From Candidatus Bathyarchaeota archaeon (lineage in GTDB: Archaea > Thermoproteota > Bathyarchaeia > Bathyarchaeales > Bathycorpusculaceae), in assembly GCA_003589585.1 (NCBI GenBank), contig QYYE01000006.1:1-36658 (forward strand): a stretch of 36,658 nt of DNA, written 5' to 3'. The position numbers and the translations under genes were made by a program. A model generated the notes under the pieces. It did no database searches, was not told where the DNA came from, and saw only the letters and a list, made by a program, of their open reading frames with translations. Of this stretch, positions 1 to 36,658 are shown in pieces. Numbering within the stretch: position 1 is the stretch's first letter; every line of letters starts with the position of its first letter.

Positions 1-560
1 TTGCGCACATCCAAAGCTTCAACCAAAGCTCTGCCAACCTCCAATGCAGAATCGTAATCCTGCATCAAAAAACAAATCGGCACCAACCTAAACGTGCTTC
101 CATACAGGTACTGCAGAAAAGGCAGTTGAACCTCAATTGAGTGCTCAAACCGATGCGCCAACTCATCCACATCTACAAGCCTCGTTTCATGCAAAACCGC
201 ATCAGCAACTTCAGTGTCAACCTCTACATCGCCAAGTGGGGTACGCCAAATACCCTCGCGAATCAAACTCAAAGCACTACCGCAGCCAGTATGGTTTGGA
301 CCTAAAACAATAACCGTGTCTGGCGCTCCATCTAAAGCTAACTCAAAATACGCTGAGGCAGCCACAACTCCAGAACACATGTAACCCGCATGGGGACAAA
401 CCAACCCCACAATTTGCCTCGGATGGCTGTGTCTGTTAACCTGGGGCAAACGTCCAGGACCAAGACGGCTTAAAAAACAAGACTTAACTTGAGACCTAAG
501 CGATTCAGCGTCACCTTCATAAAACTGTCCAGCGACAGTTGGACGCCGAATCAACAGCAA
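1..560 (-). CDS. MEMO family protein (partial, cut by window edge)
   Basis: This is the N-terminal ~186 residues of a MEMO-like protein; the rest lies beyond base 1. Visible family motifs are RRPTVAGQFYE at the start, CPHAGYMCSG near residue 53, LGPNHTG, TPLGDVEVD and EHSIEVQLPFLQ. MEMO proteins share the fold of class III extradiol dioxygenases, and the conserved His residues in HAGY, NHTG and EHS are the expected metal-site residues; their role in archaea is unsettled. There is no ATG. I chose TTG at 560 because the Glu-rich end of rpsB supplies a GGAGG at about 572-578, ten bases upstream. TTG at 554 is the alternative. It lies 4 bases after the rpsB stop, so translational coupling is likely. 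An rpsB-MEMO order is common in archaea. Absent from simple ORF calls because it has no stop in the window. Confidence 0.9.
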   Translation of the reverse strand, partial: MLLIRRPTVAGQFYEGDAESLRSQVKSCFLSRLGPGRLPQVNRHSHPRQIVGLVCPHAGYMCSGVVAASAYFELALDGAPDTVIVLGPNHTGCGSALSLIREGIWRTPLGDVEVDTEVADAVLHETRLVDVDELAHRFEHSIEVQLPFLQYLYGSTFRLVPICFLMQDYDSALEVGRALVEALDVR

Positions 561-564
561 AAGT

Positions 565-1305
565 TTAGGGTTCCTCCTCCTCTTCCCGGGAGATTTTGGC
601 TTCAAAGTCCTCTATAGTTGCGGGGATGTCTTTGTCGGGTGCAATTTCGCCTCGTTCACGCAGAACCTGCCTTGTCAGTAACCAGAATATGACTGCTAAG
701 GCTCTTCTGCCCTTGTTGTTGGTTGGAATGACAAGGTCTACTCCTGCAAACTCGTTGTCAGTGCTGCATAAAGCGACAATCGGGATTCCCACTTTGGAGG
801 CTTCCTTGACAGCTTGTGCGTCTGCTCTTGGGTCAGAAACCACGATGACTTCTGGGTCGATGCGGCTTGAGTACTGCGGATTAGAAAGCTGTCCCGGGAT
901 GAATCTGCCGATGAGCGGTGTTGCTCCTGTTATTTTACAGAATTTCTTGACGGGTTCATGCGCGTAAAGTCTGGTTGCTGCAACTGCAACTTTTGCTGGT
1001 TCATAGCGTGAGAGGAATTTTGCGGTTACTCTGATGCGGTCGTCTGTTTTTTTAACGTCTAGAACAAACAAGCCATCAGGTCTAACACGATAGATGAATG
1101 GTTCCATGTCTAGGGTTTTCATTCGGGTGCCGATGTGTATGCCTGCAGAAAGCAATGTGTCTCTCGGTAGGAGAAGTTGTTCTTCTGCTGGTACAGGCGG
1201 GGTTTCCTGTGGCTTTTCAGCTTCCACAGTGTTAACTTGGATTATTTCTTCTTGATTTTCTACTGTTTCTGGTTCGATTTCTTCTCTTATTTCATCTTCT
1301 GCCAT
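565..1305 (-). CDS. rpsB: 30S ribosomal protein uS2
   Basis: Small-subunit ribosomal protein of 246 residues. The S2 core starts near residue 45 (LLSAGIHIGTR) and continues through FIPGQLSNP and the PRADAQAVKEA segment, ending about residue 230. The first ~45 residues are a Glu/Pro-rich acidic extension and the C-terminus is a Glu run; both are common in archaeal S2 and probably disordered. It starts at ATG, 16 bases after the enolase stop, and is followed 4 bases later by the MEMO gene, so eno-rpsB-MEMO looks like one operon. The usual archaeal partners upstream of eno (rpoK, rpoN, uS9, uL13) are not in this window. Confidence 0.97.
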   Translation of the reverse strand: MAEDEIREEIEPETVENQEEIIQVNTVEAEKPQETPPVPAEEQLLLPRDTLLSAGIHIGTRMKTLDMEPFIYRVRPDGLFVLDVKKTDDRIRVTAKFLSRYEPAKVAVAATRLYAHEPVKKFCKITGATPLIGRFIPGQLSNPQYSSRIDPEVIVVSDPRADAQAVKEASKVGIPIVALCSTDNEFAGVDLVIPTNNKGRRALAVIFWLLTRQVLRERGEIAPDKDIPATIEDFEAKISREEEEEP

Positions 1306-1321
1306 GTTTCTTATCCTTCTA

Positions 1322-2575
1322 TTAGCGTATTTTTAAGTCAGCCATTCTGGCTCTGTCGCCAAGGAAATGCTCAATCCGTATTAGCTCGTTTAACTTGGCA
1401 ATTCTTGCGCCTTCCACAACGCCAGTTTTTATTACTGGACATCGGTAAGCTACTGCCAAATGCGCTATATGCCAATCGCATGTGTCTCCGGAACGGTGGG
1501 AAACGACTGGTTGATAACCGTTGCGTTGAGCTGTTTCTATTGTTTCAGCTGCATCGGTTAAGGTTCCTATCTGGTTGACTTTTACTATGATGGCGTTTCC
1601 AGCGTTAATCTTTATTCCATTATTTAACCTTTCAGTATTGGTTGTGAATAAATCATCCCCACAAATTAAGCAGTTTTTGGCTTTTCGGGTTAGCTCTGCA
1701 AAACTCTCAAAGTCATCCTCATGAAATGGATCTTCCACGTATGCGAGATGATACTTGTCGATTAACTCCAGCATGAACTCAAGTTGCTCAGCGGTGTCAC
1801 GTTTTTTATCCTCGTTACCGTAGAAGTATATTTCTTCTTTTGGCTTCCACAACGAGGAAGCAGCAACATCTAAGCCAAAGCCGCACTCAAAATCTAATTC
1901 ATTGCCAACTTCCTCGCAGGCTTTAGCGATTACCTCAAAAGCGTCAACGGTGTCGATGTTGGCAATCCACGCGCCTTCATCGCTTTTTCCACCGTTAAAC
2001 GTGGTGCTTTTCTTTTTCAGTGAATCGCCGATTTTCTTGTGAATCAAGGTGTTGGCAGTTTGGGCTTCAAGGAAAGTTTCAGCGCCATGCGGCAACGCCA
2101 AGTATTCTTGAATGTCAGGTGCTTTGCCTCTTGCGTGCTGTCCACCGCTAATGCAGTTCCCCAGCGGATAAGGCAGCGAGTTTGCGACGTTTCCTCCGAG
2201 AAACTGGAACAAGAGCAAACCATGCGAGTTTGCAGCTGCTTCAGCATTGGCAAGAGAGACGGCAAAGGCTGTGTTTCCGCCGATGTTTTTGAAATCGGTT
2301 GTGCCGTCGATTTCGTGCAGCGTGTTATCAATTTCCTCTTGGAAGTCAGCGTTTAACCCTGCTAGTTCAGGAGCAATTAAGTCGTCAATTTTTTTGATGG
2401 CTTGCTCAACACCGCCAGTGGGGTAATTAACCACTTCAGCTTTTCCACGACTTTTCCCGGCGGGTGCGGCTGCTCTGCCAAAACCAGCGGTGGTGATAAC
2501 GTCAACTTCTATGGTTTCTTCTCCGCGGTTATTGAAAATTTTTCTAGCAATGAGGTCTTCGATGATTGATGACAC
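1322..2575 (-). CDS. eno: Enolase (divergent)
   Basis: Phosphopyruvate hydratase, interconverting 2-phosphoglycerate and phosphoenolpyruvate in glycolysis and gluconeogenesis. Family marks are GGQHA, DIQEYLALP (catalytic-site Glu), SDEGAW, VEDPFHEDD, CGDDLFTTN, VKVNQIGTLTD, VVSHRSGDT and IKTG, so the metal ligands, catalytic Lys and His/Arg/Ser of the C-terminal barrel are present. Odd points: the first mobile loop reads PAGKSRG instead of the usual PSGASTG, and the segment after SHRSGDT (CDWHIAHLAVA, then KTGVVEGARIAK) departs from the normal EDT.IADLAV and KTG..CRSER. The frame opens from TTG at 2590, but GTG at 2575 has a GAGG at 2585-2588 nine bases upstream and removes a non-conserved extension, giving 417 residues. 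First gene of eno-rpsB-MEMO. Confidence 0.9.
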   Translation of the reverse strand: MSSIIEDLIARKIFNNRGEETIEVDVITTAGFGRAAAPAGKSRGKAEVVNYPTGGVEQAIKKIDDLIAPELAGLNADFQEEIDNTLHEIDGTTDFKNIGGNTAFAVSLANAEAAANSHGLLLFQFLGGNVANSLPYPLGNCISGGQHARGKAPDIQEYLALPHGAETFLEAQTANTLIHKKIGDSLKKKSTTFNGGKSDEGAWIANIDTVDAFEVIAKACEEVGNELDFECGFGLDVAASSLWKPKEEIYFYGNEDKKRDTAEQLEFMLELIDKYHLAYVEDPFHEDDFESFAELTRKAKNCLICGDDLFTTNTERLNNGIKINAGNAIIVKVNQIGTLTDAAETIETAQRNGYQPVVSHRSGDTCDWHIAHLAVAYRCPVIKTGVVEGARIAKLNELIRIEHFLGDRARMADLKIR

Positions 2576-2672
2576 GCTTTTAAACCTCAAGAGGCTATAC
2601 TTTTGTCACCAGCTTATTTTAGGTTTCGGAAGACAAACCCTTCAAGCTAACGCTAAAAAATTTCTATAGTCC

Positions 2673-2680
2673 CTTTTATA
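2673..2680 (-). promoter_or_regulatory. TATA box for eno-rpsB-MEMO operon
   Basis: On the minus strand this reads TATAAAAG, a good archaeal box A. It predicts transcription starting near 2650 and a 5' leader of about 75 bases before the GTG at 2575. Confidence 0.6.
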
Positions 2681-2960
2681 CTCTCAACGTTCGCTAAGTT
2701 AACTATCAAATTAACGTGTGCTCATGAAAGCAATTTTGCAACAACATTCGCCTGGTGAGATTTGCGCTTAATTACTTGCAAAAACTAGTGGGAGTTTCAA
2801 TTAATATGTTGGAAAAACGTTTGTTGCTCTGCATGACCTCCCCTCCCTATTTAAAGAGACAATTGGTTGTGGGCTTAAAATTGGTGCAAAGTTGAGGGAA
2901 GTTTACTTGCACTGGCACTAAAAAAAGGGGGAGAGAGATTGCTATGGCTTATTGTTGTTT
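2681..2960. other. Intergenic stretch between eno and the beta-propeller gene
   Basis: With the eno promoter region, 370 bases here carry no convincing gene. Only very short frames (15-29 codons) occur. A G-rich minus-strand motif at 2821-2857 (TTTAAATA followed by GGGAGGGGAGGTCATG) resembles a box A next to a ribosome-binding site, but the frame behind it has only 20 codons. A closely similar motif occurs at 27661-27700. The A-run at 2920-2926 is the likely terminator of the minus-strand gene that ends at 2961. Confidence 0.5.
2920..2926 (-). terminator. T-run terminator of the beta-propeller gene
   Basis: Seven consecutive T on the minus strand, preceded by a run of C, 35 bases after the stop at 2961. 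Archaeal RNA polymerase terminates at such T-runs without needing a hairpin. Confidence 0.5.
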
Positions 2961-5462
2961 TTATGGGCGTTTCCTTAGCAGCAGTGCCAGTATAGCGCCC
3001 ACTATAGCAATTGCCAATATTATTGCAATGGTAGAGATTGCAAAGTACATTTCCGTTGGAGGAGCAGTTACTGTTGGTTCTTCAACGCCTTTGGTTGCCG
3101 CGTCGTCTACGATAAAGGCGGTTTGAGAGTGTGAAGCATAGTAAGAGTTTGAGCCAGCAAAGGTTGCAAAGACTGTGTACTTGCCAGAAATGTCGGGTTT
3201 CCATTCAAAACTGTAAACACCGCTAGCATCACTGGTTGCTGTGCCAATGTTTCTGTAGTTACCGTTTGCATCAATCACATCGATTATTACTGAAACGCCT
3301 ACAGCGTCAGTGGGACGTGAGGACTGCGTGTATACGTACTCCATCCAATCGCTTATGCTCTCGTCAGAAACAGCCGGAACACCGTTTGGAAAGCGTGCTC
3401 TTAAAGCGTAATCCTCGGTTCCTGGAGAAACATCGGTAACAGTGCCTTTTATCAACACAGACCTGCCTAACTCAACAGAAACATCAGGCGCTGTCACGGT
3501 AATAGCGCTTGGACCTTTACCTATAGCATGTATGCGGTTATCATAAGCGTTGAACATCGCTATTGTGCTGTCTCCAATAATGGGGTAGCCTCCCCAGTGA
3601 ACACCGCGTATGCTAATGTTCCAAATTTCTCTGCCAGTTTCTAAGTCAAGACAGATGTAGGGTGCACCGCGTGGCATAGGGTCGACCGGAGAGTGTTCAG
3701 CATGGTTTAGGTAGATTTTTCCGCCCGCAATAAAGGAAAGGTACAGCGGCCAATTGTGCCCCCACAATATTTCATTGAACTGGTCTTCAGCATCGTACGT
3801 CCATAAGAGTTGTCCTGTCTGGGCACTATAAGCGTGTACTCTTCCGCCCATTCCGCCTGAAATGACCTTGCCCTCTGTAATCGATGTTACGCCCCGTCTC
3901 CAATTTGCGATTGTAAAGATATCTACAGGCAACTGTGGCTCAGTTGGCCCCCATAGCTGGCTTCCAGTGTCTAAGCTCAAAGCAACAAGTTGTCGTGTGG
4001 ATTGTAAGCCTACAACAAAGATGCTTTCAGTCACGCTAGCACCGATAAAGGCATTGCCCGCTTGGTTTACAGGCGGATTCCATGTTACATTGAACAATAA
4101 TTGTCCTTCTCGTCCAGGCTTTAAATCCAAAGCCCAGAACACCTGTGACCAATCTCCTCGCAGTATGGCTAGATGAGTTGACCAAGCATCATCTGTTCCG
4201 CCCAGCACTCTGTCTTCAAGAACTGAAAGAACACGTCCTGGCAAACCTCGAGGTATGGTTTTGTTCCATTGAATGCCTTTTGCCCCGTCAAGCACAAGCC
4301 CTTTGTCTCCTCGAATCCAGCTTCCCTGATTTGAAGCTGTCCTATCGGCAGTGACAACCAAAGTTGAGTTCCACAAGGTCATCCAGCCGTTTGCCATGTT
4401 AACCGTGTACACCAGGATTTCACCGCTTGGACCGTATATGGGGGTGGATCCTGAAGGCACATTTTTAATTCCAAATACCCATCGTCCAGTAGCTGGATCA
4501 AAGGCGTTCCAAGTGCTGCCGACCGTTGTCCACAAGTAGGCATATGCTCCGTGAACGTTGAATGAGTCCCAATAGAAAACTTGCCCGAACGCTAACCTTG
4601 TATTATTCCAGTTCTTAACCCATAGTTCTTCCCCAGTCTTCAAATTTACAGCGACGACTTCCTGTTCAACTCTTGTTCCTCCGTCGGCTTGGAACCTGTT
4701 ATAATAGAGCACTCCGCCGATGATAACAGAGTTTAAGAAGTACCCCTCGTATGCGTCTCCAAAGTCAAATGCATGAGGACCCAGTGAACCGCCAGCTAGC
4801 CCGCCTATTGTGAGCGGTTTTGCCCACAATATGTGACCAGATTCGGGGGCATCTTCGTTGTTGTCAGCAACCCAATTCCAGTAAGGATAGTTGTCTAGTG
4901 CTGCACCCCACAGCCAGTTTCCTGAAATTGTGTACCATTCTCTGTTCTGGGCATTTATCGGGCGAATCCAGTATTCAGACGGCAGCGGTGTACCTTGATA
5001 ATATGGTATGGGGGTCTCTTGTACTGTTAATGCAAACCTCTCGCTGTCGCTGGCTTCATAATATACGTCTGCTTGAGTCCAGTTGTACCATTGTGCAGGG
5101 AAATGCGTCTGGAAGTAATAGGTGCCAATCATAGTAGGGATGTACAGTGTGCCTGTTGAACCAGTTGCATCGGTTCTGAATGGACCTAATGTTTCCGACG
5201 TATTGTCTGGTTTGGTAACGGTTACTGTTAGACCTTCCCAGCCATCAGTGTGAATACTGAGATAATCTGAGATTCCCACCCAGATTAACACTTCTTGACC
5301 TACGCCTACAGGATTTGGAATAACAGTGCAGAAAGCGTAGGTCATTTTGTTGCGGATGGGTCTTTGCGCGTTAGCGGCAGGTATAGCAGCAAGTGATAGG
5401 GTGAAAGTTGCGATTAAAACCATAGCAATCGTAGAGATAGCCATGAATTTTCTAATTCTCAA
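2961..5462 (-). CDS. Secreted, membrane-anchored PQQ-like beta-propeller protein
   Basis: An 833-residue extracellular protein. The N-terminus has a short basic stretch, a hydrophobic core (about residues 8-30) and AANA, a typical signal peptide. Residues ~35-150 look like an Ig-type domain. Repeated blades follow, with pairs such as LKTGEELWVKNW, LDTGSQLWGP, AQTGQLLWTYD and LETGREIWN, the hallmark of PQQ-type (WD40-like) propellers. Near 655-780 lies another beta-sandwich (VTAPDVSVELG... through SGKYTVFATFAG). The last ~25 residues form one membrane helix followed by RKRP. No catalytic residues can be assigned; a cell-surface binding or scaffold role is inferred. TTG at 5462 keeps the basic n-region; ATG at 5444 is an alternative. 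Monocistronic by its own promoter and terminator. Confidence 0.85.
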   Translation of the reverse strand: MRIRKFMAISTIAMVLIATFTLSLAAIPAANAQRPIRNKMTYAFCTVIPNPVGVGQEVLIWVGISDYLSIHTDGWEGLTVTVTKPDNTSETLGPFRTDATGSTGTLYIPTMIGTYYFQTHFPAQWYNWTQADVYYEASDSERFALTVQETPIPYYQGTPLPSEYWIRPINAQNREWYTISGNWLWGAALDNYPYWNWVADNNEDAPESGHILWAKPLTIGGLAGGSLGPHAFDFGDAYEGYFLNSVIIGGVLYYNRFQADGGTRVEQEVVAVNLKTGEELWVKNWNNTRLAFGQVFYWDSFNVHGAYAYLWTTVGSTWNAFDPATGRWVFGIKNVPSGSTPIYGPSGEILVYTVNMANGWMTLWNSTLVVTADRTASNQGSWIRGDKGLVLDGAKGIQWNKTIPRGLPGRVLSVLEDRVLGGTDDAWSTHLAILRGDWSQVFWALDLKPGREGQLLFNVTWNPPVNQAGNAFIGASVTESIFVVGLQSTRQLVALSLDTGSQLWGPTEPQLPVDIFTIANWRRGVTSITEGKVISGGMGGRVHAYSAQTGQLLWTYDAEDQFNEILWGHNWPLYLSFIAGGKIYLNHAEHSPVDPMPRGAPYICLDLETGREIWNISIRGVHWGGYPIIGDSTIAMFNAYDNRIHAIGKGPSAITVTAPDVSVELGRSVLIKGTVTDVSPGTEDYALRARFPNGVPAVSDESISDWMEYVYTQSSRPTDAVGVSVIIDVIDANGNYRNIGTATSDASGVYSFEWKPDISGKYTVFATFAGSNSYYASHSQTAFIVDDAATKGVEEPTVTAPPTEMYFAISTIAIILAIAIVGAILALLLRKRP

Positions 5463-5544
5463 TTTTCACTTCTCTAAAAGTATATTTGAGCGACAACTCC
5501 GAAAAGAAAGCGTTTTTCGCTCACTAGTTCATACGCTCAGTTGC

Positions 5545-5552
5545 TTATAAAT
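5545..5552 (-). promoter_or_regulatory. TATA box for the beta-propeller gene
   Basis: Minus-strand ATTTATAA within a longer AT tract (5541-5560). Predicted start of transcription is near 5522, giving a leader of about 60 bases. Confidence 0.55.
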
Positions 5553-5635
5553 ACTTATAATGCAAGCATTCGTTGAAGTGCCATGAAAAGTTTTTTCACA
5601 CCAAAATACTCTTCAGGCATATCAGCAACAAACAG

Positions 5636-6958
5636 TTAGCTATTTTTTCGAAACTTACCAAAGAGAGGTTTCATGGAGGGCACAAGGCTAAGCGCTATTA
5701 AAAACAAGGCTACGCTTAAAACTGCTTGGAAGTAGAGCCCATCTATATGCGGCGAAAACAGGTTGAATGGGTAATATGTGCTTGAATCAACATCGAATGC
5801 TACAAGCGTATGTGTTAAGTATTGGTTGAGATAAAGAGCGTTTTCAATCACCGTTCCAGCCAGCAAAACCAACCCAGTCGCCAAAAGGACCGCTTTCAGC
5901 CTAATATTTCCAAGATTTCCAAAATTAACCATCAAAGCGCTTTTCTTTATTAAAGAAGCAGCCAACAAGCAGAAAAACGGTAAAGTAATATAACTGTATT
6001 TGAAAACGCTAACGTAAGGAACAATCAAACCAAAAGCAAAAACAAGCAGCGAATTCAAGCCCAAAACAACGGCTATGGTTGCGGCACAAACCAGGTCTAC
6101 CTTAAAGAAGCCTGCAAGATGCTTCCTAAAGGAAAACGACAAAACCAAGGAGAGGCTTGTTGCAACTAGAATTAGCCAGCCTGCACTGTCCGTCATTAGT
6201 GTAAGCCAAAATATGCTTGAGGGATTAGTAACTAGAACTGGATGAATAAAGTCTGTTGGGAAATATACTCCAAAGAAGTGTTGGTTAGCAAAACCGCCAT
6301 ACCAGACGGCGTGAAGAACAAGCGATGGTACAAGAAAAAGCAGCACTCGCTTCAGCGTTAACTTGAACCCCGTTTGCCTCTGAGTGAAATAGAACAACAC
6401 CAGTGGAACTAGCAAGAATACACTAAACAGCTTAGTCAAGAGCGCCACTGCAAAAATAGCTCCTGAAATTAAAATCAGCTTCTCAGAGCCTTTCCGAACG
6501 GCAATATCCCCGACGATTAAGCAGAGCAGCCCAAAAAAGAGAAATTGATTGTCAATCAGAAACATCCTAGACATGAAAACATGCCATGGGTTGAGGCTAA
6601 ACAGAGCAGCAGCAGCCAACCCTGTTGCTTTTCCATATAATAAGTTGCCCAGCGCGTAGAGGAGCACTACTGAGGCAAGCCCAAAAAAAGTCATAAACCC
6701 CACGCCGTTAACGTATGATAAACCGAACGCTTTGAAAACCAATGCGTCCAAGTAGAAGCCGACTGGAGGCTGATTTATCATGAATCCCGTGGATAAGTAA
6801 GGAAAGCCTAAATTGGCTGTGTTTGTGGCGGCTTCAAACTCTAATGTGGAATCCCAGTTTTGGTATGTTCCCATGGATACTGAGACAATGAGGGATGCTG
6901 CCAAGATGCCGATCATCGGGTAGTGCTCTTTCAAGAAATACTTCAGATTTGCCCTCAA
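5636..6958 (-). CDS. GT39/ArnT-like membrane glycosyltransferase
   Basis: A 440-residue polytopic membrane protein with about 10-11 hydrophobic helices. The first extracytoplasmic loop holds the acidic segment WDSTLEFEAA, followed by INQPPVGFYLDALVFKAFG, the arrangement seen in protein mannosyltransferase and ArnT-type enzymes that use polyprenyl-phosphate sugars; the loop acids are the likely catalytic or metal residues. NPWHVFMSRMFLIDN is another family-like loop. It probably transfers a sugar to lipid or protein on the outer membrane face. Acceptor and sugar cannot be told. It lies upstream of the surface beta-propeller gene on the same strand, but that gene has its own promoter. Confidence 0.75.
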   Translation of the reverse strand: MRANLKYFLKEHYPMIGILAASLIVSVSMGTYQNWDSTLEFEAATNTANLGFPYLSTGFMINQPPVGFYLDALVFKAFGLSYVNGVGFMTFFGLASVVLLYALGNLLYGKATGLAAAALFSLNPWHVFMSRMFLIDNQFLFFGLLCLIVGDIAVRKGSEKLILISGAIFAVALLTKLFSVFLLVPLVLFYFTQRQTGFKLTLKRVLLFLVPSLVLHAVWYGGFANQHFFGVYFPTDFIHPVLVTNPSSIFWLTLMTDSAGWLILVATSLSLVLSFSFRKHLAGFFKVDLVCAATIAVVLGLNSLLVFAFGLIVPYVSVFKYSYITLPFFCLLAASLIKKSALMVNFGNLGNIRLKAVLLATGLVLLAGTVIENALYLNQYLTHTLVAFDVDSSTYYPFNLFSPHIDGLYFQAVLSVALFLIALSLVPSMKPLFGKFRKNS

Positions 6959-7042
6959 ATTCTCTCAGCGCTATCATACTGTAGAGTTTTGGGTTTAATA
7001 TTTTACGCTAAAGCCTCTTTCAAGCTCAAGGACAAACAATAT

Positions 7043-7420
7043 ATGCAAAATCCATGTTACCCTGCCTTGAAGGGATTATTGTTGGCTAAAACCAAAACCC
7101 AACGGTCTGCAATTACCTATGGCTTAGCTGTTTGGTTTGCAATCAACATTCTGCTGATGATAACCATTATTGCAAGCGGCGATTTTGAGGATTTAAACAA
7201 CTGGATTGAGCTAGCGTTGTGGAGTATTTCAATCGCAGGTTTATTGTCGATGAGGCGGTGGGGTGCAGCTTTTGCCACCTTTACCCTGATTTATACGCTG
7301 AGCACAAGCGTGGGCATCTTAATTTACTTCCAAGTGTGGCTAAACGCAGTCAGAGTAATCATAAATGCACCAGCCATCATTTACATGTTCAAGAGCATGT
7401 TTGCAAGCAAATACAAATAA
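7043..7420 (+). CDS. Small membrane protein, unknown
   Basis: Starting at ATG 7043 this gives 125 residues. The longer open frame from 6923 overlaps the start of the divergent glycosyltransferase and lacks hydrophobic or coding-like character before this ATG. The protein has a short basic N-terminus (LLLAKTKTQRSA) and about four hydrophobic helices (residues ~25-45, 52-66, 70-90 and 95-115) and ends MFKSMFASKYK. I do not recognise a family. The AT-rich stretch at about 6990-7005 could be its promoter, shared with the divergent gene. It lies directly upstream of tRNA-Val. Confidence 0.6.
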   Translation: MQNPCYPALKGLLLAKTKTQRSAITYGLAVWFAINILLMITIIASGDFEDLNNWIELALWSISIAGLLSMRRWGAAFATFTLIYTLSTSVGILIYFQVWLNAVRVIINAPAIIYMFKSMFASKYK

Positions 7421-7498
7421 CACACTTTTTACTTGCACAAGGGCATATTCTAGAACAAAATTCTAATATTCACCAAAAGCATCCAAATATCCAAACAG

Positions 7499-7508
7499 CT
7501 TAAATCAA
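7499..7508 (+). promoter_or_regulatory. Probable box A for tRNA-Val
   Basis: The sequence CTTAAATCAA lies about 25 bases before the mature 5' end of the tRNA at 7530, the normal spacing for an archaeal tRNA promoter. Confidence 0.45.
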
Positions 7509-7529
7509 GGCTTAACAACCCAACAGTGA

Positions 7530-7607
7530 GGGCCGGTCGTCTAGCTTGGTTAGGACATTGGCTTTACGAGCCAAAGGTCGCCGGTTCAAGTCCGGCTCGG
7601 CCCACCA
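7530..7607 (+). tRNA. tRNA-Val (anticodon UAC)
   Basis: A complete cloverleaf can be drawn. The acceptor stem is GGGCCGG paired with TCGGCCC (last pair G-T). The D-arm contains GGTTAGGAC. The anticodon stem TTGGC/GCCAA encloses the loop TTTACGA with TAC in the anticodon position, and the T-arm GCCGG/CCGGC holds the TTCAAGT loop. The discriminator is A, followed by an encoded CCA at 7605-7607. There is no intron. UAC reads GUA/GUG valine codons. Its 3' two thirds are duplicated downstream at 7793. Confidence 0.95.
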
Positions 7608-7661
7608 CACTTTACGTTTTTGGTTTTTCTAAGGTATAGAAGAAGGTAGAGGTCCCCTTGC

Positions 7662-7760
7662 TTATCTTCTTTCCGTGGGCTTTGCTGGGGCGTCTGTTTT
7701 TGTTTCAGGGTTTGGTTTCGGATTGCAGACTGGTTGTGGAGTAAGCCTCAAGTCCTGAAC
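7662..7760 (-). pseudogene. Remnant of a second ATPase unit (5' end only)
   Basis: This 32-codon stop-to-stop frame has no ATG; it ends AKPTERR. Its upstream DNA (GGGTTAAGTTCA) and part of its body (CAGTCT, then CCGAAA and CCAAA) match the 5' end of the ATPase gene at 8880-8946 in the same order. Just after it, the sequence runs into the tRNA-Val 3' end, as the ATPase gene runs into the tRNA copy at 7793. I read it as a deletion derivative of the same unit that lost almost all of the ATPase. Not an expressed gene as far as I can see. Confidence 0.4.
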
Positions 7761-7855
7761 TTAACCCCGTTAAGTTATGATTACCACCCAAAGTTAGGAC
7801 ATTGGCTTTACGAGCCAAAGGTCGCCGGTTCAAGTATGGCTCGGTCAATCACACA
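7755..7855 (+). repeat. Second tRNA-Val 3' copy with upstream flank
   Basis: Bases 7793-7835 are identical over 43 bases to 7549-7591 inside tRNA-Val (from GTTAGGAC through the T-loop). Beyond that the copy decays (ATGGCTCGGTCAATCA in place of the true 3' acceptor), so no tRNA can form. The preceding flank (TGAACTTAACCCC, then ACCACCCAAA) matches the flank of a third copy at 8936. This is the typical footprint of integration at a tRNA gene. Confidence 0.8.
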
Positions 7856-7857
7856 CT

Positions 7858-8942
7858 TTAGTTTATTTTTGCACTTCTCAGCAGCGCTTTGAGCATCAGA
7901 TCGGTCACTTGGTAGACTTTGTCTTTCTCGGTTATGGGCATCGACGCTTTTAGACTTTCAATCGTGTTGCGGATTGATGAATCATTAACGGTGATGCCCC
8001 TAGCTGTCTCAGCTGCGCTCTTGATTTCCCGCCACCTTGCAGAGTTCGCAGCTGATTTTAGCACCGCTATGTAGAGTTTTCTATCTCTTCGTTGAAGGAA
8101 ATGGTCAATTTCATCGTTTACAATTTTTTCAGCCTCAACTACTGCCTCTTGGAGGGCAATATGGTGTGGAAACCGTCTCACAACGACATTGTTTCCATAG
8201 AGTGTGGCCACCCTGGAATGCCGTCAAGTATTGCAGTTGTTTCGCTTATTTTCTGCTTATCGACGGGTTCATTGCAATCTCTCAGGCCCTTGCTTAGGAA
8301 TCCGCTCGCGGTTTCAGGGTCAAATGGTTGAAGTATCATTTTTGCGGGAGATCTTCCGTATAACGGCGAAGTTGATTCTGGTTCAAGAAGGGTCCTGGTT
8401 AACCCAAACATTGAACCAGTGAACACGAATGTTAGGTTCCGATAGGTGTTGAAGATGTTGGCCAGTATCTTGAGAAGCTGCCCTGATACGGCCGAGAGTT
8501 CCTGCACTTCAGCTAGTTCGATGATGCATTCATCGGTTTGTCTACCAATCGCCGCCAGCAAATCTCTAGTCGCAGTCATGGGTTTCTTAACTATGGATAA
8601 AGAGATGCCATTAGGTCCAAAGGTTAAGCCGTTAATGTTTCCTGTGCTGGCTTTTATCTTCTGCATCAGGGTTTTGTGGTTGTTTACGCCTTCTGCTAAT
8701 GCGCTCAATAAGCCATGAGTGCCTTTTATGCTCCAGAGGTTGATGTATATTGTTTTGATTCCCATGCGCTCCAGTTTTGCGTTTGTAGCTTTTATGAGGC
8801 TTGTTTTGCCCACCATTCGGGGTCCAAGCAGAGCCACCCATCTTTTAGCGGTTAAAAGTCTGGTTAATTCCTCGATTTCTTTTTCTCTTCCGAAGAGTTC
8901 TTTGGGGATTCTTTCGGGCTGAGACTGAACAACGAAATGAAC
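7858..8942 (-). pseudogene. Archaeal ATPase (ATPase_2 type), broken
   Basis: The gene reads in the family's order: PKELFGREKEIEEL, a P-loop LLGPRMVGKTS, a Walker-B-like strand ECIIELAEVQEL, a sensor strand LTFVFTGSM, and LDGIPGW. After GIPGW the frame shifts: adding one base next to 8207/8208 continues directly into TLYGNNVV in the next frame, followed by a helical C-terminal region ending SAKIN. The normal Asp of Walker B is replaced (LAEVQ where LDEVQ is expected). No ATG, GTG or TTG lies before the P-loop region; the first is the GTG at 8837, inside the ATPase domain. Lost start, frameshift and altered Walker B argue for a dead gene. It sits between two tRNA-Val fragments, as an accessory passenger. 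Confidence 0.8.
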
Positions 8943-9030
8943 TTAACCCCCTTAAGTAAATATAAGGCTACCGCCCAAATTAGGGCTTTACATGCCAACA
9001 GTCGCTGGTTTAAGCCTTGGTTTCGACACA
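8936..9030 (+). repeat. Third, decayed tRNA-Val fragment with the same flank
   Basis: From about 8979 the sequence ATTAGGGCTTTACATGCCAA, followed by AGTCGCTGGTTTAAG, aligns with the tRNA-Val copy at 7793 with one six-base gap and scattered substitutions. The flank TGAACTTAACCCC...ACCGCCCAAA also matches that of the second copy. Read on the minus strand, it contains CCTTATATTTACTTAAGG (about 8951-8968), a box-A-like site that would have served the ATPase gene. Confidence 0.7.
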
Positions 9031-9100
9031 ACCGGCGGTTCAGCAAATTTGCCGGTTTATCGCACTAACTGATTTAAGTAATTACGCTATAGGTGTACCG

Positions 9101-9517
9101 ATGAAGAAAACAGTGTTTATTGCGGGTCCTATTCTGGGCAGGGAAGAAAACCAAACATACAGAGAAGAAATCACCCGCATCTGTAGCAGGCTGGGCTTTG
9201 AGGTTATTGACCCGTGGAATCGCGAAAAAGTCCTCTACAAAGGCAATGAGCGGTGCTGGTGGAACACCTACGAAACCTTCGACTTTGTCCAAAGAGACCT
9301 TGACGACGCTGAACGCTGCGACGTCATGGTTGTGTATTTTCCCATATTATCGGCGGGGGCTTGCATGGAAATGTTCTACGCCAAGCGGAAAGGCAAAAAA
9401 GTGATTGTGGTGTCGGAGCTGAAGTGTTTGAGCCCTTGGATTGTGGTGCACTCGGATGTTATTGTAAAGGATTTTAGGCAGCTTGAAGCTGCGCTTGAAA
9501 AATATCGGCAACCGTGA
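9101..9517 (+). CDS. Nucleoside 2-deoxyribosyltransferase-like protein
   Basis: A 138-residue protein of the small Rossmann-like family that cleaves or transfers N-glycosidic bonds of (deoxy)nucleosides or nucleotides. The N-terminus VFIAGPILG is the family's first strand and loop, FEVIDPWNRE follows, and SAGACMEMFYA (Glu90) corresponds to the SxGTxxE helix that carries the catalytic Glu; Asp66 and Asp69 precede the strand CDVMVVYFP. Substrate is unclear, as members include nucleotide hydrolases. The start is ATG 9101, five bases after AGGTG; an upstream extension to 9017 would run into the tRNA-fragment repeat and is unlikely. It is the first intact gene beyond the integration scar. Confidence 0.75.
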   Translation: MKKTVFIAGPILGREENQTYREEITRICSRLGFEVIDPWNREKVLYKGNERCWWNTYETFDFVQRDLDDAERCDVMVVYFPILSAGACMEMFYAKRKGKKVIVVSELKCLSPWIVVHSDVIVKDFRQLEAALEKYRQP

Positions 9518-9630
9518 GCTTGAAGCGGTTTTTTGGTGGTTCTAAAAACAAGAACAAAATGTACCAAGGCTTGGTGCTAAATAAGCGAGCCCTAATAGAG
9601 ATTGGGCAATGAAAAGTGTGAGGAATTGAC

Positions 9631-10029
9631 ATGAAAAAAATTAACCTGTTAGTGTTTTCAATTGTAGCTACCGTTCTTTTGTGCGGCGGTTTGTTGTCGG
9701 TTGTACAAGCCACAGATGGGGGGCAAAAAGACATCGCTTCCGGCGACATCGAGCGAGAGCGAAACGTCCCTGAAGATGAAGCGCCCATACTCTATGATGG
9801 GGGCGTAACGGATGGTGATGAACCGGTCTATACGACTCAGGGAAACAATACGCTAACTGGCAATGATGACATAGTGCTTGACAGTACAGCGGGGCAAGAA
9901 GAAGCGGCACGTTTGTCATCACAAGAGGATGCCAACAGTACGTTAGCTATTGTTTCTGGTGTGCTGTTTACGGTTGTACTGGTGGCCGCAATCGGTGTGG
10001 TGTACTACCACAAACGGACTAAGGCATAG
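9631..10029 (+). CDS. Small secreted, C-terminally anchored protein
   Basis: A 132-residue protein of no recognised family. Residues 1-27 are a signal peptide (MKKINLLVFSIV...VVQA). Residues ~28-95 are polar and acidic, rich in Asp, Glu, Gly, Thr and Asn. Residues ~101-125 are one membrane helix, followed by YYHKRTKA. The middle region would be displayed outside the cell. It starts at ATG 9631. An AT-rich stretch around 9578-9586 may be the promoter. Confidence 0.7.
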   Translation: MKKINLLVFSIVATVLLCGGLLSVVQATDGGQKDIASGDIERERNVPEDEAPILYDGGVTDGDEPVYTTQGNNTLTGNDDIVLDSTAGQEEAARLSSQEDANSTLAIVSGVLFTVVLVAAIGVVYYHKRTKA

Positions 10030-10170
10030 TAACCAATTTTATCCCCTCTCTTTTTTCTACGATTTACCGACCGATAGCTTATTTGTTGAGGCTGCACAGT
10101 CACATATTTTTAATAATTATCTTGTACGCTAGGTAATTATCCCCTCGTTAGTTCTGTTGGAGGTGAAGTT

Positions 10171-10335
10171 TTGTCTAAAGAAGTTGAAGAGTGCCAAAAA
10201 ACCTCTCCCCGTATAACGGTTCCTGAGCCTGAAATGACCAAAGACAACAAGTACAAGTGCCCGCTAGATCAAGCCGTTTATGACAATCGGCAGGACTATG
10301 ATAGGCACTGTAAGGAAGAGCACGACGTGCTCTAA
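10171..10335 (+). CDS. Tiny zinc-finger protein (54 aa)
   Basis: Starting from TTG 10171, with a strong GGAGGTGA at 10159-10166, this encodes MSKEVEECQKTSPRIT..., ending YDRHCKEEHDVL. The C-terminal half, NKYKCPLDQAVYDNRQDYDRHCKEEH split by its key residues, has one Cys followed by His-Cys and His in a C2H2-like spacing. A related gene with the same leader, TTG start and finger pattern lies at 28057. The protein is too short for more than one finger, so nucleic-acid or protein binding is inferred. An AT-rich tract at 10104-10120 is a possible promoter. Confidence 0.7.
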   Translation: MSKEVEECQKTSPRITVPEPEMTKDNKYKCPLDQAVYDNRQDYDRHCKEEHDVL

Positions 10336-10387
10336 TGAGTTGTTTGGTTGACAATAAAGAAGTGGAGAGCTAGAAGTTAGCAGTAAG

Positions 10388-10549
10388 TTATCTTATTGCT
10401 TCATCTAGCTTGGAGTCACGTTTGGTACGTGTGACTTCCTTGAATAGCTCCAAACACTCTTCCTTTGTTGGTGCTTCAACGCCTATGCTGCCATAGGCTC
10501 CGATATCGATTCTGTATTTTCTTCTTTCTCTATCTTCGTTTTGACTCAT
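10388..10549 (-). CDS. Small conserved-looking protein, unknown (53 aa)
   Basis: ATG at 10549 is preceded by GGGGAGGGGCT, an excellent ribosome-binding site, and the frame runs 53 codons. The product begins MSQNEDRERRKYRIDIGAYG, continues IGVEAPTKEECLELFKEV and ends KLDEAIR. A beta-strand then helix pattern (YRIDIGAYGSIGVEA, then a helix from TKEEC) is visible. I recognise no family. A TATA-like CTAAATAC lies on the minus strand at about 10574-10581. It is tail-to-tail with the zinc-finger gene. Confidence 0.65.
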   Translation of the reverse strand: MSQNEDRERRKYRIDIGAYGSIGVEAPTKEECLELFKEVTRTKRDSKLDEAIR

Positions 10550-10622
10550 AGCCCCTCCCCTCTCTTATTAATTGTATTTAGGACTATAGACTGTTTAACT
10601 AATTATGCACACCATTATAAGG

Positions 10623-11396
10623 TTAATCCTTGTTAACCCTAAAATTCACTACTTTTTTGGGACTAAACACAACAAAACGAGCACTCTTCATATACCTACC
10701 AATCCTTGGAATCAGCCCCGCCGCATCCGTTCCAAGCTTACAGGTCAGCACATGCTCAAACAAACCCAAAGACTCCGTGCCTATGACATCGCGGTTGAGG
10801 CGCGCTCTCTCAAGCACCGATTCAACATCGCTTACTGATGAGTGTAAAATAATCAATCTGTCCAGAAGAGACTCTTCCCAATTGCGAAACCGCTCTACTT
10901 GGTCGGTTGATAGCTCTGCCTGCAAAAAACCAGTCTCTTCCCAGTTCATATCAACCACTTTAACGCTTAAAGGCAAACCCTCAACAAAACTAAAAAGTTC
11001 TGACGTTTGTTTCAAGGAGATTTTTTTTCCATCTACCAGTTGAGCTTGCAAATGAGCTAAAGACACCATTGCCCGAATTATCTTCGGCTCAAAAACTCCG
11101 ATGTCCACTGCTAGAGCTTCTTTGTTTGCCTCAACCTTGGAAATGTAACCCTTAAAAACCGAGTTATTCTCGATGTTGTCTATGGTTGTTGGGCAGGCGC
11201 CTATTTCTTTGTTGATATAGCTTTTGGCTATGCCTTCGTCTTCTCCTGAGAGTGAAACCTGAACCCACCCGCTTGGGGCTGTTCCTAAAATTTTAGTTTC
11301 CACGTCTAACTCTTCAAACTGAGCTTTTAACAAGTCATCTATCTGTCTTAGCTGACCCGAACCAGAAGCCCTAACAAGTAATGTTAAAGTCGTCAT
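10623..11396 (-). CDS. DUF2110 family protein
   Basis: A 257-residue archaeal protein resembling DUF2110, a family of unknown function found near transcription factor E. It starts LTLLVRASGSGQLRQIDDLL; the centre has VFKGYISKVEANKEALAVDIGVFEP, which may be an S1/OB-like strand segment, and the tail LLDRLIILHSSVSDVESVLERA looks helical. Its ATG overlaps the stop of the HD gene by four bases (ATGA), so the three genes TFE-HD-DUF2110 are translationally coupled. The shared operon suggests a link to transcription or RNA processing, which is inference. Confidence 0.75.
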   Translation of the reverse strand: MTTLTLLVRASGSGQLRQIDDLLKAQFEELDVETKILGTAPSGWVQVSLSGEDEGIAKSYINKEIGACPTTIDNIENNSVFKGYISKVEANKEALAVDIGVFEPKIIRAMVSLAHLQAQLVDGKKISLKQTSELFSFVEGLPLSVKVVDMNWEETGFLQAELSTDQVERFRNWEESLLDRLIILHSSVSDVESVLERARLNRDVIGTESLGLFEHVLTCKLGTDAAGLIPRIGRYMKSARFVVFSPKKVVNFRVNKD

Positions 11397-11923
11397 GTCT
11401 TATTGCCTAGTAAACTAGTTATTTCCTCATTTAACTTTCTAACCCTTTCCGCCGCTTCAGGCATGCTCTCGCCGTGAAGTTGCTCAATTGTATCTTCAAT
11501 TGGAATGCGATGTGAGTTGCCAATTCGTTTGTCAGCATAAGAAACAATTTTCTCTTCCAAGCTAAGTGGAACGTAGACATCTTTTGGCCAGCCCAACTTT
11601 TCAGCTTCTTGAGAGGTTATTCCGCCGCCAACATGCCTCTTAATTATCAAAACCACTGCTTCAGGTAGACCCGCTGACTCAGCGATTTTTGCTCCCTCAA
11701 CTGCGTGGTCAACGGTGTGGGTTTTGGAGCGCCCAAGGTCATGCAAAAGCGCTCCTGCTTCGATAAGTTTAGAATCAACCTTAAAACCTCTGTTTTCCAG
11801 TTTACGCGCGGTTTCCAAGGCGAGTTCTGTAACCGCTTTGCAATGCTGGATAACGTGAGGTGGACAATTGTTTTCGCGTAGAATTGCCAGTGCTTGCTCC
11901 CTTGAAAGAAGCTGTTTACTCAC
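11393..11923 (-). CDS. HD-domain protein (TIGR00295-like)
   Basis: A 176-residue metal-dependent phosphohydrolase-type protein. HD-domain residues are visible: His in PPHVIQHC (~25), HDLGRSKTHTVDHAVEG (~63-79), the RHVGGG helix (~108-113) and SYADKR (~133-138). These form the usual H...HD...H...H...D metal site. The substrate is unknown; HD proteins hydrolyse nucleotides or cyclic nucleotides. The start is GTG at 11923, overlapping the TFE stop by eight bases. Confidence 0.8.
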   Translation of the reverse strand: MSKQLLSREQALAILRENNCPPHVIQHCKAVTELALETARKLENRGFKVDSKLIEAGALLHDLGRSKTHTVDHAVEGAKIAESAGLPEAVVLIIKRHVGGGITSQEAEKLGWPKDVYVPLSLEEKIVSYADKRIGNSHRIPIEDTIEQLHGESMPEAAERVRKLNEEITSLLGNKT

Positions 11924-12428
11924 CCAGTTCCTTCCTTAATATGTCCACTTTCTCGGCGAGTTTGCTTATCATTGTTTCGTTTCCAAAATGCACCAAGGGT
12001 TTACCGCATGTCGAGCAGTGGAAAACCAGTTCAACTGCCTCTTCGAAGGGAATCCTCTTGCATTCTGGGCTACCGCAGTAATAGAAGTCATGGTTTTTCT
12101 CATATTCTAGGCGGACATTGAGTTTTTCTAGAACGCGTCTTTTCTGGCTTAAAATGAAGCCTTCAAGCTGGTCTGGCTGAAGTTTCCAGTGGAAAATGAA
12201 CCAGCCTGTTTTAGGGTCACGTGTTCGCCTCAAGCTTACAAGAGAGTGGTCATAGAGCTTGTAGAGGATTTTGCGGACTGAATTGAGGCGGATGCCTGTT
12301 TTGTTAGCGATTTCGTCGTCAGTTATCTCTTCTACGCCTTTTAAGTGCTCGATAAGCCGCACCGCGTCTTCTTCACCTAACGCCGAAGCCACTTTCATTA
12401 AGGTTGAATCGTCAATAGTGGATAACAT
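11916..12428 (-). CDS. tfe: Transcription initiation factor E, alpha subunit
   Basis: TFE assists promoter melting by archaeal RNA polymerase. The 170-residue product has the N-terminal winged helix (IDDSTLMKVASALGEEDAVRLIEHLK, with ITDDEIANKTGIRLNSVRKILYKLYDHSLVS), a coiled linker, and a zinc ribbon with CGSPEC and CSTCGK (~118-143). Length and order match archaeal TFE. Box A ACTATATG lies on the minus strand about 20-26 bases before the ATG, so the message is probably leaderless. It heads the TFE-HD-DUF2110 operon. Confidence 0.95.
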   Translation of the reverse strand: MLSTIDDSTLMKVASALGEEDAVRLIEHLKGVEEITDDEIANKTGIRLNSVRKILYKLYDHSLVSLRRTRDPKTGWFIFHWKLQPDQLEGFILSQKRRVLEKLNVRLEYEKNHDFYYCGSPECKRIPFEEAVELVFHCSTCGKPLVHFGNETMISKLAEKVDILRKELGE

Positions 12429-12440
12429 GCTTTAATGGTC

Positions 12441-12454
12441 CTTTAACATATAGT
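12441..12454 (-). promoter_or_regulatory. TATA box for tfe operon
   Basis: Minus-strand ACTATATGTTAAAG, centred about 21 bases upstream of the tfe ATG at 12428. The spacing predicts transcription starting at or within a few bases of the start codon. Confidence 0.6.
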
Positions 12455-12506
12455 ACTGCAACTTGCCCAAATAAAACTCTTCTCACCATGAAAGCGAAAA
12501 TCACCA

Positions 12507-13094
12507 TTAATTTTTAATTTCTTTGCCTCTTTGCTTTGGAACAACCTTTATTTTGGCTTCATCGAATTTTTTTGCAAGCTCTTTGCCTTCAAAAAACCTG
12601 TCCAGAAAGATTGCAAGTGCCGCGCATTCAGAATGCGGCTGATTCCCAATGGAGACGTTAAAATCGGATATTTCGCTTGAATAGAATTCTCCGGGAACTT
12701 TCTGGCTTCCAACCAAAACCAGCACATCCTTGCCCGCGCTCCTGATTCGGTTCAGCACGTCACTGGTTTGAACGTTCTCGCCATAAACCGTTAAATGCAC
12801 AACTACTCCATCCTTAGCCTTCCAGTCCCGCACAACCGTTCGCCATGGCGAGCCCATTTCAAAAGTGAACTCGCCACCCCAATTCCTCGTAACCTTCCGC
12901 ACGGTCTCCTCTATTTTACTGTCAGAAACATCTGAAAGAATGAAGCCTGAAGCAGACAATGCTCGTGCCGCGAGAGCAACATGGGTAGTTAACCGTACAT
13001 CACGCTGCGGTCGATGACCCCATCTTAAAACAACAACCTTTGGCAGGGTGGATTGGTCTTCACTGGATTTTTGGGTTAGTTTGGAATTTTCCAT
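12507..13094 (-). CDS. trm56: tRNA (cytidine(56)-2'-O)-methyltransferase
   Basis: Archaeal Trm56 methylates the ribose of C56 in the T-loop of tRNA. The product is 195 residues. After a ~18-residue polar N-terminus comes VVVLRWGHRPQRDVRLTTHV, the family signature, then ARALSASGF, WGGEFTFEMG, VHLTVYGENV, and the SAM-knot region LVLVGSQKVPGEFYSSEISDFNVSIGNQPHSECAALAIFLDR typical of SPOUT enzymes. The ATG at 13094 lies inside the last 35 bases of hflX, so the two overlap; no better start exists further in. Confidence 0.92.
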   Translation of the reverse strand: MENSKLTQKSSEDQSTLPKVVVLRWGHRPQRDVRLTTHVALAARALSASGFILSDVSDSKIEETVRKVTRNWGGEFTFEMGSPWRTVVRDWKAKDGVVVHLTVYGENVQTSDVLNRIRSAGKDVLVLVGSQKVPGEFYSSEISDFNVSIGNQPHSECAALAIFLDRFFEGKELAKKFDEAKIKVVPKQRGKEIKN

Positions 13095-14331
13095 GCAGGT
13101 CTTCCACTTTTCTTCTTACTTGCTCAACCATCTCGGGAGCAGCCTCAAAAACCACTTGCACCGAATCATTTGTGAAGTACTCTTTCTTTATGTCTGTTTT
13201 CTCGTGCACCCAAGAGATGAAGGGCATGGTTTTGTTGGTTAGGGGCACAGAGAATTGGGCTTGAATATATGTTTCAAGAATTCTGAGGATTTCCTGTTTT
13301 AGAGCTTGAAGGTTTGTTTTGCGTTTAGCTGAGATGAGTATGGGGTTTCTTATTTGGTCTTTTAGGATTTCCAGTTTGGCTTTTGTTTCAGCTTCGTCTA
13401 ACAGGTCGATTTTGTTTAGGGCGGTTATGGTCGGGATGCCTGATGCACCCAGTCGACTGATGGTTTCATTGCAGATGCTGTTTTTCTTCTGGATGGTTTC
13501 TATGGGCTCGCTTAGGTCTAAGACGAGTATGATAAGGTCTGAGTAGATGGTTTCTTCAAGAGTCGAATGAAAAGCCTCAATCAATGATATTGGCAGGCGG
13601 TCGATGAAGCCTACAGTATCGGTTAACAGGAATTTTCTTTTGGAGAACTCCACCATGCGAGTAGTGGTTGAGAGCGTGGTGAACAGTGATTTGGCTACTT
13701 GGGCGGTTTCTTCAGTTAAAGCGTTAAACAGCGTGCTTTTTCCAGCACTCGTGTACCCTGCAAGCGAAATAGACAAGAACCCAAGCTCCGTTCGCCTCTC
13801 CCTGTGCAGAACCCTTTTCTCCCGAATTTTCGCCAGTTTCTTTAGGATTGTTTGCACCTGACGTTTTATTGCTTCTCGGTAAACTTCAGCTTCGTAAGCG
13901 CCAAGACCCATAAAGCCGGGTTGCTCTTTCATTTTGGCTAAGCGCACTTTTTCTTTGGCGTGTTTAAGCTCGTTTTGCAGGGTTGCCAGCTGGATTTGCA
14001 GTTGAGCTTCGGTTGTTGTGGCGCGTTGGGTGAAGATTTCAAGGATAAGTTGGAAGCGGTCGATAACTTCGACATGTGTGGCTTTGGCAAGATTGTATGT
14101 TTGTAGCGTTCTAAGTTGATTGTCAAAAATTACTTTTTGAGCGCCTGTTTCCTCAACCATTCGTGCGAGCTCTTCAACTTTTCCAGCACCTATCTGGTAA
14201 CGGGCATCCGCTCTCCGCGTTTGCTCCATCGTGCCGACAATCGTGTACCCGGCGGATTCTGCCAGCCTTTTGAGTTCGTCTAAGCTTGATTCTTCACGGT
14301 TTAAGCGACGCTGGGCTATGATTGCTTTCGT
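13060..14331 (-). CDS. hflX: GTPase HflX, apparent ACG start
   Basis: Ribosome-associated GTPase. The N-terminal domain includes KAIIAQRRLNREES, LKRLAESAGY, QTRRADARYQIGAGKVEEL and the FDNQLRTLQ region; a coiled-coil follows; the G domain has GYTSAGKST (G1), DTVGFIDRLP (G3) and ALNKIDL (G4), then a C-terminal beta domain. The first in-frame ATG (14229) would cut off ~34 residues of the N-terminal domain. The expected start position, just before KAIIAQRR, has ACG at 14329-14331, ten bases after GGGGAGG. No ATG, GTG or TTG lies in that segment. Either a near-cognate start or an ATG-to-ACG change. With ACG the product is 423 residues and overlaps MBF1 by 16 bases. Confidence 0.9.
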   Translation of the reverse strand, partial: TKAIIAQRRLNREESSLDELKRLAESAGYTIVGTMEQTRRADARYQIGAGKVEELARMVEETGAQKVIFDNQLRTLQTYNLAKATHVEVIDRFQLILEIFTQRATTTEAQLQIQLATLQNELKHAKEKVRLAKMKEQPGFMGLGAYEAEVYREAIKRQVQTILKKLAKIREKRVLHRERRTELGFLSISLAGYTSAGKSTLFNALTEETAQVAKSLFTTLSTTTRMVEFSKRKFLLTDTVGFIDRLPISLIEAFHSTLEETIYSDLIILVLDLSEPIETIQKKNSICNETISRLGASGIPTITALNKIDLLDEAETKAKLEILKDQIRNPILISAKRKTNLQALKQEILRILETYIQAQFSVPLTNKTMPFISWVHEKTDIKKEYFTNDSVQVVFEAAPEMVEQVRRKVEDLHGKFQTNPKIQ

Positions 14332-14855
14332 TCTTTGGGCGCCTCCCCGCGTTTGCTGTTTATCTCGATGAGGTCTCCCAATGTTAATTCTCGGTTGGCT
14401 GATTTAGGCAGGGTTGTAACTTTTTCTTCAGATATAGGAACCAGCAATTTGATTTTCAGCATGTGCTCCAGTTTTGAAGCGAGCTGGTTGTTTGGCGCCA
14501 TCTTTCCCGCTTCAAGATTTCTCAGAACCGAGGCTTTTTCGTTGATTTTTTTGCCAAGCTCCTCATGAGTGAGGGATAGCTTTTCTCTTGCAGACTTTAT
14601 CTTAATGGCGTAGTCTTGTGCGACTTCCTGGGTGATTTCAACCTTGGCTACGAAGGGTTTTTTCTGGGTCACCGTTATTGGAGTCTGCGGCTTCTTTAGG
14701 GCTTTCTGGGCTGGGCTGGGTTCTTCATGCATAATCACTTTTCCGTGCTTGGAGCATTCGACGCAGACGGTTAGCTTTGCTCCTTCAATTATGGCTCTTA
14801 CTGGTTCGGTGTGGATTTTGTGTCCGCAGACTTCGCATCTCAATGTAGCTTTCAC
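14316..14855 (-). CDS. mbf1: Multiprotein bridging factor 1
   Basis: Archaeal MBF1, with an N-terminal zinc ribbon (CEVCG at ~7-11 and CVECSK at ~31-36), a Pro/Lys-rich linker, and a Cro/C1 helix-turn-helix (IKSAREKLSLTHEELGKKINEKASVLRNLEAG, ~84-116), ending in the basic tail RGEAPKERKQS. In archaea it binds the small ribosomal subunit and acts in translation. GTG at 14855 gives 179 residues; TTG at 14843 lies nine bases after AGGTG and would begin MRCEVCG, closer to family starts. First gene of mbf1-hflX-trm56. Confidence 0.92.
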   Translation of the reverse strand: MKATLRCEVCGHKIHTEPVRAIIEGAKLTVCVECSKHGKVIMHEEPSPAQKALKKPQTPITVTQKKPFVAKVEITQEVAQDYAIKIKSAREKLSLTHEELGKKINEKASVLRNLEAGKMAPNNQLASKLEHMLKIKLLVPISEEKVTTLPKSANRELTLGDLIEINSKRGEAPKERKQS

Positions 14856-14926
14856 CTTTCAGTGTCTTTATAATCTTGTTATGTTTATACTTGTCGAAAC
14901 AACAGGTCAGAAATGATGGTGAAAAT

Positions 14927-15394
14927 GTGGAGAACGCACTTGGCAGAGTAAGGAGCATTGCTGACTACCAATTCGGCAAAGGCGTAGGTGCAAAGCTGTT
15001 TCCAGACAACGTGGAAATTTTGCTCTCGCCCCGAACAGGCAGAATACGCTACATACACCTAAACAATGAGCGATTGGCTACTTTGCGCCCAACAGACGGC
15101 TTGCTCTCCTTAAGCATCAAAGCGGCACAATCCATAGCTGAGCAAGCAGATTTTGCCAAAAGCCTAGTCACAGTTCAAACCGACGTATCCTCGTTTATCG
15201 CCAGGGGCGGAGACGTTTTCGCCGTGCACGTGGTTGACGCCGATGCGGAGATTGGCGCTAAAGATGAGGTCATAGTCGTTGATGAGCAACGGCGTGTTTT
15301 GGCGGTTGGCAGAGCCCAGCTTTCAAGCGCTGAAATGAAGGCTTTCAAAACTGGTGTTGCGGTTAAGGTAAGGCACGGCAGCAAGGAAAGTTAG
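14927..15394 (+). CDS. PUA-domain RNA-binding protein
   Basis: A 155-residue protein with a pre-PUA segment (GRVRSIADYQFGKGVGAKLFP, then RTGRIRYIHLNNERLATLRP) and a C-terminal PUA domain (VSSFIARGGDVFAVHVVDADAEIGAKDEVIVVD...VAVKVRHG). This layout resembles the C-terminal module of archaeal tRNA-guanine transglycosylase and its stand-alone relatives, so tRNA binding is likely; no catalytic domain is present. I chose GTG 14927, just after GGTGA; TTG 14891 or 14876 would extend into the promoter shared with divergent mbf1. Confidence 0.8.
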   Translation: MENALGRVRSIADYQFGKGVGAKLFPDNVEILLSPRTGRIRYIHLNNERLATLRPTDGLLSLSIKAAQSIAEQADFAKSLVTVQTDVSSFIARGGDVFAVHVVDADAEIGAKDEVIVVDEQRRVLAVGRAQLSSAEMKAFKTGVAVKVRHGSKES

Positions 15395-15550
15395 GCTTCG
15401 ACAATTAATCTGAAAGTTAACTAGCACTTCAACTGAAAACTTGATAGCCTCAAGACAGACCGTGGCTTTGGAAAAAGTCCAGCCGTTTTGATTCCAGCGA
15501 AAGTTAAGTATATCAGTTGGTGACTAAAATACTTCTAAAGGTGTACTCGT

Positions 15551-15916
15551 ATGCATAGACGCATGAATCCCCGAGAACAAAAACGTATGATGCAACGCAT
15601 GGGCATGAACATGGAGTCCGTTGCAGACGTAAACCAAGTTATAATCCGAACCAGCACAAAAGACATAGTTATCGACGAGCCTGAAGTGGCTATTCTGCAG
15701 GTTTCAGGGCAAAAAATGTACCAAGTCATCGGCGGACAAGTTTCCGAGCAAACGCCATCCCAACGCCAGGCCGCCGTGGCTGCTAAGCCAACCTTTTCTG
15801 AGGAAGACGTGAGGCTGGTGGCTGACCAAACGGGCAAAAGCATAGAGAAAGCCAAAGAAGCCCTCATAGAGAGCGAGGGGGACTTGGCGAAGGCTATACT
15901 GCTGCTTCAATCCTAA
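15551..15916 (+). CDS. nac: Nascent polypeptide-associated complex protein
   Basis: Archaeal NAC, a homodimeric ribosome-bound chaperone. The 121-residue product has a Met/Arg-rich N-terminus (MHRRMNPREQKRMMQRMGM), a NAC domain from about residue 25 (VNQVIIRTSTKDIVIDEPEVAILQV, QMYQVIGG) and a C-terminal UBA domain (FSEEDVRLVADQTGKSIEKAKEALIESEGDLAKAI). The start is ATG 15551, seven bases after AAAGGTG. TATA-like GTATATC lies at 15508-15514. Confidence 0.95.
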   Translation: MHRRMNPREQKRMMQRMGMNMESVADVNQVIIRTSTKDIVIDEPEVAILQVSGQKMYQVIGGQVSEQTPSQRQAAVAAKPTFSEEDVRLVADQTGKSIEKAKEALIESEGDLAKAILLLQS

Positions 15917-15973
15917 ATCTTTCTTTAGCCAAAGCTTGCCGTTTTGTTTAAGCGCTATTTTTTCACGGCTAAT

Positions 15974-15984
15974 CCTATATACTT
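15974..15984 (+). promoter_or_regulatory. TATA box for the PfkB kinase
   Basis: CCTATATACTT, centred about 34 bases before ATG 16013, predicting a very short leader. Confidence 0.5.
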
Positions 15985-16012
15985 CCAATCCACTAGTCAA
16001 AGTGGACAAAAG

Positions 16013-16939
16013 ATGGCAACTCAAAACTTTGATTTAGCCGTCGTGGGGCACTTCACAATCGATACCATACTACTGCCAAGCAGAACATGCCCCTTTGTGG
16101 TTTTAGGCGGCGCGGCAACCTACACTTCTTTTTCAGCCAAACGCCTAGAAGCAAGCACATCTGTAGTCTCAAAAGTCGGCGGAAATTTTCCTGAAGCCTA
16201 CATGTGGTGGCTAAGCCAAGAAGGCATCGACCTCTCAGGCGTCACCAAAGTCGCTGATGAACCCACAACCTGTTTTGAGCTTGACTACAGCAAAGACCTG
16301 TCCCAGAGAAACCTCAAACTAAAAAGCAAAGCATCGCCCATCAGGGTGGCTGACCTGCCCAAGAATTTTCAGGCAAAAGCAATCCACATTGCTCCTCTTG
16401 CAGGCGAAATCTCCTTAGATGTTGTTGAGTGTTTGAAGGGTTGCTCGGATGTTTTATCGCTTGACCCTCAGGGTTTACTGCGGAGTTTTGATGAAGCAGG
16501 AAACGTAGCCATAAACGTTCCAGACGATAAGCAGGTGCTCAGTTTGGTCAACATTTACAAGTCATCAGCGGACGAGATTTATGCGTTAACTAACGAGTCT
16601 GAACTAAAGCCAGCCATAAAAGCCGTCCACGATTTCGGTGTTGAAACCGTCATTGTAACAAAGGGCGCTAAAGGCGCTGTGCTCTCAGTTGAAGGAGCAA
16701 TGTACAATATTGAGGCTTGCCCCTCAAGGGTTCTGGTTGACCCGACAGGCGCTGGAGACGTTTTCATAGGAGCATTCTTAATCGAGTACCTAAGAGACAA
16801 AGAGTCCGTATGGTGTGCCTCTGTAGGTTCAGCAGCCGCATCATTTGTCGTTGAGGGCATTGGACCAACCTACTTTGGCAAAAAAGAAGAGATTTATCAG
16901 AGAGCCAATGCTTTGTATGAAAAGCAAATTAAGCAATAA
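16013..16939 (+). CDS. PfkB-family carbohydrate kinase
   Basis: A 308-residue sugar or nucleoside kinase of the ribokinase family. The N-terminus has VVGHFTIDTILLP and VLGGAATYTSFSAKRL (substrate-binding strand and GG pair); the C-terminus has VIVTKGAKGAVL and DPTGAGDVFIGAF, whose Asp is the catalytic base and whose GAGD forms the anion hole. The substrate cannot be told; inositol-type kinases, sugar kinases and nucleoside kinases of archaea all look like this. Start ATG 16013 is supported by the box A 34 bases upstream; a longer frame from 15944 would begin before that promoter. Confidence 0.85.
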   Translation: MATQNFDLAVVGHFTIDTILLPSRTCPFVVLGGAATYTSFSAKRLEASTSVVSKVGGNFPEAYMWWLSQEGIDLSGVTKVADEPTTCFELDYSKDLSQRNLKLKSKASPIRVADLPKNFQAKAIHIAPLAGEISLDVVECLKGCSDVLSLDPQGLLRSFDEAGNVAINVPDDKQVLSLVNIYKSSADEIYALTNESELKPAIKAVHDFGVETVIVTKGAKGAVLSVEGAMYNIEACPSRVLVDPTGAGDVFIGAFLIEYLRDKESVWCASVGSAAASFVVEGIGPTYFGKKEEIYQRANALYEKQIKQ

Positions 16940-16981
16940 CGTATATGAACGTAGTATTAATTGAGTTGCAAGGCGAGAACT

Positions 16982-17179
16982 GTGGGAAGAATAGAAAAAG
17001 GCGAAAAATGCAGCGTCTGCGGCATGGAAGCGGTTCGCTCCTTATCCGCTGACAAAGTTAAAGCTGCTGGCTTAAAAGCTGGCAATGACAAGCGTGCTTT
17101 CCTCTGCAAAGAGCATTACAAAGAGTTTAAGAAGAAAACTAAGAAAGATAAGACGCTTGATAAGTGGCGTTATGGTTAA
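16982..17179 (+). CDS. Small zinc-binding protein, unknown
   Basis: A 65-residue basic protein. A knuckle CSVCG (~11-15) and the later CKEHY pair make a likely CxxC...CxxH zinc site, and the C-terminus is Lys-rich (KEFKKKTKKDKTLDKWRYG). Such proteins usually bind RNA or the ribosome, but I do not recognise the family. GTG 16982 follows AAGGCGAG at a short spacing; TTG 16961 would add seven residues and has no binding site before it. It is 15 bases upstream of thrS, probably co-transcribed. Confidence 0.65.
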   Translation: MGRIEKGEKCSVCGMEAVRSLSADKVKAAGLKAGNDKRAFLCKEHYKEFKKKTKKDKTLDKWRYG

Positions 17180-17194
17180 CAAGAGTGAAGTGAC

Positions 17195-19096
17195 ATGCGA
17201 ATCTTACAGTTACACTCTAACTACATAGTCTTCAAACCTGTAGAAAAAGAAATTGCCTCTGCCGAGGAAGCTGAGCAAAAAGAAAACCGCGTAGAAGAAG
17301 CCCTAGTTCTATTTACCGCCATTGAAGAAGGCGATAACACGGCATTGGCGCAGAAAGCCATCGATGACGTCCGCGCATTTCTTGGCAAACTAAAAGTTAA
17401 CCGCATCCTAATCTACCCATTCGCGCACCTAAGCAGCAACCTCTCAAAGCCCTCTGAAGCATTAAAAATAATTAGAGACATGGAAGCATACGCCAAAGAG
17501 AAGGGCATTGAAACTTACCGTGCACCGTTTGGCTGGAACAAACAGTTCACCATATCAATCAAAGGGCATCCGCTTGCAGAGCAGGCACGCTCATATGCCC
17601 CAGCACAGGTTGCTGTCGAAGAGAAGGTTGAAGGGGAAGCTAAAAAGGAAGAAGAACCTGTTTCTACAGCATTAAAAGCAGAAGAAAAACTGCAGTCCTT
17701 CTGGCACGTCATCTTACCTGAGGACGGTTCACTGGTGCCTGTGGAAGAATTCAAGTTCAAAGGATACACCAACCTTCAAAAATTCTCGGTATACGAAATC
17801 AAGAAGGCACGGGCTGTTACTGTGATGCCGCCGCATGTGCCGTTGATGAAGAGGCTGGAAATCGCCGATTATGAGGCAGGCAGTGACCCGGGCAACATCC
17901 GCTGGTACCCAAAAGGCAGACTCATAAAATCACTCCTTGAACACTATGTGACGCTACGTATGAATCAATACGGAGCCATGGAAGTCGAAACCCCCATCAT
18001 GTATGACTTTAACCATCCAAGCCTCAAAAGCTACCTAAACCGTTTCCCAGCCCGCCAATACATCCTCAAATCCGAAGACAAAGAACTCTTCCTTCGGTTC
18101 GCAGCCTGTTTTGGTCAGTTCTTGATGGCTCATGACGCCCAGTTCAGCTACAAGCAAATGCCCCTCAAACTCTACGAGCTGACACGGTACAGTTTTCGCC
18201 GTGAAAAAAGCGGTGAAGTCGTCGGTTTAAAGCGACTTCGAGCCTTCACCATGCCCGACTGCCATGCGTTTTGCACTGACTTGGAGCAGGCGAAAAAAGA
18301 GTTCCTCACACGCTTTAACATTTGCATCGAAGTCTTAACCAACATAGGCTTATCCAAAGACGATTATGAGATTGCCATGCGCTTTACCAAAGGCTTCTAT
18401 GACGAGCATAAAGAGTTTATTGCGGAGTTGGCGAAGGCTTTTGGCAAGCCCATGCTGGCTGAAGTGTGGAACGAACGTTTCTTCTACTTCATCTTAAAAT
18501 GGGACCTAAACTTTGTGGATAACCAAGACAAAGCCGCAGCGCTCTCAACCGACCAAATTGACGTGGAAAACGCCAAACGCTATGAAATTATGTATGTTGA
18601 CGAGAAGGGCGAAAAACAATACCCCCTTATTCTGCACTGCAGCCCAAGCGGCGCCATCGAACGCGACATCTACGCCCTACTGGAGAAGGCTTACCGTGAA
18701 CAGATGAAAGGTAAAGCACCGATGCTTCCGCTTTGGCTTTCGCCCACGCAGGTAAGGCTGATTCCATTATCGGACAGGTTCATGGATAAAGTGGAAGAGC
18801 TCGCCAAGCAAATCTCTTCGCAATGCATCCGCGTGGACATTGAGGATAGCGCTTCAACATTGCAGAAGAAGATTCGGGAGGCAGAGCAGGAGTGGGTGCC
18901 CTACATTGTGGTGGTCGGCGAGAAAGAAGTTGGGTCGGGTACCTTGTCGGTGAGGGACCGCGAAGTTAAGGGTTCACAGTTCAAATTGACGGTGGAGGAG
19001 TTAACGGCTAAAATCTGTGAGAAAACCGCTGGCATGCCGTTTAAGCCCTTGCCTTTGCCAGTTTACATCTCCAAGCGCCCGCAGTTCCACGGTTAA
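17195..19096 (+). CDS. thrS: Threonyl-tRNA synthetase, archaeal type
   Basis: Charges tRNA-Thr. The 633-residue product begins with the archaeal editing domain, related to D-aminoacyl-tRNA deacylase (MRILQLHSNYIVFKP, LVLFTAIEEGD, LIYPFAHLSS, KQFTISIKGHPLAEQ), then a charged linker (~148-170), the class II core (RFAACFGQFLMAHDA, TRYSFRREKSGEVVGLKRLRAFTMPDCHAF, LHCSPSGAIERDI), and the anticodon-binding domain (LSPTQVRLIPLSDRFMDKVEELAKQI to the end). The Cys of AACFG and the His of PDCHAF are the expected zinc ligands. The start ATG follows GTGA. Confidence 0.97.
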   Translation: MRILQLHSNYIVFKPVEKEIASAEEAEQKENRVEEALVLFTAIEEGDNTALAQKAIDDVRAFLGKLKVNRILIYPFAHLSSNLSKPSEALKIIRDMEAYAKEKGIETYRAPFGWNKQFTISIKGHPLAEQARSYAPAQVAVEEKVEGEAKKEEEPVSTALKAEEKLQSFWHVILPEDGSLVPVEEFKFKGYTNLQKFSVYEIKKARAVTVMPPHVPLMKRLEIADYEAGSDPGNIRWYPKGRLIKSLLEHYVTLRMNQYGAMEVETPIMYDFNHPSLKSYLNRFPARQYILKSEDKELFLRFAACFGQFLMAHDAQFSYKQMPLKLYELTRYSFRREKSGEVVGLKRLRAFTMPDCHAFCTDLEQAKKEFLTRFNICIEVLTNIGLSKDDYEIAMRFTKGFYDEHKEFIAELAKAFGKPMLAEVWNERFFYFILKWDLNFVDNQDKAAALSTDQIDVENAKRYEIMYVDEKGEKQYPLILHCSPSGAIERDIYALLEKAYREQMKGKAPMLPLWLSPTQVRLIPLSDRFMDKVEELAKQISSQCIRVDIEDSASTLQKKIREAEQEWVPYIVVVGEKEVGSGTLSVRDREVKGSQFKLTVEELTAKICEKTAGMPFKPLPLPVYISKRPQFHG

Positions 19097-19177
19097 CAAT
19101 ATGAATCGTATAGAGTACAGACGCAAAATATATCAAACAATCAGAATATAAAAGACAGCCCTTAGAAGTGAAAAGCA

Positions 19178-20062
19178 ATGAGCAATGAACTGCAAATCTA
19201 CATAGACGGCGAATACTACCCTAAATCACAGGCTAAAATCTCTGTCTATGACCACGGCTTTCTCTATGGCGACGGAGTCTTTGAAGGTATACGCGTCTAC
19301 AATGGCGTGGTCTTCAAGCTTAAAGAGCACGTTGACCGCCTGTACCGTTCAGCGCACGCTATAACGCTGAGGATTCCGTTAACCAAAGAGGAAATAATAC
19401 AAGCCGTTATTGAAACCTTAAGAAAAAACAACCTCAAAGACGCTTACATCCGCTTAGTCGTAAGTCGCGGCGTCGGAGACCTTGGTTTAGACCCACGCAA
19501 ATGCCCCAAAGCCTCGGTAATCATCATAACTGACAGCATTTCCATTCGAGCGGGCAACGCCGAAGAAGTCGGCATCACAACAATGCTCTCTTGGGTCCGC
19601 CGAAACCCCGTAGACTCAACCACTCATGAAATAAAATCGCTCAACTACCTAAACAGCATCCTGGCAAAAATCGAAGCCAACGCATACGGCGCAGACGAAG
19701 CCATCTGCCTTGAAAGCAACGGCTGCATAGCTGAGGGTGTCGGCGAAAACGTGTTCATCGTCAAAAATGGTGAACTGTTGACTCCCCCAACCTCAACAGG
19801 CGCTTTAGCTGGAATAACCGCTGATATAGTTACAAAGCTTGCCGAAAAGCTAGGATACAAACTTACAATCGCTAATCTAACACCGTTCATGATTTTCACC
19901 GCTGACGAAGCGTTCTTCACTGGAACAGCCATGGAAGTTGTGCCAATCCGCGAAGTCAACAAGCGTCAGATAGGCGATGGGAAACCAGGTCCAATAACGC
20001 AAAAACTGATAGCTGAGTTCCAAAAGGTAATCGAAGACCCAGCCAACGGCGTCAAAATCTAA
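19178..20062 (+). CDS. ilvE: Branched-chain amino acid aminotransferase
   Basis: Class IV PLP aminotransferase of 294 residues, moving amino groups between Val/Leu/Ile and 2-oxoglutarate. Visible are YDHGFLYGDGVFEGIRVYNG, RLYRSAHAI, EIKSLNYLNSILAK (PLP-binding Lys), EGVGENVFIVKNGELLTPP, and the TADEAFFTGTAMEVVPI motif near the end. It may act in synthesis or, in this setting, in breakdown of branched-chain amino acids. It converges with the class I aminotransferase at 20066, three bases away. Confidence 0.95.
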   Translation: MSNELQIYIDGEYYPKSQAKISVYDHGFLYGDGVFEGIRVYNGVVFKLKEHVDRLYRSAHAITLRIPLTKEEIIQAVIETLRKNNLKDAYIRLVVSRGVGDLGLDPRKCPKASVIIITDSISIRAGNAEEVGITTMLSWVRRNPVDSTTHEIKSLNYLNSILAKIEANAYGADEAICLESNGCIAEGVGENVFIVKNGELLTPPTSTGALAGITADIVTKLAEKLGYKLTIANLTPFMIFTADEAFFTGTAMEVVPIREVNKRQIGDGKPGPITQKLIAEFQKVIEDPANGVKI

Positions 20063-20065
20063 GCC

Positions 20066-21277
20066 CTATTTCTTTTGTTTGTTTTTCATGAATCGCTCTA
20101 AACTGCTGAAGGCTTCCTCAAGCGTTTCTACAGGAGGCAAAAACACCGCGCGAGCATGCCCTTTACCGTAGATTGGGTCAAAGCCTGAACCGTTCACAAT
20201 TAGAACACCGGTTTCTTTTAGCAGGTCAACAACGAACTCCATGTCATTTCGCCATCTTGTGCCGACATCGTGGATTTTTGGGAAGATGTAGAAGGCTCCT
20301 TCTGGTTTGCTGGTGCTTATGCCCTCAATCTCATTGAGCCTTTTCCAAGCAAAATCTCTTCGCTGCCTTAGCCTGTTAACGATGTCTTCAACAAAATCCT
20401 GTGGACCTTCAAGCGCAGCGGTGGCAGCTATTTGCACGGGCGTGTTGGCGCAAATGCGGATACGGCATTCTTTCTCAACTGCCAGTTTTAGCTCGTCCAG
20501 CTGCGTTCCCTGTCCTTTGAAGTACATGTAGCCCAATCGCCAGCCGGTCATTTGGTAAACCTTTGAGAACCCGTTTAACCCGACCACTGGCACATCTTTT
20601 GCTAGGGCGGCTGTGCTGACGAATTCTTGGTCAAAGGTTAATTGGTCGTAGATTTCATCTGACAACAAGAGCAGGTCATGTTCACCCGCGATGTCGACCA
20701 TTTCCTGAATGATTTTTCTGCCGTACACTGAACCAGTAGGGTTGTTAGGGTTAGTTATCACTATAGCACGGGTTTTTTCAGTTATTTTTTTCCGCAAATC
20801 CTCAAGGTTCGGTTGCCAGCCGTCCTCTTCAACTGTTTCGTAGGCGACTGGGGTGCCGTCATAGAACTTGGTGTACGAAATATATGGAGGGTACGTTGGA
20901 CCTGGAAAGAGAATTTCATCGCCTTTCTCAATTACTGCCGCAAGAAGCATTTGGATGCCTTCAGAGATGCCTTCGGTGATTAGCACTTGGTCTGCATGGA
21001 CGTCCACGCCGTTCACCCTTTTCTCTTTGCGGGCGATGGCTTCCCTAAGCTCTGCTCTGCCTTCAGAAGGCGAGTAGTAATTGTTATCTTGCTCGATTGC
21101 TTTGCATAGGGCGTCTTTGACATTTTGGGGCGTTTTAAAATCAAAAGCGGCTGGATCACCGATGTTTAGGTAATAGATTTTCTTGCCATCCTTCACCAGC
21201 TGCTGGGTGTGAGCTATGACGTCCCGTATGGCATATTCAATATTTTTTGTTCTGCTGGTGACTTTGACATGCCCCAA
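20066..21277 (-). CDS. Class I aminotransferase (AlaT-like)
   Basis: A 403-residue fold-type I PLP enzyme, closest in appearance to archaeal alanine aminotransferases. Motifs are YLNIGDPAAFDFKTP, YYSPSEGRAELREAIA, LITEGISEGIQ, FPGPTYPPY, ITNPNNPTGSVY (Asn and Pro of the PLP pocket), LLSDEIYDQL and NGFSKVYQMTGWRLGY (Schiff-base Lys, then Arg). FYIFPKIHD and the C-terminal GFDPIYGKGHARAVF hold the substrate carboxylate Arg. Alanine formation from pyruvate is the likely job. The 146-base gap to AOR holds both promoters. Confidence 0.88.
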   Translation of the reverse strand: MGHVKVTSRTKNIEYAIRDVIAHTQQLVKDGKKIYYLNIGDPAAFDFKTPQNVKDALCKAIEQDNNYYSPSEGRAELREAIARKEKRVNGVDVHADQVLITEGISEGIQMLLAAVIEKGDEILFPGPTYPPYISYTKFYDGTPVAYETVEEDGWQPNLEDLRKKITEKTRAIVITNPNNPTGSVYGRKIIQEMVDIAGEHDLLLLSDEIYDQLTFDQEFVSTAALAKDVPVVGLNGFSKVYQMTGWRLGYMYFKGQGTQLDELKLAVEKECRIRICANTPVQIAATAALEGPQDFVEDIVNRLRQRRDFAWKRLNEIEGISTSKPEGAFYIFPKIHDVGTRWRNDMEFVVDLLKETGVLIVNGSGFDPIYGKGHARAVFLPPVETLEEAFSSLERFMKNKQKK

Positions 21278-21423
21278 AGTTTGCTACCTATACCTCCAAC
21301 AGTTGCTTAACGAAAAACTTAAAGCTTACTAAGAACCTATGCCGAAGCGTCAGCCACTTGCGCTCCTCAACAAACTTTTATTTCTGGTTTTATTTGATTA
21401 CAGATTGGTTTTGGTGAAAAAGG

Positions 21424-23259
21424 ATGTTAGGTTGGAATGGCACTTTTCTTAACATAGACTTAAGCAAGAGCAAGGCTGATGCAGAGCCTTTTGATGAGTC
21501 TTTAGCTTTGAATTTTCTTGGGGGCAGAGGCTTTGCAGCCAAGATTCTCTGGGACACGCTCAAACGGGGAACTGACCCGCTGTCACCTGAAAACAAGCTT
21601 ATTTTTGCCACTGGCCCTTTGACCGGAATCGGCTTGCCCAACAGTGGAAAGCTGGTGGTTGCATCTAAAAGTCCCTTGACTGGCGGTTATGGTGATGGGA
21701 ACATCGGGACGTGGGCTGCGGTTTACATGCGCAAAGCTGGTTACGACGCCATTGTTGTTGAGGGAAAAGCACAGTCGCCGGTTGTTTTGCATGTTAAGGA
21801 TAAGAATGTTCAGTTTGTTGATGCCAAGGAGCTTTGGGGTTTAGGCACATTTGAAGTTGAAGAACAACTAAAAAACAGGTACTCACGCTCGGCGGGCATT
21901 GTTGCGATTGGTCCGGCAGGAGAGAATCTTGTCAAGTTTGCAACTGTTGTTTCGCAGGAGGGGCGTGCGGGCGGAAGACCGGGAATGGGCGCTGTCATGG
22001 GTTCCAAGAACCTAAAAGCCATAGTAATAGAAGGCACGGGGCAAATTCCGCTGGCATATCCTGATGAGATGAAAAAGCTGGCTGGGGACGGTTACCGAGA
22101 AGTCTTAGCTAAACCTCTCTATGGTTTTTGGAAGCGGCAAGGCACCATGTCGACAGTTGAGTGGAGCCAAGAAAACAGTGTTCTTCCAACATTCAATTAT
22201 CGGCAGGGGTTTTTTGATAAGGCTGAGAACATTGGCGGGTTTGCTATGGAGAAAATCAAGGTTTCAAACCGAGGCTGCCCCCAGTGCAATATGACCTGCG
22301 GCAATGTTGTTAAAAACAGTGAAGGCGTCGACACCGAGTTAGATTACGAGAACATAGCCATGCTGGGCTCTAACATCGGCTTGGGCAACCTTGAGCAAGT
22401 CTCCACACTAAACCACATCGCAGACGAACTAGGGTTTGACACAATCTCGCTTGGGAACGTGCTGGGCTTTGCAATGGAAGCTTCCGAGAGAGGACTGATT
22501 AGTGAGAATATCGGTTGGGGCAATTTTGAGCAGGTTAAGGCTTTGATTGGCGATATTGTGTATAGACGGGGTTTGGGAGCTGTCTTAGCGGATGGAGTCC
22601 GAGCCGCCGCAGAGACAATTGGCAAGGGTTCAAGTGATTGGGCAATGCACATTAAAGGCTTAGAGATAAGCGCTTATGACTGCCACGCTGCCCCCGCCAT
22701 GGCTCTGGCTTACGGCACCAGCTCCATTGGCGCACACCACAAAGACGCTTGGGTTATTACCTGGGAGATTAAAGCTGGCAGAGACACTTATGACGGGGGA
22801 AAGGTTGACCACCTAATCGGGAACCAACTTGTGCGAGGCGGATTGTTTGAGGCTTTAACGGTTTGCCGTTTCCCCTACAACTCTCTGGGATTGGAGCTTG
22901 ATTGGTACCTCAAATACTTGCGTGCAGCGACGGGGGTTGAGTTTTCTTTGGAGCAGCTTAACCAAATCTCCGAAAGAATACTTGCTCTAATACGTGCTTT
23001 CTGGGTAAGAGAGTACGGAAAAGATTGGCGTAGAGAGCGTGATATTCCGCCTACCCGTTGGTTCAAAGAGCCTTTAGCGGCAGACGGAGCATTGAAAGGC
23101 GCCGCTCTTGACTATGAAAAATACAATATGATGCTGAGCGCCTACTATATGAAGAAGGGCTGGGACGAGCGAGGAATCCCAAAGAAATCCACCCTCTCAA
23201 AGCTGAACTTAGCCGAAGAGGCACAGCAGCTTGATTCAATTGTGAAACTGGAAGAATAG
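21424..23259 (+). CDS. aor: Aldehyde:ferredoxin oxidoreductase (tungstopterin)
   Basis: A 611-residue enzyme that oxidises aldehydes to acids with ferredoxin. The N-terminal domain (LNIDLSKSKADAEPF, LGGRGFAAKILWD, FATGPLTGIGLPNSGKL, SPLTGGYGDGNIG) binds the tungstopterin. CPQCNMTC (near residues 282-289) supplies three [4Fe-4S] Cys, and TVCRFPYNS near 480 supplies the fourth. EGRAGGRPGMGAVMGSKNLKAI is also typical. Subtype (AOR, FOR, GOR) is not clear. Beside two aminotransferases it would take aldehydes made from amino-acid-derived 2-oxo acids. Confidence 0.93.
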   Translation: MLGWNGTFLNIDLSKSKADAEPFDESLALNFLGGRGFAAKILWDTLKRGTDPLSPENKLIFATGPLTGIGLPNSGKLVVASKSPLTGGYGDGNIGTWAAVYMRKAGYDAIVVEGKAQSPVVLHVKDKNVQFVDAKELWGLGTFEVEEQLKNRYSRSAGIVAIGPAGENLVKFATVVSQEGRAGGRPGMGAVMGSKNLKAIVIEGTGQIPLAYPDEMKKLAGDGYREVLAKPLYGFWKRQGTMSTVEWSQENSVLPTFNYRQGFFDKAENIGGFAMEKIKVSNRGCPQCNMTCGNVVKNSEGVDTELDYENIAMLGSNIGLGNLEQVSTLNHIADELGFDTISLGNVLGFAMEASERGLISENIGWGNFEQVKALIGDIVYRRGLGAVLADGVRAAAETIGKGSSDWAMHIKGLEISAYDCHAAPAMALAYGTSSIGAHHKDAWVITWEIKAGRDTYDGGKVDHLIGNQLVRGGLFEALTVCRFPYNSLGLELDWYLKYLRAATGVEFSLEQLNQISERILALIRAFWVREYGKDWRRERDIPPTRWFKEPLAADGALKGAALDYEKYNMMLSAYYMKKGWDERGIPKKSTLSKLNLAEEAQQLDSIVKLEE

Positions 23260-23268
23260 AAGGCTGGT

Positions 23269-24711
23269 TTAGTATGACCGCGCGAAGTAAGCGATTTCTT
23301 TAGCTTTTCCGCCGCAGTAGATACAGCCTGTTTTGGGCTCTTCCTTCACAAACGGAATCACCCGGATGGTTGCGCCTGTCTCCTCTTTTATTTTTGCTTC
23401 ACAATCAGCGTTGCCGCACCATGCTGCCTTGGCAAAGCCGCCTTTTCCAGCAATAACGCTTTTGAATTCCTCGTAGGTTTGCACTGAAGTGGTTTTCTCC
23501 TGCAGTAGCGCTTTTGCTTTGGCGAACATGTTGGCTTGGATGTCATCCAGAAGCTTCTCCACGGTGGCTGGCACATCTTGCTCTTTTACGGGTGTTTTTT
23601 GTCCATTGTCGCGTCTGACCATCATCACTTGCTGCGCCTTGAGGTCTCGTGGACCGATTTCTATGCGGATTGGGACGCCTTTGAGTTCCCACTGGTTGAA
23701 TTTCCAGCCTGGAGTGTACTCGTTTCGGTCATCCAACACTACGCTTAAACCTTTAGCCCTGAGTGCTTCGGCGATTTCTTTGGCTTTTGAGGCGATGGCT
23801 TCTGGTTCTGCTCCCTTGTAAGGTATCGGAACAATAACAACATGAACGGGTGCGACTTTGGGCGGCATGATTAAGCCTTTGTCGTCGCCGTGAACCATAA
23901 CCATAGCCCCGATGAGTCTTGTAGTTATGCCCCAGCTGGTTTGCCAAACATAATGGTCTTTTTCATCTTCGCCGATGAATTTAATGTCAAACACTTTGCC
24001 AAAGTTCTGCCCCAAGTTGTGGCTTGTACCCATCTGCAAAGCTTTCCCATCAGGCATAATTGCTTCCAGCGCAGTGGTGTAGAGTGCTCCCGCGAATTTT
24101 TCGCTCTCACTTTTCACTCCGATTAGCACTGGGATGGCAAGATAGTTTTCCATAATATCCTTGTACTCACCGAGGGCATACATAACCTCGGCTTCTGCTT
24201 CTTCACTTGTTGCATGTGCGGTGTGTCCCTCCTGCCAGAGGAACTCTCTGGTACGCAAAAACAGTTTGGTGGCTTTAGTTTCCCACCTTACAATGTTGCA
24301 CCACTGGTTGATTTTTATGGGCAAGTCTCTCCAGCTTCGAATCCACTTGGCGAACGTAGCGTACATTATGGTTTCGCTAGTGGGGCGTATGGCAAGCTTC
24401 TCTTCCAACACGGTATCGCCACCCTGAGTTATCCATGCAACTTCAGGAGTGAAGCCTGCAAAGTGCTCAGCCTCTTTTTTCAAAAAGCCCTCAGGGATGA
24501 ACATGGGGAAGTAAACGTTACGGTGACCTGTGGCCTTGATTTTTTTGTTAAGGATTTCTTGGATTTTTTCCCAAACCGCATACGCGTCTTCGCGAATAAT
24601 CATGCAGCCTTTAACCGGAGCGTAATCTGCAAGCCCAGATTTTAGAATGACCTCTACGTACCATTCTGAGAAGTCAACATTTTTCTTTACGGTTACACCA
24701 ATATCTGACAT
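23269..24711 (-). CDS. proS: Prolyl-tRNA synthetase, archaeal type
   Basis: Charges tRNA-Pro. The 480-residue product has the class II motifs of the archaeal/eukaryal form: VKGCMIIREDAYAVWE, YFPMFIPEGFLKKEAEHFAGF, LAIRPTSETIMYATFAKWIRSWRDLP, WETKATKLFLRTREFLWQEGHTAH, MQMGTSHNLGQNFGKVFDI, and WQTSWGITTRLIGAMVMVHGD, then the anticodon domain and a C-terminal zinc-binding domain with WCGNADC and CIYCGGKAKE, ending AYFARSY. It lacks the bacterial insertion editing domain. Confidence 0.97.
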   Translation of the reverse strand: MSDIGVTVKKNVDFSEWYVEVILKSGLADYAPVKGCMIIREDAYAVWEKIQEILNKKIKATGHRNVYFPMFIPEGFLKKEAEHFAGFTPEVAWITQGGDTVLEEKLAIRPTSETIMYATFAKWIRSWRDLPIKINQWCNIVRWETKATKLFLRTREFLWQEGHTAHATSEEAEAEVMYALGEYKDIMENYLAIPVLIGVKSESEKFAGALYTTALEAIMPDGKALQMGTSHNLGQNFGKVFDIKFIGEDEKDHYVWQTSWGITTRLIGAMVMVHGDDKGLIMPPKVAPVHVVIVPIPYKGAEPEAIASKAKEIAEALRAKGLSVVLDDRNEYTPGWKFNQWELKGVPIRIEIGPRDLKAQQVMMVRRDNGQKTPVKEQDVPATVEKLLDDIQANMFAKAKALLQEKTTSVQTYEEFKSVIAGKGGFAKAAWCGNADCEAKIKEETGATIRVIPFVKEEPKTGCIYCGGKAKEIAYFARSY

Positions 24712-24746
24712 GTGGATTCTCTTCTTGCACTTCTATGCCTACAACT

Positions 24747-24756
24747 GTATATAAAA
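24747..24756 (-). promoter_or_regulatory. TATA box for proS
   Basis: Minus-strand TTTATATACA, about 40 bases upstream of the proS ATG at 24711. Confidence 0.5.
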
Positions 24757-24805
24757 CCATAACGGGGCAACACTATCAAAAAGTCCCTTTTTTTCCAAAA
24801 AATAT

Positions 24806-24817
24806 TTTTATATAAAC
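24806..24817 (+). promoter_or_regulatory. TATA box for the leaderless secreted protein
   Basis: TTTTTATATAAA is centred 25 bases before ATG 24836, so transcription should start at the start codon itself. Confidence 0.6.
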
Positions 24818-24835
24818 AACACCTCACTATGTAGG

Positions 24836-25321
24836 ATGGCTTCCCGCAAAAAACTCCTCGTTACTGTCGTTACGCTAGGTCTATTTTTTTCGCTTGTTGG
24901 ATACTACTGGACAAACAGCAGTGGACCTGTAATCCCTCAAAAGCAACTTCCGATGATTTTCGAAGACTATTCGCCTAGAACGTCAATTGCGTCTCAAGGC
25001 TCAACGGTTCGAGTAAACCTGACGCTTTCTTCTTCATTTGACACAGAGTTTCCGTTACCATTTAGAAACATCACTATATCAAGCTTCAATGGTACCTCAT
25101 GGGATTCATCGGTGCCGCGAGAAAAGATCTTCAACTATACCTTCAGCCAAAACCCTTTGCCTTTGCCTCCTAGAGGAGATAATTCATGCATCATTACAGT
25201 AAACCTTGCCAATGATGTTCCTATCGGTGAATACCGACTCTTTGTCAGGTATGGAAACGCCTCTTTAACTCATGTTACAGGCAGCAGCTTCAGAATAACT
25301 GTAACCAGCCCTTCAACCTAA
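24836..25321 (+). CDS. Secreted or membrane-anchored beta-rich protein, unknown
   Basis: A 161-residue protein. The N-terminus MASRKKLLVTVVTLGLFFSL followed by VGYY is a signal peptide or signal anchor. The rest is a beta-sandwich-like domain (TVRVNLTLSSSFDTEFPLPFRNITISSF, DNSCIITVNLANDVPIGEYRLFVRYG, SSFRITVTSPST), with several N-x-S/T sites for glycosylation. No family recognised; it resembles the immunoglobulin-like modules of archaeal surface proteins. The start has no ribosome-binding site, consistent with a leaderless message. Confidence 0.7.
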   Translation: MASRKKLLVTVVTLGLFFSLVGYYWTNSSGPVIPQKQLPMIFEDYSPRTSIASQGSTVRVNLTLSSSFDTEFPLPFRNITISSFNGTSWDSSVPREKIFNYTFSQNPLPLPPRGDNSCIITVNLANDVPIGEYRLFVRYGNASLTHVTGSSFRITVTSPST

Positions 25322-25462
25322 AAACACAAGTTCATGGAACACTTTCTGGCGAGGGGTTGGTGAAGGAAAAACGTTTGAAGAGCAAATTGCCATACGGCTG
25401 CTCTGTGAAAACATTAAATCCTTGACTATTGTTATCATTCTTTAAGGGGACTTGAACCAGTA

Positions 25463-25786
25463 ATGTTTCATGTTAGAGTCAACAAAATTGAGTCAACCAG
25501 GGACTTAGACGGTAATCTAGGCAAAAGAATCGAACTGCTAGAAGAGCGGGAGGTCAACCCTTACGTGGTTAGACCGCAGTCGGATGAGGCAAAGATGGCG
25601 CAGGATATTATGCAGGCCTTACAGCAGCAGATGCCTTTTCTGCCCCAGAGGACTCAGCTTGCGACGCCAAAAATTATCTTGTTCTTGACTGAGCATGAGT
25701 ATGACAGTTTGGGCATAAATTTTGATGTTAACCAGGTCTATGAGGTGCTGCTGGAGAACCAGTCGATTCGTTTTAGGAAAGTTTAA
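25463..25786 (+). CDS. Arcadin-1-like protein (tentative)
   Basis: A 107-residue soluble protein beginning MFHVRVNKIESTRDLDGN and LGKRIELLEERE, then a helical QDIMQALQQQMPFLPQR stretch, and ending HEYDSLGINFDVNQVYEVLL. The first strand-turn-strand and the closing domain resemble arcadin-1, a small protein encoded with the actin homologue crenactin in some archaea. No actin gene is present here, so I hold this assignment lightly; otherwise it is a conserved archaeal protein of unknown role. It ends overlapping the next gene tail-to-tail by 14 bases. Confidence 0.5.
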   Translation: MFHVRVNKIESTRDLDGNLGKRIELLEEREVNPYVVRPQSDEAKMAQDIMQALQQQMPFLPQRTQLATPKIILFLTEHEYDSLGINFDVNQVYEVLLENQSIRFRKV

Positions 25787-26111
25787 GCATCTCTCCACGC
25801 AACCGCTTCAAAGCTGAATGCCTTGGATGAAAAGACAACACGAACATCATGTTGCGAAGTGCGTTGCTGATTTCTTCTAATCCAGACATTTTTCCTTCAT
25901 CGCAGTATAGCGGGATTGGCTCTTCGCCGTCGTTTTCTTCGTAGTAGACGTAGATTGGTGAGCCGCTTTTTTCGAAGCGGACCATTTCGAAATCTAGGTT
26001 TAAGCGTTTTGCCGTTTCTTTGGCGGCGGTTCTGACTGATTCTAAGCGTTTTTTGCTTGGAGTGCCGTTTGAGGCGTAAACCATCAGTTTTCCACTGTTG
26101 CTCTTGAACAT
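25773..26111 (-). CDS. Conserved small protein, unknown
   Basis: A 112-residue protein with alternating strands and helices: LMVYASNGTPSKKRLESVRTA, KRLNLDFEMVRFEKSGSPIYVYYEE, DEGKMSGLEEISNALRNMMFVLSF and a basic C-terminus (HPRHSALKRLRGEMLKLS). No motif identifies a function. The start is ATG 26111. It converges with the arcadin-1-like gene. Confidence 0.6.
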   Translation of the reverse strand: MFKSNSGKLMVYASNGTPSKKRLESVRTAAKETAKRLNLDFEMVRFEKSGSPIYVYYEENDGEEPIPLYCDEGKMSGLEEISNALRNMMFVLSFHPRHSALKRLRGEMLKLS

Positions 26112-26277
26112 GATACGTCACACTCGATTGTTTGGGTGAAAGGCTCTTTTAAGGAAGGTTGTGAAGCGACTTTTTTTGGCAGGGGGGAGGGGTAGGTGAA
26201 AGTGAAGTTGTTGTTTCAGTTTTGCAGTCACAAGGGCTTAAATTGTCGACGAGAAAGTTTTTGTTTGGGAGATTGAT

Positions 26278-26739
26278 GTGCAAGAACAGAGTTTTCAGAT
26301 GCCCCAGTGGTGGTACAGAGAGAAGCGCCCGCCAAGTGATGATGCTTACTTTGAGAATATGAGCCGTATCATCATTCATGCCGGGTTGAACTGGTATGTT
26401 ATTGATAGAAAGTGGCAGGCGATTAGGAGGGCTTTTTTGGGTTTTAACTTTGAGAAGGTGGCTCGGTTTACCGAGGACGATGTTGAGCGGCTTATGATGG
26501 ACAAGGGCATTGTGAGGAACAGGGCAAAAATCATTGCCATCATTCAAAACGCCTTAATATTTAGGCAGATAGTTAAGCAGTATGGTTCGTTTCAGGCTTA
26601 TCTTGACAGCCTAGACAAGTCAAACAATTATGCCGATGCTGTCAAGGAGTTGAGGCGCAAATTCAAAAGGTTAGGGCCGCCCTCGGCAAGCCTGTTTTTG
26701 TACAGTGTGGGAGAAAACATAAACCCGTGGGCATACTAA
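26278..26739 (+). CDS. Tag-like 3-methyladenine DNA glycosylase homologue
   Basis: A 153-residue helical protein aligning to E. coli Tag (DNA-3-methyladenine glycosylase I): MSRIIIHAGLNWYVIDRKWQAIRRAF matches the segment ending AGLSW.TVLKKR..YR.AF, then FTEDDVERLMMDKGIVRNRAKIIAIIQNA and KFKRLGPPSASLFLYSVGENINPW. The zinc-binding Cys and His at both ends of Tag are absent, and the Glu that recognises the alkylated base is replaced by a hydrophobic residue. It may be a distinct glycosylase or a damage-binding relative. GTG 26278 follows GGGAGATT. Confidence 0.75.
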   Translation: MQEQSFQMPQWWYREKRPPSDDAYFENMSRIIIHAGLNWYVIDRKWQAIRRAFLGFNFEKVARFTEDDVERLMMDKGIVRNRAKIIAIIQNALIFRQIVKQYGSFQAYLDSLDKSNNYADAVKELRRKFKRLGPPSASLFLYSVGENINPWAY

Positions 26740-26754
26740 AGTTGCCCGAGAATC

Positions 26755-27030
26755 ATGAGCAAAATTAGGGCGCACGTGTTTGTCAGCGGCAGAGTTCAAG
26801 GAGTGTTTTTTAGGCAAAATACCAAGCGTCAAGCCCAAAGCCGCGGTGTTGCGGGTTGGGTACGGAATTTGCCTGATGGGCGTGTGGAGGCGGTTTTTGA
26901 GGGTGAAGAAGATGCTGTTTTGGCGCTTGTGGATTATTGTCGCCGAGGTCCGTCTTATGCTCGGGTGGAAAATGTTGACGTGCGTTATGAGGATTTTAGC
27001 GGGCAGTTTTCTGGTTTCCAAACAAGATAA
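26755..27030 (+). CDS. acyP: Acylphosphatase
   Basis: A 91-residue enzyme hydrolysing acyl phosphates. The signature VSGRVQGVFFRQNTKRQAQ holds the phosphate-binding loop and catalytic Arg, and GWVRNLPDGRVEAVFEGEE holds the catalytic Asn. Full-length. It starts 16 bases after the Tag-like gene, so the two may be co-transcribed. Confidence 0.95.
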   Translation: MSKIRAHVFVSGRVQGVFFRQNTKRQAQSRGVAGWVRNLPDGRVEAVFEGEEDAVLALVDYCRRGPSYARVENVDVRYEDFSGQFSGFQTR

Positions 27031-27035
27031 GCGGG

Positions 27036-27443
27036 TTAGGCTTTTTTCTTTGGCACTCTGAAATGCGAATCTTTCCCAGCGCTGATGTATTCGCCACCCA
27101 TGCCGCGTACCGCAGAGGCGATTTTGGCAAAGTTTTCTGAGCCCAAAAACTGTTTTGGTTTGATTATGATGTAGTCGCCTTTTTCCTCAAAAGCCAGGCG
27201 GGCTTCGAGTTCTTCTGGGAATGACATGCGAATATCGTCCAGTGAGCGCTGTTTTGTGGGTTCTCGCGGTGGCGTTGGCGGTGCTGCTGGGGCTACAGGG
27301 GTTGGTTGGGTAATTTGTCCTACCGCCATGGATTTTAGCGATGCGGAAACTGACCGCAAATCCTGCGAAATAGCGTTTAGGACTGATGTGATTTCGTCGA
27401 CTTTTTCTAAAAGCTGGTTGAGTTTTTCCTTATCCGTGCTCAC
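27036..27443 (-). CDS. Coiled-coil protein, unknown
   Basis: A 135-residue protein. Residues ~4-40 form a heptad-type helix (KEKLNQLLEKVDEITSVLNAI), residues ~42-65 are Pro/Thr/Ala-rich, and the last ~65 residues form a small folded domain (FPEELEARLAFEEKGDYIIIKPKQFLG and MGGEYISAGKDSHFRVPKK). The C-terminal part looks like a single-domain interaction fold; I do not recognise it. GTG 27443 follows GGGAG. Confidence 0.6.
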   Translation of the reverse strand: MSTDKEKLNQLLEKVDEITSVLNAISQDLRSVSASLKSMAVGQITQPTPVAPAAPPTPPREPTKQRSLDDIRMSFPEELEARLAFEEKGDYIIIKPKQFLGSENFAKIASAVRGMGGEYISAGKDSHFRVPKKKA

Positions 27444-27660
27444 AATCGCTCCCTCTCAAACTCCTAAATAACCTTTGACGCTTATTAAATTATTTGAATT
27501 TTTTCCGATGAGTTGGGCTTACATGAATCGCCCGAGGAGTGGCAGGTTTTTCGCCCGTCAATCATCAACAAGGGTCAGATGCTGCCTATAAGGCAATTTT
27601 GCGATTCAAAAAACAGAATAAAACAAGGCGATTTGCAAACACGCATGCAAGCCCCAAAAG

Positions 27661-27840
27661 GTTTTGTTGCCCTGCCGATAGACCCCTCCCCTTATTTAAG
27701 GCGGGATTTTTTGGGGTTTTCAACATGCTAATCGGCTGGTTTTGCGCCAATATGGACCTCCCCTCTAAGGGTTTTTCTGCGAACTGTTGGTTTGCGTTAA
27801 ACGCACCTTTCCGCCATCCGCATAGACCCCCTCTATCGGT
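27661..27840 (-). repeat. Cluster of three imperfect G-rich repeats
   Basis: Minus-strand units of about 30-40 bases. Each centres on a G-rich core (AAGGGGAGGGGTCTAT; AGAGGGGAGGTCCATA; AGAGGGGGTCTATGCGG) followed by a C/A-rich tail with GGC, then GCAACAAA or GCAAAA. Spacing is about 70 bases. A fourth, close relative is at 2821-2857. The cores combine a TATA-like TTAAATA (in two copies) with a sequence like a ribosome-binding site. Confidence 0.45.
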
Positions 27841-28007
27841 TCCTGCATACCTCTACTATTTGCATCCCAATATGACGGCGCAAAACGCACTGCGGCATAG
27901 TGAAAGAGGGCTTACAAGAAGCGCCAGCACAAATCGCCATAAAACATCACAAAGAAACGCAAAGTTCAGCAACCTCACGTTTCATTTGCTGTCTCCCCTT
28001 GAAGCCA

Positions 28008-28018
28008 CAAATACTTAT
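28008..28018 (+). promoter_or_regulatory. TATA-like box for the second zinc-finger gene
   Basis: CAAATACTTAT lies about 45 bases before the TTG at 28057, leaving room for a short leader with the GGAGGTGA ribosome-binding site. Confidence 0.4.
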
Positions 28019-28056
28019 CTGCCAAGATTCCCCAGTGCGGTGCTGGAGGTGAATTT

Positions 28057-28233
28057 TTGTCAAAGCCGCCCTTTAGGCGAACAAGCAGGGCCAACCTTGG
28101 ACCTAAAAGAACCCCAGACGGCAAATACCTCTGCCTAGCCGACAACAAAACCTTCAACACAAAAGCAGAATGGGACAGACACTGCTCTACCGCCCACCTA
28201 CAGCCACGCACGTCAAGCCGACACGTAACCTAA
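28057..28233 (+). CDS. Tiny zinc-finger protein, related to 10171 (58 aa)
   Basis: TTG 28057 is preceded by TGGAGGTGAATTT, nearly identical to the leader of the gene at 10171. The product begins MSKPPFRRTSRANLG and contains GKYLCLADNKTFNTKAEW, then DRHCSTAHL. Shared with 10171 are an aligned (N/G)KYxC, a central Asp, an aromatic residue before DRHC, and His three residues after it. A basic tail (QPRTSSRHVT) follows. I infer one zinc-ribbon-like finger; partner unknown. It is overlooked when only ATG frames are searched, since two overlapping open frames cover it. Confidence 0.7.
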   Translation: MSKPPFRRTSRANLGPKRTPDGKYLCLADNKTFNTKAEWDRHCSTAHLQPRTSSRHVT

Positions 28234-28558
28234 AATAGGAAAACCAAAAAACCTTCAACGACAACAATGAGATCTAAAAGGCAAGTACCTCTCACAAGCG
28301 CCCTCTACATAAGGCATGAAGTTCTGTTAACTCTTCGGTTGACGGTTTTTGCCACTTTAGACCATATGAAAGTAATGAAGTCTCCCATAAGCTTGCTTGG
28401 TATGGATGTTTTGCATCTCTTCACCAAATGGCAATGGAATTACGAGACAAGAGAATTATTGCTAGATACATGAGTGCTAAAATCGGTATCTGAAGAGAAT
28501 AGTTAGCTCTTCAATGCTAATCTATTTTTTATACCGTCTCGACATAGAAGAGAGTTGT
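28234..28558. other. Intergenic stretch before rtcA
   Basis: 325 bases with no gene I can support. A 68-codon frame (28267-28473) has no ribosome-binding site or recognisable features. The end contains the rtcA box A. Confidence 0.5.
28525..28535 (+). promoter_or_regulatory. TATA box for rtcA-trm5
   Basis: TTTTTTATACC lies about 28 bases before ATG 28559, predicting a leaderless or nearly leaderless message. Confidence 0.55.
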
Positions 28559-29596
28559 ATGTTTGAGATAGATGGTAGTCAGAAGAGTGGAAGCGGCACA
28601 ATCCTTCGCCTATCCATAGCGGTAGCCGCTATTCGGCAGCAGCCTCTGCATATTTTCAACATCAGGCACAAAAGACCCAAACCAGGCCTAAAAACCCAGC
28701 ATCTTGAAGCCGTACTCACAGCCGCCAAACTTTGCAACGCCAAGCTGCAAGGAGCCACTTTAGCCTCAAAGGAACTCTGGTTTACGCCACAGGAAATCGC
28801 GGGTGGCAACATCGAAGCCACCATCGAGACCGCGGGAAGCATTCCCATGCTGCTAATGGCAACCCTGCCCATCTGCTTATTCGCCAAAAAACCAGTGCGC
28901 CTGCATGTCGCAAAGGGCGGAACTGACACCCTCCATGCGCCAACTATCAACTACCTGCGGGCGGTGCTGCTTCCCATGCTCAGGCGCATCGGTGTTGACA
29001 CGGAAATAACAGTGCAAAAATACGGTTACTACCCAAAGGGCATGGGAGAAGCCACCATGACCGTCAAGCCTAACCCTTCCTTGAAACCAATCCAACTAAC
29101 CAGCCCAGGCAAAGTGCAAAACGTAAAAGGCATATCTGTCTGCACCTTTTTAGCCGACAAAAAAGTTGCTGAGCGTCAAGCAAACGCCGCTGCTGAACTG
29201 CTGCTTAAAAACGGCTACAGGGCGGATATTCAAGTTGTGAATGATGAGTCGAATCCTTTCCAGAAGGGCAGCTCCATTGTTCTTTGGGCACAAACCGACA
29301 CAGGCATCCTTATCGGCGCCGACGCCATCGGTGAACTGCGAAAAAGCAGCGAAGCAGTCGGCAAAGAAGCAGCCCAAAAACTCCTCACAGAAATCTCAGC
29401 CAAACCAACGGCTGACGTGCACCTCGCGGATATGCTGATTCCTTACATGGCGCTAGCAGAGGGCAAATCGGCGTTTTTAACCCGCACCATCTCCGAGCAC
29501 ATTGAAGCCAACATGTGGCTTATGGAGAAAATGCTAAACGCAAAATTCACCACCCAAAAAGTAAACAACCTCATCCGCATAGAGAAGAGCAGCTGA
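28559..29596 (+). CDS. rtcA: RNA 3'-terminal phosphate cyclase-like protein
   Basis: RtcA converts RNA 3'-phosphate to 2',3'-cyclic phosphate by an adenylated His. The 345-residue product has the family order: IDGSQKSGSGTILRLS, FNIRHKRPKPGLKTQHL, GGNIEATIETAGSI, GGTDTLHAPTINYLRAVLLPML, KYGYYPKGMGE and VHLADMLIPYMALAEG, whose His (~288) matches the nucleotidylated His. In the N-terminal loop the usual GEGGGQ reads KSGSGT, so the conserved Glu and Gln are missing. Activity may differ. ATG 28559 starts the conserved FEIDGS; longer frames from 28514 lie upstream of the predicted transcript. Confidence 0.85.
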   Translation: MFEIDGSQKSGSGTILRLSIAVAAIRQQPLHIFNIRHKRPKPGLKTQHLEAVLTAAKLCNAKLQGATLASKELWFTPQEIAGGNIEATIETAGSIPMLLMATLPICLFAKKPVRLHVAKGGTDTLHAPTINYLRAVLLPMLRRIGVDTEITVQKYGYYPKGMGEATMTVKPNPSLKPIQLTSPGKVQNVKGISVCTFLADKKVAERQANAAAELLLKNGYRADIQVVNDESNPFQKGSSIVLWAQTDTGILIGADAIGELRKSSEAVGKEAAQKLLTEISAKPTADVHLADMLIPYMALAEGKSAFLTRTISEHIEANMWLMEKMLNAKFTTQKVNNLIRIEKSS

Positions 29597-29601
29597 AACA
29601 C

Positions 29602-30684
29602 ATGCAAAAACCAAGTCCCTGCCTCAAGGTTCCCAAAAAACAAGGAGAAAAAACCATCGTGGTAGTGGGCAAGCTGGGCTTAATTGACAAGTCGCTAAGC
29701 ATCCTGCGTGACCAGAATTTTATCTGCATACCGCTTACACGGCAGCCCCAAGAAAGCGAGTTGGCAACGTTGAAAAACCAAGTGCCTCAAGCGCAGTTGG
29801 CAACGGAGGTTTTCACCCAAAAAAAGCCCCCAGCTCAAACGCTCATGCAAGCCCTCGAAAACCAGCTGCCCCCGCACCTGTTGGCAAGCCTACCCCACGC
29901 CCTAGACGTCATCGGTGACATAGCAGTAATCGACGTCCCACCTGAACTCAAAGCGTATGAAGCTCTCATCGGCGACGCCATCCTGAAAACCCACCGAAAC
30001 ATCAAGTTGGTGCTTGGTAAAGCGGGAGCTATAAGCGGAACCTACCGCACACGAGAATTCACCCACATCGCAGGAGAAAGGCGAACCAGCACCATCCACC
30101 GCGAATACGGCTGCCAATACCACGTTGACCTTGCCAAAGCCTATTTTTCTCCTCGGCTCTCCCATGAACACCAACGGGTGGCATCACTTGTCCAAGCAGG
30201 CGAGGTCGTGGTGGACCTGTTTGCGGGCGTTGGACCCTTCACCGTGCTCATCGCCAAGAATCATCCTGACGTGAAAGTTTATGCGGTGGACCTTAATCCC
30301 GAGGCGGTGGAGTTGCTTAGGGTTAATGTGAGGGTTAACAGGGTTGACAACCGGGTCATCCCAATCCTAGCGGATGCAAGAGAGATAGCAGCAAACAAGC
30401 TTTCAGGCGTTGCAGACCGTGTCATCATGAACTTGCCCGAAACAGCCATAGAATTCGTCGACGCCGCATGCCAAACATTAAAACCCCAAGGCGGTACAAT
30501 CCACTTTTACGCTTTTGTTCGCTCGCCCGACACTATCGAAGACCTGCAACGTCGCTTCTCAGACGCAGTGGAAAAAGCTGGCAGAAGGGTGGAGGCGTTT
30601 CTTTATGCTAAGAGCATCAGGGAGACGGCGCCGTACGAGTGGCAGGTTGTTTTAGACGCAAAAATCGCTATCCTTGAACGGTGA
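29602..30684 (+). CDS. trm5: tRNA (guanine(37)-N1)-methyltransferase Trm5
   Basis: Forms m1G37 next to the tRNA anticodon. With ATG 29602 the product is 360 residues: an N-terminal substrate-binding region (VVVGKLGLIDKSL, IGDIAVIDVPPEL, KAGAISGTYRTREFTHIAGE), then a class I SAM domain (VVDLFAGVGPFTVLIAK, VYAVDLNPEAVELL, ADAREIA) and the NLPE motif (MNLPETAIEF) that holds the catalytic region, ending YEWQVVLDAK. It starts six bases after rtcA and is probably co-transcribed. Its end overlaps the convergent DUF371 gene by 17 bases. Confidence 0.93.
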   Translation: MQKPSPCLKVPKKQGEKTIVVVGKLGLIDKSLSILRDQNFICIPLTRQPQESELATLKNQVPQAQLATEVFTQKKPPAQTLMQALENQLPPHLLASLPHALDVIGDIAVIDVPPELKAYEALIGDAILKTHRNIKLVLGKAGAISGTYRTREFTHIAGERRTSTIHREYGCQYHVDLAKAYFSPRLSHEHQRVASLVQAGEVVVDLFAGVGPFTVLIAKNHPDVKVYAVDLNPEAVELLRVNVRVNRVDNRVIPILADAREIAANKLSGVADRVIMNLPETAIEFVDAACQTLKPQGGTIHFYAFVRSPDTIEDLQRRFSDAVEKAGRRVEAFLYAKSIRETAPYEWQVVLDAKIAILER

Positions 30685-31102
30685 GGGTGATGTTGATTTT
30701 TTGTTTGGGGTCTTTGAGCCTCTCAACAAGGGCTCGTGGCAGGTCGCTGGCTGCCCTGTCGGCATTGATGGCTAGGGTTCGGTCGGAGGCAAAATCGCTT
30801 TTCCTAACAACCATATCCGTCGGGTGCAAAAGGGTAAGCTTGGGCGAGCCGTAAGCGTTGATTTGCTCGGTTAACCCGTCAGCTTCGATTTGGATGGTTA
30901 GTTTAGCGTTCGGCTGCCTGAGCGCATCCTTGAAAGCCTGGCTTAAATCCGCCACTGCCTTGTCAGCGGCAACCGCAACAATGCAATCCCCAGTTCGCGT
31001 CACATGCGCCTCTTTGGTAAACATCAAAGTTGCAGGATGAGCCGCCTGAATGTTGGGGTGCCCAAAAGCAACAATCCTCTCGCAAACCTGTTTTTTGCTC
31101 AA
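30668..31102 (-). CDS. DUF371 family protein
   Basis: A 144-residue archaeal protein matching DUF371 in pattern: AFGHPNIQAAHPATLMFTKEAHVTRTGDCIVAVAADKA, GSPKLTLLHPTDMVVRKSDF, and DLPRALVERL near the end. Function is unknown. TTG 31102 begins immediately after the stop of the upstream regulator, so translation is probably coupled. Confidence 0.8.
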   Translation of the reverse strand: MSKKQVCERIVAFGHPNIQAAHPATLMFTKEAHVTRTGDCIVAVAADKAVADLSQAFKDALRQPNAKLTIQIEADGLTEQINAYGSPKLTLLHPTDMVVRKSDFASDRTLAINADRAASDLPRALVERLKDPKQKINITLTVQG

Positions 31103-32065
31103 TTACTCGTTAACCTCAATGGAATCCACTTTGCCGTCCCCGCTCAAATCAAACCCATGAATAACAACCGCAAAAGTGTCCTCTCCACGGTACTTCTGCA
31201 GGGTTTTCTTCCAAAAATTAGTCAAAGCAATCACACACGCCTTTGTTCCGACCGCCTTGTTGCCTGCCAAAACCACAATACGCTTGGTCTCGTCCCATGG
31301 ATTCACAATTTTAGCAACCAGCCCCGACACGTCAGAGGTGTAGATTTGCGAGGTCTTCTTTGAGGATAGGCCGCCAAGCAAAAAGCCCTGCTCAGAGGAC
31401 TGCATGATGAATTTGATGGGTAAATACTCGTTTACTTCTTGGGTTAACAGGTTGGTTCCTGGACCGCCAACAAGTATAAGGTTGTTTTTCTCTTCTTTCT
31501 CTGCTTTCACGTCGACGTCAAGCTTCACCGCAAACTCAGCGGGCATCTTAGCAAACTGCCCCATGAAAAGCGCCAAATGCGCCGCATAATGTCCATCACG
31601 AGCGCTGGTTCTAAACGGCCCGTGCGGCTGAGGGCTACCGACCACAATTTTCCCATCAAAAACCCCGTTGACGATGAATTCTTTGAAGAACTTCTGCAAC
31701 TGTTCATCAATGCTGAGCATGCACATGTTTTGGATGGGTTTGTAGCCGCTGGGGAACTCGATGCCAAACGCTGGCGAGACGGTTCTGTAGTATTTGGCGG
31801 TTGCACCCTTCTTCTTCTCCTCACGCTGAACAGTTATGGCTCCTGCCTTAGCTAGCTTTCTTATGTGAAAATACACTTTTTGCTCATGTACGCCAAGCTG
31901 TCGAGCAATTTCCAAAGGGTACATTTCTTTTTTAGAAAGCAAGGTGAGGATTTTCCAGCTTAACGTGCCCAGGATCATTTTTAGCTGCTGGGAGTCCTTC
32001 ATTATGCTGATTTCTTTGACTTCCTGGATGTTGCCTTCATCTTTGAGAAGCAGTTTTTTGTCCAT
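31103..32065 (-). CDS. Winged-helix regulator with S-layer-like domain and EF-hand-like loop
   Basis: A 320-residue protein. Residues ~25-100 form an ArsR-type winged helix (LSWKILTLLSKKEMYPLEIARQLGVHEQKVYFHIRKLAKAGAI, then KGATAKYYR wing). The rest is a mixed domain with LILVGGPGTNLLTQEVNEYLP and IVVLAGNKAVGTKACVIAL, resembling the VGGP..N segments of archaeal S-layer or cell-surface proteins. The C-terminus holds DLSGDGKVDSIE (306-317), a canonical 12-residue calcium-binding loop. No signal peptide or membrane helix, so it should be cytoplasmic. It has its own TATA (TTATAAATAAA near 32106-32116). Divergent from glmS. Confidence 0.8.
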   Translation of the reverse strand: MDKKLLLKDEGNIQEVKEISIMKDSQQLKMILGTLSWKILTLLSKKEMYPLEIARQLGVHEQKVYFHIRKLAKAGAITVQREEKKKGATAKYYRTVSPAFGIEFPSGYKPIQNMCMLSIDEQLQKFFKEFIVNGVFDGKIVVGSPQPHGPFRTSARDGHYAAHLALFMGQFAKMPAEFAVKLDVDVKAEKEEKNNLILVGGPGTNLLTQEVNEYLPIKFIMQSSEQGFLLGGLSSKKTSQIYTSDVSGLVAKIVNPWDETKRIVVLAGNKAVGTKACVIALTNFWKKTLQKYRGEDTFAVVIHGFDLSGDGKVDSIEVNE

Positions 32066-32105
32066 GGCGTATTCGGAAGCAATAGAAGTGAAGTACTATA
32101 AAAAA

Positions 32106-32116
32106 TTTATTTATAA
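32106..32116 (-). promoter_or_regulatory. TATA box of the winged-helix regulator, with flanking inverted repeat
   Basis: Minus-strand TTATAAATAAA lies about 45 bases before ATG 32065. Short arms ACTAT and ATAGT at 32095 and 32116 flank it, which could be an autoregulatory operator; the repeat is only five bases and may be chance. Confidence 0.35.
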
Positions 32117-32240
32117 TAGTGGAAAAATTTCAGGCGCTGGCTGCCTTGCAGGTCTCCGCTTGACGCAGATGCCCAAAAAACACTTAAAAAGAAACTTTTA
32201 GCGGTGCAAAAGGAATCTTAAAAATGCTTATTAGAAAACT

Positions 32241-32286
32241 TGAGCCTTCAATGCTCCTAATAATAGAAACAGTATTTGAAGGCTCA
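32241..32286 (+). promoter_or_regulatory. Perfect 11-bp inverted repeat in front of glmS
   Basis: TGAGCCTTCAA at 32241-32251 is followed after 24 bases by its exact reverse complement TTGAAGGCTCA at 32276-32286, five bases before the glmS ATG. It could be an operator for the neighbouring regulator, or an RNA hairpin that hides the glmS start. The loop is AT-rich. Confidence 0.6.
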
Positions 32287-32291
32287 GAAGT

Positions 32292-34121
32292 ATGTGTGGA
32301 ATATTTGGCTGTATTTTAAAAGAAGGAAACGCTGCACCCCTCATTCACGCCTCACTAAAACGCCTTGAGTACCGAGGATACGACTCAGTAGGTATCGCAA
32401 CCCTAAACGACAACAAAATTCAACTAAAAAAAGACCAAGGAAAAATCGACGAGGTCCACCGAATCCTAAACCTCGACGACTTGCCAGGCACCATAGGCAT
32501 CGGCCACACAAGATGGGCAACCCACGGCGCACCCCTCAAAGTAAACGCTCACCCCCACTCCGACTGCACAAGCGAAATCATCGCTGTCCACAACGGCATC
32601 ATAGAAAATTTTATCGAACTCAAATCTGAACTCCAAAACCTCGGCCACATTTTTGCCTCAAAAACTGACACTGAAATAATCCCCCATCTAATTGAAGAAA
32701 GCATGAAAACCAATCCCAGCCTGTCCTTTGCCGAGGCAGTGCAGGAAACTATCAAACGTCTTGAAGGCTCCTACGCCCTTGCAGTCATGTCCACACGCGA
32801 GCCTGACAAGATAGTTTGTGCTCGAAACGAGAGCCCCTTGGTTTTAGGAGTCAACGGAAACGGCGTTTTCTGCGCCTCCGACATCCCAGCGTTTCTGCCC
32901 ATAACCAACAAGGCAGTTATGATAAACAATGGTGAACTGGTAATTCTCTCACCAAACGGTTATGAAATCAAGAAAATCAAAGACTCCACACCTGTTAACC
33001 GCGAGCCAGAAACTATTGAGTGGACACCTGAGATGGCTGTAAAGCAAGGTTATCCGCATTTTATGATTAAAGAGATTCATGAGCAACCCCAAACCTTGCG
33101 CAACACATTGAGGATGCAGGATAACTATCTTGATTTAATCACTACCTTCCTAGACCGTGCAAGCGAAGTTTTCATGGTTGCCTGCGGAACAAGCTACCAC
33201 GCCTGCCTAGCCGCCTCATACATGTTCTCCAAACTCGCGTTCCTACCCACGTACCCTGTTTATGCGTCGGAGTTTGTTGAGCAGCACGGCAAATCAGTAA
33301 ACATCGACAGCACCATCTTAGCCGTGAGCCAGTCAGGCGAAACCGCAGACACTTTGGCAGCTGTAACTTGCGCCCAGCAACGCGCCGCAACAATTCTGGG
33401 CTTAACCAACGTCATCGGCTCCACATTGACGCGTGTTTCCCGCGTTTACATTGGCACTCAGTCAGGTCCAGAAATCGGTGTAGCAGCCACCAAGACGTTT
33501 ACCTCGCAGCTTTCGGTTTTGGCTCAGTTAGCGCTTAGATTGTCAAAGAAGCGAGGCAAGATTTCCCAAGATGAGATGGATTGTCTGGAAGAGAAGCTCT
33601 TGCAGTTACCTGACACCGTGGACACTATTGTCAGAACTCAGGAGGAGAAGGTTAAGCAGATTGCCAAGAAATACAAGGACTCTAAAGTCTTCTTTTTCTT
33701 AGGCAGAGGCATCAGCACAGCCACAGCGTTTGAAGGCAGACTCAAACTCATGGAAATCGCCTACATCCCCTCAATCGCATTCCCAGCAGGAGAAAGTAAG
33801 CATGGACCCATCAGCCTAGTTGAGAACGGCTTCCCAGTGGTTTTCATCTGCCCCAAGGATGACTCACACAAAACGTTGATTGGTAACATCATGGAGATGA
33901 AAGCCCGAGGTGCCCACATAATAGCAGTCATTGAGGAAGGCGATGAGCAAATAAAAGCGTTGGCAGACGACTACATCGAAGTTCCAAAAGGCATTCCAAG
34001 CGTGCTCTCGCCAATTCCGTTTGCCGTGCCCCTGCAACTCTTAGCGTACTATGTAGCTTTGGAGAAGAACTACAACCCTGACATGCCTAGGAACCTGGCA
34101 AAGTCAGTCACGGTAAAGTAA
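32292..34121 (+). CDS. glmS: Glutamine-fructose-6-phosphate aminotransferase
   Basis: Makes glucosamine-6-phosphate, the first step to UDP-GlcNAc and surface glycans. The 609-residue product starts MCGIFGCIL (Cys2 is the N-terminal nucleophile after Met removal), has LEYRGYDSVGIAT, GHTRWATHG and HNGIIEN of the glutaminase domain, then two SIS domains (VACGTSYHACLA, AVSQSGETADT, GPEIGVAATKTFTSQL, LGRGISTATAFEGRLKLMEI, PAGESKHGPISLV) and the tail NLAKSVTVK. Full length. The 11-bp inverted repeat next to its start is the likely control site. Confidence 0.97.
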   Translation: MCGIFGCILKEGNAAPLIHASLKRLEYRGYDSVGIATLNDNKIQLKKDQGKIDEVHRILNLDDLPGTIGIGHTRWATHGAPLKVNAHPHSDCTSEIIAVHNGIIENFIELKSELQNLGHIFASKTDTEIIPHLIEESMKTNPSLSFAEAVQETIKRLEGSYALAVMSTREPDKIVCARNESPLVLGVNGNGVFCASDIPAFLPITNKAVMINNGELVILSPNGYEIKKIKDSTPVNREPETIEWTPEMAVKQGYPHFMIKEIHEQPQTLRNTLRMQDNYLDLITTFLDRASEVFMVACGTSYHACLAASYMFSKLAFLPTYPVYASEFVEQHGKSVNIDSTILAVSQSGETADTLAAVTCAQQRAATILGLTNVIGSTLTRVSRVYIGTQSGPEIGVAATKTFTSQLSVLAQLALRLSKKRGKISQDEMDCLEEKLLQLPDTVDTIVRTQEEKVKQIAKKYKDSKVFFFLGRGISTATAFEGRLKLMEIAYIPSIAFPAGESKHGPISLVENGFPVVFICPKDDSHKTLIGNIMEMKARGAHIIAVIEEGDEQIKALADDYIEVPKGIPSVLSPIPFAVPLQLLAYYVALEKNYNPDMPRNLAKSVTVK

Positions 34122-34217
34122 CCTTCCCTTCCTTGAGTTAATAATTATGTATAGTACAACATCGCTTTTCTCCTAAGCAAGCGTATGTATTAAAAAGGCA
34201 ACAGATAGTATTCTCGT

Positions 34218-34904
34218 TTGGTGTTTTGGTTGGAAAAAACCGAGTGGGAAAAACTCATCGACAACCTAGTCCGGCAGGGCATACTTGTCTCCCCAAAACT
34301 AGTCCAAGCAATGCGCAAAGCTCCACGCTATAAGTTCCTACCCGACAACTCCCAACCCTACAGCGCCAAAGACATCCCCATACCAATCGGCTACCAGCAA
34401 ACAATCTCAGCGCCCCACATGGTCGCAATCATGAACGAAGCCCTACAACTTAAAGTCGGCCAAAAAGTCCTTGAAGTCGGTGCTGGTTCAGGCTGGCACG
34501 CGGCAACCATAGCCGAAGTAATTGCGCCCAAAGATGCACCTCGAAGCGAGTGGGGGCACATCTACAGCGTTGAGATTGTGCAAGCTTTGGCAGAATCCGC
34601 TAAAAAGATTATTCTGAAAAACGGTTATAGCGACCGAATAACCATAATAAACGCTGATGGCTCAAACGGCTACCAACAAAAAGCCCCTTACGACCGCATC
34701 ATCGTGACAGCAGCCGCACCCAAAGTTCCCCCACCACTCCTCGACCAGTTAAAGCCAAACGGAATCATGGTTATTCTAGTCGGAGATTACGCGCTATTCC
34801 AAATCCTCAAACGATTAACCAAAGATGAAAACGGGAAAATCAAGCAGGAAAGCCTTGGTGAAGTAGCGTTTGTTCCCCTAAAAGGCAAATATGGACAAGC
34901 CTAA
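34218..34904 (+). CDS. pcm: Protein-L-isoaspartate O-methyltransferase
   Basis: Repairs damaged Asp/Asn residues by methylating isoaspartate. The 228-residue product has RQGILVSPKLVQAMRKAPRYKFLP, PIPIGYQQTISAPHMVAIM (PCMT signature), LEVGAGSGWHAATIAEVI (SAM motif I), and the YDRIIVTAAAPKVPPPLLDQLKPNG segment. It starts with TTG or GTG (34218 or 34221); box-A-like GTATTAAAAAG at about 34184-34194 predicts a nearly leaderless message. Confidence 0.94.
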   Translation: MVFWLEKTEWEKLIDNLVRQGILVSPKLVQAMRKAPRYKFLPDNSQPYSAKDIPIPIGYQQTISAPHMVAIMNEALQLKVGQKVLEVGAGSGWHAATIAEVIAPKDAPRSEWGHIYSVEIVQALAESAKKIILKNGYSDRITIINADGSNGYQQKAPYDRIIVTAAAPKVPPPLLDQLKPNGIMVILVGDYALFQILKRLTKDENGKIKQESLGEVAFVPLKGKYGQA

Positions 34905-34907
34905 ACC

Positions 34908-35951
34908 TTACCCGAACCATTTCTCCAGCGAAACCTTGCCCTTCTGCTTCTTGCTGCCTGCAAGCATCCGCTCCAACGATTTTTTAACTCGGTCCTCCGA
35001 GAACTCTTTCTGCCTGCACATGAAGTCAATGATGCCTTCCTCGTCGGGCTCTTTCCACTCCAGCTGGTAGTCGTCTGAGACTTCAGGGCGCAGAAAAATT
35101 TCCCTTATGCATCTGGGTTCAACTGGAAAAGAAGCGTTTTTTATGTGTGGCAAAGCGTTCTCGAGGGTTCCGTGTTCTTTGATGAGTTTTAGGGCAGTTT
35201 TTGGTCCTAGACCCTTTATGCCGTCAGGATTATAATCCGTACCAATCAGTATCCCCACATCGATAAGCTGCTTATAAGTGATTTCGCATTCACCAAGCGT
35301 TTTTGGCAACTCCACCACCTCGGGCACGATGTCCACGTAAACGTTCTTCTTGGGAAGCTTGCGCCTGCCCGAAATGGTCACGTTCCGCAAAAGCCTTGGC
35401 GCCCCAAAAAGCAAACTATCATAATCCTGGCTCGCACAGTAATCTGCATCGCCTTTCTTGGTCATGTGGGCTGCTTGGGCTTCACCCTCACTTGGCGCTT
35501 GAACGTGCGGTAAACCCATCAGGTCCAAGAGTTTTTTGCTATCATCTTGCATGTAATCCTTCATGCTTGTTGCTGCTTGAGCAAACATCCGCATCTTCGC
35601 CGTGTCGCCGCTTGCTACCGCCTTTTCATAACTAGCAATAGCTTCTACTTTGACCTGCTTACGCCGCTCAATCTCTGCTGACTTAAGGGAGGGAGGAATG
35701 CCGTCAAAAACATAAATCGGCTTGATTCCCATTTCTACAAGGTTGCTTGTGCGGTAGAAGAGTCCGCTGAGGTGGCTGGTGACTTTTCCTGTACTGTCTT
35801 TTAGCGGTGTGCCGTCGGGTTGGCGGATGATGGATAAGAACTGGTAGATGGCGTTGTATGCGTCGATGGCGATGACTTTACCGGAGAGATCTTCGAGTTT
35901 TATCTGGGTTTTCGGTATGAGGTCTTTGAAGTTTACGCCCAAAACAGACAC
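34908..35951 (-). CDS. fen: Flap endonuclease 1
   Basis: Removes 5' flaps during DNA replication and repair. The 347-residue product begins MSVLGVNFKDLIPK, with the N-domain GKVIAIDAYNAIYQFL and VFDG, the I-domain motifs APSEGEAQAAHMTKKGDADYCASQDYDSLLFGAPRLLRN and GTDYNPDGIKGLGPKTALKLI (helix-hairpin-helix), and the C-terminal SLEKWFG, the sliding-clamp (PIP) contact. The acidic metal ligands (Asp27-like, EGEAQ, QDYDSL, TDYN) are present. Tail-to-tail with pcm, three bases apart. Confidence 0.96.
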   Translation of the reverse strand: MSVLGVNFKDLIPKTQIKLEDLSGKVIAIDAYNAIYQFLSIIRQPDGTPLKDSTGKVTSHLSGLFYRTSNLVEMGIKPIYVFDGIPPSLKSAEIERRKQVKVEAIASYEKAVASGDTAKMRMFAQAATSMKDYMQDDSKKLLDLMGLPHVQAPSEGEAQAAHMTKKGDADYCASQDYDSLLFGAPRLLRNVTISGRRKLPKKNVYVDIVPEVVELPKTLGECEITYKQLIDVGILIGTDYNPDGIKGLGPKTALKLIKEHGTLENALPHIKNASFPVEPRCIREIFLRPEVSDDYQLEWKEPDEEGIIDFMCRQKEFSEDRVKKSLERMLAGSKKQKGKVSLEKWFG

Positions 35952-36051
35952 CGTAGAATAATGGCAACGCGGTCGATAATTAAACTTGCGAAAAATTTAG
36001 GTTTAGAGGAATCAATCTTTATGGTTAGCGCCTCTTTTTGGTGGGAAGGAA

Positions 36052-36064
36052 GATTAAATAAATC
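36052..36064 (+). promoter_or_regulatory. TATA-like box for the last gene
   Basis: GATTAAATAAATC is centred about 31 bases before ATG 36089, predicting a nearly leaderless message; no ribosome-binding site precedes the ATG. Confidence 0.4.
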
Positions 36065-36088
36065 GAAAAATCAGAATGTCTCCTTGTG

Positions 36089-36658
36089 ATGAGTGACATG
36101 AATCCAGTCACCGATGCTGAAACCGCAGACTTTTTGTGGAAGAGGGTCTTTAAGGTTGGCGCAACTGCTGCCCTAATTATACTTTTTTTGTTCTTGATTG
36201 GAATCTTGAGCATAATATTGACCACCACAAACAATGGGTTCACATCATCTTTTGACAATTGGCTTGTTGTACTCTTCAAATTGAATACTGGATTTAGCGG
36301 AGTTCAATCAGGTTTGCTTAATGTACTCAATCCCTTGGATATTGTCTTAATGTCTCTTTTTTGCATATTATCCCTTGCAATTTACAGGGCTATAAGGCAC
36401 ACTAGCAAAATTTGGTCGCTTGTCGCTTTATCTCTACCATTCTTGGGGATACCCATTTTTCTCATTACGAGTACGGCTGGACGTAGCACGTTATTAATTG
36501 GAGGGTTAATATTCTCTATTATAATGTTGCGGAGCAGTATCTTTAGCAAATTAAGCGCTTATGTAGGAATTGTGGCAAGTGCGCTTCTCTTTTTTGCTGG
36601 TGACATCGCCACAGCCATCTTTTCTTCCTCACATATAATTGCTATCTTCATAGGTGTC
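36089..36658 (+). CDS. Multi-pass membrane protein (partial, runs off window)
   Basis: The frame from ATG 36089 stays open to the end of the window: 190 codons without a stop. The N-terminus MSDMNPVTDAETADFLWKRV is polar, followed by about five hydrophobic helices (~22-46, 80-98, 108-127, 135-150, 160-175, with another starting at the edge). No catalytic motif or family is recognisable from this portion. Because it has no stop inside the window, searches for complete frames miss it. Confidence 0.6.
   Translation, partial: MSDMNPVTDAETADFLWKRVFKVGATAALIILFLFLIGILSIILTTTNNGFTSSFDNWLVVLFKLNTGFSGVQSGLLNVLNPLDIVLMSLFCILSLAIYRAIRHTSKIWSLVALSLPFLGIPIFLITSTAGRSTLLIGGLIFSIIMLRSSIFSKLSAYVGIVASALLFFAGDIATAIFSSSHIIAIFIGV

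Follow-up and report, generated by a model that had tools for sequence, protein, structure and literature searches.

Anatomy of the tRNA-Val locus

The window analysed here is the 36,658-nucleotide stretch of contig QYYE01000006.1 from a Candidatus Bathyarchaeota archaeon of bog origin (genome G000). Within it, an intact tRNA-Val gene is followed by two partial copies of its 3' part, which lie in direct orientation and bound the inserted DNA. The features are listed below, with comparisons to two congeneric genomes, G003 (Candidatus Bathyarchaeota archaeon bog_991) and G014, where these bear on an assignment.

7530-7607, plus strand: intact tRNA-Val(TAC) (ARAGORN; Rfam RF00005, 63 bits), attL-like, the integration target
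7606-7614, plus strand: CACACTTTA, putative left end of an outer unit, recurring just after copy 2 (family D14, 81% over 16 bp; short and weak)
7624-7741, plus strand: copy of an interspersed repeat (X), 73.6% identical to a G014 copy (E 3e-10), occupying the place expected for the ATPase of the outer unit
7759-7775: palindrome ACTTAACCCCGTTAAGT, putative operator relic of the outer unit (repeat comparison, genome count)
7776-7792, minus strand: gap TATGATTACCACCCAAA, putative promoter-side relic of the outer unit (sequence)
7793-7854, plus strand: tRNA-Val 3' copy 2, running from tRNA position 20 to the 3' end, its first 43 bp identical; attR for the outer unit
7867-8940, minus strand: ATPase_2/AAA+ gene with a C-terminal winged helix and one frameshift near 8208; the G003 orthologue is intact
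8941-8957: palindrome ACTTAACCCCCTTAAGT, predicted ATPase operator adjoining the start codon (genome-wide count; 45-locus comparison)
8958-8979, minus strand: predicted ATPase promoter region with TATA-like CTTATATTT, abutting the tRNA copy (sequence; counterpart in G003)
about 8980-9027, plus strand: tRNA-Val 3' copy 3, decayed, attR of the inner, older unit
9101-9517, plus strand: nucleoside 2-deoxyribosyltransferase-like gene (PF15891/PF05014), the first host-type gene past the scar

The original prediction of a tRNA-Val gene, a 43-base identical 3' copy at 7793 and a decayed third copy near 8979 agrees with these coordinates. Copy 2 matches 7549-7610 at 92% over 62 bp, the first 43 bp being identical. 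A whole-genome search with a 126-bp query (7735-7860) recovered the tRNA (E = 1.4e-19) as well as 8938-9014, which spans the flank and part of copy 3 (E = 2.8e-6), values that exclude chance matches for both. Copy 3 also has a counterpart in G003 (76.8%, E 5e-4). The tRNA-Val was the only RNA family returned by an Rfam scan of the window. The nucleoside 2-deoxyribosyltransferase-like gene adjoins a tRNA-Val fragment in genome G005 also.

No integrase, transposase or Cas1 was detected among the window ORFs scanned with Pfam, in keeping with the earlier statement that no integrase is present. All minus frames of 7530-7900 and 8931-9130 were read and gave tRNA-encoded residues only, and on this ground integrase remnants were rejected for 7608-7792 and for the stretches behind copies 2 and 3. 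A split-integrase layout, with intN lying over the tRNA and intC beside the distal copy, is absent from the window. An insertion sequence or casposon was rejected, the scanned window ORFs holding no transposase or Cas1 and the bounds being direct tRNA copies.

The ATPase gene

Exactly one broken ATPase gene lies between copies 2 and 3, as had been anticipated. It is split into two open stretches, one at 8208-8921 (query aa 7-245) and the other at 7867-8208 (aa 246-359), and the single frameshift between them could be an assembly error, the genome being a draft. Over aa 7-245 the product is 80% identical to the G003 orthologue, in which a few bases are masked. The orthologue falls in PF01637 (ATPase_2; 71.8 bits against a Pfam cut-off of 33.2) with a Walker A motif GPRMVGKTS and a Walker B motif LDE, and the family carries a C-terminal winged helix (PF21100, PF13601). 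The family profile matches the structures 2fna (SSO1545; E 9e-71) and 2qen (E 1e-65) along its entire length. The whole-length match, both Walker motifs and the winged helix are all shared with known ATPase_2 proteins. Proteins of this type are frequent in archaea and structures have been solved; we know of no agreed function for them.

The ATPase is weakly similar to the PADLOC candidate defence family PDC-S27. Searches for it gave no match in phages, one partial match (26%) in IMG/VR and one match (24%) in plasmids. The ATPase domain of mycobacterial IniR, a regulator of transcription, has been modelled on SSO1545 (PMC5760070), and such an ATPase domain can therefore sit in a regulator. We regard the ATPase as a probable self-regulated cargo with a role in defence or regulation, with low confidence as to which.

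Palindromes at the ATPase start codon

The flank shared by copies 2 and 3, TGAACTTAACCCC[G/C]TTAAGT, occurs at 7756-7775 and 8938-8957 (95% alike) and contains a 17-bp palindrome. The palindrome ACTTAASNNNSTTAAGT is found at these two sites only in the 2.08-Mb genome (reversed control, 0) and in four of 32 congeneric genomes, twice each in G000, G003 and G016 and once in G014, where the reversed-pattern control gives 0 or 1 per genome over the 32 genomes of the genus. It adjoins tRNA-Val in G000, G003 and G016, and tRNA-Pro in G014. We compared 45 ATPase loci drawn from Bathyarchaeia, Nitrososphaeria, Thermoplasmata, Thermoprotei and others, and a palindrome with a perfect arm of at least 6 adjoins the ATPase start in 62% of them versus 12% of 289 control ORF starts (Fisher p = 1e-12). 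As a rule two palindromes stand in tandem and end at the start codon; their sequence depends on the clade (e.g. ACTTACGGGGCGTAAGT, AGTATCAGGTGATACT, TAGTTACCTAGGTAACTA), and some loci have extra copies 3' of the gene.

The shared flank had been proposed as the signal of an element end. The match between the two sites stands; the reading as an end was rejected, since the flank corresponds to the predicted promoter and operator of the ATPase and recurs at the start codons of its relatives. Given the C-terminal winged helix of the ATPase, the palindrome is most simply read as an operator to which the ATPase itself binds. In G011 (L245, after position 2697) a lone palindrome ACTTACAGGCTGTAAGT lies behind the same gene that precedes the ATPase and palindromes of G016, and is perhaps a scar of ATPase loss.

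A dispersed repeat in the proposed outer unit

The segment 7624-7741 was considered as the body of an outer element and rejected, as it is an unrelated dispersed repeat, matched 11 times in this genome and 25 times or more in each of G014, G009 and G019. The repeat, about 115-125 bp long, is also found in G025 and G013, usually begins with a T-run, and often lies directly 3' of tRNA genes (Val, Ile, Thr) or shortly past ORF ends.

Genome G014 holds a remnant in which the dispersed repeat is followed by some ten codons of the ATPase N-terminus, a pair of palindromes and a piece of tRNA-Val, which documents an ATPase unit that lost its gene beside this repeat. The remnant now stands beside tRNA-Pro, having been moved there by an inversion relative to the window (G014:C52:90247-157153; L272-L275), the ends of which are inverted repeat copies by tRNA-Val and tRNA-Pro. 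The inversion is supported by a gene order opposite to that of the window: proS, AOR, aminotransferase, ilvE, thrS and pfkB, then hflX, trm56, TFE, HD and DUF2110, are reversed. Other species were searched for a tRNA-Pro adjoining proS as further support and none was found. The original order in G014 was tRNA-Val, repeat, about ten ATPase codons, two palindromes and tRNA-Val fragment.

The same tRNA-Val site in sister species

The arrangement recurs at the same tRNA in G003 (PLSP01000108.1; L045), where tRNA-Val (3967-4043) is followed by 5.4 kb of DNA, a fresh tRNA copy (9451-9503), an intact ATPase, two palindromes and a decayed copy (10687-10741). The ATPase unit is 73% identical in DNA to that of the window from copy 2 through the operator, and in G003 some 20 bp separate the tRNA end from the 3' end of the ATPase. 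This common four-part order bears out the suggested integration at tRNA-Val by a small ATPase unit bounded with 3' copies.

The 5.4-kb insert of G003 sits in the slot before the ATPase. Its intN overlaps the tRNA and ends in AEPDLNRRPLARKA, which is encoded by the tRNA antisense strand, and its intC abuts the copy and matches PF16795 weakly, just below the cut-off; judged by sequence, the insert is an SSV1-type split-integrase element. This element (L045:3967-9503) also encodes a CAP12/PCTIR-type TIR protein, which resembles PDC-S35, and a C2H2-like zinc-finger protein. A second intN/intC pair stands at tRNA-Val in G020, with intC above the Pfam cut-off, while G015 has intC alone, G028 has a decayed intC, and intN remnants adjoin tRNA-Val in several species. 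In G023 (L051) a 796-bp VapBC unit (PF02697 and PF01850) without an integrase lies between tRNA-Val and a 3' copy. At the empty sites L022, L025 and L036 conserved host genes follow within about 0.1-0.6 kb of tRNA-Val, and no copy was found there. Two MAG contigs, G005:C159 and G008:C101, break off only a few bases from the 3' end of tRNA-Val, which is what variation at this site among members of the population would produce.

Because split-integrase elements, intN and intC pieces and a VapBC unit share the site in sister species, the tRNA-Val is a genuine integration hotspot of the genus, with the ATPase unit among its several tenants. This supports the earlier suggestion that the unit may be moved by another element. 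Homology to the tRNA starts at position 16-20 in the ATPase units versus position 30-33 in the split-integrase elements. Being longer in the ATPase units, it suggests that the mobilisers may be other than the split integrases observed here.

Two observations had been named as refuting the original prediction, and each is true in part. Sister species exist with integrase or VapBC cargo, and without the ATPase, between tRNA-Val and its copy; and most relatives of the ATPase have no tRNA fragment nearby. Taken together, the tRNA fragments mark a docking site of general use and the range of the ATPase unit extends beyond tRNA sites, so that tRNA targeting is not intrinsic to the ATPase.

Mobility of the ATPase family

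The ATPase is the sole gene common to loci of 13-19 kb, each with 12-22 ORFs, in G010, G015, G028 and G003, at 68-88% amino-acid identity. The DNA homology at these four loci spans the upstream palindromes and ends about 30 bp past the gene. In G034 and G119, which belong to different genera, the N-terminal part of the ATPase (aa 1-243) is identical, with a sharp left boundary.

The ATPase units of G034, G083, G084 and G115 share a right end, AGAAAAAGAGGGGATTTGCGGGAGA and variants. The same type of right end adjoins tyrosine-integrase genes (L127, L134; PF00589, PF02899) and is present in gene-less elements of about 90 bp that have both ends; the motif was located at L108, L121, L125, L127, L129, L131 and L134 (G115, G084). 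At exactly the same distance past five of 23 right ends lies a tRNA T-arm hairpin, versus 0.15% of random control positions, and one of the five belongs to an ATPase unit, in G115. In other archaea ATPase units stand beside tRNA-Gly fragments (L082/L138, L143). A further unit, L141 (G115:C3), lies near a 24-bp 5' fragment of tRNA-Glu with the whole tRNA-Glu further upstream, and may be an integration at the tRNA 5' part. The right ends common to tyrosine-integrase elements, the T-arm hairpins and the tRNA-Gly fragments support a transfer of ATPase units in trans by tRNA-targeting integrases. For the window's genus this support is indirect: the right-end motif of the related genera had no match there (G000, G003, G016), and no integrase with ends matching the ATPase unit was found in that genus.

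Discussion

We propose, with moderate confidence, that the locus is a pile-up of integrations at the tRNA-Val 3' end in which one-gene, satellite-like ATPase units were inserted in trans as self-controlled cargo. The inner unit (7855-8979, about 1.1 kb) would comprise the ATPase gene, its promoter and its palindromic operator, with tRNA-Val sequence on the left and copy 3 on the right. The outer unit (7608-7792) would be of like kind, whether a later arrival or a duplication, and would have retained its operator and copy 2 only, the ATPase having been lost and the dispersed repeat now standing in its place. As both units lack a recombinase gene, insertion in trans is the most likely route for each, through the tyrosine integrase of a co-resident tRNA-targeting element, which would act on the tRNA-derived sequence within the unit. 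The one-gene size could be the result of deletion inside larger elements. The ATPase is predicted to bind its own palindromes and so control its own promoter, and may serve as a self-contained cargo in defence or regulation. Of this account, the anatomy, its recurrence at the same tRNA, the movement of the family as single genes and the integrase elements at the site in sister species are observed, and mobilisation in trans, autoregulation and function are inferred.

The repeated arrivals of the original prediction are borne out as far as the presence of more than one unit goes, and the unit was probably inserted at least twice at tRNA-Val. However, the second unit could instead have arisen by a tandem duplication of a single integration, through unequal crossover between tRNA-Val and copy 3, followed by loss of the outer ATPase. 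This is possible, though in our view less likely than not: the outer and inner units agree at the right end and resemble each other at the short left end, and a second copy made in this way needs no recombinase, but the gaps beside the two palindromes clearly differ, and the contrast of a near-perfect copy 2 with a heavily decayed copy 3 fits two ages at least as well. A duplication would bear on the second arrival only and is compatible with our main reading of the inner unit.

We also considered whether the locus could be what is left of larger elements, that is, one or two SSV1-type or plasmid-like insertions at tRNA-Val deleted down to an ATPase and tRNA copies. The split-integrase elements at the same tRNA in G003 and G020, the lone intC of G015, the decayed intC of G028, and the intN remnants by tRNA-Val in several species would all suit this account. 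We nevertheless consider it unlikely, as the same minimal unit is conserved between G000 and G003, where the ATPase is intact and the tRNA end lies some 20 bp off, relatives of the ATPase at other places travel as lone genes whose ends are defined, and the length of tRNA homology is unlike that of the split-integrase elements. Least plausible of all, and in our view highly improbable, is a chance association of an ordinary chromosomal ATPase gene with a rearrangement-prone tRNA locus. That most ATPase relatives are not beside tRNA fragments, and that dispersed repeats drive inversions at the locus, would be expected on such an account; the same order of four parts in two species, the palindromes beside tRNAs in all four palindrome-bearing genomes of the 32, the single-gene mobility of the ATPase, and the additional ATPase units that adjoin tRNA-Gly fragments elsewhere among archaea and a T-arm in G115 argue against it.

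Our preferred reading, a pile-up of trans-inserted units, places the locus next to several known systems. Tandem integration, split integrases and tRNA-targeted integration in general are already established (PMC8371274, PMC6563490). As in the SSV1-type (suicidal, split-integrase) elements of archaea, which occupy this tRNA itself in sister species, integration targets the tRNA 3' part and leaves an intact tRNA and a 3' copy. Attachment sites of that type usually measure 40-50 bp (PMC8371274), and the G003 element fits with 47 nt of tRNA. The ATPase units, in contrast, are without an integrase, about 1.1 kb in size with one gene, and have tRNA homology from position 16-20, nearer the D-loop. 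With trans-mobilised satellites and MITE-like elements they share the absence of a recombinase and, in related genera, ends in common with integrase elements and gene-less derivatives of about 90 bp; they differ in carrying an ATPase gene with its own putative operator, in ending at tRNA 3' parts in some cases, and in that their mobilisation in trans is putative. The 796-bp VapBC unit of G023 is likewise integrase-less and a single small operon between tRNA-Val and a 3' copy, but it has other cargo and its tRNA copy begins at position 32. We found no paper on the start-codon tandem palindrome or on single-gene mobility of ATPase_2 genes within a partial coverage of the literature, so both points are new provisionally.

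A broader interpretation, which we offer tentatively and hold to be less probable than the account of this locus, is that the PF01637 winged-helix ATPases are one-gene selfish elements with their own tandem palindromic control site, which is perhaps an origin or maintenance site as well, and that they spread on borrowed tRNA-targeting integrases. If this were true, lone chromosomal ATPases annotated across archaea would be minimal satellites. The account of the locus given above would show that archaeal tRNA-targeting integrases move very small passive units, which island-finding methods based on integrases would miss. Occurring in lineages from Bathyarchaeia to Thermoplasmata, the conserved start-codon palindrome pair offers a directly testable DNA target for ATPase_2, and the single-gene mobility of the family suggests that these ATPases are cargo or parasites, not housekeeping genes.
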